In this document: positions 1 to 58,719 of the stretch, piece after piece | Numbering within the stretch: the first letter of the stretch is position 1 | Layout of the letters: every line of letters begins with the position of its first letter | Assembly (NCBI GenBank): GCA_029547025.1 | Contig: JAKPQA010000093.1 | Span: 1 to 58,719, forward strand | DNA length: 58,719 nt | Source of the DNA: Armatimonadota bacterium | GTDB lineage: Bacteria; Armatimonadota; Zipacnadia; UBA1398; JAKPQA01 | Reading direction: 5' to 3' | Program-made: the position numbers and the translations under genes | The notes under the pieces: generated by a model | Database searches by the model: none | What the model was told of the DNA's origin: nothing | The model's input: the letters and a program-made list of their open reading frames with translations, nothing else

Positions 1-112
1 CCAGGGCGGCCCGAAGCTCCGCGTTCTCCGCCCTGAGCTCCTCGACCCGCGCGTGAAACCCCACCAACAGCGCGATCAGCTCGTGTCGACTCAGTCGATC
101 CAGCTCCGGCAT
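1..112 (-). CDS. IS66-family transposase, N-terminal fragment (cut by window edge)
   Basis: A minus-strand frame starts with ATG at 112 and runs open off the left edge, giving 37 residues that begin MPELDRLSRHELIALLVGFH and continue as a leucine/glutamate heptad region ending RAENAELRAAL. A short 'L..LSR.ELIALL' segment followed by a coiled coil is the usual N-terminus of IS66 TnpC-type transposases, where it precedes a zinc-binding domain and the DDE core. A weak AGAAGAG precedes the start. Seen: start, open frame, coiled coil. Inferred: IS66 membership, because the catalytic part lies outside the window. A solitary leucine-zipper protein cannot be excluded. Confidence 0.55.
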   Translation of the reverse strand, partial: MPELDRLSRHELIALLVGFHARVEELRAENAELRAAL

Positions 113-259
113 GCCACTCTTCTACGACACCAACCTCCCCCGTACCTCCCCCAATGTCACACCAACTCTGAACTCTCACATCCGGGACCCTGGACCCCCT
201 GGCAGGTCGCCGCGCTGCCGCCGCGAACCGACAACCCATCCCGTCGAGAGGAACACGCC

Positions 260-1711
260 ATGAACCCGGTGACCCCAACGTGCGCCGCCCTCCTCATGGC
301 CGCCATGGCTGCCGATGCCGCCGACGCGCCGGCGCCCTATGGCCCGCTGCCGTCGCGCAGGCAGCTCGCGTGGCATCAGCTCGAGTTCTACGGCTTCCTC
401 CACTTCACCGTGAACACGTTCACCGACAAGGAGTGGGGGTTCGGCGATGAGCCCGAGTCGGTCTTCAGCCCCACCGACTTCGATGCCGACCAGATCGTGG
501 GCGCCGCCAAGGAAGCGGGCATGGCCGGCCTCATCCTCACCGCCAAGCACCACGACGGCTTCTGCCTGTGGCCGAGCCGATACACGAACCACTCGGTGAA
601 GCACAGCCCATGGAAGGGCGGCAGGGGCGATGTCGTCGGCGAGATCTCCGACGCGTGCCGCCGGCATGGGCTCCGCTTCGGCGTGTACCTCTCGCCGTGG
701 GACCGCAACCACGCCGCCTACGGCCGCGAGCAGTACGTCGAGTACTACCGCAAGCAGCTCCGCGAACTGCTGACCGAGTACGGCCCTATCTTCGAAGTCT
801 GGTTCGACGGCGCCAACGGCGGCGACGGCTACTATGGCGGAGCCCGCGAGACCCGCCATGTCGACAAGCTGACCTACTATGACTGGCCAACCACCTGGGG
901 CATCGTCCGCGAACTCCAGCCTGACGCCATGATCTTCAGCGATGTCGGCCCGGACGTCCGCTGGGTCGGAAACGAAAGCGGCATCGCCGGCGAGCCCTGC
1001 TGGGCCACCATCACCCCAGAGGGCACCGTGGGCGACATCGACCCCGCGCGCAACACCACCGGCGTGCGCGATGGCACCCACTGGCTGCCTGCCGAGGCCG
1101 ACGTGTCCATCCGGCCCGGCTGGTTCTACCACGCGTCCGAAGATGAACGCGTCAAGAGCCCTCAGCAGCTTCTTGAGCTCTACTTCGCATCGGTCGGCCG
1201 CGGCGCGTCGCTCCTCCTGAACCTGCCGCCGGATCGCCGCGGCCGGATCCACGAGAACGATGTAGAGGCCCTGCGTGGGTTCCGGCGGCTGCTCGGTGCC
1301 ATCCTCTCCGTCGACCTGGCCCGCCACGGAGTGGCGTCGGCCACGCACCAGCGCGGGCACGGCGACCGGTTCTCTCCATCCCGCGCCATCGATGGCGATC
1401 CCGAGACCTACTGGTCTACCGATGACGGGGTGACGACGCCCGAGCTCACCGTCGAGCTGAAGCAGCCTGCTCGCATCGCCACCGTCCGCCTGCGCGAGTA
1501 CCTCCCGCTCGGCCAGCGCGTCGACGGCTTCGCCATTGACGCACGCGCCGCTGGCGAGTGGCACGAGGTCGCGGCGGCTCAAGCCATCGGCCCTCACCGG
1601 CTGGTTCGGTTTGAGCCCGTCGAGGCCGACGCCGTTCGGCTGCGTATCACGGCCGCGCCCGTCTGCCCGGCGATCGCCGAGTTCGCCGTCTTCCCAGAGG
1701 CGAGAGGTTAG
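260..1711 (+). CDS. Alpha-L-fucosidase, GH29, with C-terminal F5/8-type (discoidin-like) domain
   Basis: Secreted glycoside hydrolase of about 483 residues, predicted to release terminal alpha-L-fucose with retention of configuration. The ATG at 260 follows GAGAGGA; the frame is open further upstream, but that stretch is low quality and has no ribosome binding site. Residues 1-22 form an Ala/Met-rich export signal. The GH29 barrel shows WHQLEFYGFLHFTVNTFTD (38-56), the KHHDGF motif (96-101), and EVWFDGANGG with D183 as the expected nucleophile. From about residue 355 a beta-sandwich typical of F5/8C carbohydrate-binding modules begins (SRAIDGDPETYWSTDD). The downstream gene starts 44 bp later in the same direction and encodes another secreted glycan-type protein, so co-transcription is likely. 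Family assignment is firm; substrate linkage is not determined. Confidence 0.93.
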   Translation: MNPVTPTCAALLMAAMAADAADAPAPYGPLPSRRQLAWHQLEFYGFLHFTVNTFTDKEWGFGDEPESVFSPTDFDADQIVGAAKEAGMAGLILTAKHHDGFCLWPSRYTNHSVKHSPWKGGRGDVVGEISDACRRHGLRFGVYLSPWDRNHAAYGREQYVEYYRKQLRELLTEYGPIFEVWFDGANGGDGYYGGARETRHVDKLTYYDWPTTWGIVRELQPDAMIFSDVGPDVRWVGNESGIAGEPCWATITPEGTVGDIDPARNTTGVRDGTHWLPAEADVSIRPGWFYHASEDERVKSPQQLLELYFASVGRGASLLLNLPPDRRGRIHENDVEALRGFRRLLGAILSVDLARHGVASATHQRGHGDRFSPSRAIDGDPETYWSTDDGVTTPELTVELKQPARIATVRLREYLPLGQRVDGFAIDARAAGEWHEVAAAQAIGPHRLVRFEPVEADAVRLRITAAPVCPAIAEFAVFPEARG

Positions 1712-1755
1712 GGGCGGCCGGCCGGTCGCCCGATTGCAGGTACCGGAGGCCAACC

Positions 1756-4500
1756 ATGGTCGCATCGTTGTGCGCGCTGCTCTGCCTGGGCTCTGCATCG
1801 GCACCGGCTGGGCCCACGCAGTTCCACGTGTCGCCCACGGGTGATGACACGAACCCCGGCACCCGGAGCCGGCCCTTCGCCACGCTGGAGCGGGCTCGCG
1901 ATGCCATCCGCGCCCTCAAGAGCGAGCAGGGGCTCCCGGAGGGCGGCATCACCGTGGTCTTGCACCCCGGTGTCCACAGGCGCACGGCTGGCTTCGTCCT
2001 CGAGGAGCAGGACTCGGGAGAGCCCGGTAAGCCCGTGGTCTACCGGTCCCTCGATGCGGGCGCGGCGCGCTTGGTCGGAGGCTTGCTCATCCCGCCACGC
2101 GCCTTCGCCCCGGTCACAGATGCCGCCATCATCACCCGGCTCGACGCCTCGGCCCGCGCCGCCGTGCGCCAGGCCGACCTTCACGCCCTGGGCGTCCACG
2201 AGCTGGGCGCCGAATGGCCCGACCGATTCCGGGGCTATGTCGGGTGGCCCGAGCTCTTCGTGGATGGGGTACCCATGACCCTGGCCCGTTGGCCCAACGA
2301 GGGTCTCGCTCGTGTCGCCCGCGTGATCGATTCCGGCTCGAAGCCTCGCTGGGCCGAGTCTCCCGACCGGCCCGGCGTCTTCGAGTACGAGGGCGACCGT
2401 CCGACCCGATGGCTCAAGGCTGACCGCGTGTACCTCAATGGCTACTGGGCCTACAAGTGGTACAACGAGTGCATTCGCGTCGACCGCATCGATCCTGATG
2501 CGCGCACCATCACATTCGCCGCGCCCCACCTCTATGGGGTCGGTGGGCCGTCCGGGGGCGAGTACTACGCCCTCAACCTGCTCGAAGAGCTCGACCGCCC
2601 TGGCGAGTACTTCATCGACGCCCAGTCGGGGAGGCTCTACCTGTGGCCTCCGGAGCCCCTGGTGCGTCAGGAGATCGGCCTGTCGCTCCTCAACGAGCCC
2701 CTGATCCAGATCCGCGGTGCCTCTCACATCACGCTCCGCGGCCTCACGCTCGAGCTCTCGCGAGACCTGGCGGTCACGATCGAGGGGGGCTCGGACAACC
2801 GCGTGGCTGGTTGCACGATGCGTAACCTGGCCACAGACGCCGTCCGGGTGTCCGGCGGCGAGCGCAACGGCGTCGTGGCGTGCGACATCTACGACATGGG
2901 AGGCGGTGGCGTCATCCTCAACGGCGGGGACCGGGCCACGCTGACCCCGTGCGGCAACCACGCCGCGAACAATCACATCCACCACTACGGACGGCTCTTC
3001 CGCACCCATCGCGACGCCGTCACGCTCAACGGGGTGGGCTGCCGGGCGTCGCACAACCTCATTCATGACGCCCCGCACCACGCCATCGACTTCGGCGGGA
3101 ACGACCACGTCATCGAGTTCAACGAAATCCACCACGTGTGCCTCGAAACCGACGACGCCGGCGCCATCTACACCGGCCGCGACTGGACGGTCCGCGGCAC
3201 GATCATCCGCCACAACTACTTCCACGACATCGGCGGCGGGCCGTCGGTCGGCAACCAGACCATCTACCTCGATGACACGGCCTGCGGCACCACCTGCGTC
3301 GGCAACGTGATCCGCAACGTCTACCGCGCCATACTGGTGGGCGGCGGGCGCGACAACGTGGTCGAGAACAACCTCATCGCGGACTGCCGCGTCCCCATCC
3401 ACGTCGACAATCGCGGCATGAGCGGTGAGTGGCTCGAGGGCCAAGAGGTCTACACCAAGCTGCGCAACGACCTCAAACAGGTGCCCTACCAAAGCGAGAT
3501 CTGGGCCGCCCGGTTCCCTGAGCTGGCCCGCATCCTCGACGACGATCCGGGCCTGCCGAAGGGGAACGTCATCCGGCACAACGTCTCCATCGCGTGCGGC
3601 GCGCCGAACATCGCCGAGGAAGCGCGGCAGCACGGCACTATCACCGACAACTGGGAACTACAGCACGATCCCGGCCTGCTCGACGCCTCCGAACCGGCCG
3701 CGCGCGCAGACCTGCCCGGCTTCGAGCCCCCGCCCCTCGGGTCGATGGGACTTGTGCCGGACGAGTATCGCCGGCGCGTGGCCGCCTCCATGCCTTGGGC
3801 CCAACCCGGCGGAGGCACGTTCGTGGGCGAGGCGCTCGTGTACCTCCGCTGCTCGACGGGCGATGCGGTGATCCGCTACACGACTGACGGCTCGGAGCCC
3901 GGCCGGGCATCGCGCCGGTACTCGGGACCCATCCGCCTGACGGAGACCACGACACTCAAAGCCGCGGCCTTCCCGCGGAGCAACCTGGGAGGTACACGCT
4001 CACCCACCCTCACCGCAATCTATCGGAAGCTCGTCCTCGCGCCGGGCCAGCCGGTGTACCTGAGCGACATCACGCCACAGGAGACGCAGCTGCATGGACT
4101 GCTGAGGTTCGACGTGGGCTACACGGGCCAGCCCATCGCCATCGCGGGCCGCCGGTTCGCCCGCGGTCTGAGCACCCATCCGGTCTCCGCGGCACTCGGG
4201 GGCACGGCAACGGTGACGTACGTCCTGGCGCCGGCACTGTCCCATGCACAGGCTCTCTGTGCGTGGGTGGGCGTCGACGACTCGGCCGAAGGGGCTGGCT
4301 CCGTGACCTTTGCAGTGGAGGTGCTCCGCCAGGGCGAGTGGGTTCGCGTCTACGAGAGCGGCGTACGCAGAGGCGGCGAGGCGCCCGTGGAGGTCCGCGC
4401 CGACATCCGAGGCGCTGAGCGGCTTCGCCTCATTGCCAGCGATGCCAGCGACGACCACTACTCGGACCACGCCGTCTGGGCAGACGTCAGGCTGGAGTAG
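1756..4500 (+). CDS. Secreted right-handed beta-helix protein with chitobiase-like and NPCBM domains
   Basis: A 914-residue exported protein. The ATG at 1756 follows GGAGG and the first ~20 residues form a short hydrophobic signal lacking a clear positive n-region. FHVSPTGDDTNPGTRSRPFA near the N-terminus is the standard opening of parallel beta-helix polysaccharide lyase/hydrolase-like proteins, and repeated 'N.I.....' coils run to about residue 660. A chitobiase C-terminal-like segment (YTTDGSEP, about 686-760) and an NPCBM-type sugar-binding sandwich (about 772-914, with GLSTHPVSA and DDHYSDHAVWADVRL) follow. The catalytic activity cannot be read from sequence; related proteins include pectate-lyase-like and uronic-acid or galactose-cleaving enzymes. 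Likely an operon with the upstream fucosidase. Confidence 0.85.
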   Translation: MVASLCALLCLGSASAPAGPTQFHVSPTGDDTNPGTRSRPFATLERARDAIRALKSEQGLPEGGITVVLHPGVHRRTAGFVLEEQDSGEPGKPVVYRSLDAGAARLVGGLLIPPRAFAPVTDAAIITRLDASARAAVRQADLHALGVHELGAEWPDRFRGYVGWPELFVDGVPMTLARWPNEGLARVARVIDSGSKPRWAESPDRPGVFEYEGDRPTRWLKADRVYLNGYWAYKWYNECIRVDRIDPDARTITFAAPHLYGVGGPSGGEYYALNLLEELDRPGEYFIDAQSGRLYLWPPEPLVRQEIGLSLLNEPLIQIRGASHITLRGLTLELSRDLAVTIEGGSDNRVAGCTMRNLATDAVRVSGGERNGVVACDIYDMGGGGVILNGGDRATLTPCGNHAANNHIHHYGRLFRTHRDAVTLNGVGCRASHNLIHDAPHHAIDFGGNDHVIEFNEIHHVCLETDDAGAIYTGRDWTVRGTIIRHNYFHDIGGGPSVGNQTIYLDDTACGTTCVGNVIRNVYRAILVGGGRDNVVENNLIADCRVPIHVDNRGMSGEWLEGQEVYTKLRNDLKQVPYQSEIWAARFPELARILDDDPGLPKGNVIRHNVSIACGAPNIAEEARQHGTITDNWELQHDPGLLDASEPAARADLPGFEPPPLGSMGLVPDEYRRRVAASMPWAQPGGGTFVGEALVYLRCSTGDAVIRYTTDGSEPGRASRRYSGPIRLTETTTLKAAAFPRSNLGGTRSPTLTAIYRKLVLAPGQPVYLSDITPQETQLHGLLRFDVGYTGQPIAIAGRRFARGLSTHPVSAALGGTATVTYVLAPALSHAQALCAWVGVDDSAEGAGSVTFAVEVLRQGEWVRVYESGVRRGGEAPVEVRADIRGAERLRLIASDASDDHYSDHAVWADVRLE

Positions 4501-4552
4501 GCCCCACGGCCCGAGCTCCCCGTCGACGACCACGACGAACTCCTCGCCGCAC

Positions 4553-5251
4553 CTAGCCCGAGGCGATGCCCAGCCGCTGCCTGCATTCATCGAGGATGTC
4601 GGCCGTGCGGCTGGCGCCGACGCGGGTGACTCCCACCTCGCGTACCGCAAGCAGCCCGTCGAGTGTTCGGACTCCACCCGCCGCCTTGATCTGCACGTGC
4701 GCCGGGGAGTTCTCGCGCATGAGCCGAAGATCATGAAGAGTGGCTCCGCCCTCGCCGTAGCCCGTCGAGGTCTTGACGAAGTCCGCCCGCACCTCGCCAC
4801 AGATCTCGCACAGACGGATCTTGTGCGTGTCATGCAGGAAGCAGTTCTCGAAGATCACCTTGAGCAGAACACCGCGAGCGTGAGCCGCGTCGGCCACCGC
4901 CCCGATGTCCGACCGCACGAACCCCCAGTCCTCACTCAACACGCGGCCAACGTTCACCACCATGTCGAGCTCGAGCGCGCCGTCATCCATCGCCTGCGCG
5001 GCCTCAGCCACCTTGATCGCGGTGGCGTGCCCGCCGTGGGGGAAACCGATCGTCGTCGTCGGCTTGACCCCGCTGCCGTCCAGCAGCTCGACACTCCGGC
5101 TGACGAAGTACGGCTTGATGCACACCGTGGCCACGCGGTAGCGCGCGGCCAGCTCGCACCCCGCTGTCAACTCGGCATCGGTCAGCGCGGGACCCAGCAG
5201 CGAATGATCGATCATCCCCGCAATCTGCTCATAGGTGTAGTCGGCGTCCAA
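4553..5251 (-). CDS. deoC: Deoxyribose-phosphate aldolase
   Basis: Class I aldolase that cleaves 2-deoxy-D-ribose 5-phosphate to acetaldehyde and glyceraldehyde 3-phosphate in deoxynucleoside catabolism. I place the start at TTG 5251, just after GGGAGGG and 25 nt beyond the stop of the upstream gene, giving 232 residues, normal for DeoC; the frame extends upstream but only into the neighbour. Visible active-site residues are D96 in ELDMVVNVG, K131 in LLKVIFENC and the Schiff-base K160 in FVKTSTGYGEGGAT, plus the phosphate-binding AAGGVRT loop. Encoded directly behind the URO-D-like gene on the same strand, so probably one transcript. No terminator is obvious after the stop. Confidence 0.95.
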   Translation of the reverse strand: MDADYTYEQIAGMIDHSLLGPALTDAELTAGCELAARYRVATVCIKPYFVSRSVELLDGSGVKPTTTIGFPHGGHATAIKVAEAAQAMDDGALELDMVVNVGRVLSEDWGFVRSDIGAVADAAHARGVLLKVIFENCFLHDTHKIRLCEICGEVRADFVKTSTGYGEGGATLHDLRLMRENSPAHVQIKAAGGVRTLDGLLAVREVGVTRVGASRTADILDECRQRLGIASG

Positions 5252-5276
5252 CGGGCCCTCCCGTCCGCCTGACGGC

Positions 5277-6383
5277 TCACGCGTAACGTCCCTCACGGCC
5301 CACGTACTCGACGACGGCCCGCATGTTCTCGAGTCGGGCGTCGGCCGGCACCTCGTCCGAGGTGGTGATGATGTACCCGCCGCCGTCCATCGCCGCATCG
5401 AGGCAACGCTTGGCCTCCCTCTGGGCTTCCTCCGGCGTGCCGTGAGCCAGCACCACCGGGCTGTAGTTGCCCATGAGGCAGAACCGTCGGCCGAAGGTCT
5501 GTTTCACTTCGGCCAGATCGCAGTCACCCAGCACATCCAGGTGCTGGATCCCATGCGGCCGGCAGCGGGCCAGATCATCAAGGACCCCGCGGATGCGCCC
5601 GGTCGTGAAGAAAACCACGCGCTTCCCTGGCGCCAGGTTCTCCACAACCCAGCGCGCCTCGGGGAGCACGAACTCGTGCACCATCTGAGGGTTGAGCAGG
5701 CTCGTCGAAGACCAACAGATGTCCCACACCAGCACATCGGCCGCCGACGAGTTGAACGCCTCCAGCCCTATCTCTCGCTCGACGTGCAGGTGGCGCAGCA
5801 GCTCCTTCAGCACACCGGGGATCTCCACCAGATCCACCAGGAACTCCTCGGAGTCGCGATAGTTGGCCAAGCCGTACAGAGAATCCCCCATCCAGTGGTT
5901 CACGAGACCATCATCGCGGACATAGTCCAGCGCTACACTGCTCTCGTGGGTCCGCGGTCGTGCACACCGGGCCCGTGCCTCGAGGTAGGTGGCGAGTATC
6001 TCGTAGTCCTCTCTGTTCTGCACGAAATACCGAGTGCACTTCCCAAGCAGTGGATCACCGGGAATCCCGCCGGTCTTCCGGCACTCCCGCAGCGTCCCCG
6101 AAGGCGTCACGATACGCGTCTCGGTCAGCGTCCATCCGTCTTCGACGCCCAGCTCCTCGCGCTCCACCGAGAATCCAGCCGGCAGCTCGCACTCGATCTC
6201 AGGCCCGACGCCCTGAAGGTTGAAAATCGACGACCCGACCATGCGGTGGGTGTCGCACTGCCCGCGCCAGCCGGCGTCACCCGTGTGCGCATAGGCGCAT
6301 CGTCCCACCAACTCCCAGGTGACGGGAACCTGATCCGGCACACCCAGGTCGAGAGCCGTAAGCAACCGTTCGCGGTGCGTCAT
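5277..6383 (-). CDS. Uroporphyrinogen decarboxylase-like (URO-D/MtaA/CmuA superfamily) protein
   Basis: A 368-residue soluble protein beginning MTHRERLLTALDLGVPDQVP, the classic opening of URO-D superfamily members ('R.R...al.g..pDr.Pv'). The ATG at 6383 follows AGGGG with an 8-nt spacer. It lacks the strong haem-pathway context of HemE. Many stand-alone paralogues of this kind in carbohydrate- or methyl-metabolising bacteria resemble the corrinoid methyltransferases MtaA/CmuA. The C-terminal YIITTSDEVPADARLENMRA matches the usual 'g..pp....eN......' family ending. It precedes deoC by 25 nt. Superfamily membership is secure; whether it is a methyltransferase, a decarboxylase or something else is not. 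Confidence 0.82.
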   Translation of the reverse strand: MTHRERLLTALDLGVPDQVPVTWELVGRCAYAHTGDAGWRGQCDTHRMVGSSIFNLQGVGPEIECELPAGFSVEREELGVEDGWTLTETRIVTPSGTLRECRKTGGIPGDPLLGKCTRYFVQNREDYEILATYLEARARCARPRTHESSVALDYVRDDGLVNHWMGDSLYGLANYRDSEEFLVDLVEIPGVLKELLRHLHVEREIGLEAFNSSAADVLVWDICWSSTSLLNPQMVHEFVLPEARWVVENLAPGKRVVFFTTGRIRGVLDDLARCRPHGIQHLDVLGDCDLAEVKQTFGRRFCLMGNYSPVVLAHGTPEEAQREAKRCLDAAMDGGGYIITTSDEVPADARLENMRAVVEYVGREGRYA

Positions 6384-6440
6384 GATACCAGCCCCTCATC
6401 ATTGACAACCCGCCGCGCACCCCGTCCGGGCAAAGCAACA

Positions 6441-6470
6441 AGAGCCCTCGCGCTTGGCACACGCGAGGGC
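6441..6470 (-). terminator. Rho-independent terminator behind the 6505-7185 gene
   Basis: A perfect 9-bp inverted repeat, GCCCTCGCG at 6444-6452 and CGCGAGGGC at 6462-6470, encloses a 9-nt loop. On the minus strand the stem is followed by a T-rich stretch (TCTTGTTGCTTTG), as expected for an intrinsic terminator. It lies 35 nt after the stop of the minus-strand gene at 6505, so the URO-D-like gene probably has its own promoter between 6384 and 6440. Confidence 0.72.
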
Positions 6471-6504
6471 ACTCCGCGTCCGTCCCGACCGGAGCCTTGC
6501 TTGG

Positions 6505-7185
6505 CTAGAACTTGTGCTGATAGGCCACTTTCAGTGCAGGCGACCCGTTCCAGATGGCCGGTGTGACGTGGTACTGTGACTTGTCGCCCAACATCCAGTT
6601 GACACACACGTGGTAACGCCCCCCGTGCCAGCCGGCCTCCGCCGCGAAGTGCGGATCAAACACGCTGAGAGCGCTGCCAAACAGGCCGTGTCCTGCCGTA
6701 CCCACACCCGCAGTCAGCCGAACCAGCGGATCGTCCCATTCCGGCTTGCCCTTGTCGGGGATGTTCACATTGTGCGAGACCACAATGTACGGCTGAACCG
6801 CATTGTAGTTGAGAAAGTTACCGCCATTCAAGTTGTACGCCCCGACCGATACCGTCGGGTGATTCGGCTTCTTGCTGTCCAGGAGACGGTACTCGGCATT
6901 GACCTGGAACATCGGCGGCGGGTTACCCGGAACACCCATGAACACCGCCGAGTGTGCGGAGATCTCGAGCCGGTCCGTGATCCCGTAGTAGAGGTTGTTC
7001 AGAACAACCCCACCAGCCGGCGCACCGAGAGGCTTGTCAATGTACGCTGACTGTAGCTCCGCTTTTCCCTTGGGCATGGTGTCGGCGAGCGGGACGAACA
7101 AAAGGTCAAAGGCCTCAGCAGCTCCAAGGACACACACCAAACTGACAAACACCGTCGACACGAGGAAGCGGTTGCGTGCGTTCAT
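6505..7185 (-). CDS. Predicted secreted/outer-membrane beta-barrel-like protein, unknown function
   Basis: A 226-residue protein starting MNARNRFLVSTVFVSLVCVL, a good signal peptide with likely cleavage after GAAEA. I chose ATG 7185 for that reason; an upstream in-frame start at 7260 would bury the signal. The mature part is rich in alternating aromatic/polar strands (GVVLNNLYYGITDRLEISAH, FQVNAEYRLLDSKK, YHVCVNWMLGD) and ends in Phe (KVAYQHKF), a C-terminal aromatic typical of outer-membrane barrels. No catalytic motif is visible. It is monocistronic, followed by a clear terminator, and divergent from the PpiD-like gene. Function not recognised; a barrel fold is inference from strand pattern and C-terminus. 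Confidence 0.6.
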   Translation of the reverse strand: MNARNRFLVSTVFVSLVCVLGAAEAFDLLFVPLADTMPKGKAELQSAYIDKPLGAPAGGVVLNNLYYGITDRLEISAHSAVFMGVPGNPPPMFQVNAEYRLLDSKKPNHPTVSVGAYNLNGGNFLNYNAVQPYIVVSHNVNIPDKGKPEWDDPLVRLTAGVGTAGHGLFGSALSVFDPHFAAEAGWHGGRYHVCVNWMLGDKSQYHVTPAIWNGSPALKVAYQHKF

Positions 7186-7574
7186 CAACTGGATTCCGGC
7201 CCCGAGGCACCACGCCAGCCGGCTGGACCCGGCCAACGGCAGCTCAGTCCCAAAACCCACCGGTCGGCGCGACTCAACGCCATGCGGTGGGAGGCCAAGC
7301 TGACCCTCTCGCTGGCTTACCCCCTATCCGGAGTTATCATTCGGTGCCGCTGCGCCGACTCCTGCGCTCGCCGCCAGAGCGCGGTGGCCCGGTGGCCCCA
7401 CGGACTACACGGCACCCTCCGTTTGCGTTATGATGGATGCCGAACTGCGCTGCGAGTCTGCACCGCCGAGCTGGCGTGCTGGTTGGTGCAGTTCGTACCT
7501 CGCCGTCTGGCCCCCCTCCGGTCGCCTCGCGCGAGCCGTTGGTTGCATGGGTCCAGGGGCCGCGGAGGATGTAC
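7186..7574. other. Divergent intergenic region, 389 bp
   Basis: Separates the minus-strand secreted protein from the plus-strand foldase gene. A TATGAT hexamer at 7429-7434 could be a -10 element for the plus strand, but no convincing -35 sits 17 bp upstream. The plus frame of the downstream gene is open through the last 137 bp, but its composition and the ribosome binding site at 7564-7568 argue that this part is untranslated. I see no RNA gene or repeat. Confidence 0.4.
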
Positions 7575-9209
7575 ATGCCATCGTTCATTCGGTTCCAGAA
7601 GAGCGCCGGCTCCAGAAGGGCCTCCAAGATCATCCTCGCGATCATCGCGGCGATTTTCGGAGTGGGCGCCTTCTTCAGCTTCGGTGGGAGCCCGGGGCGG
7701 AACCCCATGGGCTCCATCCCCGACGCCTTCAGAGTCAACGGCAAGACCATCAACATGGCCGAGTTCCACCAGGCACTCGAGAACTACGAGAACCAGATGC
7801 AGATGTATGGGGGATCCAAAGGCGATCCGACCCGTGAGCGCGCCATGCAACTGGCCGTCATGAAAGAGCTCATCGTCGACACGGCCCTGCAGCAGGATGC
7901 CGCAAGGCGCAAGCTCAGTGCGAGCAGCGAGGACATCGAGAAAGCCCGCCTCGAGTGGATCCAGCAGCAGACCGCCAGTCTCGGCGAAGGAGCGGCCAAG
8001 CAAAAGGCGCTCATCGAGGAGAACATGACCGAAGCGGAGTTCAACGAGCGAATCCAACAGCGCGCTCGGTCGCTGGGTATGCAGCAGTACTTTACCCACA
8101 AGATCGTCATGGAGAAGCTCGAGGAAGCCATCACCGCGGACGCGCAGATCTCGGACGAGCATCTGGAGCAGTCCTACACTCAGGTCTCGCTCCGCCATGT
8201 GCTGGTGAAGTACGACCCCAAAGCCACCGAGACAGCGGATGCAGCCACCCCCAAGCCGGCAGAGACCAAGGGTGAGGGCGAAGGCAAGGATGGCAAGGGC
8301 AAGACCACGCGCACCAAGGCGGCGGCCGAGAAACGAGTGAACGAGCTCTATGAGCGCGCCAAGAAGGGCGAGGATCTGGCGGCCATCGCCAAGGCCGAGT
8401 CGGATGATTGGTCGGCGACCAACGGCGGACAGCTGACCCTCCAGCGCGGCGACTTCACGTCCGAGCAGCTGGGCGATGCGTTTACCGACGCGGTCTACAA
8501 AGCCAAGATCGGCGAGCTGTCCAAGCCGATCGAGGTCAAGGATGGTTTCAGCTTCTTCAAGGTCGAGTCGAGGAAGACAACCAAGCCCAACGACTTCGCC
8601 GAGAAGAAGGAGGACTACCGGAAGCAGAAGCTCGACCAGAAGAAGAGCCGCCTGTTCGCTGAGTACCGCGATGAGCTGCAGAAGAACGCGCAGGTTGAGG
8701 TCATCGACGAGCAACTCAAGGCTTTCAAGCTGATCGAAGACGGGAAGAAACAAGAGGCGCTGGCCCTGCTCCGCAAGCTATGCGCCGATCGAACGAAACA
8801 GGCTGAAGGCGGCCGTGGCGCCTCTGCCAACGAGCCCGAGCGCCGCGTCGGCGCGGTCATCTGGTACGAGATTGCCAAACTGGAGCAGGACCTGGGGAAT
8901 CCCCAGGAGGCGGACGCTGCCTTCGCTAAGGCCATTGAGGAGGGCGAGTGCCCCGCCCTGCACCTGGAGTACGGGAACTTCCTCCGCGCACAGAACCGCC
9001 GCGAGGACGCCCTGCAGGCCTACCAGGCAGCGAGTGAGGCTGCCACCGTGCGCGATCTGCAGATCCGCTACGCCCTCCGGGCCGCCTACGAGGAGATGGG
9101 CGAGAAGGACCTGGCCAAGGCCCAGCAGGCCGAGATCGAGAAGGCCACCCAGGCCTCGGGGATGGGTGGCATGGGCGGAATGCCGCTGAACTTGCCCATG
9201 TCGCCATAG
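7575..9209 (+). CDS. Membrane-anchored PpiD/SurA-like peptidyl-prolyl isomerase with C-terminal TPR-like region
   Basis: A 544-residue periplasmic foldase anchored by one N-terminal helix (KIILAIIAAIFGVGAFFSF, about 18-36). Of two close ATGs (7569, 7575) the second has proper spacing from GGAGG at 7564-7568. A SurA/PpiD N-terminal helical chaperone region (about 50-200) is followed by a parvulin-type PPIase domain from SLRHVLVKYD (about 203) to FFKVESRK (about 333). That domain is interrupted by a Lys/Ala/Pro/Glu-rich linker (about 215-250), so isomerase activity may be weak. The C-terminal third has TPR-like helices and a short GMGGMGGM tail. It heads a run with rsmI, a second PPIase and a presenilin-like protease, suggesting envelope protein quality control. 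Confidence 0.86.
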   Translation: MPSFIRFQKSAGSRRASKIILAIIAAIFGVGAFFSFGGSPGRNPMGSIPDAFRVNGKTINMAEFHQALENYENQMQMYGGSKGDPTRERAMQLAVMKELIVDTALQQDAARRKLSASSEDIEKARLEWIQQQTASLGEGAAKQKALIEENMTEAEFNERIQQRARSLGMQQYFTHKIVMEKLEEAITADAQISDEHLEQSYTQVSLRHVLVKYDPKATETADAATPKPAETKGEGEGKDGKGKTTRTKAAAEKRVNELYERAKKGEDLAAIAKAESDDWSATNGGQLTLQRGDFTSEQLGDAFTDAVYKAKIGELSKPIEVKDGFSFFKVESRKTTKPNDFAEKKEDYRKQKLDQKKSRLFAEYRDELQKNAQVEVIDEQLKAFKLIEDGKKQEALALLRKLCADRTKQAEGGRGASANEPERRVGAVIWYEIAKLEQDLGNPQEADAAFAKAIEEGECPALHLEYGNFLRAQNRREDALQAYQAASEAATVRDLQIRYALRAAYEEMGEKDLAKAQQAEIEKATQASGMGGMGGMPLNLPMSP

Positions 9210-9233
9210 CCGCCGGCCGGAGGTGACGGCGGA

Positions 9234-10085
9234 GTGGAGTCGGCAAGCGGCTGTCTCTACGTGGTCGCCACGCCCATTGGCAACCTGGAGGATGTCACCC
9301 AGCGTGCCCTCCGCATGCTGGCCGATGCCACCTTCGTGGCGGCCGAGGATACCCGCCGTGTGCGGAAGCTGCTGTCGCACCATGGCATCCACACGCCAAC
9401 GGTCGCGTACCACGAAGCCAACAAGCACAAGGCCACACCCGAGATTGTCGACCGCCTGGTCCGGGGGGCCCGCGTCGCCCTCGTCTCTGATGCCGGGACG
9501 CCGGGCATCGCTGATCCGGGAAGCGCACTGGTGCGTGCGGCGGCCGAGGCGGGAGTGCGCGTCGTGCCCATCCCTGGCCCCAGCGCCCTGACCGCTGCCC
9601 TGTCCGTGTGTGGGTTCGACACCCGGCATGTCCGGATGCTCGGATTCCTGCCCAAGCGCCTGAGCGAACGGCGGCGTGTGCTGGCCGGGTTAGCCGATGA
9701 GACGGCCACAACCGTCGTCTTCGAGGCGCCGGGACGCGTCGGCGACACACTGCGCGCCATGGCCGGCATCTTCCCCCAACGGCAAGTGCTCCTGCTGCGG
9801 GAGATGACGAAGGTCTTCGAGGAGTGCATCCGAGGAACCACGGCCGAGGTTGCGGTGGTCCTGACGGAGCGCGGCGAGCTGCGCGGCGAGTTCGTCATCG
9901 TCCTCGAGGGCGCCCCGGTCGCGTCCGGCGGCGCGCCATCCGACGAGGCCGTCCGCGCGCGTCTGCACGCCGTGCTCGGCGCCGGTGTCGACAAGCGAAG
10001 CGCCGTGTCGGCGGTGGCGGCCATCCTTGAAGTGCCGCGGTCGCGCGTGTACGATATCGCCGTCGACCTTGCCGAGAGCCTCTAG
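9234..10085 (+). CDS. rsmI: 16S rRNA (cytidine(1402)-2'-O)-methyltransferase
   Basis: SAM-dependent enzyme that 2'-O-methylates C1402 of 16S rRNA in the decoding centre. The GTG at 9234 lies 7 nt after a near-ideal GGAGGTGA; 283 residues is the normal family length. Diagnostic tetrapyrrole-methylase-fold motifs are LYVVATPIGNLEDVTQRAL at the N-terminus, AAEDTRRVRKLL, LVSDAGTPGIADPGSALV, and PIPGPSALTAALSVCG for the cofactor pocket. A helical C-terminal RsmI tail (SAVSAVAAILEVPRSRVYDI) closes the protein. Only 24 nt separate it from the upstream foldase stop, so it is almost certainly in the same operon. Confidence 0.96.
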   Translation: MESASGCLYVVATPIGNLEDVTQRALRMLADATFVAAEDTRRVRKLLSHHGIHTPTVAYHEANKHKATPEIVDRLVRGARVALVSDAGTPGIADPGSALVRAAAEAGVRVVPIPGPSALTAALSVCGFDTRHVRMLGFLPKRLSERRRVLAGLADETATTVVFEAPGRVGDTLRAMAGIFPQRQVLLLREMTKVFEECIRGTTAEVAVVLTERGELRGEFVIVLEGAPVASGGAPSDEAVRARLHAVLGAGVDKRSAVSAVAAILEVPRSRVYDIAVDLAESL

Positions 10086-10117
10086 CAGGCAACTCGGTCT
10101 TGCGGGGGAGCATCCTC

Positions 10118-11164
10118 ATGCTCGGGAAGCTGGCGGGCCCTCGGATCGGCTACGGGTCCATGGCGGCGTTCACAACCGCCTCGTGTCTTGCAATCCTCAT
10201 CCCTTGTGGGGCGGCCCCGCTCCACAGCACCCCCGCCGACGCGCCCGCGGCCACCGTGAACGCCGAGACGATCCTCGCCGGCGACCTGATGAGAGAGATC
10301 CAGGAGCGCTACGCCCTGCAGACCCTCGAGCAGATGATATTCGAAGCCGAGATCGCCGGGCGGGCGGCGCGGCTCGGCCTGACGGTTTCCGAAACCGAGT
10401 GGCGGCAGGAGGCCATGGCGCGGTGGTCGACGACAGAGAGTCCTATTGGTACCGATGCCGAGCTCGACGAACGGCTCCGGCACGTACCCGCCTGGGTCGT
10501 CTCCGATCTGCGCAACGAGCTGCTGCTTGCCAAGATCCTCAACGCCAGCGTCCAAGCCACCGACGCTGAGGTGCGAGAGCTGTACGACTCAGGGGTCATT
10601 GCGACCACCAAGGGCACGGCGGTGAAGCTCAGGCGCATCGTCTTCAAGCGCGAGGCGGACGCCAGGGGCATGCGGCCCAGCCTTCGGGCCAGCAACTTCG
10701 CCGAGTTCGCCCGCCAGGTCTCGGAGGACGAGTTCCGCGACCAGGGAGGGGACTGGGGTTGGCACACGCTCTCTTCGCTCCCGGATGACCCGGAGCTGCG
10801 CAAGTTCGCCGAGACGGCCGAGATCGGGGTCCCAAGCCAGCCACTACCGCTGAAGGAGCCGCCGGGCTGGGTGATCCTTCTCGTCGAGGATCGCCGAACT
10901 GACGCGCCGCTGCCCTACGACGAGGTGCGCGGCCAGCTCGAGACGCTGGTTCTCGAACGCAAGAAGGACGAGGTGCTGCGCGGGTGGCGCACCCGGGTGC
11001 GGTCACTGGCCGCCATTGTCGCCCTCGACAAGGCCTTTCGCGCGATTGTCCCCGGACCGTCGCCCAGAGCGCTCCCTGCCGACCCAATGACACCCGCCGC
11101 ACCCGAGGCGCCGCCACCCACTGATGGGGCCCCGACCCCTCAGCCAACGGGGGGCGGCGGATGA
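10118..11164 (+). CDS. Secreted SurA/PrsA-type peptidyl-prolyl cis-trans isomerase
   Basis: A 348-residue exported foldase. The ATG at 10118 has GGGGGAG with a 7-nt spacer; an in-frame TTG at 10100 lies upstream of that site and is disfavoured. An N-terminal hydrophobic signal ends near ILIPCGAAP; the Cys might be lipidated, but the lipobox is poor. A SurA-like helical region is followed by a parvulin domain (about 167-260: VKLRRIVFKREA, FAEFARQVSEDEFRDQGGDW, PGWVILLVEDRR). The C-terminus is a Pro/Ala/Gly-rich tail ending GGGG. Its stop overlaps the next gene's start by 4 nt (ATGA), so translation of the presenilin-like protein is probably coupled to it. Confidence 0.86.
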   Translation: MLGKLAGPRIGYGSMAAFTTASCLAILIPCGAAPLHSTPADAPAATVNAETILAGDLMREIQERYALQTLEQMIFEAEIAGRAARLGLTVSETEWRQEAMARWSTTESPIGTDAELDERLRHVPAWVVSDLRNELLLAKILNASVQATDAEVRELYDSGVIATTKGTAVKLRRIVFKREADARGMRPSLRASNFAEFARQVSEDEFRDQGGDWGWHTLSSLPDDPELRKFAETAEIGVPSQPLPLKEPPGWVILLVEDRRTDAPLPYDEVRGQLETLVLERKKDEVLRGWRTRVRSLAAIVALDKAFRAIVPGPSPRALPADPMTPAAPEAPPPTDGAPTPQPTGGGG

Positions 11165-12093
11165 CCGGCAGTGAGGCCCCCGCGGGCCACGGACACCCCG
11201 CCGATGCCATCTCGGGGCCGTACACTGGCGTCACTCCGCGCGAGTCTCGCTCCACCGCTTTTCTCTGGGGCCCCCTGATCGCTTACGTGCTGCTGCGGCT
11301 CGGCCTGCCAGCCCTTCGCATTCCGTCCTCGCCCGGGCTCGATGTCTTCTGGAGCACCGCCCTGGCGACTCTCGCCCTTTGGTCCGCCGTCGGGTTGGGC
11401 ACCAGCTTGCGGACCCGCCTCCGCCAGGTGCTCGTTCTCGCAGCATCTGTGCCCGTTTTCATTCTGATCGTGAGGGTCGTCGCTCCGGCGGCCGATGGTC
11501 ACTGGGCCGTCGCAGTCGCATCCGATCTGTGCCAGCTCGTTGCCGCCGCTGCCGGTGGGGCACTGCTCTCCTCCCTGGTCCGCGAGTCCAAGGTCGTCCC
11601 CGTTCTCGTGGTCACGGTCGGCCTCGTCGACGTGGTTGGTGTCTGGTTCGGCGGCCCCGTAGCCATCCTGATCGAGTCGAAGCCCGATGTCGTGGCCGCG
11701 TTCTCGCAGAAGATCCCGAGGCCAGGCTCTGCCGTCCAGCCAGCAGGGCCCGGGGAGGCACCCCGCGTGTCCTACCTCGCCACCGCGGGCCTCGGTGACC
11801 TGGTGTTCGTCGCCTTTTTCTTCGCCTGTGTGGCACGGTTCGGTCTCAGCTACGCCCCCACACTCGCGACCACCCTGGTCCTCGGGGCTGCCGCCATGTG
11901 GCTGGCCACCGCGCGAGACCTGCCCGTGCCCGCACTCCCCTTCCTGGCCGTGGGCACGCTCATCTGCAACGCCCGGCACTTCCGCTACACCCGTGCAGAG
12001 CGGTTCGCGCTCCTCTACGGCGCCGTGTTCCTCATCGGCATGTGTTTCCTGATCGTCTGGGGTACCCAGTGGCTCCGGTCGCTCTCTCGATAG
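11161..12093 (+). CDS. Presenilin/signal-peptide-peptidase-like GxGD intramembrane aspartyl protease (predicted)
   Basis: A 310-residue protein with about eight or nine hydrophobic segments. All three hallmarks of A22-type proteases occur in order: an Asp in a transmembrane helix (D157 in TVGLVDVVGVW), a GxGD motif (G210-L-G-D213) in the next hydrophobic block, and PALP (257-260) before the last helices. Spacings of 56 residues (Asp to Asp) and 44 residues (GD to PALP) are close to those I recall for presenilins and archaeal presenilin homologues. The first Asp is preceded by Val instead of the usual Tyr. A hydrophilic loop with an 'E..PD..' helix lies between the two aspartates, as in presenilin. 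Type IV prepilin peptidases also use GxGD but lack PALP and have a different layout. Start ATG overlaps the upstream PPIase stop. Confidence 0.66.
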   Translation: MTGSEAPAGHGHPADAISGPYTGVTPRESRSTAFLWGPLIAYVLLRLGLPALRIPSSPGLDVFWSTALATLALWSAVGLGTSLRTRLRQVLVLAASVPVFILIVRVVAPAADGHWAVAVASDLCQLVAAAAGGALLSSLVRESKVVPVLVVTVGLVDVVGVWFGGPVAILIESKPDVVAAFSQKIPRPGSAVQPAGPGEAPRVSYLATAGLGDLVFVAFFFACVARFGLSYAPTLATTLVLGAAAMWLATARDLPVPALPFLAVGTLICNARHFRYTRAERFALLYGAVFLIGMCFLIVWGTQWLRSLSR

Positions 12094-12361
12094 CAGCCGG
12101 GCGCGGGATGACGCCCCACGAGCACCGAGACGGCCCCTCCGAATGCTGCCCGAACCACTGGGGAGGGACCAAGTGGAAGGAGCCCGCTAGGGGGGCAGGA
12201 CGCCATCGGGCCCACGCTCGGGAGAGAGGCGACTTGAACTGGCTCCCTCAACTCCCTAGGGCCTCCGGTCGGCTCGAGTTATAATGGCCGACCAGTCAGC
12301 GGCCTGACGCCGGCTCTCGGGCTCCCGTGGCCCTCCGGCTGGGGCCGAGAGGAGTCGCTCC
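12094..12361 (+). promoter_or_regulatory. leuS leader with consensus -10 TATAAT at 12280-12285
   Basis: The 268 bp between the membrane protease and leuS contain a perfect TATAAT at 12280-12285. It would place transcription start near 12292 and give a ~70-nt leader. No good -35 lies 17 bp upstream; TTGAAC at 12234-12239 is too distant. I looked for a T-box (AGGGTGG-type antiterminator bulge), which often controls aminoacyl-tRNA synthetases, and did not find one. The ribosome binding site GAGAGGAG ends 7 nt before GTG 12362. Confidence 0.5.
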
Positions 12362-14851
12362 GTGAGGCACACCTATAGGCCTAGCGAGATCGAACCCAAG
12401 TGGCAGCAGAGATGGCGCGACACCGCCCTGTTCCGTACGTCGGATGACGCGTCACGGCCCAAGTTCTACTACTTGGACATGTTCCCATACCCCTCGGGCG
12501 ACCTCCATGTGGGCCATGTTCGCAACTACGCTCTCGGCGACTGCGTAGCCCGGCAGAAAGTCATGCGCGGCTACCGCGTCCTGCATCCCATGGGCTGGGA
12601 TGCCTTTGGATTGCCTGCGGAGAACGCGGCTCTCGAGCGCGGAGTCGATCCGCGCCAATGGACCGAACGGTGCATCGCCGAGATGCGGCGCCAGTTCGAT
12701 CAGCTCGGGATCAGCTACGACTGGGACCGCGAGGTGGCCGCCTGCCGGCCCGAGTACTACCGCTGGACCCAGTGGGTCTTCGTGCAGCTCTTCCGTGCCG
12801 GTCTCGCGTACCGGAAAGAAGCCCCCGTCAACTTCTGTCCCAAGTGCAGCACGGTCCTGGCCAACGAACAGGTCAAGGACGGCCGGTGCGAACGGTGCGA
12901 CTCGGTTGTGGGCCAGCGCAACATGGAGCAATGGTTCTTCCGGACCACGGCGTTCGCGGACCGCCTACTCGATGATCTGGCGCTGCTCGACCGCTGGCCC
13001 GAACGGGTCCGCACCATGCAGCGGAACTGGATTGGCCGGAGCCAGGGTGTCGAGATCGACTTCGTCATCGAGCCCGTGGGAGAGACCATCACCGTCTTCA
13101 CCACCCGGGTCGACACGATTTTCGGGGCGACATTCGTGGCCCTGGCAGCCGAGCACCCCATGGCGGCTCGACTCGCCAGCGGGACCCCTCGCGAGGCCGA
13201 GGTGTTGGCCTTCATCGACGCGGTACGCAACGAGCATGCCACGACCCGTGGCGGCGAAGAGGCCGACAAAGTGGGCGTGTTCACGGGCGGCTACGCCATC
13301 AACCCCATGAACGGCGAGCGACTGCCGGTCTGGATTGCCAACTACATCCTCACGGGCTATGGCACCGGCGCCATCATGGCGGTTCCCGCACACGACCAGC
13401 GCGACCTCGAGTTCGCTCGCAAGTACGACCTGCCGGTGCGCGTGGTGATCCAGCCCGAGGGCGACGCCCTGGATGCTGAGACCATGACCGAGGCCTATGT
13501 GGGGGAGGGGACGCAGGTCAACTCGGGCCAGTTCGACGGCCTTCCCTCCGAGCAGGGCAAGGAGGCCATTGCCGACTACATGGAATCCCAGGGCTTCGGG
13601 CGGCGCGCCGTCAACTACCGCCTCCACGACTGGTGCATCAGCCGGCAACGCTACTGGGGCGCACCCATCCCCATCATCTACTGCGAGGAGCATGGCCCCG
13701 TGGCCGTGCCCGAGAGCGACCTGCCCGTGCTGCTGCCCGAGGACGCCGACCTCCGCGAGTCCGGCCGGTCACCTCTGGCCTCGTCGCCCGCCTTCGTCAA
13801 CGCGCCGTGCCCGAAGTGTGGCAAGCCGGGCCGGCGCGAGGTCGACACCATGGACACCTTCGTCGACTCCTCCTGGTACTTTCTCCGCTTCGCCAGCCCC
13901 CATGAGGAGACTGTGCCCTTCGACCGGGCCGCTGTCGACTACTGGCTGCCCGTCGACCAGTATGTCGGCGGTGTCGAGCACGCGGTGCTGCATCTCTACT
14001 ACGCCCGGTTCGTCACCAAAGCGCTGCACGACCTGGGATACCTGAGCTTCGTCGAACCTTTCGCCGAGCTCTTCACCCAGGGCATGATCGTCAAAGACGG
14101 CGCCAAGATGTCCAAGTCCAGGGGCAATGTCGTCCGTCCCGACGCCATCATCGACAAGTACGGCGCCGATGCGCTGCGCCTCTTCATCCTGTTCGCCGGG
14201 CCGCCCGACCAGGACGCCGAATGGAGTGACGAGGGCGTCGCGGGATGCTTCCGTTTCCTCTCCCGGGCTTTCTCTGCCGTGGCGAACCACACCGATGCCT
14301 ACGACCCCGAATGGCGGCATGCTCTAGCCTCGGCCGAGTTCTCCCCTGCCGCTGCGGCGATCCGCCGGAAGCTTCACCAGACCATCGCCAAAGTCACCTC
14401 GGAGATTGAGGAACGCTTCCATTTCAACACGGCCATCGCCGCGTTGATGGAGTACGTCAATGATCTGACCCCATTCCTCGAGGGCGGCCTCGACGGCATC
14501 CAGGAGCGCATCGTGTTCAGTGAGGCCGCCGACACCCTGACTCTGCTGCTCTCGCCGTTCGCGCCCCACCTGGCCGACGAGCTGTGGGAGCGGCTGGGCC
14601 ACGAGGGCAGCACCTACTCGCAAGCCTGGATCGACGCCGATCCCGAGGTGGCTCGCGAGGAGTCCATCGAGATCCCGGTTCAGGTGAATGGCAAGGTGCG
14701 AGGCCGCGTCGTAGTCCCCGTCGATGCCGCCGAGGATGAGGTCAAACGCCTGGCCCTCGAGCTCGATCGTGTCAGAGCCCAGCTCGAGGGAAAGCAGGTC
14801 CGCAAGGTCATTGTGGCCGCGGGCCGACTCGTCAGCATCGTGGCCTCTTAG
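12362..14851 (+). CDS. leuS: Leucyl-tRNA synthetase
   Basis: Class Ia synthetase charging tRNA-Leu; 829 residues, normal for bacterial LeuRS. The GTG start follows GAGAGGAG by 7 nt. The ATP-binding HIGH-type motif is HVGH (49-52, in YPSGDLHVGHVRNY) and the KMSKS loop begins at K582 (KMSKSRGN). A zinc-knuckle CPKC...CERC lies near residue 160, followed by the CP1 editing domain (about 220-400, with TGYGTGAIMAVPAHDQRD). The leucine-specific/CP segments (YWGAPIPIIYC, CPKCGKPGRREVDTMDTFVD) precede the anticodon-binding helices and C-terminal tRNA-binding domain. It is preceded by its own probable promoter, although read-through from the upstream operon is possible. Confidence 0.98.
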   Translation: MRHTYRPSEIEPKWQQRWRDTALFRTSDDASRPKFYYLDMFPYPSGDLHVGHVRNYALGDCVARQKVMRGYRVLHPMGWDAFGLPAENAALERGVDPRQWTERCIAEMRRQFDQLGISYDWDREVAACRPEYYRWTQWVFVQLFRAGLAYRKEAPVNFCPKCSTVLANEQVKDGRCERCDSVVGQRNMEQWFFRTTAFADRLLDDLALLDRWPERVRTMQRNWIGRSQGVEIDFVIEPVGETITVFTTRVDTIFGATFVALAAEHPMAARLASGTPREAEVLAFIDAVRNEHATTRGGEEADKVGVFTGGYAINPMNGERLPVWIANYILTGYGTGAIMAVPAHDQRDLEFARKYDLPVRVVIQPEGDALDAETMTEAYVGEGTQVNSGQFDGLPSEQGKEAIADYMESQGFGRRAVNYRLHDWCISRQRYWGAPIPIIYCEEHGPVAVPESDLPVLLPEDADLRESGRSPLASSPAFVNAPCPKCGKPGRREVDTMDTFVDSSWYFLRFASPHEETVPFDRAAVDYWLPVDQYVGGVEHAVLHLYYARFVTKALHDLGYLSFVEPFAELFTQGMIVKDGAKMSKSRGNVVRPDAIIDKYGADALRLFILFAGPPDQDAEWSDEGVAGCFRFLSRAFSAVANHTDAYDPEWRHALASAEFSPAAAAIRRKLHQTIAKVTSEIEERFHFNTAIAALMEYVNDLTPFLEGGLDGIQERIVFSEAADTLTLLLSPFAPHLADELWERLGHEGSTYSQAWIDADPEVAREESIEIPVQVNGKVRGRVVVPVDAAEDEVKRLALELDRVRAQLEGKQVRKVIVAAGRLVSIVAS

Positions 14852-14899
14852 GCCCGCGATCCCGCTGCCGAGCCCTTCGCCACCCGCGCACGGAGTCCG

Positions 14900-15067
14900 A
14901 TGGAGCCGAGACGCAGGTTCATCTTCTACCTCCGACCCGGGGAGCGGCGGGTGATGTGGGGACTCATCGCCCTCCTCGCCGTCCTGGCATCGCTGCTGCT
15001 CTGGCAGAAGTGGCACGCCTGGCACATGCCGCCGCTGATAACCCCGCCGGCTCCACCTCTCCCTTAA
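14900..15067 (+). CDS. Small single-pass membrane protein, 55 residues
   Basis: ATG at 14900, with GGAG four nt upstream, opens a 55-codon frame ending TAA at 15065-15067. The product has a basic N-terminus (MEPRRRFIFYLRPGERR), one transmembrane helix (VMWGLIALLAVLASLLLW) and a Pro-rich tail (PPLITPPAPPLP). It lies 48 nt after leuS and is probably co-transcribed. The N-terminus resembles the membrane anchor of ComEA-type proteins, but no helix-hairpin-helix region follows. I do not recognise a function. Confidence 0.5.
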   Translation: MEPRRRFIFYLRPGERRVMWGLIALLAVLASLLLWQKWHAWHMPPLITPPAPPLP

Positions 15068-15239
15068 GATCGAGTCGCGCACGGCCGATCCGGGGTTCTG
15101 TCTTCATGGCCCAACCCCTGGGCCCGCGGCCCGCGGGGTCAGTTGGGGGCCGACGGGGGTGCCCATGCACGACAAGGAGTCCCCGCGCGGGCGCCGAACC
15201 GAGCAGTGTGCGAACTGATCCGAGACACGAAGGGTGTGC

Positions 15240-16310
15240 ATGTGCACCATGGCCAAGGCCAAGAAAGCCATCAAGACCAGCCCGAAGAAGTCCCTGCCAT
15301 CGGAGATCCGCATGGCCGTCATCGGCTATGGCGGCGCGTTCAACATGGGTAAGGCCCATGCCTCCTGGGGGCAAGCGGCACCGGGTTTCCGCTTCGTCGC
15401 CGCGTGCGACATCGACCCGGCTCGCGCCGCCGCCGCCGCCGAAGACTTCCCCGGGATCGAGACCTACACCGACGTCGACACCATGCTGCGCAAGTGTGAC
15501 TTCGACCTGGTGACCATCGTCACGCCCCACAACACGCACGCGCCACTGGCCATCCAGTGCGCTCGAGCCGGCAAGCACGTCGTCGTCGAGAAGCCCATGT
15601 GCATCACCACCCAAGAGGGCACCGACATGATTGCCGCCGCCAAGAAGGCCGGCACCTGCCTCACCGTCTTTCACAACCGCCGGCACGATGGCGACTACCT
15701 GGCAGTCAAGGAGATCGTGGACAAGGGTATGATCGGCGACGTGTTCAAAGTCGAGATGTGCATGGGCGGCTACGACGCACCCGGAACGTGGTGGCGGTCC
15801 GACAAAGCCATCTCCGGAGGTGCCTTCTATGACTGGGGCGCCCACATCCTCGACTGGCTCCTCCACGTGGTGCCGCAGCGCATCGAGCACGTCATGGGTT
15901 ACTTCCACAAACTGGTGTGGCACCAGATGACCAACGAGGACCACGTCCATGCCGTGATCAAGTTCGTGAACGGTGCCACGGCGGATGTGCAGCTCTCGAC
16001 GATCCAGCGCATCGGCAAGCCGCGTTGGCGCATCCTCGGCACCAAGGGAGCCATCGTCGACACGGGCCAGGGCAAGTTCCACGTCGTGACCGAGCTCAAG
16101 GGCATGGTTGTCGAGATGGATGTGCCGTACCGCCAGAGCAGCTGGCAGAACTTCTACGACAATCTGTCCGCGCATCTGCTCAAGGGCAAGCCGCTCGAGG
16201 TAACCCCCGAGTCCGCTCGGCGTGTCATCGCCATTATGGAGGCCGCCGAGGTCTCTTCGCAGACCGGGCAGCCCCAACCGGTGCCCTACGACGACACACT
16301 GCACCTCTAG
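15240..16310 (+). CDS. Gfo/Idh/MocA-family NAD(P)-dependent oxidoreductase
   Basis: A ~356-residue sugar/polyol-type dehydrogenase. Of clustered starts (GTG 15234, ATG 15240, ATG 15249), 15240 is best spaced from AAGGG. A Lys-rich leader (KAKKAIKTSPKK) precedes the Rossmann motif AVIGYGGAFNMGKAH. Further motifs are VAACDID for cofactor ribose binding, VTPHNTHAPLA, and EKPM with the conserved catalytic-region Lys. GGAFYDWGAHILDWLLHV carries the conserved D..xH pair of the C-terminal alpha/beta domain. Substrate cannot be predicted; such genes are abundant in glycan-degrading bacteria. It is preceded by about 170 bp without a gene that contain GC-rich inverted repeats but no T-run. Confidence 0.9.
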   Translation: MCTMAKAKKAIKTSPKKSLPSEIRMAVIGYGGAFNMGKAHASWGQAAPGFRFVAACDIDPARAAAAAEDFPGIETYTDVDTMLRKCDFDLVTIVTPHNTHAPLAIQCARAGKHVVVEKPMCITTQEGTDMIAAAKKAGTCLTVFHNRRHDGDYLAVKEIVDKGMIGDVFKVEMCMGGYDAPGTWWRSDKAISGGAFYDWGAHILDWLLHVVPQRIEHVMGYFHKLVWHQMTNEDHVHAVIKFVNGATADVQLSTIQRIGKPRWRILGTKGAIVDTGQGKFHVVTELKGMVVEMDVPYRQSSWQNFYDNLSAHLLKGKPLEVTPESARRVIAIMEAAEVSSQTGQPQPVPYDDTLHL

Positions 16311-16386
16311 CGTCAGTGCCCGCCACCTGCGGCGTCGTGGTGCGCGGAGCCAATGAAAGGTAGGCGCGAGCTTGCGGCGCGGGACC

Positions 16387-16932
16387 ATGCCGTATCTGGT
16401 GGGCGAGCTGGTCGACCTGGCTCCGCCGGGTGACGATCTGCTGCCCTACTTTGTGACGTGGGAGAACGACCCGGCCCTCCTGCGCCTATCCGACAGCCCC
16501 TCGCAGGCCCCGCGCGGATGGGACGGGGCCCGGAGCATGTTTGACTCCCTCCGCTCCGGGCCTGGGCTCTTCTTTGGGATCTATACAAAAGGGGGGCACC
16601 CCATCGGCTATCTGGGCGCGAACATTGACGAGCGCGACCGGCGGGCTTGCGTGTATATTGTGGTCGGAGACGCGGGGTACCAGGGGCGCGGCTACGGCAC
16701 CGATGCCATGCGCGTGCTCCTGCGCCACCTGTTCGATGGACTGGGGCTTCACCGGGCCTACTTGTTCGTGCACGAGTCCAACCAGCGGGCGATCCGCTGC
16801 TACGAGAAGTGCGGTTTCGTCTGGGAGGGCCGCCTCCGCGAACACCTGCGAGAGGGCTCCACTTACTCCGCGGAGATTGCCATGGGAGTGCTGGCGGACG
16901 AGTTCCGCGCCGTCGATCCGGGGCCCCCATAG
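16387..16932 (+). CDS. GNAT-family N-acetyltransferase (RimJ/RimL-like)
   Basis: A 181-residue acetyl-CoA-dependent N-acetyltransferase. The acetyl-CoA-binding motif A is visible as YQGRGYGTDAMRVLLRHLF, followed by LHRAYLFVHESNQRAIRCYE and KCGFVWEGRLREHLREGSTY, the standard C-terminal strand-helix pattern of ribosomal-protein/small-molecule acetylases. ATG 16387 is chosen; an in-frame TTG at 16372 is an alternative with a slightly better purine run upstream. Substrate unknown. It follows the oxidoreductase by 76 bp and precedes the exchanger gene by 21 bp. Confidence 0.85.
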   Translation: MPYLVGELVDLAPPGDDLLPYFVTWENDPALLRLSDSPSQAPRGWDGARSMFDSLRSGPGLFFGIYTKGGHPIGYLGANIDERDRRACVYIVVGDAGYQGRGYGTDAMRVLLRHLFDGLGLHRAYLFVHESNQRAIRCYEKCGFVWEGRLREHLREGSTYSAEIAMGVLADEFRAVDPGPP

Positions 16933-16953
16933 CATCGCCTCTGATCTGCGCCT

Positions 16954-18027
16954 GTGGTCGGCTCTCCGTGGTTGGCCGGGCGCCTTCACACCGACACCGA
17001 AAGCAGTGGTCGCTTCGTGCTCGTCTCGATCGGGGCTGTCATCGTCAGCCTGGCCGTGATCCTCGCCGGCGCCGAGCTATTCACCAACAGCATCGAGTGG
17101 CTGGGACGCCGCATGCGCCTCGCTGAAGGGGCCGTCGGCAGCATCCTCGCCGCCGTGGGCACCGCGCTCCCCGAGACACTCATCCCCATCATCGCCATCG
17201 TGTTTGAGCAGGGCGAGCACGCCGACAGCATCGGCATCGGAGCCATTCTCGGCGCCCCGCTCATGCTCAGCACTCTGGCGATGTTCGTGACGGGGTTCGC
17301 CATCCTGATCTGCTCCATGCGGGGTCATCGCCCCCGAGAGGTCGTCGCCGACTACGCTGTCGTGGGGCGTGATCTGCGCAGCTTCGTCCTCGTCTTCAGC
17401 CTCGCCGTAGCCGCCGCATTCCTGCCGGCTCGGCCCTACAAGCATGCCGCCGCCGCGATGCTGGTGGTCATCTACGCGATCTACGTCCGGCGCACGTTCC
17501 AGGGCGCCAGCGCGCCGGAAGAGGGCCACGACATCGCGCCGCTCCACCTGAGGCGCTCCTCGATCATACCGCGCTACCGGTACGTGCTCTGCCAGCTGTT
17601 CGTTGCCTTGGCCGCCATCATCGGTGGCGCCCACCTGTTCGTTCATCACCTCTCCGAGATCGCTCACGCCACCGGCGTATCCGCTCTGGTGCTTTCGGTC
17701 ATCATCACTCCCATCGCCACCGAGTTGCCCGAGAAGTTCAACTCCGTCCTCTGGGTTCGCCGCGGCAAGGACACATTGGCCCTCGGGAACATCAGCGGCG
17801 CCATGGTCTTCCAGAGCAGCATCCCTCCGGCCGTGGGCCTCATCTGCACCGACTGGGCCCTCACCGACCGCGCCATCGCCGCGGCCGTCGCCGCCATCGC
17901 GGCTTCAGGCCTGGCGTTGGGTGAGATGATGTGGCGCAAGCGCATCAGCGCGTGGTCGCTGCTGCTCGGGATCGTGTTCTACGCCGCCTATCTCGCCTAT
18001 GTGTTCTCCACGCCGGGCGTCCAGTAG
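16954..18027 (+). CDS. Na+/Ca2+ exchanger-family (CaCA) cation antiporter
   Basis: A ~350-residue integral membrane protein with ten or so hydrophobic helices in two inverted halves. Both alpha-repeats are visible: EGAVGSILAAVGTALPETL with GIGAILGAPLMLST in the first, and LVLSVIITPIATELPEKFNS with GNISGAMVFQSSIP in the second. The ion-coordinating acidic residues are the Glu in ALPE and TELPE. It probably exchanges Ca2+ or another divalent cation for Na+ or H+. The start is uncertain: GTG 16954 lacks a good ribosome binding site, and an in-frame GTG at 17017 just before the first helix is equally possible. It is convergent with rpoC. Confidence 0.88.
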   Translation: MVGSPWLAGRLHTDTESSGRFVLVSIGAVIVSLAVILAGAELFTNSIEWLGRRMRLAEGAVGSILAAVGTALPETLIPIIAIVFEQGEHADSIGIGAILGAPLMLSTLAMFVTGFAILICSMRGHRPREVVADYAVVGRDLRSFVLVFSLAVAAAFLPARPYKHAAAAMLVVIYAIYVRRTFQGASAPEEGHDIAPLHLRRSSIIPRYRYVLCQLFVALAAIIGGAHLFVHHLSEIAHATGVSALVLSVIITPIATELPEKFNSVLWVRRGKDTLALGNISGAMVFQSSIPPAVGLICTDWALTDRAIAAAVAAIAASGLALGEMMWRKRISAWSLLLGIVFYAAYLAYVFSTPGVQ

Positions 18028-18055
18028 AGCCAAACCCGCGTCCCGCGCCGCCCAG

Positions 18056-18093
18056 AAAAACAGGGCCCCGGCAGACCAGCCGCCGGGGCCCTG
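18056..18093 (-). terminator. Rho-independent terminator of rpoBC
   Basis: A perfect 12-bp inverted repeat, CAGGGCCCCGGC (18061-18072) and GCCGGGGCCCTG (18082-18093), encloses a 9-nt loop. It is followed on the minus strand by TTTTT (18056-18060). It lies 23 nt beyond the rpoC stop and is the strongest intrinsic terminator in the window. Confidence 0.92.
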
Positions 18094-18116
18094 CAGACGT
18101 CTCGTGGAGGGGAAGC

Positions 18117-21100
18117 CTAGTCGTCCAGCGCATCGGGCGATGCGTCGGGAGCGTCCTCGTCCGGGTCGTCGACGGTGAGGCCGGCGATGTCGGAACCCTC
18201 CTCTTCCTCCGCCTCATCGAGGCCCTCGTCGGCGAACAGCTCCTCCTCGTCCGCGGCCCCGCTGGGCTCAGCGTCATCATCCACCACGGCCTCCACCGGC
18301 TCCTCATCGCCCTCGCCCGGGACCTCCACGGCCTCCGTGTCCTCCAGCTCGTGCTCGTCCTCATCAGCGCTGAACAGGCGGAAGGACCGGTCGTCTGCCG
18401 TGTCCACGCCCGCGAACTCGTGCCAAACGGCCGACACGGGCAGTGGCGCCAGGTCCGTGTCGCGGTACGTGGCCAAGCCGCTCCCCGCGGGGATCAGTCG
18501 GCCGATGATCACATTCTCCTTCAGCCCGCGCAGCGGGTCGATCATGCCGCGCGTCGCCGCCTCGGTGAGCACCTTGGTCGTCTTCTGGAACGAGGCCGCC
18601 GAGAGGAAGCTCTCGGTCTGGAGGGAAGCCTCGGTGATGCCGAGCAACATCCATTCGCCCTGCCCAGGACGGCCACCCAGCGACTGCACGCGCCGGTTCT
18701 CCTCCTCGAAGATGAACCGATCGACCACCTGCCCGGGCAGAAGGTCCGTGTCCCCATGGTCGATCACACGGATCTTGCGGAGCATCTGCCGGACAATGGT
18801 CTCGATGTGCTTGTCGTTGATGTCCACGTCCTGGCCCCGGTACACGCGCTGGATCTCGCGAACCATGTACTCCTGCACCGCGCGCACCCCGCGCATGGCC
18901 AGAATCTGCTGCGGATCCAGGGGCCCCTCCGTCAGGCGATCCCCCGCCCGAACCTTCATGCCCTCTTCGACACTCAGATAGCCGCGGTAGGGCACCAGGT
19001 AGGCCCGGCGGATTACCACCGACTTGATCTTGTGCCGGCGCAGTAGCTTGATCTGACGCTCGCCAAGCTCCTCGCCCTCGTCGACCACCAACTCGTCGTT
19101 CTTCGTGCGAACGGGCTCGGCCGCCACCTCGCCACGGAGGATGTTCGTCTCGTCCACCGGCAGCTCGGAGTGGATGATGACCCGGCGCAGGCCCGTCTCA
19201 TCGATCTTCGCCACGGTACCATCCAGGTGAGTGACGATCGCCATGCCCTTGGGCTTGCGAGCCTCGAAGAGCTCCACCACCCGCAGCAGGCCGCCTACCG
19301 GATCCTCGAGGACCTTGAGGACCGCCTGGATCGCCTTGACGTTCTCCCGCTCCTGCTCTCCCGCGTCGAGCTGCACCAGACCACGGCTAATGTCCTCGTG
19401 AAGCTGGCGGATGGTGTCCTGCCGCTTGCGCTTCACGTCCGCCACACCGGTGAGGTACTTCGCCGCCACCCCGCCGGTGTGGAAGGTGCGCATCGTCAGC
19501 TGGGTGCCCGGCTCACCGATCGACTGAGCGGCAATGATCCCAATGGCCTCGCCGATCTCGACCGGACGCCACGACGCCATGTCAACTCCATAGCACAGAA
19601 CGCAGATCCCCTGACGCAGCTCGCAGGTGAGCGGGCTGCGGATCCGCACGCGCCGCATCCCCGTCGCCACCACGCGGGCAGCTGTCTCATGGGTAAAGAA
19701 CTCACCGGCATTGATAATGACCTCGCCGGTCTCCTCATCGATGATCGGCTCCGCGGCCACTCGGCCCACGAGACGCTGGTCCAGGGGAACCGCCAGGTTG
19801 GCCGACACCGTGGGCAACTCCGCGCCGCAGAACTGGCAGTTCCATGGGGGCTCGCCATCCCGATGGAGGTCCTCCTCGCCACAGCGACGGCAGAAGCAGT
19901 CCTCCTCGTAGATGGGCGAGACCTCAACGCCCTGAGCGGTCCCGCAGTCCACGTCGCGGACGATGACGTCCTGCGCCACGTCCACGAGGCGTCGAGTCAG
20001 ATACCCCGCATCCGCCGTGCGCAGGGCGGTATCCGCCAACCCCTTCCGCGCCCCGTGGGTCGAGACGAAGTACTCGAGGCAGTGAAGGCCCTCGCGGAAG
20101 TTCGACTTCACGGGCAGGTCCTCGATCAGACGCCCGAAGGGATCCGTCATCAGGCCACGCATGCCCGCCAACTGACTGACCTGCCGGTGGCTACCACGGG
20201 CCCCCGAGTCGACCATCATGGAGATCGGGTTGAACGGGTCGATGTGCTCCCGGATGGAACGCACCACACTGTCGGATGCTCTCAACCAGCTCTCGAGCAC
20301 GAGCTGCTCGCGCTCGCTCTGAGTGATATACCCCCGCCGGAACTGCCGGTTGAGGTCAACGATCTTCGCCTCGGTCTCGGCGATGAGCTTGTCGCGGCCC
20401 GTCTCGATGTCCATGTCAGAGACCGAGATGGAGATCCCCGCCCGCGTCGAGTACTCGAAGCCCAGCTTCTTGATGTCATCCAGGTACTGCACGGCGCGGA
20501 TGGCACCATGCTTGTGGTGAAGCCCCGCCACCAGGCGCGAGAGTGCCTTGCGGTCAAACAGCTGCTCGTGCAGGTGCATGTCGATGGGGGCCAGACTGTT
20601 GACGATGAGACGCCCGACGGTTGTCCGAACCCGCTCGCGCACAATGGCGAAGCGGAAGGTAGATTCGGGCGCCACCGTTCCCTCCTGGAGAGCCTCCGCC
20701 ACCGCCTCCTCAAGCTGCTCGCGCAACGCGGCGGGACCCGACGCCACCGCCGGCGCCCGGCCGGCGATGGTAGCCAGCGTCGCCTCGAGACCCGCCATGT
20801 CCTCGACGGCCTCGTCGCGCTCATCCACATCCGCCTGGGCTTCAGCTTTGGCTCGTTCCGCCTCCTCGCGAGCGGCGACCGCATCGGCGGCCTCCTGCGC
20901 CGTGAACTCGATCGGCGGGTCGTCGTACGAGATGTAGGGACCACGTCGCTCCAGACGCCGGCCGTGCGCTTGACCGCACAACGCCTCGAGGCGGTCCATC
21001 AACTTCACGTTGGGCTCCCGATCGATGTTGGTGTCGATCTGAAGCCGCTCGACCCGAACGAAAGCGCTGCGGTGAACGTCCCACTGTCCCGCCTCATAGG

Positions 21101-23117
21101 CCAGAAGGGCCTCCTCAGGCGACGCGAAGTAGCGCGTCGGGTCTCCGGAGGTGTCATCCCGGCTGAGCTGAGTTAGGTAATAGCAGCCCAAGACGATGTC
21201 ATAGAGCGGCGCCACCACCGGACGCCCGTCCGCCGGCTTGAACAGGTTCCGGTCCGCCAGCATGAGGATGCGGGCCTCAGCCTGCGCGTGGGCGGACAGC
21301 GGAACATGGACGGCCATCTGGTCGCCGTCGAAGTCCGCGTTGAACGCCTCGCACACCAGCGGATGGATCTTGATGGCCTTGCCGTCCACCAGGACCGGCT
21401 CGAACGCCTGGATGCCAAGCCGGTGCAGCGTCGGCGCGCGGTTGAGCATGACCGGATGGTCCTCGATCACATCCTCCAGCGCGTCCCACACCTCGGGCTT
21501 CAGCCGGTCCACCATGCGCTTGGCCGTCTTGATATTGGTCGTGAAGCCGTTCTCCACCAGCCGCTTCATGACGAAAGGCTTGAACAGCTCCAGCGCCATC
21601 TCGCGTGGTAGCCCACACTGGTGCAGCTTGAGCTCGGGACCGATCACGATGACCGACCGGCCTGAGTAGTCGACGCGTTTGCCAAGCAGGTTCTTGCGGA
21701 AACGTCCGTCCTTGCCCTTGAGCAGGTCGCTGAGTGACTTCAGCGGACGCCGGTTCGTCCCGGCCACCGGGTGGGCCCGGCGACTGTTGTCGATCAGGGC
21801 GTCGACCGACTCCTGAAGCAGACGCTTCTCATGGTTGATGATGGACTCCGGCGCCTTGATATCGATGATCCGACGCAGCCGGTTGTTCCGGTTGATGATG
21901 CGCCGGTAGAGGTCGTTGACATCCGAAGTGGCGAAGCGCCCCCCATCGAGCTGGACCATGGGCCGCAGCTCGGGAGGCAACACGGGCACGCAGTCGAGGA
22001 TCATCCACTCGGGCCGGTTGCGCGACTTGCGAAAGCCCTCGACCATCGAGAGGCGCTTGATGGCCCGGGCGCGCTTCGGTCCGCTGGTGGTCTCCTCGAT
22101 CTCCTTGCGGAGCTCGCGACCCAGCTCCTCGAGGTCGATCTCCGACAGCAGATCACGAATGGCCTGGGCGCCGAGACCGGCGCGCACCGCACCCGCGTAG
22201 TCCTCGCCCAGGCGCTCCGAGAGGATCTCGAGGAGGCGCATGAGTGCCCGGTACTCCAGCTCGGAGATGAGCTGCTTCTTCTCGACCCGGCCCAGGAGCT
22301 CGAGTGCCGCATCGATCTCGGTCAGCCGCTCGCGAAGGGCGTCCTCCTCCATCGCGATGCGGTCCTGGAAGTCCCGCTCGAGCTGAACCGGATCCAGCGG
22401 CCGTTCACCGAACGAGTCGTCGCCCTCATCCTCGTCCAGATCATCGACCAGGTCCTCATCCTCTTCCTCGTCATCCAACTCGGTCGTGGCCCGCTCTGGG
22501 GCCAGCCCCGTGTCGACGACCGCCACGGCACGCCCGTCGGCCAGGGCCAGGGCCTCCTCCGACAAGGCGCGCTCCTTCAGCTCCTCGAGCTGTTCGAGCT
22601 GAGCAACACGCCAACGCTCGAAGTTCTCGAGTTCCTCCTCGCGGTACTCCTGAGCGACGCGCTGAGCCTCCTCCAAGCCCTCGGTGATCCGGGTATGGTC
22701 CACATGAGTCACAATGTAGGAGGCGAAGTAGATGACCTTCTCCAGCGGCCGCGGGGACATATCCAGCAGCAGGCCGATAGGGGACGGCACTCCCTTGAGG
22801 TACCAGATGTGGCACACCGGAGCCGCCAGCTCGATATGGCCCATGCGACGCCGGCGAACCTTGGCCCGCGTAACCTCGACACCACACCGGTCGCAGATGA
22901 TGCCCTTGAACTTGACCTTCTTGTACTTGCCGCAGTGGCACTCCCAGTCTCTGGATGGCCCGAAGATGCGCTCGCAGAACAGACCGTCACGCTCCGGCTT
23001 GAATGTCCGGTAGTTGATGGTCTCCGGCTTCTTCACCTCGCCCTTGGACCACTCGCGAATCTTCTCCGGAGAGGCCAGACTGATGCGAAGCGAATCGAAG
23101 GTGCCAATGTGGGCCAA
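18117..23117 (-). CDS. rpoC: DNA-directed RNA polymerase subunit beta'
   Basis: Catalytic subunit of RNA polymerase. I place the start at TTG 23117, where the conserved '[18 protein letters not shown]' begins nine nt after AAGAGGGG. The frame extends to ATG 23207, three nt after rpoB, but the extra 30 residues look unconserved. In numbering from 23207: zinc finger 1 uses C90, C92, C105 and C108; the catalytic Mg2+ loop NADFDGDQ is at 623-630; the bridge-helix/trigger-loop region is [19 protein letters not shown]. Three oddities: an acidic Asp/Glu-rich insertion (about 243-264) in the N-terminal region; an extra CxC/CxxC...CxxC zinc ribbon (DNA 19817-19898) between VDCGTAQG and [10 protein letters not shown]; and a ~90-residue acidic C-terminal tail after the canonical end. 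A strong terminator follows. Confidence 0.97.
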
Positions 23118-23210
23118 GGCGTGTATCCCCTCTTTCCCGCGGTACCAAGCCCGCCGTCCCAATGGCCGCTCCGCACTCGAGGCGGCGGGGAAGGCGCACT
23201 GCTCCATCGA

Positions 23211-26972
<3,762 letters not shown>

Positions 26973-27008
26973 GTTCGGAGAACACACCTCGCAGATCCAA
27001 GTTCACGG

Positions 27009-27037
27009 CCCTCGGCGCGCCCACGCCAGGCCGAGGG
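27009..27037 (-). promoter_or_regulatory. Hairpin in the rpoB 5' leader
   Basis: Within the ~230-nt transcribed leader of rpoB, CCCTCGGC (27009-27016) pairs perfectly with GCCGAGGG (27030-27037) around a 13-nt loop, 36 nt before the chosen ATG. No T-run follows, so it is not a standard terminator. It could affect translation or processing. The rest of the leader (27038-27200) shows no gene or recognisable RNA family. Confidence 0.4.
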
Positions 27038-27208
27038 GCAAGAGGAGCCCTTACCGTGCCGGTAGTCGCATGAAGGCGGCGCACACAAACGAAAACGGCC
27101 CAGGTGGGGAAGACGTCCTGGTCGGAAACGCACGCATACTCGCGGCGGACGCCGGGGGAGCTGGCGGCTGCCGGGTCACACTGCTCAGTCTATGCGACAC
27201 GATTAGGT

Positions 27209-27237
27209 AATATACCCGCGTCCCATCACTGAGTCAA
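27209..27237 (-). promoter_or_regulatory. Sigma-70-type promoter of rpoBC
   Basis: Read on the minus strand: -35 TTGACT (27232-27237), a 17-bp spacer, and -10 TATATT (27209-27214). Transcription would start near 27202 and give a leader of about 230 nt. The -35 is only 17 bp from the left end of the insertion sequence at 27255, so anything further upstream (UP element, activator site, upstream ribosomal-protein promoter) has been replaced by IS DNA. Confidence 0.8.
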
Positions 27238-27254
27238 TAGAGCTGTTGGGCCGG

Positions 27255-27277
27255 GGCTGCAGTGCAAAGGGTAGGTA
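27255..27277 (+). repeat. Left terminal inverted repeat (IRL) of the ISKra4-type element
   Basis: Starts GGCTGCA (27255-27261) and ends GGGTAGGTA (27269-27277), separated by a variable 7-bp core. Both blocks recur in inverted orientation at 28635-28657. Confidence 0.7.
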
Positions 27278-27343
27278 CGGGGAGGTACGCGAGAGAGGGG
27301 AGCCTACATCGGCTCTGAGGCTAAGCCAAGGAGCTGATGAGGG

Positions 27344-27541
27344 ATGGCGGGTCGCCGAGTACGGGTCGTGCTTGAGGTGGAGATCCCCGAGGACGCGGAC
27401 GCGTATGAGGTGGAGGATCTCATCTTCCGTGCGGCGCAGGGGGCTCAACGACAGGCCCTAGTCGAAGCGGGTGGAGAGAAGGAGCGTCCGACGGAATGCC
27501 CCCGGTGTAAAAAGGGGGGTCAGTCCGGGGCGGCTCGGTGA
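27344..27541 (+). CDS. ISKra4-type transposase, N-terminal part (orfA)
   Basis: A 65-residue frame from ATG 27344, ten nt after AAGGAG, to TGA 27539-27541. It holds an acidic helix (VVLEVEIPEDADAYEVEDLI) and a CPRC half zinc knuckle. Its stop overlaps the orfB GTG (GTGA). Three codons after CPRC, the phase-correct heptamer A AAG GGG (27511-27517) fits the X XXY YYZ rule for -1 frameshifting; slipping there enters the orfB frame without a stop. The CPRC would then be followed by the orfB CRRC, restoring a complete ribbon. ORF and heptamer are seen; frameshifting is inferred. Confidence 0.7.
   Translation: MAGRRVRVVLEVEIPEDADAYEVEDLIFRAAQGAQRQALVEAGGEKERPTECPRCKKGGQSGAAR
27511..27517 (+). promoter_or_regulatory. 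Predicted -1 ribosomal frameshift site (A AAG GGG)
   Basis: In orfA phase the codons are AAA AAG GGG GGT. The heptamer A AAG GGG allows both tRNAs to slip one base back. The new frame (GGG TCA GTC CGG GGC GGC TCG GTG) runs into orfB without a stop. No downstream pseudoknot was worked out. Confidence 0.55.
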
Positions 27542-28632
27542 CTCGGGTGTTCGAGTCGCTGTGTGGGCAAGTCCGGATACAGCGCCCTCGGTATCGGTGC
27601 CGCCGGTGCCAGGCCAGCTTCTATGCCCCGCAGCGTTTTCTGGACACGCTGGGTGGCCGACGGGTGGGCCCCAAGCTTCTGGAGTTGGCGACCCAACTGG
27701 CACTGTACGTGCCCTACAGCCAAGCGAGCCATCTCCTGGGGGAGTGTCTTGGGGTGAGCGTCACGGGCACGACTCTCCGGCGGGATCTGGTTCAGCGGGG
27801 CGAGGAGGAATCGTGGCGCCAGGGAGAACAGGCTCACGATTGTGCCAGCTTCCGCTACGAAGCGGCCCCGGGCGCGCCGTCGACGGCGCGGAACCGGCAA
27901 TACGTCGAGATGGACGGTTGCTTCGTTCATCAATGGCACAAGAAGTCTGGTTTTGAGCTCAAAGTCGGAGAGATGTTTTCAGATCCCATCCTCACGGAGA
28001 GCAAGAAGCGGCACTGGATCTCCCGGAAGCAGTATGTGGCGCATTCGGGTAGCGCCGAGGCTTTCGGGGAGCGCCTCTATGCAGCGACGCAGCCCTGGGG
28101 TCTGGATGACGCCGAGGAACTGTATGTGCTGGGCGACGGTGCGAGTTGGATCAAGAGCCTGTGGAGCCAATACTACCCCCATGCGGAGTTCATTGTGGAC
28201 TGGTGGCACGTGCAGAATGCAGTGTGGCGCGCGGTGCGATCGCTGATCCGCGACGAGAACAGCCGGAAGCAGTGGGGGAGACGGATCACGGCTCTGCTGT
28301 TCGATGGCCAATGCCAAGCGGCCCTGTCGGCCGTCGAACGGCTGCCGGCCTCGACGCCTCAGCAGATCGAGACACGGCAGAATCTGAGTCACTATCTGGA
28401 CCAGAACCGGGAGGGCCTGCACAACTACAGGGCCGTGCAGGCCCAAGGGATTCAGATCGGGTCAGGTGTCATCGAGGACGCGTGCATGGACGTCGTCGGG
28501 CGCCGCTTCAAGCACCGAGGCATGAGCTGGAGCCCCCGAGGGGCTGAGGCGCTCCTGTGCCTGCGAACCCTCCACCTCAACGGCCAATGGCACCACTACC
28601 GGCACCCCGACGCACTACAACCCGCCGTTTGA
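27538..28632 (+). CDS. ISKra4-type transposase, catalytic part (orfB)
   Basis: 364 residues from GTG 27538, or as the C-terminal part of a ~430-residue fusion by frameshift. Features: a zinc-ribbon half (YRCRRCQASF) near the N-terminus, then a DDE-type core with Asp in YVEMDGCFVHQW, Asp in LYVLGDGASWIKSLW, the EFIVDWWHVQ motif, and Glu in IQIGSGVIEDACMDVVGRRF. The closing FKHRGMSWSPRGAEALLCLR is characteristic of ISKra4 transposases. The frame is intact, so the element may still be active if the fusion is made. Confidence 0.85.
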   Translation: MTRVFESLCGQVRIQRPRYRCRRCQASFYAPQRFLDTLGGRRVGPKLLELATQLALYVPYSQASHLLGECLGVSVTGTTLRRDLVQRGEEESWRQGEQAHDCASFRYEAAPGAPSTARNRQYVEMDGCFVHQWHKKSGFELKVGEMFSDPILTESKKRHWISRKQYVAHSGSAEAFGERLYAATQPWGLDDAEELYVLGDGASWIKSLWSQYYPHAEFIVDWWHVQNAVWRAVRSLIRDENSRKQWGRRITALLFDGQCQAALSAVERLPASTPQQIETRQNLSHYLDQNREGLHNYRAVQAQGIQIGSGVIEDACMDVVGRRFKHRGMSWSPRGAEALLCLRTLHLNGQWHHYRHPDALQPAV

Positions 28633-28634
28633 GA

Positions 28635-28657
28635 TACCTACCCAAGTTCTTGCAGCC
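28635..28657 (+). repeat. Right terminal inverted repeat (IRR) of the ISKra4-type element
   Basis: Reads TACCTACCC (28635-28643), a 7-bp core, then TGCAGCC (28651-28657), the inverted counterpart of the left end. It begins two nt after the transposase stop. Confidence 0.7.
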
Positions 28658-28886
28658 TCACACAGCGCCACACAGCGACGCGACGGGGGCATGCCTTCGC
28701 AGGGCCGCAGCGCCGGGCGCAGGCGTCCAGCCCACTCCTTGGGGCACACGCCGGGGGACGGAGCCCTTCACCACGGCTGGAAACGGGTCCCCGATCCCGC
28801 CGATCCTGAGGTTGGCGACAGGCGTCATCGTCGGCGCCCCCTGGCCCCAACGGAGTCCCCGAGACGGCGGGCAGACTGGCCGGGAC

Positions 28887-29927
28887 TCAGAACTTCCCGT
28901 CCCGGACCTCGAAATGCGTCGGCCTATCGAGAGACTCCCCGCCACGCGACACCCAAGCCGCGATCCACTCCATCAGCCGACGCGCGGTCACCCGGGGATA
29001 CCCAAAGAGCGCGTGGGAGCGCCGGGCATCACTGAGCAGGGCATCGGGCTGTTCGGTACCGACCAACGTGACAGCGAAGTCCATGAGCCCCCCAAGCTCC
29101 TCGGCCACCCGGCGCACGCTGAGTGTCTCGGGCCCTGCCAGGTTCAGCACTTCGGGTGGGCTGGAGACCAGGTCCAGGGCCTGAAGAGCCATCGCATTGG
29201 CATCGCCCTGCCACAGCGCGTTGAAGTGCCCCATGGTCACATCGATGGGTTCCTGCGCTACCACCTTCCGCGCCAGATCGACCATCACGCCGTAACGCAT
29301 CTCGTGCGCATAGTTGAGCCGCAACAGCACTGCCCGCGTCCCGTGCGCCCGGCTCACGTGTTCGACCATCCGCTCGCGGCCGAGGCAGCTCATGGCATAC
29401 TCGCCCTCGGGACGAAGCTCGTCCGCCTCACGGGACCCACCCGAGGCCACCGGCACCATGCCATAGACGTTGCCCGTCGAAAACGCGACCACACGCGACT
29501 CGCGGTAGCGCTCGCAGACCATGCCGGCCAGGTAGGTGTTCATGGCCCACGTCAGCGCCTCTTGGCCGGTGGCCCCGAACTTCATCCCCGGCATGTAGAT
29601 GACATTGGGGCAGTCGGGAAGCGAGGCCAGGGCGTCACGGTCCAGGAGGTCAGCTCGAATCGTCTGGACACCCCAATACTCGAGGCGAGAGCGCAAGGCC
29701 GTGTCACTGAAGCGCGACACGCCGATGATGCGCCGGTCGCGGCCGGCCTCATCGGTGGCCCGGCGCGCCATGCGTGCCAGCGTCGGACCCATCTTCCCAC
29801 CGACACCTAGAACGAGGATGTCGCCCTCGAGACCTGCGAGAGTCCGAACCACGCCCGGCGAGGGCTCACTGAGCGCCTCCTCGAGCTGGTCGATGCTGGC
29901 GAAGCCCTCGGGCTGCCGGTGCTCCAT
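28887..29927 (-). CDS. NAD(P)-binding extended SDR / epimerase-like protein with altered catalytic motif
   Basis: A 346-residue Rossmann protein from ATG 29927. The dinucleotide loop GVGGKMGPTLARMARR lies near residue 40 and an AFSTGNVYG strand matches extended SDRs. The usual catalytic YxxxK reads YAMSC (in EGEYAMSCLGRERMVEH): Tyr is kept and Lys is replaced by Cys, so classical epimerase/dehydratase chemistry is doubtful. C-terminal AGPETLSVRRVAEEL and FGYPRVTARRLMEWIAAW match substrate-domain features of nucleoside-diphosphate-sugar epimerases. It begins 29 nt after the heparinase-like gene stop, so the two are likely one operon. Exact substrate unknown. Confidence 0.82.
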   Translation of the reverse strand: MEHRQPEGFASIDQLEEALSEPSPGVVRTLAGLEGDILVLGVGGKMGPTLARMARRATDEAGRDRRIIGVSRFSDTALRSRLEYWGVQTIRADLLDRDALASLPDCPNVIYMPGMKFGATGQEALTWAMNTYLAGMVCERYRESRVVAFSTGNVYGMVPVASGGSREADELRPEGEYAMSCLGRERMVEHVSRAHGTRAVLLRLNYAHEMRYGVMVDLARKVVAQEPIDVTMGHFNALWQGDANAMALQALDLVSSPPEVLNLAGPETLSVRRVAEELGGLMDFAVTLVGTEQPDALLSDARRSHALFGYPRVTARRLMEWIAAWVSRGGESLDRPTHFEVRDGKF

Positions 29928-29956
29928 GCACTCACCGTCCCTGGCTGTCGTCACGC

Positions 29957-32782
29957 CTACCCCGGGATGACGCCGCGTCCATCCACGACGAGCTCGCTGA
30001 TCGCGGCAGGATCGCCGGAGACCACTCGCACGGCCTGGCCGTCCCACCGAAGCTCGATGTAGTCTACGGGATGGGCCAGCTTGAGTGATACATCGCCCAC
30101 CTCGAGGGCAACGCCCCGGGCGAGCCCCATGGCCGCCACTCGGCCTCCCGGGTCCGTACGGACCCATGCGACCTCACCGTCGCAGCGCGCGTCCCACTCA
30201 GGCTGCACCATGGGAACCCCCCGACGGTAGGCCGGCACGAGGCCCAGCGGGTTCTCGGCATCAGCCAGCAGCAGCAGGTCGTGCCGGCCCTCGGGCAGGC
30301 TGACCTGCACCGCCACATGGGAGTCGGGCAGCGGCGGACCGTCCCCTGCTCGCAGCGGGAGCCTGACCGGACTGGTAACCGCCGGTGCGTCGCCGTAGGG
30401 CACCACGCACGCGACAAACGTCGACGCCAGTGGGCCCTGGTCGGCCTTACGGACCGCGAACGCCCTCGGCACCCACACCTCGCCGTTCTCGTTGTAGGAG
30501 CCCGCGACCGCCCAGCTCTCCGCAAGACCGGCTGAGGCGCCCTCGGTCAGATCCGTGTAGCGCAGACGCGCCGGCTCGCCCTGGGCCAGATAGCCGAAGA
30601 CGTCGGCGATGGCGAAGTCGACCGACCAGCCCGGTTGCGGCGCCAGATCCTCTTGGTAGTGGCGCATCTGGAAGGTTCGGCCAAAGTCCTCTGTGGCAGC
30701 CAGGCTCAGGCCATCGGTGGTCACCTCCCCCGGTAGGCTCTGGACGAACCGCATGTGCTCCGTGCCGCCAACCACGCGGAAGACGTCGAGCACATAGAAG
30801 TCCTCGGCCGAGACGTCGATCAGGGCCGCCGTCCGCTCGAACTGCTGTCCGGCAATGAGGGCGGGCCCCGAGGCGCGCACGGCGCGGAACGTCTCCCCGT
30901 CGGCCCACAGTGTGGTGACGCCCGCCGCCGTCGCCTGATCCGCGCGGTCGACCACGGCCGTGTTGTGCGAGAGCGTCCCGATGTACCAGGCGGCACGGGG
31001 GCTATCCCAGCCGCCGTACTGCACGGGGGGGTAACCCAGATCGGGCAGCAGGTCGAGTCCCCGGCCGAAGAGCCCCAACGTCATGCCATCAAGGTGGCCA
31101 TGGCGGCCGCCCGAGTCATAGTCCAACCATAACGCTCGGGCGCGCGGCCCGTCGCCCGAACGTAGTATGGCCAGGTGCCACTCCTGTTTGTTGACACTTC
31201 CGAGCTGGGGCTCCCGTCCGTGCTGGTCGAGCGCGGATCGCATGCGCCGCTGCAGGCCCTCCGGGTCTTCGGCGAAAAGATCATAGGGCAGCCCCTCGGT
31301 CTCGCCTTCGTTCGCGCGGACCAGCGTCTGAGCGAATGCCGCGTCGCCGGTCAGCTCGTGCAGGTTCGCCAGGAGCGTGTACGTCGAAGGGCCGACACCC
31401 GGGTTGCGGCTGAATGGGACCCCGGCATAGCCGCCCGCCTTCATGCCGTAGGTGCCCGTGTCCCCTGACCGCGGGTAGTAATCCCCGATGCACAGCGTAT
31501 CGATGTGGAATCGGAACATGTCCGCGATCCGCGGCACCCGCCTCAGGGTCTCTTCCAGGAAGCCGGCATCGAGCAGGTCATACTGGCCCAGGAGGCGTGC
31601 GACGCCCTGGACCGCGTAGGCGGCGTAGCCGTCGAGACCCTTCTCCCCAGTGACTCCATCCACGGCCGTGGCCTGCTTCAGCATGGCCTCAATGCTGGCC
31701 AACACCTCATCGCGGTTCGCGGGCCACCAGAGCGTGGTCCGCATCACAGCATTGGCAATGTCGGTCCGTGGGTAGTTCGAGTTGATCTTCGAGTTATTTG
31801 TGAGCGTTTCTTGGAACAGACGGTCCTCGATGTTCCGCTGAATGTCGGCGAAGGAGGCCTTCCTGTTCTCGATCTGATGCTCGCTGGCTTTGGCGGACAG
31901 GAAGGCCACGAGCTCAGGGTCATCCTTCAGGCCATCGAACACCTGGTCATAGGCCATGGCGAGCTCGCGGATCTCCTCGCACGCGTCGTGCCATGTCGAG
32001 ACATACCCGGTGGCGAGCGGCCGCTCATATACCAGCGCTTGGGTCTGGAAGTCGAAGGTAGGGTAGAGGTCGGCCACTCGATCCAGCAACACGCCGGCCT
32101 TGTGCGCGTAGCGCCGGTCGCCGGTGACGACATAGGCCTCAGCGAGGCGCGTGGTGCCCCTCACGATCGCCTGCTTCCACTGACCATGGACGAGATAGGC
32201 ACCGATAAACCGCCAACGATGGTCGCCCTGTACGAAGCCTTCGCCATCGTCCACACCAAACAGATGCAGCGGATCGCCCTCGTCGGGGTGTTCCGCATTG
32301 AACAGCAAACGCCTGTCGGCGCGCTGCGGGTCGAACACCCCATGGACGTCAAGCCCCGACCGGTAGAACGCCGCGAAATCGTTCTTTGGAAACGCCTCGT
32401 GGCAGTGGGGGCAACGGACCTTCCAGGGGCGGCCCAGGGCATCTATCTCCCACGTGTACATGGGCACGGACTTCGTGCAGGCCGGGCAGAAGCCGTTCGA
32501 CCACACCATCCACGACCGTGTGATCGTGCAGCCGAACATCCAGTCCCACAGCTCGTCGTCGGAGTAGGCGAGCCACGGCTCGGCGGCCTGCACGGTGGCG
32601 TCGCGGATCTCGGCCGCCCACGGATAGCGCTCCGCGTTCTGGCGGGCACGTTGGCGCAGCTCCTGGCCGTAGAACACACTGCGGTCCTTCACCTGAGCCG
32701 GGGCGGGCGCGTTCTGCCCTACGGCCGCACACAGCACCCATGCCGGCCAACCCCTCGTGAGTCGAGACCATCCATCGGCCAT
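29957..32782 (-). CDS. Heparinase II/III-like polysaccharide lyase with inserted zinc-ribbon motif
   Basis: A 941-residue secreted protein. ATG 32782, behind AGAGGCGG, gives a signal peptide (GWPAWVLCAAVGQNAPAPA); the upstream extension is not needed. Four cysteines (C99, C102, C124, C127; CPAC and CPHC) form a zinc-ribbon-like motif early in the protein. An alpha/alpha-toroid helical region is followed by the heparinase II/III beta-sandwich: GGRHGHLDGMTLGLFGRGLD, then WYIGTLSHNTAVVDRADQ, with the two His expected near the active site. Lyases of this fold act on uronic-acid-containing glycans such as heparin-like polymers, ulvan or alginate; the substrate cannot be chosen here. The SDR gene follows directly. 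Divergent from the barrel-protein gene at 32885. Confidence 0.88.
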   Translation of the reverse strand: MADGWSRLTRGWPAWVLCAAVGQNAPAPAQVKDRSVFYGQELRQRARQNAERYPWAAEIRDATVQAAEPWLAYSDDELWDWMFGCTITRSWMVWSNGFCPACTKSVPMYTWEIDALGRPWKVRCPHCHEAFPKNDFAAFYRSGLDVHGVFDPQRADRRLLFNAEHPDEGDPLHLFGVDDGEGFVQGDHRWRFIGAYLVHGQWKQAIVRGTTRLAEAYVVTGDRRYAHKAGVLLDRVADLYPTFDFQTQALVYERPLATGYVSTWHDACEEIRELAMAYDQVFDGLKDDPELVAFLSAKASEHQIENRKASFADIQRNIEDRLFQETLTNNSKINSNYPRTDIANAVMRTTLWWPANRDEVLASIEAMLKQATAVDGVTGEKGLDGYAAYAVQGVARLLGQYDLLDAGFLEETLRRVPRIADMFRFHIDTLCIGDYYPRSGDTGTYGMKAGGYAGVPFSRNPGVGPSTYTLLANLHELTGDAAFAQTLVRANEGETEGLPYDLFAEDPEGLQRRMRSALDQHGREPQLGSVNKQEWHLAILRSGDGPRARALWLDYDSGGRHGHLDGMTLGLFGRGLDLLPDLGYPPVQYGGWDSPRAAWYIGTLSHNTAVVDRADQATAAGVTTLWADGETFRAVRASGPALIAGQQFERTAALIDVSAEDFYVLDVFRVVGGTEHMRFVQSLPGEVTTDGLSLAATEDFGRTFQMRHYQEDLAPQPGWSVDFAIADVFGYLAQGEPARLRYTDLTEGASAGLAESWAVAGSYNENGEVWVPRAFAVRKADQGPLASTFVACVVPYGDAPAVTSPVRLPLRAGDGPPLPDSHVAVQVSLPEGRHDLLLLADAENPLGLVPAYRRGVPMVQPEWDARCDGEVAWVRTDPGGRVAAMGLARGVALEVGDVSLKLAHPVDYIELRWDGQAVRVVSGDPAAISELVVDGRGVIPG

Positions 32783-32884
32783 GGAGCACCGCCTCTCCCG
32801 TAGGCGCCGGGCGCTAACAAGGGCTTCGCGCGCACCACCCGGAACCACACCTGGTACCGATCACTCGCTCACCGGGGGTGCGCC

Positions 32885-35293
32885 GTGGATTGCATCCATG
32901 TGCAGGGGTTCGGCACCAGACCAGCGGCTCCTGCGGGCCGGAGTGGCCGCCTCGGCCTGTGTGCCATGGCGCTGACGGTACTCGCCGGCGCCTCGGGCGC
33001 CGAGACTGAGCTGGTGCTGGGCTACTATGCACCCGACCGTGGCACACACTACGCGTGGAACGAGGTGGCCCCGGGGATCCAGACCTTTCTCGATCGCGAT
33101 TACCGTGCGGCAGGGCTATGTTGTCTATACATCCATACAACTGAGGGCCAGCCGGTCCGGGCGGTAGACCTCATCTGGAACGGCGTTCCCTTCGATGACC
33201 TGCGTCCAAGTCACGAGCTCATCTGGTGGCGTATGCTTCCGGATGATCTCCGGCCGGGAGAGGTGGCCGAGGTGCTGGTCCGGCCGCGGCAGCCCCTGAC
33301 GGCGCCCGCGAACGTGGAGGTCCGGTTCTCCGACGGCTCCGCGGTCTCGGCTGCTATCGCCCCCGAGCCGAACCCCCTGCGCATCACGACCGTGGGCTTC
33401 AGCAAGGCGATGGACGAGGTGTTCCTGGTGGTCGAGGCGGTGGACGGCGGGCGGCACGAGGTGCGACGATGCCTGATCGACGGCAAGCCCGCCGCGGGCG
33501 AGACCCGGATCCTCGACCCGGGTTTCAGCTCGGGTCTCTGCCCCGTCTCCCTGCGGCTCAGCGAGCCGCTCGAGTACGGGTCATATCACGTCTACACGGT
33601 CGAGGAGCGTGAGGGCGTGGCCGCCGCGTGTTGCGTGAGGACCTATGACGGCTGGGTGCCCCTCGGGACGTACGGCTACAACCGCTTCGACGACTTCGCG
33701 CGGAACTCGTGCAACGGCCACAACAGCTTCGGCCGTTATAGCAGAGGTGACCTCGACGTCATGGCCGAGCTGGGGATGCGGAGCTGTATGATCCTGGGCG
33801 ATGACGCGCCCGACCCGGCCATCGTCGGCCATGCGGCACTCCTCGGCTACTGCCCCATGGATGAGCCCGACTGCCGCGACTACACCCACGATGAGATTCC
33901 GGACCACGGGCTGCGTGTGGGCACCGAAGCCATGCACGTGGAGGAGTGCCTGCGCCGGTACCGTGCCGCCGATCCGCGCACGCTCACCTACCTGACCCTC
34001 GACCTGACCTACAAGCCGGCCAACTACTACGTCTACGGCCCCATGGCGGATATCTGTAATCCTGACTGCTACCCGCTGATGATCGATGCCGATCCGAAGA
34101 TGGTGCGCGAGGTAGTCGAGACGGCCCGCCACGGCGCCGGGCCGCGGCCGGTGACCTTCACCTACCAGTCGGGCTACATCGAGCCGGGCGAGGAGGAGAC
34201 GCCCACGCGCAAGGGCCGGGCGCCGTTCCCCGACGAGATGCGGACGATGATGTACTATGCCATCGGCGCCGGGGCGCGCGGCCTCTGGAACTACATCCAC
34301 TGCACCGAGGGCCAGAGCCACGGCACACACGAGTACCCCGAGCTGTGGTATGCCATCGGGCAGACCTACCGCGAGCTGGGCCGCGTCGCGCCTCTCCTTG
34401 GCCGGGCCCACCCCATGGAGTTGGCCCAATCAGAGCAGGCCGGCCTCTGGCTGCGGACGCTCATTTGCGGCGAGAATGCCATGCTCGTCGTGTGCGTCGA
34501 CGACCAGTACGAGTCCCGCCCCGATGCCTTTGTGGTCCCGCCCCGGACCGACGTGACGCTCTCACTACCCCACGTGCCCTGGATGTCTCCCCGAGCAGCG
34601 TGGCAGGTGACTGAGAGCGGATTCGCTCCGCTGCCACTGGCCGCCGGCGACCAACTGACGCTGCCGGAGCTCTCGTCGGTGGCCCTGGTTCTGGTGTCGG
34701 CGGACGCCGGGCTCGCCGGCGGACTCGAGGCGGAGTTCGCGGAGCGCGAGACGGAGCGCGCGCGCGGGCTGCTAAGGCTCGAGCAGGCACGACAGCGCGA
34801 CGACGCGCGCCTGGCTCATCTCCGACGCACCCTGGAGAGCCAGTGCGCGGCCTACGCGGTCACGGGTGAGGGTATCGGGGCCTACGGCGTGACGCCCCAG
34901 GGCTTCTGGAACCCACGCGGCACGGAGTACAGTGGTTTCGAGTTCGGTGTGAACGACCAGACGGACGGCCCCACCATGGGCGCCACATGGCCCATCTCCG
35001 CCGCAGACGCCGGAACGCGGCTCGTCGTCTACGCATTGACCACAAACTGGGGCCAGCCGGCGGAGTGGACGCTGCTGGACGCAGGCGGACGGCCAGTGGG
35101 CATCGCGGCGCAAGCTCAGCTGCCGGGAACGACACTGACCGTGCTCGAGCTCACGCTCCCCGCGCCGGGGGAGTACTCGCTGCGGTTCACTCAGTCGGGT
35201 AGGGGCCCGAGGGGCGGCCGGGCCTCGCAGGTCATCTACGTCGTGCCGCGCGACGTCGCCCCGCTGCTGGCGAGCATGCTGTCGCGTCCCTGA
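32885..35293 (+). CDS. Secreted glycosidase-like (TIM-barrel) protein of unassigned family
   Basis: An 802-residue protein from GTG 32885, with an Arg-rich n-region and hydrophobic helix (LGLCAMALTVLAGASGAE); ATG 32966 is an alternative shorter start. The N-terminal third looks like beta-sandwich domains. The middle has barrel features: LGYCPMDEPDCRDYTHDEIP with a possible acidic catalytic pair, LTYLTLDLTYKPANYYVYGP, and MMYYAIGAGARGLWNYIHC. A short coiled-coil (about 610-650) and a C-terminal sandwich follow. I cannot place it in a GH family. A 20-bp operator-like site overlaps codons 80-86 (33121-33140), using rare-type codons (CTA, TGT, ACA) for this GC-rich gene. Divergent from the heparinase gene. 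Confidence 0.68.
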   Translation: MDCIHVQGFGTRPAAPAGRSGRLGLCAMALTVLAGASGAETELVLGYYAPDRGTHYAWNEVAPGIQTFLDRDYRAAGLCCLYIHTTEGQPVRAVDLIWNGVPFDDLRPSHELIWWRMLPDDLRPGEVAEVLVRPRQPLTAPANVEVRFSDGSAVSAAIAPEPNPLRITTVGFSKAMDEVFLVVEAVDGGRHEVRRCLIDGKPAAGETRILDPGFSSGLCPVSLRLSEPLEYGSYHVYTVEEREGVAAACCVRTYDGWVPLGTYGYNRFDDFARNSCNGHNSFGRYSRGDLDVMAELGMRSCMILGDDAPDPAIVGHAALLGYCPMDEPDCRDYTHDEIPDHGLRVGTEAMHVEECLRRYRAADPRTLTYLTLDLTYKPANYYVYGPMADICNPDCYPLMIDADPKMVREVVETARHGAGPRPVTFTYQSGYIEPGEEETPTRKGRAPFPDEMRTMMYYAIGAGARGLWNYIHCTEGQSHGTHEYPELWYAIGQTYRELGRVAPLLGRAHPMELAQSEQAGLWLRTLICGENAMLVVCVDDQYESRPDAFVVPPRTDVTLSLPHVPWMSPRAAWQVTESGFAPLPLAAGDQLTLPELSSVALVLVSADAGLAGGLEAEFAERETERARGLLRLEQARQRDDARLAHLRRTLESQCAAYAVTGEGIGAYGVTPQGFWNPRGTEYSGFEFGVNDQTDGPTMGATWPISAADAGTRLVVYALTTNWGQPAEWTLLDAGGRPVGIAAQAQLPGTTLTVLELTLPAPGEYSLRFTQSGRGPRGGRASQVIYVVPRDVAPLLASMLSRP
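33121..33140. promoter_or_regulatory. Operator-like element, copy 1 (GntR/HutC-like half sites), inside a gene
   Basis: TTGTCTATACATCCATACAA. Its reverse complement contains two tandem octamers, GTATGGAT and GTATAGAC, flanked by TT and AA. GTnTAnAC is the core known for HutC-type GntR regulators. A 17/20-identical copy, inverted, lies at 57609-57628, differing only by transitions. It is intragenic, 236 bp after the gene start. Confidence 0.45.
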
Positions 35294-35336
35294 CGCGGGG
35301 GTCGCCTGAATAATATTCAAAGCTCAATGATTTTTG

Positions 35337-35365
35337 TTGAAACCCGACCGGCTCTGAGGCATTAT
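35337..35365 (+). promoter_or_regulatory. Sigma-70-type promoter of the DUF2089 gene (likely leaderless transcript)
   Basis: -35 TTGAAA (35337-35342), 17-bp spacer, -10 CATTAT (35360-35365). Initiation about 7 bp downstream would coincide with the ATG at 35372, and no ribosome binding site precedes that ATG. The AT-rich stretch 35309-35345 stands out from its surroundings and carries TTCAA/TTGAA inverted halves that could be an operator. Confidence 0.6.
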
Positions 35366-35371
35366 CAAAGC

Positions 35372-35683
35372 ATGGACGGAGCCAACACCTCACACCCGCT
35401 GAGCCGCCTGCCGGCCGAGGACCTGGACCTGATCCTCCGTTTCGTCATGGCCTCGGGTTCGCTCAAGGACCTGGGTCGGGAGTATGGGGTAAGTTACCCC
35501 ACAATCCGCTCTCGGCTCGACCGGCTCATCGCCCGTCTGGGCGAGCTGGCGCGGGGGCAGGAACCCGACCCGTTCCTCGAGCAGCTGGGGGCGGCGGTGG
35601 AGGCGGGCGAGGTGACCGTCGGCGCGGCTCGCCGGCTCCGTCAGGCCTATCTGGAGCGCGTTGCCTCACTGAGGGGGTCTTGA
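35372..35683 (+). CDS. DUF2089-family putative regulator, short form lacking the zinc ribbon
   Basis: A 103-residue protein containing LSRLPAEDLDLILRFVMASG and SLKDLGREYGVSYPTIRSRL, the DUF2089 core, which resembles a sigma-region-4-like helix-turn-helix. The usual N-terminal zinc ribbon is absent. A downstream helical tail (GAAVEAGEVTVGAARRLRQA) is also typical. ATG 35372 is chosen because it sits at the predicted transcription start; ATG 35327 would lie upstream of the promoter. The next gene starts one nt after this stop and encodes a small membrane protein, a pairing that suggests envelope-linked regulation. Function inferred only. Confidence 0.8.
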   Translation: MDGANTSHPLSRLPAEDLDLILRFVMASGSLKDLGREYGVSYPTIRSRLDRLIARLGELARGQEPDPFLEQLGAAVEAGEVTVGAARRLRQAYLERVASLRGS

Positions 35684-35684
35684 T

Positions 35685-36050
35685 ATGGCGGAACCGTGGT
35701 TCGATCCCATGCGCTTCGGCATTCTGTTTGGTGCCATCGGTGGCGGATTGGGCGGTACCTTCATCGGTGTTCTAGGTGGGCTGACTGGCGCTCTGGCGCC
35801 CCAGGGCAAGGGGCGCGCCGTCATTGTGCCCATCTGGGTAGTGACCTCTGCCCTTGGTGCCCTGTGCCTGGCGGTCGGCATCGTGGCCGTGGTCTCGGGC
35901 CAGCCCTACGGGATCTGGTATCCCCTGGTGCTGGCTGGCGGGCTGGTGACCGTCCTGTGCCCGACCCTGCTTTGCCTCGTCGTGCTTCCCCGTTACCGCG
36001 AGGCCGAACAGCGCAGACTGGCGGCGCGGGAGATCCGCGGGGCAGTGTAG
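35685..36050 (+). CDS. Small integral membrane protein, partner of the DUF2089 gene
   Basis: 121 residues with three to four hydrophobic helices: a glycine-rich FGILFGAIGGGLGGTFIGVL, then AVIVPIWVVTSALGALCLAV, and LAGGLVTVLCPTLLCLVVLP. A charged C-terminal tail (YREAEQRRLAAREIRG) follows. ATG 35685 is one nt past the previous stop and preceded by GAGGGGG, so the two genes are translationally linked. No known domain recognised. Confidence 0.75.
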   Translation: MAEPWFDPMRFGILFGAIGGGLGGTFIGVLGGLTGALAPQGKGRAVIVPIWVVTSALGALCLAVGIVAVVSGQPYGIWYPLVLAGGLVTVLCPTLLCLVVLPRYREAEQRRLAAREIRGAV

Positions 36051-36188
36051 CGGAGGCTCTGGGCGGCCGTGGGCGCCGGCGAAGCCGCCATCGTTCCCCC
36101 GTCGGGCCCGGCGCCATGGCACGCCGCGCTTGGGTGCCCATGGCCGGGGCATCGCAGATGCAGGCCAACAAGGGGGCGTGGGGAGGGG

Positions 36189-37745
36189 CTAACTCCCTCC
36201 GGACGGCGGCGGCGACCATGAGGCGAAGCGTACGTTCTCGTCGACGATCCAGCGCGCCTCACCAGGAGTGGCCACTGCCAGAACGCCACCGGGGTCCTCG
36301 GCGCCCTCGGAGGACAGCAGGAGCACATGCCGGCCCGATGGCGACCAGAGGCAGTGAGCGACGTCCACTGAGCCATTGAGTCGTGTTCCCGGTGCGGATC
36401 CGTTGGTTGCTGGCAGGACCAGTGCGTCGGTGATGTGCCGCGTCTCCGAACGGACCCGGACCAGCAGGGCGCTGCCATCCGGGCTCCATGCAGGGGGGCC
36501 GTCGGGCAGCTGCTCGAGCAGCTGCCGGGGCGGGCCGCCCGCGGCCGCCACCACGTAGAGCCCCGGGTTCGGCCCGTCGGCGGTGCAGAAGGCAACCCGC
36601 GCGCCGTCGGGGCTGGGCACCGGCCATGTGACGCCGTCGGCGGCAGCCAGCATCCGCACGGGTGCGCCGCCAGAGCCGATGACGATGAGTCCGCGCTCCG
36701 CCCCACCTGTGGCGCACGCGGCAAGACGTGGGGCGCCCGGGAACCAGGCGTACTCGCCCAGTCTGAGCGTCTCGGAGAGCAGGCGGGCCTGCCTGTGCCC
36801 TGGTCGCCACAAGAGCAGAGCGCCGGGGTGAAGCGCCGGGTCGGGCGCCAGCACGAGCGCGGCGCTGTCGCCGGACCACGAGCCCAGGCCGGGCCCGAGC
36901 CCCGAAGCCACGCGCCGAAGCGCGCCGGCGGGCAGGTCATAGACGTAAGCTGCCGCGCGATAGTCCTCGTCGGGAGCGAAGAGCAGGAGCTTGCGGGCAT
37001 CGGGCGACCAGAAGAACCCCGCGATGCCGATGCCGCCCAGGGAGACGGTCTGCAAGTAGCCGTCCGCGGGGCGCAGGAGTGAGACGGCGCGACGAGTGCA
37101 GGCGGCCAGCCACTGGCCATCGGGGCTCCAGGCAATGGTGTGCCCCGCGGGCTCCGATGCAGCCAGGCAGGCAGCCAGCGCGGCCTCCTGTATCTCGGTT
37201 GCCCCGGGGGCAGTGACGTACACGTCGACGCGAGGATCACCCGGCTCCGCCGGCCGGGGCACGGCGAAGGCCATCCACTCGCCGGCCGGTGCCCACCGCA
37301 TCCAGTACGAGGCGTTCCCCACGGGCCCAACGGGAAGAGACCCACTGAGCTTGCGGCGGCGTCCACCACCGATCGGGCTGGCATAGAGGGCCATCCGCGT
37401 ACCCGAACTCGCAATGTATGCCAACCAACTTCCGTCAGCGGACCAGGCCGGGCTGGAACCGATAGCCAGGCGGTGGGCGACCTCGCGCGTCGTGCGGCGG
37501 CCGGGTTCGGCAATCCAAAGGCTAGCGGCCCCCCTCGCTTCGACCGTGTAGGCCAAGCGATCGCCGGATGCCGGGGTGGTGGTGGCCGAGCGAGGCTCCG
37601 CAGGCGGCGATGGTACCGAGGTACGCTGGTTGCGGCAGCCCGGTACGGCTCGAGTGGCCATCAGCCACACCGCGAGGGCGACGCAGAGGAGAAGGGCCGC
37701 TCCCGGCCACCCGGGGCGGCGGGACCTGGGTCGGCGCATGGTCAT
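36189..37745 (-). CDS. Membrane-anchored WD40-like (PD40/TolB-type) beta-propeller protein
   Basis: About 518 residues from ATG 37745 (GTG 37760 and ATG 37739 are alternatives). A basic N-terminus and hydrophobic helix (GAALLLCVALAVWLMATRAV) anchor it or act as a signal. Repeated PD40 blades are seen: PAWSADGSWLAYIA, MRWAPAGEWMAFAV, IAWSPDGQWLAAC, FFWSPDARKLLLF, PVPSPDGARVAFCT, PAWSPDGSALLVRV and CLWSPSGRHVLLL, at least seven, consistent with a closed propeller. No enzymatic domain is attached. The upstream Eis-like gene ends 18 nt before, suggesting an operon. Role probably protein interaction or sensing; not known. Confidence 0.82.
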   Translation of the reverse strand: MTMRRPRSRRPGWPGAALLLCVALAVWLMATRAVPGCRNQRTSVPSPPAEPRSATTTPASGDRLAYTVEARGAASLWIAEPGRRTTREVAHRLAIGSSPAWSADGSWLAYIASSGTRMALYASPIGGGRRRKLSGSLPVGPVGNASYWMRWAPAGEWMAFAVPRPAEPGDPRVDVYVTAPGATEIQEAALAACLAASEPAGHTIAWSPDGQWLAACTRRAVSLLRPADGYLQTVSLGGIGIAGFFWSPDARKLLLFAPDEDYRAAAYVYDLPAGALRRVASGLGPGLGSWSGDSAALVLAPDPALHPGALLLWRPGHRQARLLSETLRLGEYAWFPGAPRLAACATGGAERGLIVIGSGGAPVRMLAAADGVTWPVPSPDGARVAFCTADGPNPGLYVVAAAGGPPRQLLEQLPDGPPAWSPDGSALLVRVRSETRHITDALVLPATNGSAPGTRLNGSVDVAHCLWSPSGRHVLLLSSEGAEDPGGVLAVATPGEARWIVDENVRFASWSPPPSGGS

Positions 37746-37763
37746 GGGGCCCCGGGTCACTGT

Positions 37764-38714
37764 CTACACTCCGATGATGGACTCAGAGATGGGGTACCAC
37801 GGTCCGGCTGATCGGGCCAGAGCCTGGCGGGCCGCGCCGGTCAGAGGCAAGATCATCTCAACCTCGCGTGCCACCACCCGCAGGCCGGCACTGGCAAGTA
37901 GGCGTGAACGGGGCCCATCGGCCTCGTCCAGAAGCCACAAGACGTCCGGGCCGGGCGCCCGGAGGAGTAGCCGGCGCAGTTCTGGCCCGTCGGTGAAGGC
38001 CGTGGCGTCGCAGGTCACACTCACGGGGCGGACCGAGCCGGCCAATCTCACCGGGGCAGTGGCATAGCAGACGCTGAGCGGCCTCCCCCCATCGCAGGCC
38101 GGGTCGACGAACCACCGCCGAGGTGCAGGCCCCGCACGGTGCCAAGCACGATCGGCATCGGTGTAGACCCGGAATCCGTCGGGCTGGGCGGCGAGTGCCT
38201 CGGCGCCGGTCGGCGACACTGGCTGGACGGGCGACGGATGCGGGACAGCGCCGACCCAGTAGGCGAGGGTCGCGCACACCCGGTAGCCGAGGCGTTCGTA
38301 GAGCCTTTGGGGATCTGAGCCGGCCGCCGTGTACAGCACCATGAGGTCTGCGCCTCGGGACCGTGCCGCCTGGTGCGTGCGTTCCATGAGGGCCGAAGCC
38401 AGACCGCGTCCGCGATGGTCGGGATGGGTCATCACGGTGTCGATGGCCGCAGCCAGTAGGGCCTCCCTGCCGACGACCAACGAGATGGACGTCAGGAACA
38501 CACTGGCCACGAGGGTACCGTCGGTCAGCAGCGCCGCCTGGCAGCCGCCGGGGTCCATGCCTGGACGAGCGCGGTACCAGGGGATGAACCGGCTGTCGCT
38601 GGCAATGACGCCGTCGTAAGCTCCGAAGGCCCGGGCCTCCAGGGCCGCGAGCTGGGCGTCAGTGACGCCACCTTCGGCGTGGGTGACCATGGAATACGAC
38701 GCGCGATAGGACAA
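37764..38714 (-). CDS. Eis-like GNAT acetyltransferase
   Basis: About 316 residues. I choose TTG 38714 because AAGGAG lies five nt upstream; ATG 38690 and the longer frame to 38738 are alternatives. The N-terminal GNAT domain shows IDTVMTHPDHRGRGLASALM (acetyl-CoA loop) and LYERLGYRV. The middle and C-terminal parts (about 150-316) resemble the second GNAT-like and sterol-carrier-like domains of Eis-type proteins, shorter than the ~400-residue family norm. Substrate unknown; Eis relatives acetylate amines or aminoglycosides, but nothing here specifies that. Confidence 0.75.
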   Translation of the reverse strand: MSYRASYSMVTHAEGGVTDAQLAALEARAFGAYDGVIASDSRFIPWYRARPGMDPGGCQAALLTDGTLVASVFLTSISLVVGREALLAAAIDTVMTHPDHRGRGLASALMERTHQAARSRGADLMVLYTAAGSDPQRLYERLGYRVCATLAYWVGAVPHPSPVQPVSPTGAEALAAQPDGFRVYTDADRAWHRAGPAPRRWFVDPACDGGRPLSVCYATAPVRLAGSVRPVSVTCDATAFTDGPELRRLLLRAPGPDVLWLLDEADGPRSRLLASAGLRVVAREVEMILPLTGAARQALARSAGPWYPISESIIGV

Positions 38715-39113
38715 CAGGACTCCTTCGTGGGGCAGCACCGGTCTACAACGGCCTCATGGTGACTCTTTGTACCTCGCAGGGGGCGCGCACGCAAGCGACG
38801 CGGGGCCGCGCCAGGGTGCTTTCGTTCTTCCTCCAGGCCGCACGCCTCCTCGGGCACTGATGACCGCGAGCCGGCTCGGGTCCCATTTGGCTGTGGCTCA
38901 TTGCCCCTGTGGGGTCCCTCCAAAGAGCCTCCGAATTGCTGGGGGCTGACTCAGTGGAATGGTTGGGCCCCGTCCGACCCGCACCCGCAGGGCAGCACAC
39001 CGCTGCGCCGCAGCGTGCTGGGTCGCTCCGGCGCCGTTGCCGGTCACTGCGGCACTGGGTATCCTGCCTATGGCCCGCCGGGGTCCGACTACTCGCTAAG
39101 GAGATCAGAGTCT
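38715..39113. other. Divergent intergenic region, 399 bp
   Basis: Lies between the Eis-like gene (minus) and the GtaA-like gene (plus). It contains a strong hairpin at 38993-39020 (CAGCAC...GTGCTG outside, GCTG...CAGC inside) about 95 bp before the plus-strand start. The plus frame is open through most of it, but the composition looks noncoding. No RNA gene recognised. Confidence 0.4.
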
Positions 39114-41684
39114 TTGAATGCCCTACTCGCCGGGTTCATCCCCTCACTCCTGCTTCCCACAGCCGCGGCGACCACTGGTCGCGCGGTGACACGGCCACCG
39201 GCTGTGCCATTGGTGGCTCACGACCCCTACTTCAGTATCTGGAGCTGTGCCGACCGGCTGACGGATGACACCACACGCCACTGGACGGGCACGCCACACT
39301 CGCTGACGGGCCTCGTGCGCGTGGACGGTCACGTCTACCGCATCATGGGCGCGGAGCCAAGCGATGCGGCGTCGCTCGCACAGGTGGACCTTCGCATCAC
39401 CCCCACGCAGACGGTCTACGAGTTCGAGGGGGCGGGCGTGCGGGTATTGCTGCGGTTCACCAGTCCACTGCTGCCGCACGACCCGGATGTGTTGGCGCGC
39501 CCGGTCACGTACATCACGTGGTCAGTGGCGACCACGGACGGCAGAGCCCACGCGGTGCAGGTCTACCTGGATGCCGCAGGTTCCATCTGCGTGAACTCGC
39601 CGGAACAAGCGATCACCTGGGCGGTGGAGCCCCTGGGGGAGCTCGTGGTCGCGCGGGCTGGCTCGGTGGAGCAACCGGTGTTGGAGAAGAAGGGCGACAA
39701 CCTCCGCATCGATTGGGGGCACCTGTACCTGGCGGTACCGGAGGCCTCGTGGTCAAGCGTCAGCGCTGGCGAGCAGGCCCGCAACCTACGCGTTTTCGCC
39801 GAACAAGGCCGGCTTCCACACACCCCCGACACGCGGATGCCGAGGGCGGCGTCGGATGAAACACCGGTATTGGCGGCTGCGTGCGACCTGGGCCGCATCG
39901 GGCCGCAGGCTGTTGAGCGGCACTTGATGTTGGCGTATGACGACGAGTTCAGCATTCTCTACTTCCGAGAGAAGCTGCGGCCCTATTGGCGGCGCGATGG
40001 GATGGACGCCGCCGGTCTTCTGCGGCGCGCGGAGCGCGAGTATGACGATCTGCGGGCGCGGTGTGACGAGTTCGACGCGGAGCTCACGGAGGATCTAGTT
40101 GCGGTTGGCGGCCGCGCCTACGCCGATATCTGCGTTCTCGCGTTCCGCCAGGCTGTTGCCGGCCACAAGGTGGCCGCCGATTCGGCCGGGCGCCCGCTGG
40201 TGTTTGGCAAGGAATGTTTTAGTAATGGGTGCATTGGCACGGTCGACGTCATCTATCCCGCGGCGCCCTTCTTCCTGTTGCTGAGCCCCACGCTGACCAA
40301 GGCGCTGCTGGTGCCGGTGCTCGACTATGCCAGCTCGGAGCGCTGGACGTTCCCCTTCGCGCCCCATGACCTCGGCACGTACCCCCATGCAACCGGGCAG
40401 GTGTACGGCGGGGGCGAGCGGACCGAGGAGAACCAGATGCCGGTGGAGGAGTGCGGGAACATGATCCTGCTGCTCGCGGCGCTGTCGAAGGCCGAGGGCA
40501 ACGCGGACTTCGTCTCGCGCTACGGGTCCGTGGTCGCGAGGTGGGCTGAGTATCTAAAGAGCAAAGGACTGGACCCAGAGAACCAGCTCTGCACCGATGA
40601 CTTCGCCGGTCACCTGGCGCGCAACGCCAACCTGTCGGCTAAGGCGATCCTGGCCCTGGCCGCCTACGGGTACTTGAGCGAGCTGCGCGGAGACGTCGAG
40701 CAGGCGCGCGATTACCAGAGGTTGGCCAAGCGTTACGCCAGGCGATGGACCGAGATGGCTCTCGATGGCGACCACTACCGGCTGGCTTTCGACCGACCCG
40801 GCACGTGGAGCCAGAAGTACAACCTGGTCTGGGACCGGATCCTCGGACTGGGGTGCTTCCCACCCGAGGTCGCCCGCACTGAGGTTGCGTACTACCAGAG
40901 CATCCTCAACCCGTATGGGCTCCCCCTGGATAGCCGCCAGACCTATACGAAGACGGATTGGCACATCTGGACAGCCTGTCTGGCTGACACTCCGGAGGAC
41001 TTCGAGGCCTTCGTGGCGCCCGTCGCGCGTTTCCTGAATGCGACGCCCGAACGTGTGCCCATGACCGACTGGTATCAGACGACAGATGCCACCATGGTCG
41101 GTTTCCGGGCGCGGCCCGTGGTCGGCGGTGTGTTCATCAAGATGCTGACCGACGGCGGGCGGTGGTCGAAGTGGCGCGGTCGGGGCCATACAGATGACTC
41201 GGCGTGGGCGCCGTTTCCTCGGACACCCCGGTTCGAGCCCCTCGTGCCGTGCGCGCAGCAGGGCGGCGTGGTCTGGCGCTACACGACCGATCGGCCCGGC
41301 GGAGACTGGTTCGCGCCCGGCTATGACGACTCGGAATGGCTGCGAGGCGAGTCGGGGTTCGGCCAGGAGGGCACGCCCGGCTCGGTGGTACGAACCGCGT
41401 GGCGGACGCCGGACATCTGGATGCGCCGCACGTTCGAGCTAGAAGCCGGCGAAGGCGAGCCGGTGGCGCTGTGGATCCATCATGACGAGGCGGCCGAAGT
41501 GTACCTCAACGGCGTTCTCGCCGCGAAGACTTCGGGTTACCTGACCGAGTACGATGTGGTGGACATCGCTGGCGCGGCTCAGCAGAGGCTGTGTCCGGGT
41601 GTCAACACTCTGGCCGTGCACTGCCACCAGACGGTCGGGGGGCAGTACATCGATGTGGGGCTAGTGCGGGTGGTAGAGCCTTAG
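39114..41684 (+). CDS. Secreted GtaA-type (DUF4964/DUF5127/DUF4965/DUF1793) protein with C-terminal jelly-roll domain
   Basis: An 856-residue exported protein. TTG 39114 follows AAGGAG by about 11 nt and starts a signal peptide (MNALLAGFIPSLLLPTAAA). PLVAHDPYFSIWSCADRLTD and TRHWTGTPHSLTGLVRVDG are the hallmark of the DUF4964 N-terminus. A DUF5127-like sandwich and a toroidal helical DUF4965/DUF1793 region (CFSNGCIGTVDVIYPAAPFF, DDFAGHLARNANLSAKAI, YNLVWDRILGLGCFP, TKTDWHIWTACLAD) follow. Fungal members were described as glutaminase A, but bacterial ones sit in glycan clusters and may be glycosidases. The last ~150 residues form a GH2-like sugar-binding sandwich (WFAPGYDDSEWLRGESGFGQ, WIHHDEAAEVYLNGVLAA), an appended module. 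Confidence 0.85.
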   Translation: MNALLAGFIPSLLLPTAAATTGRAVTRPPAVPLVAHDPYFSIWSCADRLTDDTTRHWTGTPHSLTGLVRVDGHVYRIMGAEPSDAASLAQVDLRITPTQTVYEFEGAGVRVLLRFTSPLLPHDPDVLARPVTYITWSVATTDGRAHAVQVYLDAAGSICVNSPEQAITWAVEPLGELVVARAGSVEQPVLEKKGDNLRIDWGHLYLAVPEASWSSVSAGEQARNLRVFAEQGRLPHTPDTRMPRAASDETPVLAAACDLGRIGPQAVERHLMLAYDDEFSILYFREKLRPYWRRDGMDAAGLLRRAEREYDDLRARCDEFDAELTEDLVAVGGRAYADICVLAFRQAVAGHKVAADSAGRPLVFGKECFSNGCIGTVDVIYPAAPFFLLLSPTLTKALLVPVLDYASSERWTFPFAPHDLGTYPHATGQVYGGGERTEENQMPVEECGNMILLLAALSKAEGNADFVSRYGSVVARWAEYLKSKGLDPENQLCTDDFAGHLARNANLSAKAILALAAYGYLSELRGDVEQARDYQRLAKRYARRWTEMALDGDHYRLAFDRPGTWSQKYNLVWDRILGLGCFPPEVARTEVAYYQSILNPYGLPLDSRQTYTKTDWHIWTACLADTPEDFEAFVAPVARFLNATPERVPMTDWYQTTDATMVGFRARPVVGGVFIKMLTDGGRWSKWRGRGHTDDSAWAPFPRTPRFEPLVPCAQQGGVVWRYTTDRPGGDWFAPGYDDSEWLRGESGFGQEGTPGSVVRTAWRTPDIWMRRTFELEAGEGEPVALWIHHDEAAEVYLNGVLAAKTSGYLTEYDVVDIAGAAQQRLCPGVNTLAVHCHQTVGGQYIDVGLVRVVEP

Positions 41685-41782
41685 GGTTCGGGTCGCGAGG
41701 CCCGCACTTACGTCTCTTATACAGCGAGGCGCTCCTTCGGGGGCTCAGCGCGGAGCGCCCGCCGGCCGCACGAGCTCAAGCC

Positions 41783-41810
41783 GGGCCGGATGGGCCCTCC
41801 CGTCCGGCCC
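41783..41810. terminator. Hairpin between convergent genes, candidate bidirectional terminator
   Basis: GGGCCGGA (41783-41790) pairs with TCCGGCCC (41803-41810) around a 12-nt loop that can extend the stem. No T-run follows on either strand, so termination is only a suggestion from its position between two convergent genes. Confidence 0.3.
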
Positions 41811-41845
41811 CTCCGGACGGCCTGGCTGCCGGTCTCCGCCGATCC

Positions 41846-43207
41846 TCAGCCCATCAGCTCCACCGTCTCCTGTGCCACGGCGGTCAGGGAGACCTTGTGG
41901 TAGCCGGCCACCCCGGTCATCAGCGTATCGTTCATGGGTGCGATCCAACGCTCGGGAAGGGCCTTGCGGCCGAGCATGAGGCCCAGGACACTGCCGGAGG
42001 TGGCCCCGTTGCAGTCGGTGTCGAAGCCCGGCATTACCGAGTAGCAGATGGTGCGTCCGAAGTCCCGCTCGCCCCACAGCAGCGCCATGGCGACGACCTC
42101 GGCGTTGCTGATGGTGTGGCACCAGTCGTGGGAGCGGTCTTCCTTCCAACGAGCGTGGAGGTCCTCGACGGCCTCCCAGTAGTCCACGCGCCGCTGCCAC
42201 AGGCCGAGCACGTGCTCGAGCCCGGCCGTCAGGCGGCATCGGGCGGGGATCTGGGCCATCCCGGCGCGGATGACCGCCTCGGGATCGTCGGTCACATAGG
42301 CCGCCGCCAGCATGGCGGCGACCCACATCTCGCCGTAGATACCGTTCTTCACATGGCTGATGCACGCATCGCGCCAGGCAAGCCCGGCGGCGCGCTCCGG
42401 ATCGCCCGGGCAGACGTAGCCAAAGAAGTCAGCGCGGATCTGGGCGCCGATCCACTCGCGGTAGACGTTGCGGCACGCGGCCGACGCCGGGGGCCCGATA
42501 CCGTCGACGAGGTTCCGGTAGGCTACGCGCTCGGCAGTACATACGTGGAAGATGGGGATGTTCGACAGCCAGAATCGGGCCACGTCGACTGGTGTGAAGC
42601 CGGGACCTGACTGCTTGTAGATGGCCAGCCCAGTGACGGTGTAGTTGGTGTCGTCGTCCTCGGGCATGTGGTCGATGCCCTCGGTGTACGCGGCCCGCCA
42701 CGAGAGGTCGAATCCGCACTCCCTCGCCAGTTCCGCATCGGCCTGCAGCGAGAAGTAGTCATCCAGCGGCCAGCGCGATTGTGCTTTGAGGTACTTCTCG
42801 ATCTGCCAGCGGCGCCGGCCCTCAGCGGGCTTCCCCAGCAGGCAGCCGCTGGCGCGGCCACACCAGGCTCCGAGGGCCTTGTCCTCGAGGGTGGCGCGAT
42901 CGGGTCGGCCCTTGGGCGGGAGAGCAGCCTCGGGCCGCACGGCGCGAATGCCGTCGAGGTCGGACGGCTCCTCGTGGGCGTAGCCGGCCACAAGCGGCAG
43001 CTCCTGGACGCGGTCGAGCAGTGCCTCCGCGCGGACGCGGAGCTCTTCCGTGTCAAGCTGCGAAGCCCTCAGGTCCGCGAACTCGGCCTCCACCGAGGCC
43101 AGGTCGCGCCCTTCTTCCGTGGCCTGCTGCCACTCGACCTCGAGGTCGTTGTGTTCGACGAGCATCCACGGTTGGCTGGCCCAGTTGGTGCGTGCTCCTA
43201 ACGGCAT
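41846..43207 (-). CDS. ADP-ribosylglycohydrolase-family protein
   Basis: 453 residues from ATG 43207, six nt after GGGAGT. An N-terminal ~95-residue helical extension precedes the domain, which starts at KALGAWCGRASGCLLGKPAE (the G...G...G opening of the family). Metal-site motifs are PEDDDTNYTV and GFDTDCNGATSGSVLGLMLG, matching the two Asp-rich loops that bind the binuclear Mg2+/Mn2+ centre. It would remove ADP-ribose from proteins or act on related N- or O-glycosides. Its location among secreted glycan genes, without a mono-ADP-ribosyltransferase nearby, leaves the target open. The upstream prepilin-like gene is 35 nt away on the same strand. Confidence 0.88.
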   Translation of the reverse strand: MPLGARTNWASQPWMLVEHNDLEVEWQQATEEGRDLASVEAEFADLRASQLDTEELRVRAEALLDRVQELPLVAGYAHEEPSDLDGIRAVRPEAALPPKGRPDRATLEDKALGAWCGRASGCLLGKPAEGRRRWQIEKYLKAQSRWPLDDYFSLQADAELARECGFDLSWRAAYTEGIDHMPEDDDTNYTVTGLAIYKQSGPGFTPVDVARFWLSNIPIFHVCTAERVAYRNLVDGIGPPASAACRNVYREWIGAQIRADFFGYVCPGDPERAAGLAWRDACISHVKNGIYGEMWVAAMLAAAYVTDDPEAVIRAGMAQIPARCRLTAGLEHVLGLWQRRVDYWEAVEDLHARWKEDRSHDWCHTISNAEVVAMALLWGERDFGRTICYSVMPGFDTDCNGATSGSVLGLMLGRKALPERWIAPMNDTLMTGVAGYHKVSLTAVAQETVELMG

Positions 43208-43241
43208 CGGCGTACTCCCTGGGTGTCGTGGAGCCAGGTGG

Positions 43242-43826
43242 CTAACCCGGGTACCACATGCTGTGCTTGCTGTTCTTGATCCATTTGGCGTGGCCGTCAC
43301 AGAACGAGGCGTTGAAACCGTCGTTGTGCCGCTTGGCGACATAGCCCCCGGCCGTGCCGTAGTCCGCATAGGTATCGGGGTCCCAGATCTCCAGATAATA
43401 AGGCATCTCGAAGATATGGATCAGGTCAGCGGGGTTTGTGATCACGGCCAACGGCCGGTACATGACGAGCGAGTTCACGCCATAGCTGAGCGGGGTGTTC
43501 CAGACACAGGTGTGATGGCCGGATGGGCACACACGGATCTGGTTGTTCTTGACATAGGGCTCAAGCAGATGGAACCAGCCCGTCAGGTTCCCACAGCCCG
43601 TGGCGGGCCCCGTCGGTTCGTAGATGTAGGTCGGCACCATGGTGTCGTCATAGTCCTGAGCGTACATCATGGCAGCCAGTCCATACTGCTTGAGGTTGGA
43701 GAGGCAGGAGGCCTGGCGCGCCTTCTCCCGGGCCTTCGAGAACACAGGGAACAGGATGGCAGCCAGGATAGCGATGATGGCGATGACGACGAGCAGCTCA
43801 ATCAGCGTGAAACCCGCTCTACGCAT
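43242..43826 (-). CDS. Prepilin-like protein with type IV N-terminal methylation signal and H-X9-DG motif
   Basis: 194 residues from ATG 43826 behind GAGGAGG. The short basic leader MRRAG is followed by [20 protein letters not shown], the substrate for prepilin peptidase and the assembly helix, with E5 of the mature protein. The next segment, [20 protein letters not shown], is characteristic of Armatimonadota/Planctomycetes-type pseudopilins. The C-terminus has the processing-associated H-X9-DG motif ([12 protein letters not shown]). No pilus assembly genes are near; such solitary proteins are multiplied in these genomes and their role is unclear. Probably co-transcribed with the downstream ADP-ribosylglycohydrolase. 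Confidence 0.93.
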
Positions 43827-44019
43827 GACACGCCTCCTCAGTTGTGGCCTGTGGCCCCGTGGTTCATGACCCTTCGGCCAGACACCGCATCGACCCTCCC
43901 AGCATTGACTCGCCTCGCCGTGGCCCAACTTGCCGGGTCACGCAGGGGACACGTGCCGCGGGGCGAATCGCGCCGGGTGTCGGCCGCCCCGAGGCCGCCG
44001 AGTGGAGAGGGAGACTCGC

Positions 44020-46914
44020 ATGGCCGAACTAGCCCCACAGGAAGTCTTCTCCGGCGAGTGCCTAAGCTACCCGGGCCCGTGGGCATTCCACCTGCCCAGC
44101 GCCGGGATCATCCTGGTGAGCGACCAGGAGCTCGTGGACCTGGCTGGCGATCCCGACAAGGTCCTCAACCTCACCACGGGCCGAGACCCGATGAACCGCA
44201 GCCTTCGCCAGATCTGCGATGAGGCCCAGGCGCGTGGCGCACACACGCTGGTCGTGGCCTTCGACCACTTCTTCGCCCAGTACCGCCCCGGGATCGACCA
44301 CGCGCGGACGCTGACACCCGATATGGACGAGTACGTGCAGCTCATCGCCCGGGTGGGGCGCTTCGCGAAGGAGCGAGGGCTCAAGCTGGAGCTCAGCCTA
44401 CTCAGCCCGCTCGAGATCGGCCCAGCGTATGGGAAACAGACTGGCGAGTGGGGCCGGTGGTACCACTATCGCAAGGGTTTGCGGGACCCGCGGACGGGCG
44501 CCTTCAGCGTCCAGATGTGGCAACACCTGCGCTGGGTGAACAACAAGGGGCCCATCGACCTCGAACACCTGGGTGTGCGGGTATTCGCCTTCGGCCAGCG
44601 CCCCGTCGGCGGGACATCGTGCTTGGCCGTCGCCGAGGACTCCATCGTCGAGATCAGCGACGTGGCCCGGGTGGAGGCGTTTGAGGGGATCCGGTCGGGA
44701 TCGGTGGGCCGACGGATTCGCGTTCACGGCACGGGGCGCACCGACGTGGGGGAGCTCGACCACGTGCTGGTGGTACAGCAGTATCGCACACCGGAGATGG
44801 ACTATTTCAGCGACTCCGCTCTGCCATATCTCAAGGCTCTCATCGGCCGGTACCTGGATGCGGGTGTCGAGCTCAGTGGGTTCTACTCGGACGAGATGCA
44901 CATTCAGCAGGACTGGGACTACTTCGGCCACCACGAACACGGGCAGTTCGCGCTGCGGTACGTGAGCCCGGGGCTCGAAAGGCGATTCGCCGAGCGATAC
45001 GGGCCGCAGTATGCAGACCTGGCCAAGTACATGGTCTACTTCACGTACGGGCAGGAAGATGCGGTGGCGGGCCTAACCGCCACGGAGCCCATTCCGCACG
45101 TGTTTGGCCCCAGTGCGGAGGACATCCACCGCACGGCACTGTTCCGCTCGCGCTACTACGAGCTGCTGCAAAACGGGGTGGTCGACCTGTTCCTGGCCGC
45201 GCGGCGGGACGCCGAGGAGCGGACGGGCCGGCGGATGTACACCCGCGCGCACGCGACGTGGGCCGAGAGCCCGACCATCGACTACTACCGGAGTGGCGCG
45301 CGGAACGCGAACAGCATTCGCTATGAGTACGACTCGCGATTCGTCTGGTCGAACACGGTCCACCAGGCGGCGGCGGCGTGCCACGATTACTTCAAGTGGG
45401 GCGAGTTCCTCACTGGAACGGGGAATGACCACCCCGAATGTGGGTGGCTGGATCGGAACTACTATGGCATGGCGTTGGCCTGCTCAACGGGCATCGTGAA
45501 CGAGCTGCCCTATTCGTACTGTGCCCACTGGGGCAGCCCGAACGAGGTGGCCTGGCGGAGAGAACACGTGGGGAGAGCGTTCGGGACCACCGGTCACATG
45601 ACCATGCACACCCTGGTACAGGAGATGCAGCATCGTGACGTGAGCGTGCTGATGTTGTACCCGCTGGACCTGGTGAGCACGGAGGAACGGTTCGGTTCGT
45701 GGATGACGCAGTACGCCTATGCCAACTACGTGACCCCGGCGAAGCTACTGGAGATGGGCCGGCTTGTCGATGGTGCCGTCGAGCTGGGCGGGCGGCGGTT
45801 CACGACGCTGGCGGCGCTGTTCGAGCCCTTCCCGCGGCCCGAGCTGCTTGATCTGATGTCGCGCTTGGCCGAGGCCGGCGGGCGCGCGATCTGGAGCGGG
45901 CCGCCGCCGCTGCTTGGGCGTGATGGCGAGCCGGTTCGGGCGCGGTGGGCGGACCTTTTCGGCGTGGACCCGGTCGCGTCGCCCGACGGACTGGGGGAGA
46001 TGGCTCCGGGCGGGCGAGTGACCTTCGAAGGGGCACTGGAGGGCATCGAGGCGCAGATCATCCTCACGGATGCCGTGGTGGACCACATTCACCCCGTGGG
46101 GCCACGCGAGGGGACCCAAGTGACGGCTCGCTGCGCGGGGCGAGTCGTGGGAACGGTCCGCGGGACCATCGCGGGAGGGGCGCTGGCCTTCGTGGGCTAC
46201 CGGCCGCGCGATGACCAGTCGGCCAGCCTGGGCTACGAGACGCGGAACTGGTTCGAGACGCTCAATGCCCTGGGGGCCTATCCGCCCTCGGCCGCCGACC
46301 TGCCGGCCAACGACAACACGGAAGTACTTTCCCGGACGACGCCGTACCTGTTCTGCCACTTCCCCAACGGCACTGTGGCCGTGGCTCCACACCTGACACG
46401 GCTCGAGGAAGACTGGCCCGGCGGGTTCGCCCGGAACCCCGAAGAGGACGACCCGATCGTCCAGCGCCTGAACCTGCCGTCGCTGGCGGTGTCGCTGAGA
46501 GGAGTACGCGTCCACGGGCACGTCGTGGACTATGAGGGCCACGGAGCCATGTCATTTCGAACGGGCGCGGGAGGGGACCTCATCGCTTTCGCCGGCCATG
46601 GGTGCCGCGAGATCACCATCGACGGCCGACGGTTCGAGTTCACCCCTCAGCCCGCCGGCACGGTGGGATGGGCGCCAGTGTCCCCGAGCCGCCGGGTCGC
46701 GAACGGCGCCGCGCTGATCGTCCAGTGCGACGCGCCGGGCCCGTTGCGGGTCCCGCTCGTCGCGGGAGAGGCGCCCATGGTCTTCTTCGCCGAGGGTGCC
46801 CTCCCCGGGCAGAAGGGCGTCCACGTCGAGTCGCGCATCGAGGGGGACGCCGTCATCATCGAGATCACGCCCGAGAGCGCCGGGCGCTGGATCTACGGCG
46901 TGCCGGGGGTATAG
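44020..46914 (+). CDS. Large barrel-type putative glycoside hydrolase of unassigned family
   Basis: 964 residues from ATG 44020, preceded by GAGAGGGAG; no clear signal peptide, so possibly cytoplasmic. Barrel-like strands alternate with helices in the first ~600 residues: GAHTLVVAFDHFFAQYRP, GLKLELSLLSPLEIGP, GVELSGFYSDEMHIQQDWDY (possible acidic catalytic residues), MYTRAHATWAESPTIDYYRS and DVSVLMLYPLDLVSTEERFG. The C-terminal third looks like a flavodoxin/trimerisation-like domain (GRAIWSGPPPLLGRDGEPV) plus sandwich domains. The general plan recalls barrel-plus-Rossmann glycosidases, but I cannot name a family. It is divergent from the prepilin-like gene, 193 bp away. Confidence 0.6.
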   Translation: MAELAPQEVFSGECLSYPGPWAFHLPSAGIILVSDQELVDLAGDPDKVLNLTTGRDPMNRSLRQICDEAQARGAHTLVVAFDHFFAQYRPGIDHARTLTPDMDEYVQLIARVGRFAKERGLKLELSLLSPLEIGPAYGKQTGEWGRWYHYRKGLRDPRTGAFSVQMWQHLRWVNNKGPIDLEHLGVRVFAFGQRPVGGTSCLAVAEDSIVEISDVARVEAFEGIRSGSVGRRIRVHGTGRTDVGELDHVLVVQQYRTPEMDYFSDSALPYLKALIGRYLDAGVELSGFYSDEMHIQQDWDYFGHHEHGQFALRYVSPGLERRFAERYGPQYADLAKYMVYFTYGQEDAVAGLTATEPIPHVFGPSAEDIHRTALFRSRYYELLQNGVVDLFLAARRDAEERTGRRMYTRAHATWAESPTIDYYRSGARNANSIRYEYDSRFVWSNTVHQAAAACHDYFKWGEFLTGTGNDHPECGWLDRNYYGMALACSTGIVNELPYSYCAHWGSPNEVAWRREHVGRAFGTTGHMTMHTLVQEMQHRDVSVLMLYPLDLVSTEERFGSWMTQYAYANYVTPAKLLEMGRLVDGAVELGGRRFTTLAALFEPFPRPELLDLMSRLAEAGGRAIWSGPPPLLGRDGEPVRARWADLFGVDPVASPDGLGEMAPGGRVTFEGALEGIEAQIILTDAVVDHIHPVGPREGTQVTARCAGRVVGTVRGTIAGGALAFVGYRPRDDQSASLGYETRNWFETLNALGAYPPSAADLPANDNTEVLSRTTPYLFCHFPNGTVAVAPHLTRLEEDWPGGFARNPEEDDPIVQRLNLPSLAVSLRGVRVHGHVVDYEGHGAMSFRTGAGGDLIAFAGHGCREITIDGRRFEFTPQPAGTVGWAPVSPSRRVANGAALIVQCDAPGPLRVPLVAGEAPMVFFAEGALPGQKGVHVESRIEGDAVIIEITPESAGRWIYGVPGV

Positions 46915-47362
46915 GGCGGGGCGACTGGCACTCGAGCCGGATGGGGTCATACCCGCGTGCGGCTAGTCCGCCCGTATTCGGCCACTCCGAAAGGCCTCCT
47001 GGCCTGGGTAACGCATGAGCAAGTGTAGGAACAGGGGCAGCGAAGTCGCCAGATCCGCTCGTGCCATGGGTCTGTGCCAGCCCTTCGGAGAGCGGAGTCG
47101 AGTTCCCGTGTCCACCGTTTGCTACCGGCAGACCGAGCTCGATCTCCGGCAAGCCAAGCCCGGGGTGGCCGGTTTCGATGGCGGCGATCTGACATCCCAC
47201 GCGCGCATGTTCGCACGGTTGGGTCCGCCATCCTGGAGCTGTTCCGCCAACGCATCTTCGGCCTGGCCGCGGGCTATGAGGATGTCAACGACCCCAACAC
47301 CCGACTCGGCCACCCCCCGATCGGGTATCCGCCTGACACGTATGCTCTGCGCATAGTCCAGG
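46915..47362. other. Intergenic region, 448 bp, containing a transposase remnant
   Basis: Lies between two convergent genes. The first ~200 bp hold nothing I recognise and no terminator with a T-run. The rest carries the IS1380-like remnant annotated separately. Confidence 0.5.
47123..47317 (+). pseudogene. Decayed IS1380-family transposase fragment
   Basis: Two pieces of an IS1380 transposase lie in different plus frames. The first (47123-47200) translates to a segment with AGFDGGDLTS, matching the family's N-terminal 'FDGG.lSSD' motif. The second (47230-47317) gives LFRQRIFGLAAGYEDVNDPN, matching the hallmark 'QRv.alalGYED.ND'. Only about 55 bp separate them, less than in an intact gene, so a frameshift and an internal deletion are both needed. 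No C-terminal catalytic part follows and no inverted repeats are visible. A dead remnant. Confidence 0.7.
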
Positions 47363-48028
47363 CTAGAGGGGCACGGTCTGTCGGAAACGGCGGAAGTTGC
47401 GGAAGTCGACGGCGGCCAGGTAGAGCTGGAAGATGCCGACGGCGACCCACCAATAGGCGCCGCTGATCCCGTTGAACACGTTCCACCCGCCCATTCCGGC
47501 GAACAGGAGGGCAGAGAGACCGAACACCCACCGCTGACGGATCGCGGCGGCGAGCATTCCGACCAGGATCATGACCTCCGGCAGGAAGCGCACGCCGGGG
47601 GTCAGCCACTTGGCGAGGCCACCCCAGATCACCAGCCAGCTCGAACAACTCCAGATCTCAGCGAGCATCTCGCGGCGTGGCACGCCGATCAGACCATCCG
47701 GCGTCACCGTGGCCGGACAGCGTAGCCCGAGGCAACGCACGGGCTGGCTGGGCCGCACATTCTCGGTGCCGCAGTAGGGGCAGGTGATCGTGGCGTAGCC
47801 GCCGACGGCCTCACTAGGCCCTGCATCGTCCGATCTCGGCTGAGAGGGGATCGCCACCGGGCGCAAGCGCTGCAGGAAGCGCGAGCCGATGCCCGGCTCC
47901 GCGCCCCCACCACGCGCGGCGGGCGCGTCAGCGGGCGCTACGGTCAGGTCGCCCAGCTCTCGGCCGCAAGCGGGGCATGCGGTCATCTGCTCCAAGTCCA
48001 CAGTCGCGCCGCAGCGCGGGCAGATCAT
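47363..48028 (-). CDS. Double zinc-ribbon membrane protein
   Basis: About 221 residues from ATG 48028, nine nt after GAAGG; ATG 48037 abuts that site and is less likely. An N-terminal zinc ribbon (MICPRCGATV with CPACGREL) and a second Cys set (TCPYCGTENVRPSQPVRCLG plus LRCP) are joined by a Pro/Ala-rich linker. Three to four C-terminal transmembrane segments follow (PEVMILVGMLAAAIR, WVFGLSALLFAGMGG, YWWVAVGIFQLYLAAV). Architecture suits a membrane-associated sensing or scaffold protein; no specific family recognised. Confidence 0.78.
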   Translation of the reverse strand: MICPRCGATVDLEQMTACPACGRELGDLTVAPADAPAARGGGAEPGIGSRFLQRLRPVAIPSQPRSDDAGPSEAVGGYATITCPYCGTENVRPSQPVRCLGLRCPATVTPDGLIGVPRREMLAEIWSCSSWLVIWGGLAKWLTPGVRFLPEVMILVGMLAAAIRQRWVFGLSALLFAGMGGWNVFNGISGAYWWVAVGIFQLYLAAVDFRNFRRFRQTVPL

Positions 48029-48106
48029 CTGGCTCATCCTTCGGGTCGAGATGTGCGGTGGTTCTTCTCGCCTGGCGTGTGGAATCCCTTGTGGCTCCCA
48101 CAGGAG

Positions 48107-48595
48107 CTACGGGGCCGGTTCACCCGCCCGCATGCGTTCCACGAGTGCGGTGACCTCGTCCGGTGAGACCACGACCTGCTCGGCGAACCCTTCGGTCGCC
48201 GACGGCACCTGCACCCGCCGGGCCATGCGCAGGATGGCGTCGTCCGGTACCCGGCGCTCGCGCAGCGCGTTGTGGGCCAGGGCGTCCTCGACACTGCAGG
48301 CGAAGTAGACGGACCGGGCAGGCACGCCCAACTCGTTTGCGATGGCCACCCACCGAGCGCGGTAATCGCGAGTGAGATTGGTGGCATCGACCAGAACGTC
48401 CTCTCCACGGGCCAGCGCGTCGCGAACGCGGCTGGATGCCGTCACCACCACGCGGTAGTTCTCGTCCTGGCACGCGGCGTCGCCAGTGAGCTCCTGGCGG
48501 ATGTCGTCAAGGCAGACTACGGTTGCCCCACCAGCATGGGCCCTGCGCCAGGTCGTTTTGCCAGAGCCGGGGAGGCCGCAGTACACCGTCAGCAT
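48107..48595 (-). CDS. P-loop kinase (polynucleotide-kinase-like, AAA_33)
   Basis: 162 residues from ATG 48595. Walker A is GLPGSGKTTW (7-16); CLDDIRQELTGD and VLVDATNLTRDYRARW form the Asp-containing switch and substrate-binding strand typical of T4 Pnkp-like/zeta-toxin-like small kinases. ELGVPARSVYFACSVEDALA and the RRVPDDAILRMARRVQVPS lid complete the domain. The ATG overlaps the stop of the upstream jelly-roll gene by 7 nt (ATGCTGA), so translation is probably coupled even though the functions look unrelated. Substrate could be RNA/DNA ends or a small molecule. Confidence 0.85.
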   Translation of the reverse strand: MLTVYCGLPGSGKTTWRRAHAGGATVVCLDDIRQELTGDAACQDENYRVVVTASSRVRDALARGEDVLVDATNLTRDYRARWVAIANELGVPARSVYFACSVEDALAHNALRERRVPDDAILRMARRVQVPSATEGFAEQVVVSPDEVTALVERMRAGEPAP

Positions 48596-51369
48596 GGGTC
48601 GAGGGTTCGACACGGCGGGCCGGCTCGCCCTGCAGACCCGCGCCACGGGCCAGCGTCGACCATGAGGTACCCGTGATCGGCGGGATGGTCGTAGAGGGAC
48701 CAGGGCAGATCGGTGGGATCCCGCTCGGTCCCGATGGCTGGAGCGGCCCCGGCAGCCGACGAGACATGTTCGGCGCTCAGGCGGGCCCGGGCCACGAGGA
48801 TCCCGCCGCCGCCGGGCTTGTAGGCCCATACGGCCACCCGGCCCCCCGGCAAGGGGTTTGGATCGTCGTAGGTGATCACCGGACGGCCATCCACCAGGAC
48901 GGTGACGCACTCGCCGCGTTTCGACACCTGCACGTGGAACCAGTGCCGGTGAAACCCCATGTTCATGTTCGTGGGGTCGTTGAACCGTACCGATGGATTC
49001 TCGGCGACGACACGCCCCCGGCGCAACAAGGCGGTCTTGCGGTTGTTCCAGCCGGCCAGGACGACTGAATAGCCCGAGTCAAGCCGTTGTCCGTCGCCGC
49101 AGATCGTCAGGTTGAGGTCGCCGGGATGGCTGTAGCCGGGGAAGTCTGCCCGGTCCATGATCGACGCGCAGTAGACCTCGACCAGCTGGTCGCCGTCGAG
49201 CTGTCGTTTGCTCCACAGCGTCGGCACCTCGGTCCCCGAACCAGCGAACCACGCCCAACCGGGGAAACACTTCCACCGGTCGTGGATCTCCCAGACGCCT
49301 GAGGTAGACCACCAGTCGGTGGGTGCCTGAGAGAAGGTGTAGTCGTGCAGGCAGGCGGCTGTCACGCGGATGCACCGGGGATCGAGTGACATGTCGCGGA
49401 CGCGGTAGCCTATCTGAGCGCCGTGGAGTGGCTGAGGGTCGTGGAGGCTGAGCAGATCCTGCCCATCCATCGACGCCAGAAGCCAGGTGCCTCGCCGTTC
49501 GAGGTCGAGCACGTGGGTGCCCGCCGGGTCCTCGACCCGCACGGCGCTGGACGCGGCGACCTGCCCCAGCCTGAAGAGGGTGAGCTCGCCCTGGGTGCCC
49601 GCCATGGGGCTGTAGGTGAAGCGGTAGCCCGAGTCGAGCGCGAGCCCCTCGGAGGCCAGCGCGACATCGATGGAACCCGTGCGGGCCGACAACTGGCTGA
49701 GCTCGATCTCCACGAGTCCGTCGCCGAACACGAGGCCGCGGTAGAACCGGGCGCGGTCGGGCCCGGCCGGAGCCGTCCACGCCCCTCCGGGGCTGGCCCA
49801 GCCGGACATGCTAGCCTCTCGGGTGAACTGCTCGGTGATCGTCGGGGTCGTGTCGATCGGGTCCGCCGAGCAGACGCGCGCACTGCGAAGTGCCCCGGTG
49901 CCGCCAACCACATAGAGTCCCGCACGCCCGCCATGCAGCCGCGCGTCGTAGTAGTCGGCCACGCGCTGTCCCCCCAAGCCCACCGTCACGTAGGGCCCAT
50001 GGGTCTCGAGCCGCACCCGGTAGCTCCCCGGCAGCGGAGGAGCGGGCATCGACCACAGAAGGTCTTCGCGCTTGCCGTCGATGCGCACGAGCTGCCATTG
50101 ACCTCCGTGGCCTGGCACGCGGCGGAAGGCAAACATCCGCCACGGGCCCTCCCACCCAAAGCATATGCCCGCGGAGGTCTCGTCGGGATCGAACGCCGCC
50201 TCGACGGATGTGTCCCGCCAGTCGCTCTCACCCGTTACGAGCGCTGCGTTGCCCGACCTCTGCCACAAGCCGCCGGTGGTCGACGCCGAGCCGGTGAAGT
50301 CCTCGGTCACCTGCTCGTACCGGCGCACCAGCGCATCGTCGAAATAGGCCCTCTCGGCGCCTTCGGCCCACAGCCCCATCGCGCCCTGTCCCATAGCGTC
50401 CGTCCGGGCCGATAGCACAACCTCGCCGTCGATCAGGGCCTCGAGGTACCCCCGGCAGGCGCGGATGCCTATGCGGTACCACTGATCGGGCACATAACCA
50501 CCCTCGGCGCATGCTACCGTGTCGGCCTGACCGCCCTGAACGACAACCAACTGCCGCCCCTGCTGGGCGACGGCGTCGCCCGCCGCCCAGCGGAATGCGA
50601 CGTAGTGGCTCGGGTCCCGGAAGTAGGCGCAGATGCCGAGCCGCCCGCCCGACTGCCCCTTGGCGGCAACGGTCGCCTCGTAGCCGTCCCAGAACCAGTC
50701 GCCGGCCACCGAGAGCGCCTCGGCCGGTCCCAGAGCCGCATAGGTGAACGGGTTGGCCGCCATCTCGGGCCGAGGCCTGGGGCTTCTCACGCCGGTCGGT
50801 CGGAAGCGCCCGAGCGGGACTTCCCAGCCCGCCACGACGTCCCCCTCCGCCGCGAAGTCGGCCTCCAGGCGCAGTTCCGACATGGGCTGGATCAGCGCGT
50901 CCTCCATCGAGACGTCCGGTCCCGATGAGCCCAGGAGCACAGAGCCTCGGGGCGCCTCCGGGTCGAAGGTGGTCAGAACTCGCCGGCCGCCCCAGATGAC
51001 ATCGGTGAAGCCGGTGCTGCGGCGCACGGTGAGATCGCCCAGGTCCGAGTCCGGCCGTGGGGCTCCGGCGGCCACTTGGGCCTGGCCGCTGCGGACCCGG
51101 GTCAGGGTGGCGCCACTGGCGGTGAGGGTCAGCAGGTCGTAGTCGGCCGGGCCGGCTACACCGATAGCGATGCGAAGCACCCCCGCCGCCGGCCAACTGC
51201 TTGGCGGTGCGGTCTGGACGGACAAGGCATACCGTGGGGCATCGTCGCCGATCCGGATCATGCCCTCCAGCGATGGGGTGGGGGAGTCCTCAGACCGTAG
51301 GGGGAAGGTCGAGCACAGCGCGGCGGCAAACATTATCGCCGCGGCCACGTGAGAACCGGACGCATGCAC
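48589..51369 (-). CDS. Large secreted multi-jelly-roll (LamG/concanavalin-like) protein
   Basis: 926 residues from GTG 51369, six nt after GGGAGGG, with a signal peptide (HVAAAIMFAAALCSTFPLRS). At least four repeated concanavalin-like sandwiches are visible by recurring motifs: GICAYFRDPSHYVAFRWAAG with YRIGIRACRGYLEALIDGEV; GICFGWEGPWRMFAFRRVPG with VRLETHGPYVTVGLGGQRVA; LALDSGYRFTYSPMAGTQGE with LASMDGQDLLSLHDPQPLHG; and LDSGYSVVLAGWNNRKTALL with FHVQVSKRGECVTVLVDGRP. Such DUF1080/LamG-type domains bind glycans. No catalytic residues recognised. The kinase gene overlaps its 3' end. Confidence 0.75.
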   Translation of the reverse strand: MHASGSHVAAAIMFAAALCSTFPLRSEDSPTPSLEGMIRIGDDAPRYALSVQTAPPSSWPAAGVLRIAIGVAGPADYDLLTLTASGATLTRVRSGQAQVAAGAPRPDSDLGDLTVRRSTGFTDVIWGGRRVLTTFDPEAPRGSVLLGSSGPDVSMEDALIQPMSELRLEADFAAEGDVVAGWEVPLGRFRPTGVRSPRPRPEMAANPFTYAALGPAEALSVAGDWFWDGYEATVAAKGQSGGRLGICAYFRDPSHYVAFRWAAGDAVAQQGRQLVVVQGGQADTVACAEGGYVPDQWYRIGIRACRGYLEALIDGEVVLSARTDAMGQGAMGLWAEGAERAYFDDALVRRYEQVTEDFTGSASTTGGLWQRSGNAALVTGESDWRDTSVEAAFDPDETSAGICFGWEGPWRMFAFRRVPGHGGQWQLVRIDGKREDLLWSMPAPPLPGSYRVRLETHGPYVTVGLGGQRVADYYDARLHGGRAGLYVVGGTGALRSARVCSADPIDTTPTITEQFTREASMSGWASPGGAWTAPAGPDRARFYRGLVFGDGLVEIELSQLSARTGSIDVALASEGLALDSGYRFTYSPMAGTQGELTLFRLGQVAASSAVRVEDPAGTHVLDLERRGTWLLASMDGQDLLSLHDPQPLHGAQIGYRVRDMSLDPRCIRVTAACLHDYTFSQAPTDWWSTSGVWEIHDRWKCFPGWAWFAGSGTEVPTLWSKRQLDGDQLVEVYCASIMDRADFPGYSHPGDLNLTICGDGQRLDSGYSVVLAGWNNRKTALLRRGRVVAENPSVRFNDPTNMNMGFHRHWFHVQVSKRGECVTVLVDGRPVITYDDPNPLPGGRVAVWAYKPGGGGILVARARLSAEHVSSAAGAAPAIGTERDPTDLPWSLYDHPADHGYLMVDAGPWRGSAGRAGPPCRTLDPC

Positions 51370-51563
51370 GGGGGGCCCTCCCGTCGCGCCAGATGGCGGT
51401 CGCTATCGCACCTGACTATGACGGCCGAGGACCCCGGCGGGTTTGCATGCTGTTGTCATGGCCGCGCTGGGTTGCCCGGGGGCGGCCGCCGGGCGAGGTC
51501 GAGTGCGCCCCGGGCTGACAGACCGGCGGGCGGCTCTGGTCTGCACGGAAAGGTGCTGTCGCT

Positions 51564-52667
51564 ATGAGGAAGTGGAAGGTTGGCATTGCCGGTCTGCGGC
51601 GCGGACGAGGGTTCGTCTCGCTGTTCGCCGCACATCCGCGGGTCGAGGTGGTGGGGCTCTGCGATGTGGACGAGACGGCTCTGTCTGATCTTGGCGAAGC
51701 GTTCAGGCTCCCGGACGGCGACCTTCACACGCAGTTCGAGCGCTTCGTGCAGGCGCCGATGGACATCGTGATCATCGCCACGCCCATACGGTTCCATGCG
51801 GAGCAGACGATCCAGTCGCTCGAGAACGGGAAGCATGTGTTGTGTGAGCAGACGGCTGCCTACACCATCGGCGAGTGCGAACGGATCGTGGAGACCGTTC
51901 GGCACACCGGCCTAACCTACATGATGGCCGAGAACTACTGCTACTTCCACTACATCCGGCAGTGGCACGACCTGATTCGCCAGGGGAAGCTGGGCGGCAT
52001 CTTCTACGCCGAAGCCGAGTACGTCCATGAGATCGAAGACCTGCTGATCGACCGGGCAACGGGGAACTACCACTGGCGGCACGAGCGGCCGCCGATCTGG
52101 TACTGCGCTCACTGCCTCGGCCCGCTGCTGACGCTCATGGATGACCGCATCGTGCAGGCATGCGGGAGCCACGCCGGGTTCCACAAGCATCCGGATCAGA
52201 AGGATCACCTAGGCTTCCTGGACGCCGAGGTGGGCCTCTTCCGCACCGCCAAGGGCGCGCTCATCAAGATCCTCCGCAGCCAGGTTGCGCCCCGCTACCC
52301 GCACCTCGTCTACTACTCGCTCTACGGCCAGCGCGGCTACCTCGAAAATGGCCGGTTCGGCTGGGGCGATACGGACGGCCAGGTTTGGATCCAGGGCGAG
52401 ACGCCGGACAGCCCGAACGGGCACCCGGAGGCCGCTCCCATGCACTGCGCCCTCTCGGACCCCAATGCGCCGGAGGAGGCCCTGCACGGCGGCCACGGGA
52501 CTTCGGAGTATTACATGATCCGAGACTTCCTCGATGCCGTGGAGAGCGGCACTCGGCCACCCATCGATGTCGTGCGCGCCATGGACTTCACCGTCCCCGG
52601 GATCGTGGCCCACGACTCGGCCATGAGCGACGGCAACTGGCTGGACGTACCCCTGTTCGACTGCTAG
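51564..52667 (+). CDS. Gfo/Idh/MocA-like oxidoreductase lacking the conserved EKP lysine
   Basis: 367 residues from ATG 51564 (GGAAAGGTG upstream). The Rossmann loop is VGIAGLRRGRGFVSLFAAH; VVGLCDVDE and IIATPIRFHAEQTIQSLENG follow the family plan. At the place where members have EKP, this protein has CEQTAAYT, replacing the Lys important for catalysis and cofactor positioning. The later His of the active site may be kept in PIWYCAHCLGPLLTLMDD. It may be a non-redox or altered-mechanism member. The next gene starts 28 nt downstream in the same direction. Confidence 0.85.
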   Translation: MRKWKVGIAGLRRGRGFVSLFAAHPRVEVVGLCDVDETALSDLGEAFRLPDGDLHTQFERFVQAPMDIVIIATPIRFHAEQTIQSLENGKHVLCEQTAAYTIGECERIVETVRHTGLTYMMAENYCYFHYIRQWHDLIRQGKLGGIFYAEAEYVHEIEDLLIDRATGNYHWRHERPPIWYCAHCLGPLLTLMDDRIVQACGSHAGFHKHPDQKDHLGFLDAEVGLFRTAKGALIKILRSQVAPRYPHLVYYSLYGQRGYLENGRFGWGDTDGQVWIQGETPDSPNGHPEAAPMHCALSDPNAPEEALHGGHGTSEYYMIRDFLDAVESGTRPPIDVVRAMDFTVPGIVAHDSAMSDGNWLDVPLFDC

Positions 52668-52694
52668 CTGCCATACCGCCCCCGGGAGGTCGCC

Positions 52695-54050
52695 ATGCGC
52701 CCCATCCGAGCCGGATTCGTAGGCTTCGGCGAAGTGAACACACCGCGGGAGATCATCGAGCGCAAGTGCGCGGAGGCCCAGCGGGCTCTCGCCGCCGAGG
52801 GCATCGAGCTCGTCGCCACAGCCCCCGTCAGCGACGATCCGGCGGGCGCGGACGTGGCCCGAGCCATTGCGGAGCTGTCTGCCAGCGACTTCGATGCCCT
52901 CGTGCTGTGCATCGCGGGGTGGATCCCCTCGCACGCCGTGATCGCTGTGGCCGATGTCTTCCGCCACAAGCCCATGGTGCTCTGGGGCCTGACGGGCTGG
53001 ACCGAGGGCGGGCGGTTCATCACCACGGCCGATCAAGCGGCGACTACCGCGTTGCGGAAGCCCATGGTCGACATGGGCTACCGGTTCGCCTACATCGCGA
53101 CACCCAAAGGCGCTCCGCTGCCGGTCGGCCGTGTGGTCAGTTACCTCACTGCCGCTCGGGCGGCGGCGCTGCTCCGCAGCGCGCGCATCGGGAGCATGGG
53201 CTACCGCGACATGCGGCTCTACGGCACGATGCACGATGGCGTCTCGCTCCGGTCGCGCATCGGGCCCGAGGTCGAGTGCTTCGAGATGCTCGAGATGACA
53301 CAGACCATCGACCGACTCGATCCGGCCGCGGTGTCGGAGCTGTGTGAGGAGCTGCCGAGCCGGTGGGAGTTCGTCCGACCGCCACAGCCGGCCACGCTTG
53401 AACGCACGGTGCGGCTGTACCTCGCCGTCAGCGGCAAGGTGCGGGAGCGGGGCTACCAGGCTGTCACGCTCATCGACGTCGATGGCGTGAAGAAACTGCT
53501 GGGGTTCGCGCCGGCCGGCGTGTTCATGCTGCTCCACGAAGAGGCCGGCGTGTGCACGGTGCCCGAGAACGACATCCTCGGCGCCGTGACGCAGCTCGTG
53601 ACTCGCTACCTCACGGGCCAGGTTGGCGCCTACATGGAGTTCTACGAGTTCCTCGAGAGCGGCATGCTGATGGGCGTCCCCGACTACGTACCCACCGAGG
53701 TCGTGGACGGCCCCGTCACGGTTCTGCCCACGGCCTTCGGGGACTTCGGCGAGGGCTTGCTCAACGTGTCGAGAGTGAAGACCGGCCGAGTCACCCTCGC
53801 CAGGCTGACCTCGTCCGGCGATCGCTACGAGCTCCACCTGGCCACGGGCACGGCGATCACGCCCGGCCCGTGGGAGGAGGCTGGCTGGGTGCCCCCGGCG
53901 CCACAGCTCCCGGGCCTCGAGATCACGCTCGACGGCGACGCCGAGGCCTTCTTCCAGAACGTCGCCAGCCAGCACTACATCATCTCGTACGGCGAGCACA
54001 CGCAGGTCTTCCGCGACCTGGCAGGCATCCTGGAGGTTGGGGTGGTATAG
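52695..54050 (+). CDS. L-fucose/L-arabinose isomerase-like protein
   Basis: 451 residues from ATG 52695, behind GGGAGGT. Opening RAGFVGFGEVNTPREIIERK, VLCIAGWIPSHAVIAVADVF and the Rossmann-like first half match the short FucI/AraA-like (COG2407-type) group. In the C-terminal half, GVCTVPENDILGAVTQLVTR carries an acidic residue expected in the metal site and VASQHYIISYGEH a candidate His ligand. It is shorter than E. coli FucI (about 590 residues), as usual in this group. With the GH29 fucosidase in the window it suggests, but does not prove, deoxyhexose catabolism. Likely operon with the preceding oxidoreductase. Confidence 0.82.
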   Translation: MRPIRAGFVGFGEVNTPREIIERKCAEAQRALAAEGIELVATAPVSDDPAGADVARAIAELSASDFDALVLCIAGWIPSHAVIAVADVFRHKPMVLWGLTGWTEGGRFITTADQAATTALRKPMVDMGYRFAYIATPKGAPLPVGRVVSYLTAARAAALLRSARIGSMGYRDMRLYGTMHDGVSLRSRIGPEVECFEMLEMTQTIDRLDPAAVSELCEELPSRWEFVRPPQPATLERTVRLYLAVSGKVRERGYQAVTLIDVDGVKKLLGFAPAGVFMLLHEEAGVCTVPENDILGAVTQLVTRYLTGQVGAYMEFYEFLESGMLMGVPDYVPTEVVDGPVTVLPTAFGDFGEGLLNVSRVKTGRVTLARLTSSGDRYELHLATGTAITPGPWEEAGWVPPAPQLPGLEITLDGDAEAFFQNVASQHYIISYGEHTQVFRDLAGILEVGVV

Positions 54051-54120
54051 CAGGCGACCGCGGGCCGCGGCGCTCCCCATCCCCGCTGTTCCTGAGGAGC
54101 CGCGCCCGCGCGGCGTCACG

Positions 54121-54154
54121 AAAGGCGGCGGGCCCCTCGCCCCACGCGCCGCCC
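54121..54154 (-). terminator. Probable terminator of the esterase gene
   Basis: GGCGGCG (54124-54130) pairs with CGCCGCC (54148-54154). On the minus strand the stem begins two nt after the esterase stop and is followed by TTTCGT. The T-run is short, so efficiency is uncertain. Confidence 0.45.
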
Positions 54155-54155
54155 G

Positions 54156-55331
54156 CTAGTCGCCAAACAGCAATGGCGCGAACTTGGCCAGGTAGTCGCG
54201 CCAGTTGGCCCACGTGTGGCCGCCCTCTGACTCCTCGTAGGTGACCTCGAACCCGTGCTTCCTGAGCATGTCCACGGTTGCGGTCGACGTCCTGAGCAGG
54301 AAGTCGTCCTTGCCCGTCGAGAACCAGACTAGCCGCAGGCCCTGCTTCGCCTCGGCATTGTCCAGCGCCCCCTTGTTCCGCTCCTCCCAGGCCGTGTCGG
54401 TGGCGGCGCCCTGCCTGCCGAAGATGCCCGAGCTGAACACGCCGATGTAGCCATAGTCCGCCAGGTAGGGTATGGCGATGTTGAGCGTCTGCAGGCCGCC
54501 CATCGAGAGGCCCGCGATGGCGCGGTGAGCCTGATCGGCCTCGATGCGGTAGTGCGACTCGATGTATGGCTTGATGTCCATCAGGAAGTCGCTCGCGAAC
54601 TCGCCGATCTGCTTGCCGAGGTCCGCGCCGAATGACGGCCCGAACTGGAACGGCCCCGTGTGCCCCGCCGGCATGACCACGACCATCGGCTTGGCCTTCC
54701 CGGCCGCGATCAGGTTGTCGAGGATGAAGCCTGCGCGCCCGACGGTGGTCCAGGCGTCATCGCAGTCGAAGGCGCCGTGGAGCAGGTAGAGGACCGGGTA
54801 CTGCTCCTCACTCCGCTCGTAGCCCGGCGGCGTGTAGACATGCATGCGCCTGAGGCGTCCCAGGCTCTTCGACTGGTAGAACACCTCCGCTACCGCACCG
54901 TGCGGTACGTCCCGCGCATCCATCACGTCCGAGCCCGGCACGACCACGAGGCTCTGCACGCCCGAATTGGTCTCGCTGGTCGCCGCGTTGGCCGGATCCA
55001 CCACCGTGACGCCGTCGATGCTGAACGTGTACCGGTAGGCGCCGGGGCCGACGGGACCCACGGTGGCCTCCCAGATGCCCTCGGCGTTCTTCTCCATGCC
55101 GGCGCCGGGGCCGAAGCCCAGCATGTCGCCGCTGCTGACCCTCACCGCCGTGGCGGCCGGGGCGAAGAGGCGGAAGGTGATGCGGCCATCCTCGCCCACC
55201 ACCGGGGACGTTACCGAGGGCGGCATGGCCGGCTGCGGCGGCTCGGTGGGCTGCTGGGCTCGGGCGCACGAGATCAGGGCCGTGAGCACCAGGGCTCGAA
55301 CCGTGGGGGTGACGCACGCGCTCCATGTCAT
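54156..55331 (-). CDS. Secreted esterase (feruloyl esterase/EstD-like) with N-terminal E-set domain, probable lipoprotein
   Basis: 391 residues from ATG 55331, seven nt after AAGGTGA; the longer open frame upstream is not protein-like. The signal ends in LISC, an acceptable lipobox with Cys22. Residues ~35-135 form an isoamylase-N/CBM48-like beta-sandwich (GRITFRLFAPAATAVRVSSG, GVTVVDPANAATSETNSGVQ) often fused to esterases of arabinoxylan systems. The alpha/beta-hydrolase core has the nucleophile S276 in AGLSMGG, an Asp at 342-343 (STGKDDF) and H372 in EGGHTWANWRDYL. It would hydrolyse feruloyl, acetyl or similar esters on polysaccharides. A probable terminator follows. Confidence 0.88.
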   Translation of the reverse strand: MTWSACVTPTVRALVLTALISCARAQQPTEPPQPAMPPSVTSPVVGEDGRITFRLFAPAATAVRVSSGDMLGFGPGAGMEKNAEGIWEATVGPVGPGAYRYTFSIDGVTVVDPANAATSETNSGVQSLVVVPGSDVMDARDVPHGAVAEVFYQSKSLGRLRRMHVYTPPGYERSEEQYPVLYLLHGAFDCDDAWTTVGRAGFILDNLIAAGKAKPMVVVMPAGHTGPFQFGPSFGADLGKQIGEFASDFLMDIKPYIESHYRIEADQAHRAIAGLSMGGLQTLNIAIPYLADYGYIGVFSSGIFGRQGAATDTAWEERNKGALDNAEAKQGLRLVWFSTGKDDFLLRTSTATVDMLRKHGFEVTYEESEGGHTWANWRDYLAKFAPLLFGD

Positions 55332-55828
55332 GTCGGGTTCACCTTGGCTCGTGGGATGGCCGATCATCTTCAGTGGCCAGGGTTCGCATCGGGCGCCGGC
55401 GATGCCTCGTCGGTGGGCAGGGCGTCCGAAGGGGCGAACCCGAACGCCGAGGCATGCGCCGACGCGGCCGCCACGGACAGCGAGTGGAACAGAAGGGGGG
55501 CAGGCGCCACCGCACCGCTGAGAACGGTGACACGGCTGGCCTCGGGACAGCCCACGAAGCCCCACTCGACGGTGGCCCCCAGTGCGCAACACGCTGAGCC
55601 CCCGGCACGGTGGCCACTCTGGGCGACGATGGCTGAGGCGTGACGGGTCTAGTTCTCTGCCCGGCAACAGGGACCGAGGCACAGGTCAGCGGGCACCAAG
55701 GAAGAGCAGAAGGAGTGACCGTGCGCGCAGTCGGCGAGTATCACGACCAGGGACATCGCCCCAGCAGCAGGAAGGATGCTCAGTTGCCCAGTCATCACAA
55801 CATTGGGCTGTCGTCCGCGGCCTCGGCC
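55332..55828. other. Intergenic region, 497 bp, no firm gene
   Basis: Upstream of the esterase and downstream of the acidic small protein, both minus-strand. One minus frame (55370-55555, GTG start, 61 codons, Ala/Ser/Pro-rich) has coding-like third positions but no good ribosome binding site and no recognisable domain; I do not call it. The remainder shows no RNA gene, repeat or T-run hairpin. Confidence 0.4.
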
Positions 55829-56152
55829 TCAGAGGCCTGCCGTCGATGCGCCGTCGTCGTCTTCACCGATGGCGTCGTCGCCAGAGTCGCCCGATGAGGA
55901 GTCGGACCCGCTTGAGCTCGTGTCGCCGCCCCAGTCCTCATCCCCATAGTCAGCGCTGCCGCCGTCGTAGCCGTAGTCATCGTCGTGGGAGTCCCAGGGG
56001 TCATCCGACTCCCACCGGTCGTCGGGCCAGGACCAGCCGGGGTCGCCCCACTCACCGACGACGATGCCACAACCGCAGACCAGGGAGCCGAGCCCGAGGA
56101 TCAGCGCAACCAGCGCTGAGACGAGAACCATGCGACAGGCAATGGTCTTCAT
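55829..56152 (-). CDS. Small exported, highly acidic low-complexity protein (possible lipoprotein)
   Basis: 107 residues from ATG 56152 (ATG 56131 is an alternative). A hydrophobic signal (VLVSALVALILGLGSLVCGC) ends in a Cys-rich segment that could be a lipobox. The mature part is almost entirely Asp/Ser/Gly/Trp/Tyr (SWPDDRWESDDPWDSHDDDY, then SSSGSDSSSGDSGDD). Such a composition suggests a disordered, cation-binding surface protein. It begins 25 nt after the TPR gene stop and is probably in the same transcript. No family recognised. Confidence 0.65.
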   Translation of the reverse strand: MKTIACRMVLVSALVALILGLGSLVCGCGIVVGEWGDPGWSWPDDRWESDDPWDSHDDDYGYDGGSADYGDEDWGGDTSSSGSDSSSGDSGDDAIGEDDDGASTAGL

Positions 56153-56177
56153 GGCCTTCAGGGCCCCGGGAAGGACC

Positions 56178-57572
56178 CTACTCGCCCCCTCTCAGCTTGC
56201 GGAGCGCGTCGCTCGCCGCTGCGTAATCCGGCTTCAGCCGGAGTGCCGCCTCGTACTCCGCGATGGCGCGTTCCCTGTCCCCTCGGTCACGACACAGATT
56301 ACCCCGGTTGGTGTGGGCATAGGCGGCGGCGGTGTGGTCATTATCGAGCGCGATGGCCTTTGAGAACGCCTCCTCGGCCCCGGCGATGTTCCCCTGCCGC
56401 TTCAGCGCCACTCCGAGGTTATTGTACACCATGGCATACTCGGGCCGCACGGCCACAGCCTCGTGGTAGTGGCCGACGGCGGCGACGAGGTCGTTCTGCC
56501 TCAGGGCAATGTCGCCCAGCAACCGATGCGCATAGCTCAGTGCCCAGCGGTCATTCGCGAACTCGACGGCCCGTTGGGCCGCGTCCGCAGCTCTGCCGAA
56601 CTGGTCCTGCAGCATGTAGGTCCGCGCCACGTTGGCATGGGCCATGGCGTACCGGGGCAGCATCCGCCGCGCCCGCTCGAAGGCGGTGAGGGCCTCCTCA
56701 TACCGTTTGGCCCTCAGATAGGCCACTCCCAGGTTGTTGTACGCGTAGGCCGATGCCATGGAGTCTCGGCCCAAGCCAATGGCCTGCCGCAGCACCGACT
56801 CGGCCCCCGCCGTGTCATCCATCTCCGCCAGCGCACGGCCAAGATTCGTGAGTAGAACGCCACTATTGGGTTCCTGCTCCAGTGCCGTCCGGTACTGGGC
56901 GGCGGCCTCCTCCCACAGCCCGAGGTCGAGCAGCAGCGCCCCCAGCTCCTTCCGGGCCAGCGTGAACCCCGGGCTCAGCTCGATGGCACGCTCGAAAGCG
57001 GCCCGGGCCTCCTGTTGCGTCGCGGGATCGCCATCGAGCCGGCAGCCCTCGCAGAACGACGCGAAGGCTTCCGAGGTAACGGACGGCAGCGCGGCGAGTG
57101 TGCCGGCCGACCCGGCGCCCTCGAGAAGCGTTTCGGCACCGGACGCGATGGCTTGGGCGATGGCGGCAACCGGGTCGCTAGCGTGGGCGGCAGGCCCGAC
57201 CTCTTCGGCCGCCGCCTGGCCCGCGACGAGAACGCTGGCCCGCGCGGTGTAGTCGGCACCATCGGCGCGGAGGCTAACCAGGACAGCGGCACTGCAGCCG
57301 ATACGATCGCACGCCTGCTCGGCCTGGGCGCCGGTGGGCGGCCGCCCCGCCGCGACGCCCGCCTGGGCGAGAACCCACTGGGCTTGGCGTCGATTGGCCA
57401 TCGCGAGGGCCGGGTCACGACGCAGGAGCGACTCGGCCACGGCCAGAGCGCCCGGAGAAAGCGCGGGGTCACCATCGGGGCCGGGTAGGACACACACAAA
57501 GGGAGCGGCCCAGGCGCCAGCCGCCGCAACCACACCTGCCACCACCACGCAGAGCGAGATTCCACGCTTCAC
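56178..57572 (-). CDS. Secreted TPR-repeat protein
   Basis: 464 residues from GTG 57572, about seven nt after GAGGGGGAT. Signal peptide: KRGISLCVVVAGVVAAAGAWA. Residues ~25-160 form an Ala-rich N-terminal domain of unknown fold with two cysteines (ACDRIGCSAAVLVSLRADG), reminiscent of small periplasmic amyloid-secretion/GNA1162-like domains, but this is weak. From about 170 there are at least seven TPRs, e.g. AYNNLGVAYLRAKRYEEALT, AYAHTNRGNLCRDRGDRERA. A scaffold role in the periplasm or at the membrane is likely. An operator-like 20-mer lies 37-56 bp upstream of the start. Confidence 0.85.
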   Translation of the reverse strand: MKRGISLCVVVAGVVAAAGAWAAPFVCVLPGPDGDPALSPGALAVAESLLRRDPALAMANRRQAQWVLAQAGVAAGRPPTGAQAEQACDRIGCSAAVLVSLRADGADYTARASVLVAGQAAAEEVGPAAHASDPVAAIAQAIASGAETLLEGAGSAGTLAALPSVTSEAFASFCEGCRLDGDPATQQEARAAFERAIELSPGFTLARKELGALLLDLGLWEEAAAQYRTALEQEPNSGVLLTNLGRALAEMDDTAGAESVLRQAIGLGRDSMASAYAYNNLGVAYLRAKRYEEALTAFERARRMLPRYAMAHANVARTYMLQDQFGRAADAAQRAVEFANDRWALSYAHRLLGDIALRQNDLVAAVGHYHEAVAVRPEYAMVYNNLGVALKRQGNIAGAEEAFSKAIALDNDHTAAAYAHTNRGNLCRDRGDRERAIAEYEAALRLKPDYAAASDALRKLRGGE

Positions 57573-57608
57573 CGCAGATCCCCCTCAGCGGGCCCGGGCC
57601 CGCTCCAC

Positions 57609-57628
57609 TTGTATAGACGTATGGACAA
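57609..57628. promoter_or_regulatory. Operator-like element, copy 2, upstream of the TPR gene
   Basis: TTGTATAGACGTATGGACAA: tandem GTATAGAC and GTATGGAC octamers flanked by TT and AA, 17/20 identical (inverted) to the site at 33121-33140. It lies between nth and the TPR gene, in promoter position for the latter. GTATAGAC fits the GTnTAnAC core of HutC-type GntR operators. Confidence 0.5.
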
Positions 57629-57655
57629 CTCCCCGGCTCCCTGGCCGCTCGGGCG

Positions 57656-58321
57656 CTACTTGGGCTTCGGCGCGTCGAGCAACCGCGGACACCACCGCGC
57701 CACCACACACTCGGCGCAATGGGGCCGGAGTGCCGTGCACACCTGCCGGCCGTGGAAGATCAGTACGTGTGCCGCCATTACCCACCGTTTCTTCGGTAAC
57801 AGAGCCATCAGGTCTTCCTCGACCTTGTCCGCATAGAGCTGCGTGGTGAGGCCCATGCGATGCGCCAGTCGGAAGACGTGGGTGTCGACCACCACTCCAC
57901 TGGTCACGCCGAATGCGTTGCCGAGGACCACATTGGCCGTCTTCCGCGCCACACCGGGAAGCGTGACCAGCTCCTCGAGCGTGTCGGGCACCTCTCCGTC
58001 GAACCGCTCCACGAGTGCCTGGCAGGTCGCCCGGAGCGACTGAGCCTTGCGCCGGAAGAGGCCGATGCTCTTGATGTCTTGCTCCAGCTGCTCCTGGGTC
58101 GCCACGGCGTAGTCGATGGCCCGGGTATATTTGATGAATAAGTCCTTGGTGACGATGTTGACCCGCTCATCGGTGCACTGGGCCGAGAGGATGGTCGCGA
58201 TCAGAAGCTCCAGGGGGTTCGTGTAGTCCAGCGCACACCGCGCGTCGGGGTACTCCTGGATGAGCCGGGCGACGATCTTCCTCGCGCGGGTCGTGGCGTC
58301 GAGCTCGGTGGCACCGGGCAT
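57656..58321 (-). CDS. nth: Endonuclease III (DNA glycosylase/AP lyase)
   Basis: Base-excision repair enzyme removing oxidised pyrimidines and nicking the AP site. 221 residues from ATG 58321 (GAGAGAG upstream), a normal length. The helix-hairpin-helix is LPGVARKTANVV (121-132) with catalytic K127; D146 lies in VVVDTHVFRLAHRMG. The C-terminal [4Fe-4S] ligands are C195, C202, C205 and C211 in the canonical C-x6-C-x2-C-x5-C spacing. It starts 10 nt after the stop of the partial gene upstream, so both are likely one transcript. Confidence 0.97.
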   Translation of the reverse strand: MPGATELDATTRARKIVARLIQEYPDARCALDYTNPLELLIATILSAQCTDERVNIVTKDLFIKYTRAIDYAVATQEQLEQDIKSIGLFRRKAQSLRATCQALVERFDGEVPDTLEELVTLPGVARKTANVVLGNAFGVTSGVVVDTHVFRLAHRMGLTTQLYADKVEEDLMALLPKKRWVMAAHVLIFHGRQVCTALRPHCAECVVARWCPRLLDAPKPK

Positions 58322-58331
58322 GGCGTCTCTC

Positions 58332-58719
58332 TCAGTCCTCCAAGACAGCGAGATCGGCGGCAAGATCGAGCACGGTGTACCGCGCTCGCAGGTACCGCCC
58401 GTAGCGTACGGCCGCCCGGGCGCTCTCGGGGCTCTGTCCAACCTGCTCGGGCGCAGTCGGCGCGCCGGCCGCCTCGAGGCGCTGCCGGTGCTCGGGGACC
58501 GTGGGCAGGTCGGCCCGCAGTCGCGCGCGCATCTCGTCCCAGATCTGGGCCAAGCTGCGCAGGCGGTCGGCTCTGGCCGCGCCGTCAACGTGCTTCCTCG
58601 CGAACTCGGCCTCGACCCCTGGAGACAGGCTGCCGTACACACGCCGTATGGTGCGTAGGTGCTCGTCGAGAGGACGAGGACGCTTCTCGGCCGCTCGCAG
58701 CACCTCCTCAGGTGAGACA
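58332..58719 (-). CDS. C-terminal part of a probable sn-glycerol-1-phosphate dehydrogenase (AraM/EgsA-like), cut by window edge
   Basis: An open minus-strand frame enters from the right edge; codons before GTG 58703 are also open (VSPEEV), so the gene continues outside. The ~128 visible residues are helical: LDEHLRTIRRVYGSLSPGVE, AEFARKHVDGAARADRL, RLEAAGAPTAPEQVGQS and a closing RYLRARYTVLDLAADLAVLE. 'GAP..P..iG' plus 'A..iR.RyTvLDLa..lg.L' is the pattern I associate with the C-terminal domain of bacterial G1P dehydrogenases of the iron-alcohol-dehydrogenase superfamily. The NAD- and metal-binding parts are not in the window, so the name is provisional. Confidence 0.6.
   Translation of the reverse strand, partial: VSPEEVLRAAEKRPRPLDEHLRTIRRVYGSLSPGVEAEFARKHVDGAARADRLRSLAQIWDEMRARLRADLPTVPEHRQRLEAAGAPTAPEQVGQSPESARAAVRYGRYLRARYTVLDLAADLAVLED

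What the first reader, a model, noticed from the sequence alone, without database searches (positions are those of the whole stretch)
11161..12093. Bacterial presenilin-like GxGD protease in an envelope foldase operon
Seen: a polytopic membrane protein with an intramembrane Asp (D157), GLGD (210-213) and PALP (257-260). The Asp-Asp spacing is 56 and the GD-to-PALP spacing 44. Known: presenilin/SPP-type (A22) proteases need exactly these elements, and PALP is a presenilin signature. Inference: a functional bacterial intramembrane aspartyl protease. The TM6 motif has Val instead of Tyr before Asp, so it may be a divergent branch.
Basis: partly seen in the sequence, partly recalled or inferred. 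Interest (0 to 1): 0.85.

Follow-up and report, generated by a model that had tools for sequence, protein, structure and literature searches.

The report
Bacterial presenilin/SPP-like membrane protease
This gene encodes a membrane protein that carries the catalytic signature of presenilin and signal peptide peptidase, the enzymes that cut proteins inside membranes, and a relative sits in nearly every searched genome of the bacterial phylum Armatimonadota, although such enzymes are described mainly from archaea and eukaryotes.

Summary
The ORF at 11161-12093 (+) encodes a polytopic protein with D157, G210-L-G-D213 and P257-A-L-P at the stated spacings. It is a core gene of Armatimonadota: 224 of 237 searched genomes have it. 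Across 84 relatives D157 (83/83), G210 and D213 (84/84) are invariant and P257-x-L259 nearly so. A profile of 61 relatives matches exactly two of 177,635 distinct PDB sequences at E<=10, presenilin-1 and presenilin-2, aligned GLGD to PALP. One relative passes Pfam's curated cut-off for signal peptide peptidase (PF04258); P0001 itself matches no family. Both AlphaFold models rank presenilin, PSH or SPPL2a among the first solved folds, but weakly (best E 0.08, TM about 0.36), so the fold is not proven. Differences: no Tyr before the first Asp; G-x-A-D in 16 of 84; four, not five, predicted helices before the first Asp and one extra after PAL; loop charges put the catalytic loop outside, as in SPP. 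The 'foldase operon' is local to this order; leuS downstream is the recurrent neighbour (35 of 81). Best reading: a divergent bacterial branch of A22-type aspartyl intramembrane proteases. Activity and substrates are untested.

The parts
11161..12093 (+). A22-like (presenilin/SPP-like) putative intramembrane aspartyl protease, 310 aa, 9 predicted membrane helices
11593..11646 (+). fifth predicted membrane helix (residues 145-162), carries the first Asp
   Evidence: AlphaFold2 model
11629..11631 (+). codon of D157, first catalytic Asp candidate (invariant 83/83)
11656..11679 (+). short helix, residues 166-173, at +9 to +16 from D157; same place as helix TMD6a of PSH (171-177, +9 to +15 from D162)
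11791..11838 (+). sixth predicted membrane helix (residues 211-226), carries the second Asp near its N-terminal end
11788..11799 (+). G210-L-G-D213, the GxGD motif with the second catalytic Asp candidate (G210 and D213 84/84)
11929..11940 (+). P257-A-L-P260, PAL motif (P257 80/83, L259 80/83)
11992..12087 (+). extra C-terminal helix (residues 278-309), not expected in canonical A22 enzymes; near its start is E280 (83/84)
10100..11164 (+). parvulin-type (PPIC/SurA-like) peptidyl-prolyl isomerase; its stop overlaps the protease start (ATGA, 11161-11164)
9234..10085 (+). rsmI, 16S rRNA (cytidine-2'-O)-methyltransferase
   Evidence: TIGR00096 above cut-off
7437..9209 (+). SurA_N / PPIC / TPR peptidyl-prolyl isomerase (true start probably internal)
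12362..14851 (+). leuS, leucyl-tRNA synthetase; the recurrent downstream neighbour of this family across the phylum

Best explanation
The protein is a divergent bacterial branch of the presenilin/signal peptide peptidase (MEROPS A22-type) aspartyl intramembrane proteases. Two aspartates on adjacent helices (D157 and D213) should face each other in the membrane and activate water, the short helix after D157 and the PAL motif should hold the unwound substrate, and a single-pass membrane substrate is cut within its membrane segment. Shown: the motifs, their invariance, the statistical link to presenilin and SPP models, and the helix layout in models. Inferred: the catalysis itself, and an orientation like SPP with the loop between the two Asp outside the cytoplasm, which would suit type II (N-in) substrates such as leftover signal peptides or small membrane proteins. 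The substrate assignment is the weakest step (about 0.35).
For: D157 83/83, G210 84/84 and D213 84/84 over 84 relatives; the only invariant columns of the 61-member alignment A1 are D157, G210, D213 and E280. A1 profile against the whole PDB: only presenilin-1 (E 0.0013) and presenilin-2 (E 0.0048) at E<=10, aligned GLGD to PALP; the ten-member profile A2 gives the same two. Among 24,736 Pfam models the ones matched by most of the 61 members are PF01080 Presenilin (6) and PF04258 SPP (3, tied with PF09799). In a scan of 101 genomes PF04258 hits one place, a member of this family (L025), above the curated cut-off, over both Asp; none of 14 control genomes gives a hit. Two AlphaFold2 models (pLDDT 79.8 and 83.3) have presenilin/PSH/SPPL2a among the best PDB matches, and the first 13 ranks for the second model are all A22 chains. 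Helix 166-173 sits where PSH has TMD6a. Core gene: 224/237 genomes, vertical inheritance. Loop charges give the SPP-like orientation.
Against: P0001 itself matches no Pfam, NCBIfam or PDB sequence. PF06550 (archaeal SPP) hits no relative. Foldseek E-values are not significant (best 0.08) and TM-scores of about 0.36 are below the usual 0.5 for a shared fold. Four helices, not five, precede the first Asp and there is an extra C-terminal helix. The Tyr of the YD motif is absent (1 Tyr in 83) and the second Gly is Ala in 16 of 84.
Confidence: 0.8

Rival explanations
1. A non-proteolytic membrane protein (transporter, scaffold or channel) descended from an A22 ancestor, whose Asp pair serves ion or proton binding rather than peptide cleavage.
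For: Invariant E280 and nearly invariant N270 have no counterpart in the A22 motifs and show other constraints; Tyr of YD is lost; helices are rearranged.
Against: Both Asp, the GxGD frame and P-x-L are kept together over a whole phylum, which is what catalysis requires.
Confidence: 0.12
2. An unrelated polytopic protein that converged on D...GxGD...PAL, for example nearer to the type 4 prepilin/preflagellin peptidases (A24), which also carry GxGD.
For: GxGD alone is shared by A24 enzymes; the predicted layout differs from canonical A22; TM-scores are low.
Against: No A24 model is among the 25 Pfam families listed for the 61 members, while PF01080 and PF04258 lead the list; PDB profile hits are only presenilins and extend to PAL, which A24 enzymes lack.
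Confidence: 0.06
3. A dedicated partner of the neighbouring periplasmic foldases, that is, part of an envelope-folding operon (compatible with its being a protease).
For: In this window the PPIase stop and the protease start overlap (ATGA), and the same PPIase lies upstream in the two other genomes of the order (L002, L004).
Against: The PPIase was not detected next to the gene in other Armatimonadota; leuS follows in 35 of 81 loci and other loci have varied neighbours.
Confidence: 0.1

Closest known systems
Signal peptide peptidase family, Pfam PF04258 Peptidase_A22B (MEROPS A22B)
   Same: Two Asp on adjacent helices, GxGD, PAL; one relative (L025) above the curated cut-off over both Asp; predicted orientation with the catalytic loop outside.
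   Different: Bacterial; only one genome of 101 passes the cut-off; no Tyr before the first Asp; four rather than five helices before it; extra C-terminal helix; invariant E280.
Presenilin, Pfam PF01080 (MEROPS A22A)
   Same: GLGD-F-x-F and PALP aligned over about 57 residues; both Asp invariant.
   Different: Short loop between the two Asp (D-D spacing 43-59 in the family), predicted orientation opposite to presenilin, sequence link confined to the GxGD-PAL half; partner subunits were not looked for.
Archaeal presenilin homologue PSH/MCMJR1 (Methanoculleus marisnigri; PDB 4HYG, 4Y6K)
   Same: Similar size; Asp-Asp spacing 56 against 58; TMD6a-like short helix at +9; PSH chains among the Foldseek matches.
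   Different: PF06550 (archaeal SPP) matches none of 61 searched genomes; TM-score only 0.30-0.34 on the query; this protein carries another helix after PAL.

Membership tests
A22 (presenilin / signal peptide peptidase) | Two catalytic Asp on adjacent transmembrane helices, invariant | tested here: met
   D157 83/83, D213 84/84; adjacent helices 145-162 and 211-226
A22 (presenilin / signal peptide peptidase) | YD motif (Tyr before the first Asp) | tested here: not met
   V, A, I or M in nearly all; Tyr in 1 of 83
A22 (presenilin / signal peptide peptidase) | GxGD motif with the second Asp | tested here: met
   GLGD here; G-x-G-D in 68 and G-x-A-D in 16 of 84 relatives
A22 (presenilin / signal peptide peptidase) | PAL motif at the start of a C-terminal membrane helix | tested here: met
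   PALP here, P-x-L in about 80 of 83; helix 258-269 begins at it
A22 (presenilin / signal peptide peptidase) | Nine helices with the Asp on the sixth and seventh and PAL on the ninth | tested here: not met
   Both models: Asp on the fifth and sixth, PAL on the eighth, one further helix; models are of moderate confidence
A22 (presenilin / signal peptide peptidase) | Detectable sequence homology to family models | tested here: met
   At the level of the family only: A1 profile finds PS1 and PS2 alone in the PDB; L025 above PF04258 cut-off; P0001 alone does not match
A22 (presenilin / signal peptide peptidase) | Shared three-dimensional fold | tested here: inconclusive
   Presenilin/PSH/SPPL2a among the top matches, probability up to 0.98, but best E 0.08 and TM about 0.36
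A22 (presenilin / signal peptide peptidase) | Asp-dependent intramembrane cleavage, inhibited by transition-state analogues | not testable with these tools
   needs biochemistry
PF06550 SPP (archaeal) | Match to the family model | tested here: not met
   0 of 61 genomes, while two archaeal controls ring
A24 prepilin/preflagellin peptidase | Match to an A24 model | tested here: not met
   none among the 25 families listed for 61 members

The most novel reading that the evidence does not exclude
A third branch of A22-type intramembrane aspartyl proteases, bacterial and neither presenilin nor SPP, already present in the ancestor of Armatimonadota and kept as a core single-copy gene, in which the first helix of the canonical fold has been lost and a C-terminal helix added, possibly taking its place (a circular permutation of the scaffold).
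Probability: 0.3. Interest if true: 0.85.

Novelty: new variant of a known kind. Interest (0 to 1): 0.72.

Why it matters
Intramembrane aspartyl proteases of the presenilin/SPP type are described from eukaryotes and archaea (PMC2947513, PMC9263693). A core gene of a whole bacterial phylum would put this enzyme type in bacteria as a housekeeping function, bear on its age, and offer small, complex-free relatives for study. The natural G-x-A-D variants (16 of 84) sit at the Gly whose change to Ala slows archaeal MCMJR1 (G219A, PMC2947513), so nature has run an experiment relevant to presenilin mechanism.

Tried and rejected
Envelope-foldase operon as a functional context: rejected as general, because the PPIase was found upstream only in this order. 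SPP role argued from absence of other clearance enzymes: inconclusive; SppA (PF01343) is not detected in the window's genome but is present in 76 of 101 searched genomes, and M50 site-2 proteases are present in 60 of 61, so there is no simple replacement pattern. PF06550 as the right model: no hit. NCBIfam: no presenilin-type model hits any of 61 members. The search for related loci with the 61-member alignment failed for lack of a conserved stretch; the ten-member alignment gave 19 loci, titled Armatimonadota/Armatimonadetes, Zipacnadia, WS1 or just 'bacterium'. Plasmids and viral contigs: no relatives. Literature: no open paper held links Armatimonadota with presenilins or intramembrane proteases.

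Full report
What is there. The ORF at 11161-12093 (+) encodes 310 residues. The window is contig C343 of a 6.3 Mb draft genome. Named relatives found by a DNA scan of GTDB genomes are Armatimonadota, among them Candidatus Zipacnadia and candidate division WS1.

Chance. The strict spaced pattern appears in 16 of 20,000 shuffles of the same protein and in none of 676 unrelated ORFs of the loci. That alone would be modest; conservation decides. A single-sequence search found relatives in 86 of 101 genomes and a profile search in 224 of 237 genomes of the phylum (186 of 194 high-quality ones), nearly always in one copy. In a tree of 80 members, 19 of the 20 genome families with several members form their own clade, which means vertical inheritance of an old core gene.

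Invariant residues. In the 84-member alignment D157 is kept in 83 of 83, G210 and D213 in 84 of 84, position 212 is G (68) or A (16), P257 is kept in 80 of 83 and L259 in 80 of 83. In the 61-member alignment A1 the only fully invariant columns are D157, G210, D213 and E280. PALP is only P-x-L in the family, and Tyr before D157 is found once.

Link to known families. P0001 alone matches nothing in Pfam, NCBIfam or the PDB. The A1 profile against all 177,635 distinct PDB sequences returns two matches at E<=10: presenilin-1 (E 0.0013) and presenilin-2 (E 0.0048), aligned from GLGD to PALP. A smaller profile of ten members of one class gives the same two. When the 61 members are scanned one by one against 24,736 Pfam models, Presenilin is matched by six and Signal peptide peptidase by three, at the head of the list (most of these single matches are weak, as searches show). 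One member, L025, reaches 25.1 bits against the PF04258 cut-off of 23.3 (E 1.6e-5) over residues 125-228, which hold its D131 and D183; a whole-genome search of 101 genomes with PF04258 hits only that gene, and none of 14 control genomes. Archaeal PF06550 hits none of 61 genomes.

Structure. AlphaFold2 models of P0001 (pLDDT 79.8, pTM 0.74) and of the relative L100 (83.3, 0.81), built on 19 sequences, agree on the helices: four membrane helices, a fifth with the first Asp, two short helices, a poorly modelled loop, a sixth helix starting at GLGD, a seventh, a short helix starting at PAL, and a long C-terminal helix (278-309 in P0001). In PSH, helix TMD6a lies at 171-177, nine to fifteen residues after D162 (PMC9282858); here the short helix 166-173 lies nine to sixteen residues after D157. 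Foldseek puts presenilin, PSH and SPPL2a among the first matches for P0001 (probability up to 0.89, though an ESX-3 chain ranks first by E-value) and A22 chains in the first 13 ranks for L100 (probability up to 0.98). E-values are not significant (0.08 at best) and TM-scores are about 0.36, so this is supporting, not proving.

Topology. Averaged over the family, Lys and Arg concentrate in the N-terminus and the loops 2-3, 4-5, 6-7 (with R226 and positions 232-233) and 8-9 (3.4 per protein), and are sparse in loops 1-2, 3-4 and 7-8. By the positive-inside rule this is N-in, with the loop between the two Asp outside the cytoplasm, the orientation of SPP and the reverse of presenilin (the two are reversed relative to each other; PMC7768045). 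That loop itself carries 2.65 Lys/Arg in 41 residues, so the inference is not watertight.

Neighbourhood. Here the order is PPIase with TPRs, rsmI, PPIase, this gene, leuS, and the second PPIase overlaps the gene by ATGA. The PPIase was found upstream in the two other genomes of the order only; leuS follows directly in 35 of 81 loci spread over the phylum. The foldase link is local. The leuS link is probably conserved gene order rather than shared function (inference).

Function. Best reading: an active intramembrane aspartyl protease of the A22 type, most like SPP in orientation. Type II substrates such as leftover signal peptides or small membrane proteins are the natural guess; in E. coli the site-2 protease RseP cuts such substrates (PMC10470546). 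The window's genome lacks a detectable SppA, but most relatives have one, and site-2 proteases are nearly universal, so genome content does not decide.

Membership. Catalytic motifs, PAL and family-level homology are met. The Tyr of YD and the canonical helix count are not met (the latter on models only). I therefore describe it as an A22-like bacterial branch, homologous to presenilin and SPP with good probability, and do not file it as a presenilin or as SPP. The open literature searched links no Armatimonadota with presenilins; the most relevant study of prokaryotic members (Raut, Glass and Lieberman 2021, Proteins) was seen only as a citation, so an earlier mention of bacterial members cannot be excluded.

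Noticed in passing
L019:2422-2823 (-), and next to the gene in 38 loci of related genomes: A small conserved protein (about 110 aa) with C-x-C-G-E and a further Cys, directly upstream of the protease gene in much of the class; no Pfam match.
   Followed up: partly
L069:2802-3808 (-), genome G066: In a one-contig genome the relative is split over two overlapping frames, and the frame with both Asp loses the PAL part; frameshift or sequencing error.
   Followed up: no
G110:C1:5630800-5632599: Two relatives in tandem in one genome, both with strong scores, a rare duplication of an otherwise single-copy gene.
   Followed up: no
genomes G058, G071, G084 (family f23): Three small genomes of one family lack a detectable copy of both this gene and SppA.
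   Followed up: no
18117-23207 (-): RNA polymerase beta' subunit of 1696 aa with a very acidic C-terminal tail and an acidic stretch within domain 1.
   Followed up: no
window 11998-12000 (residue E280 of P0001): Glu kept in 83 of 84 relatives near the start of the extra C-terminal helix, with N270 nearly invariant; not part of any known A22 motif.
   Followed up: partly
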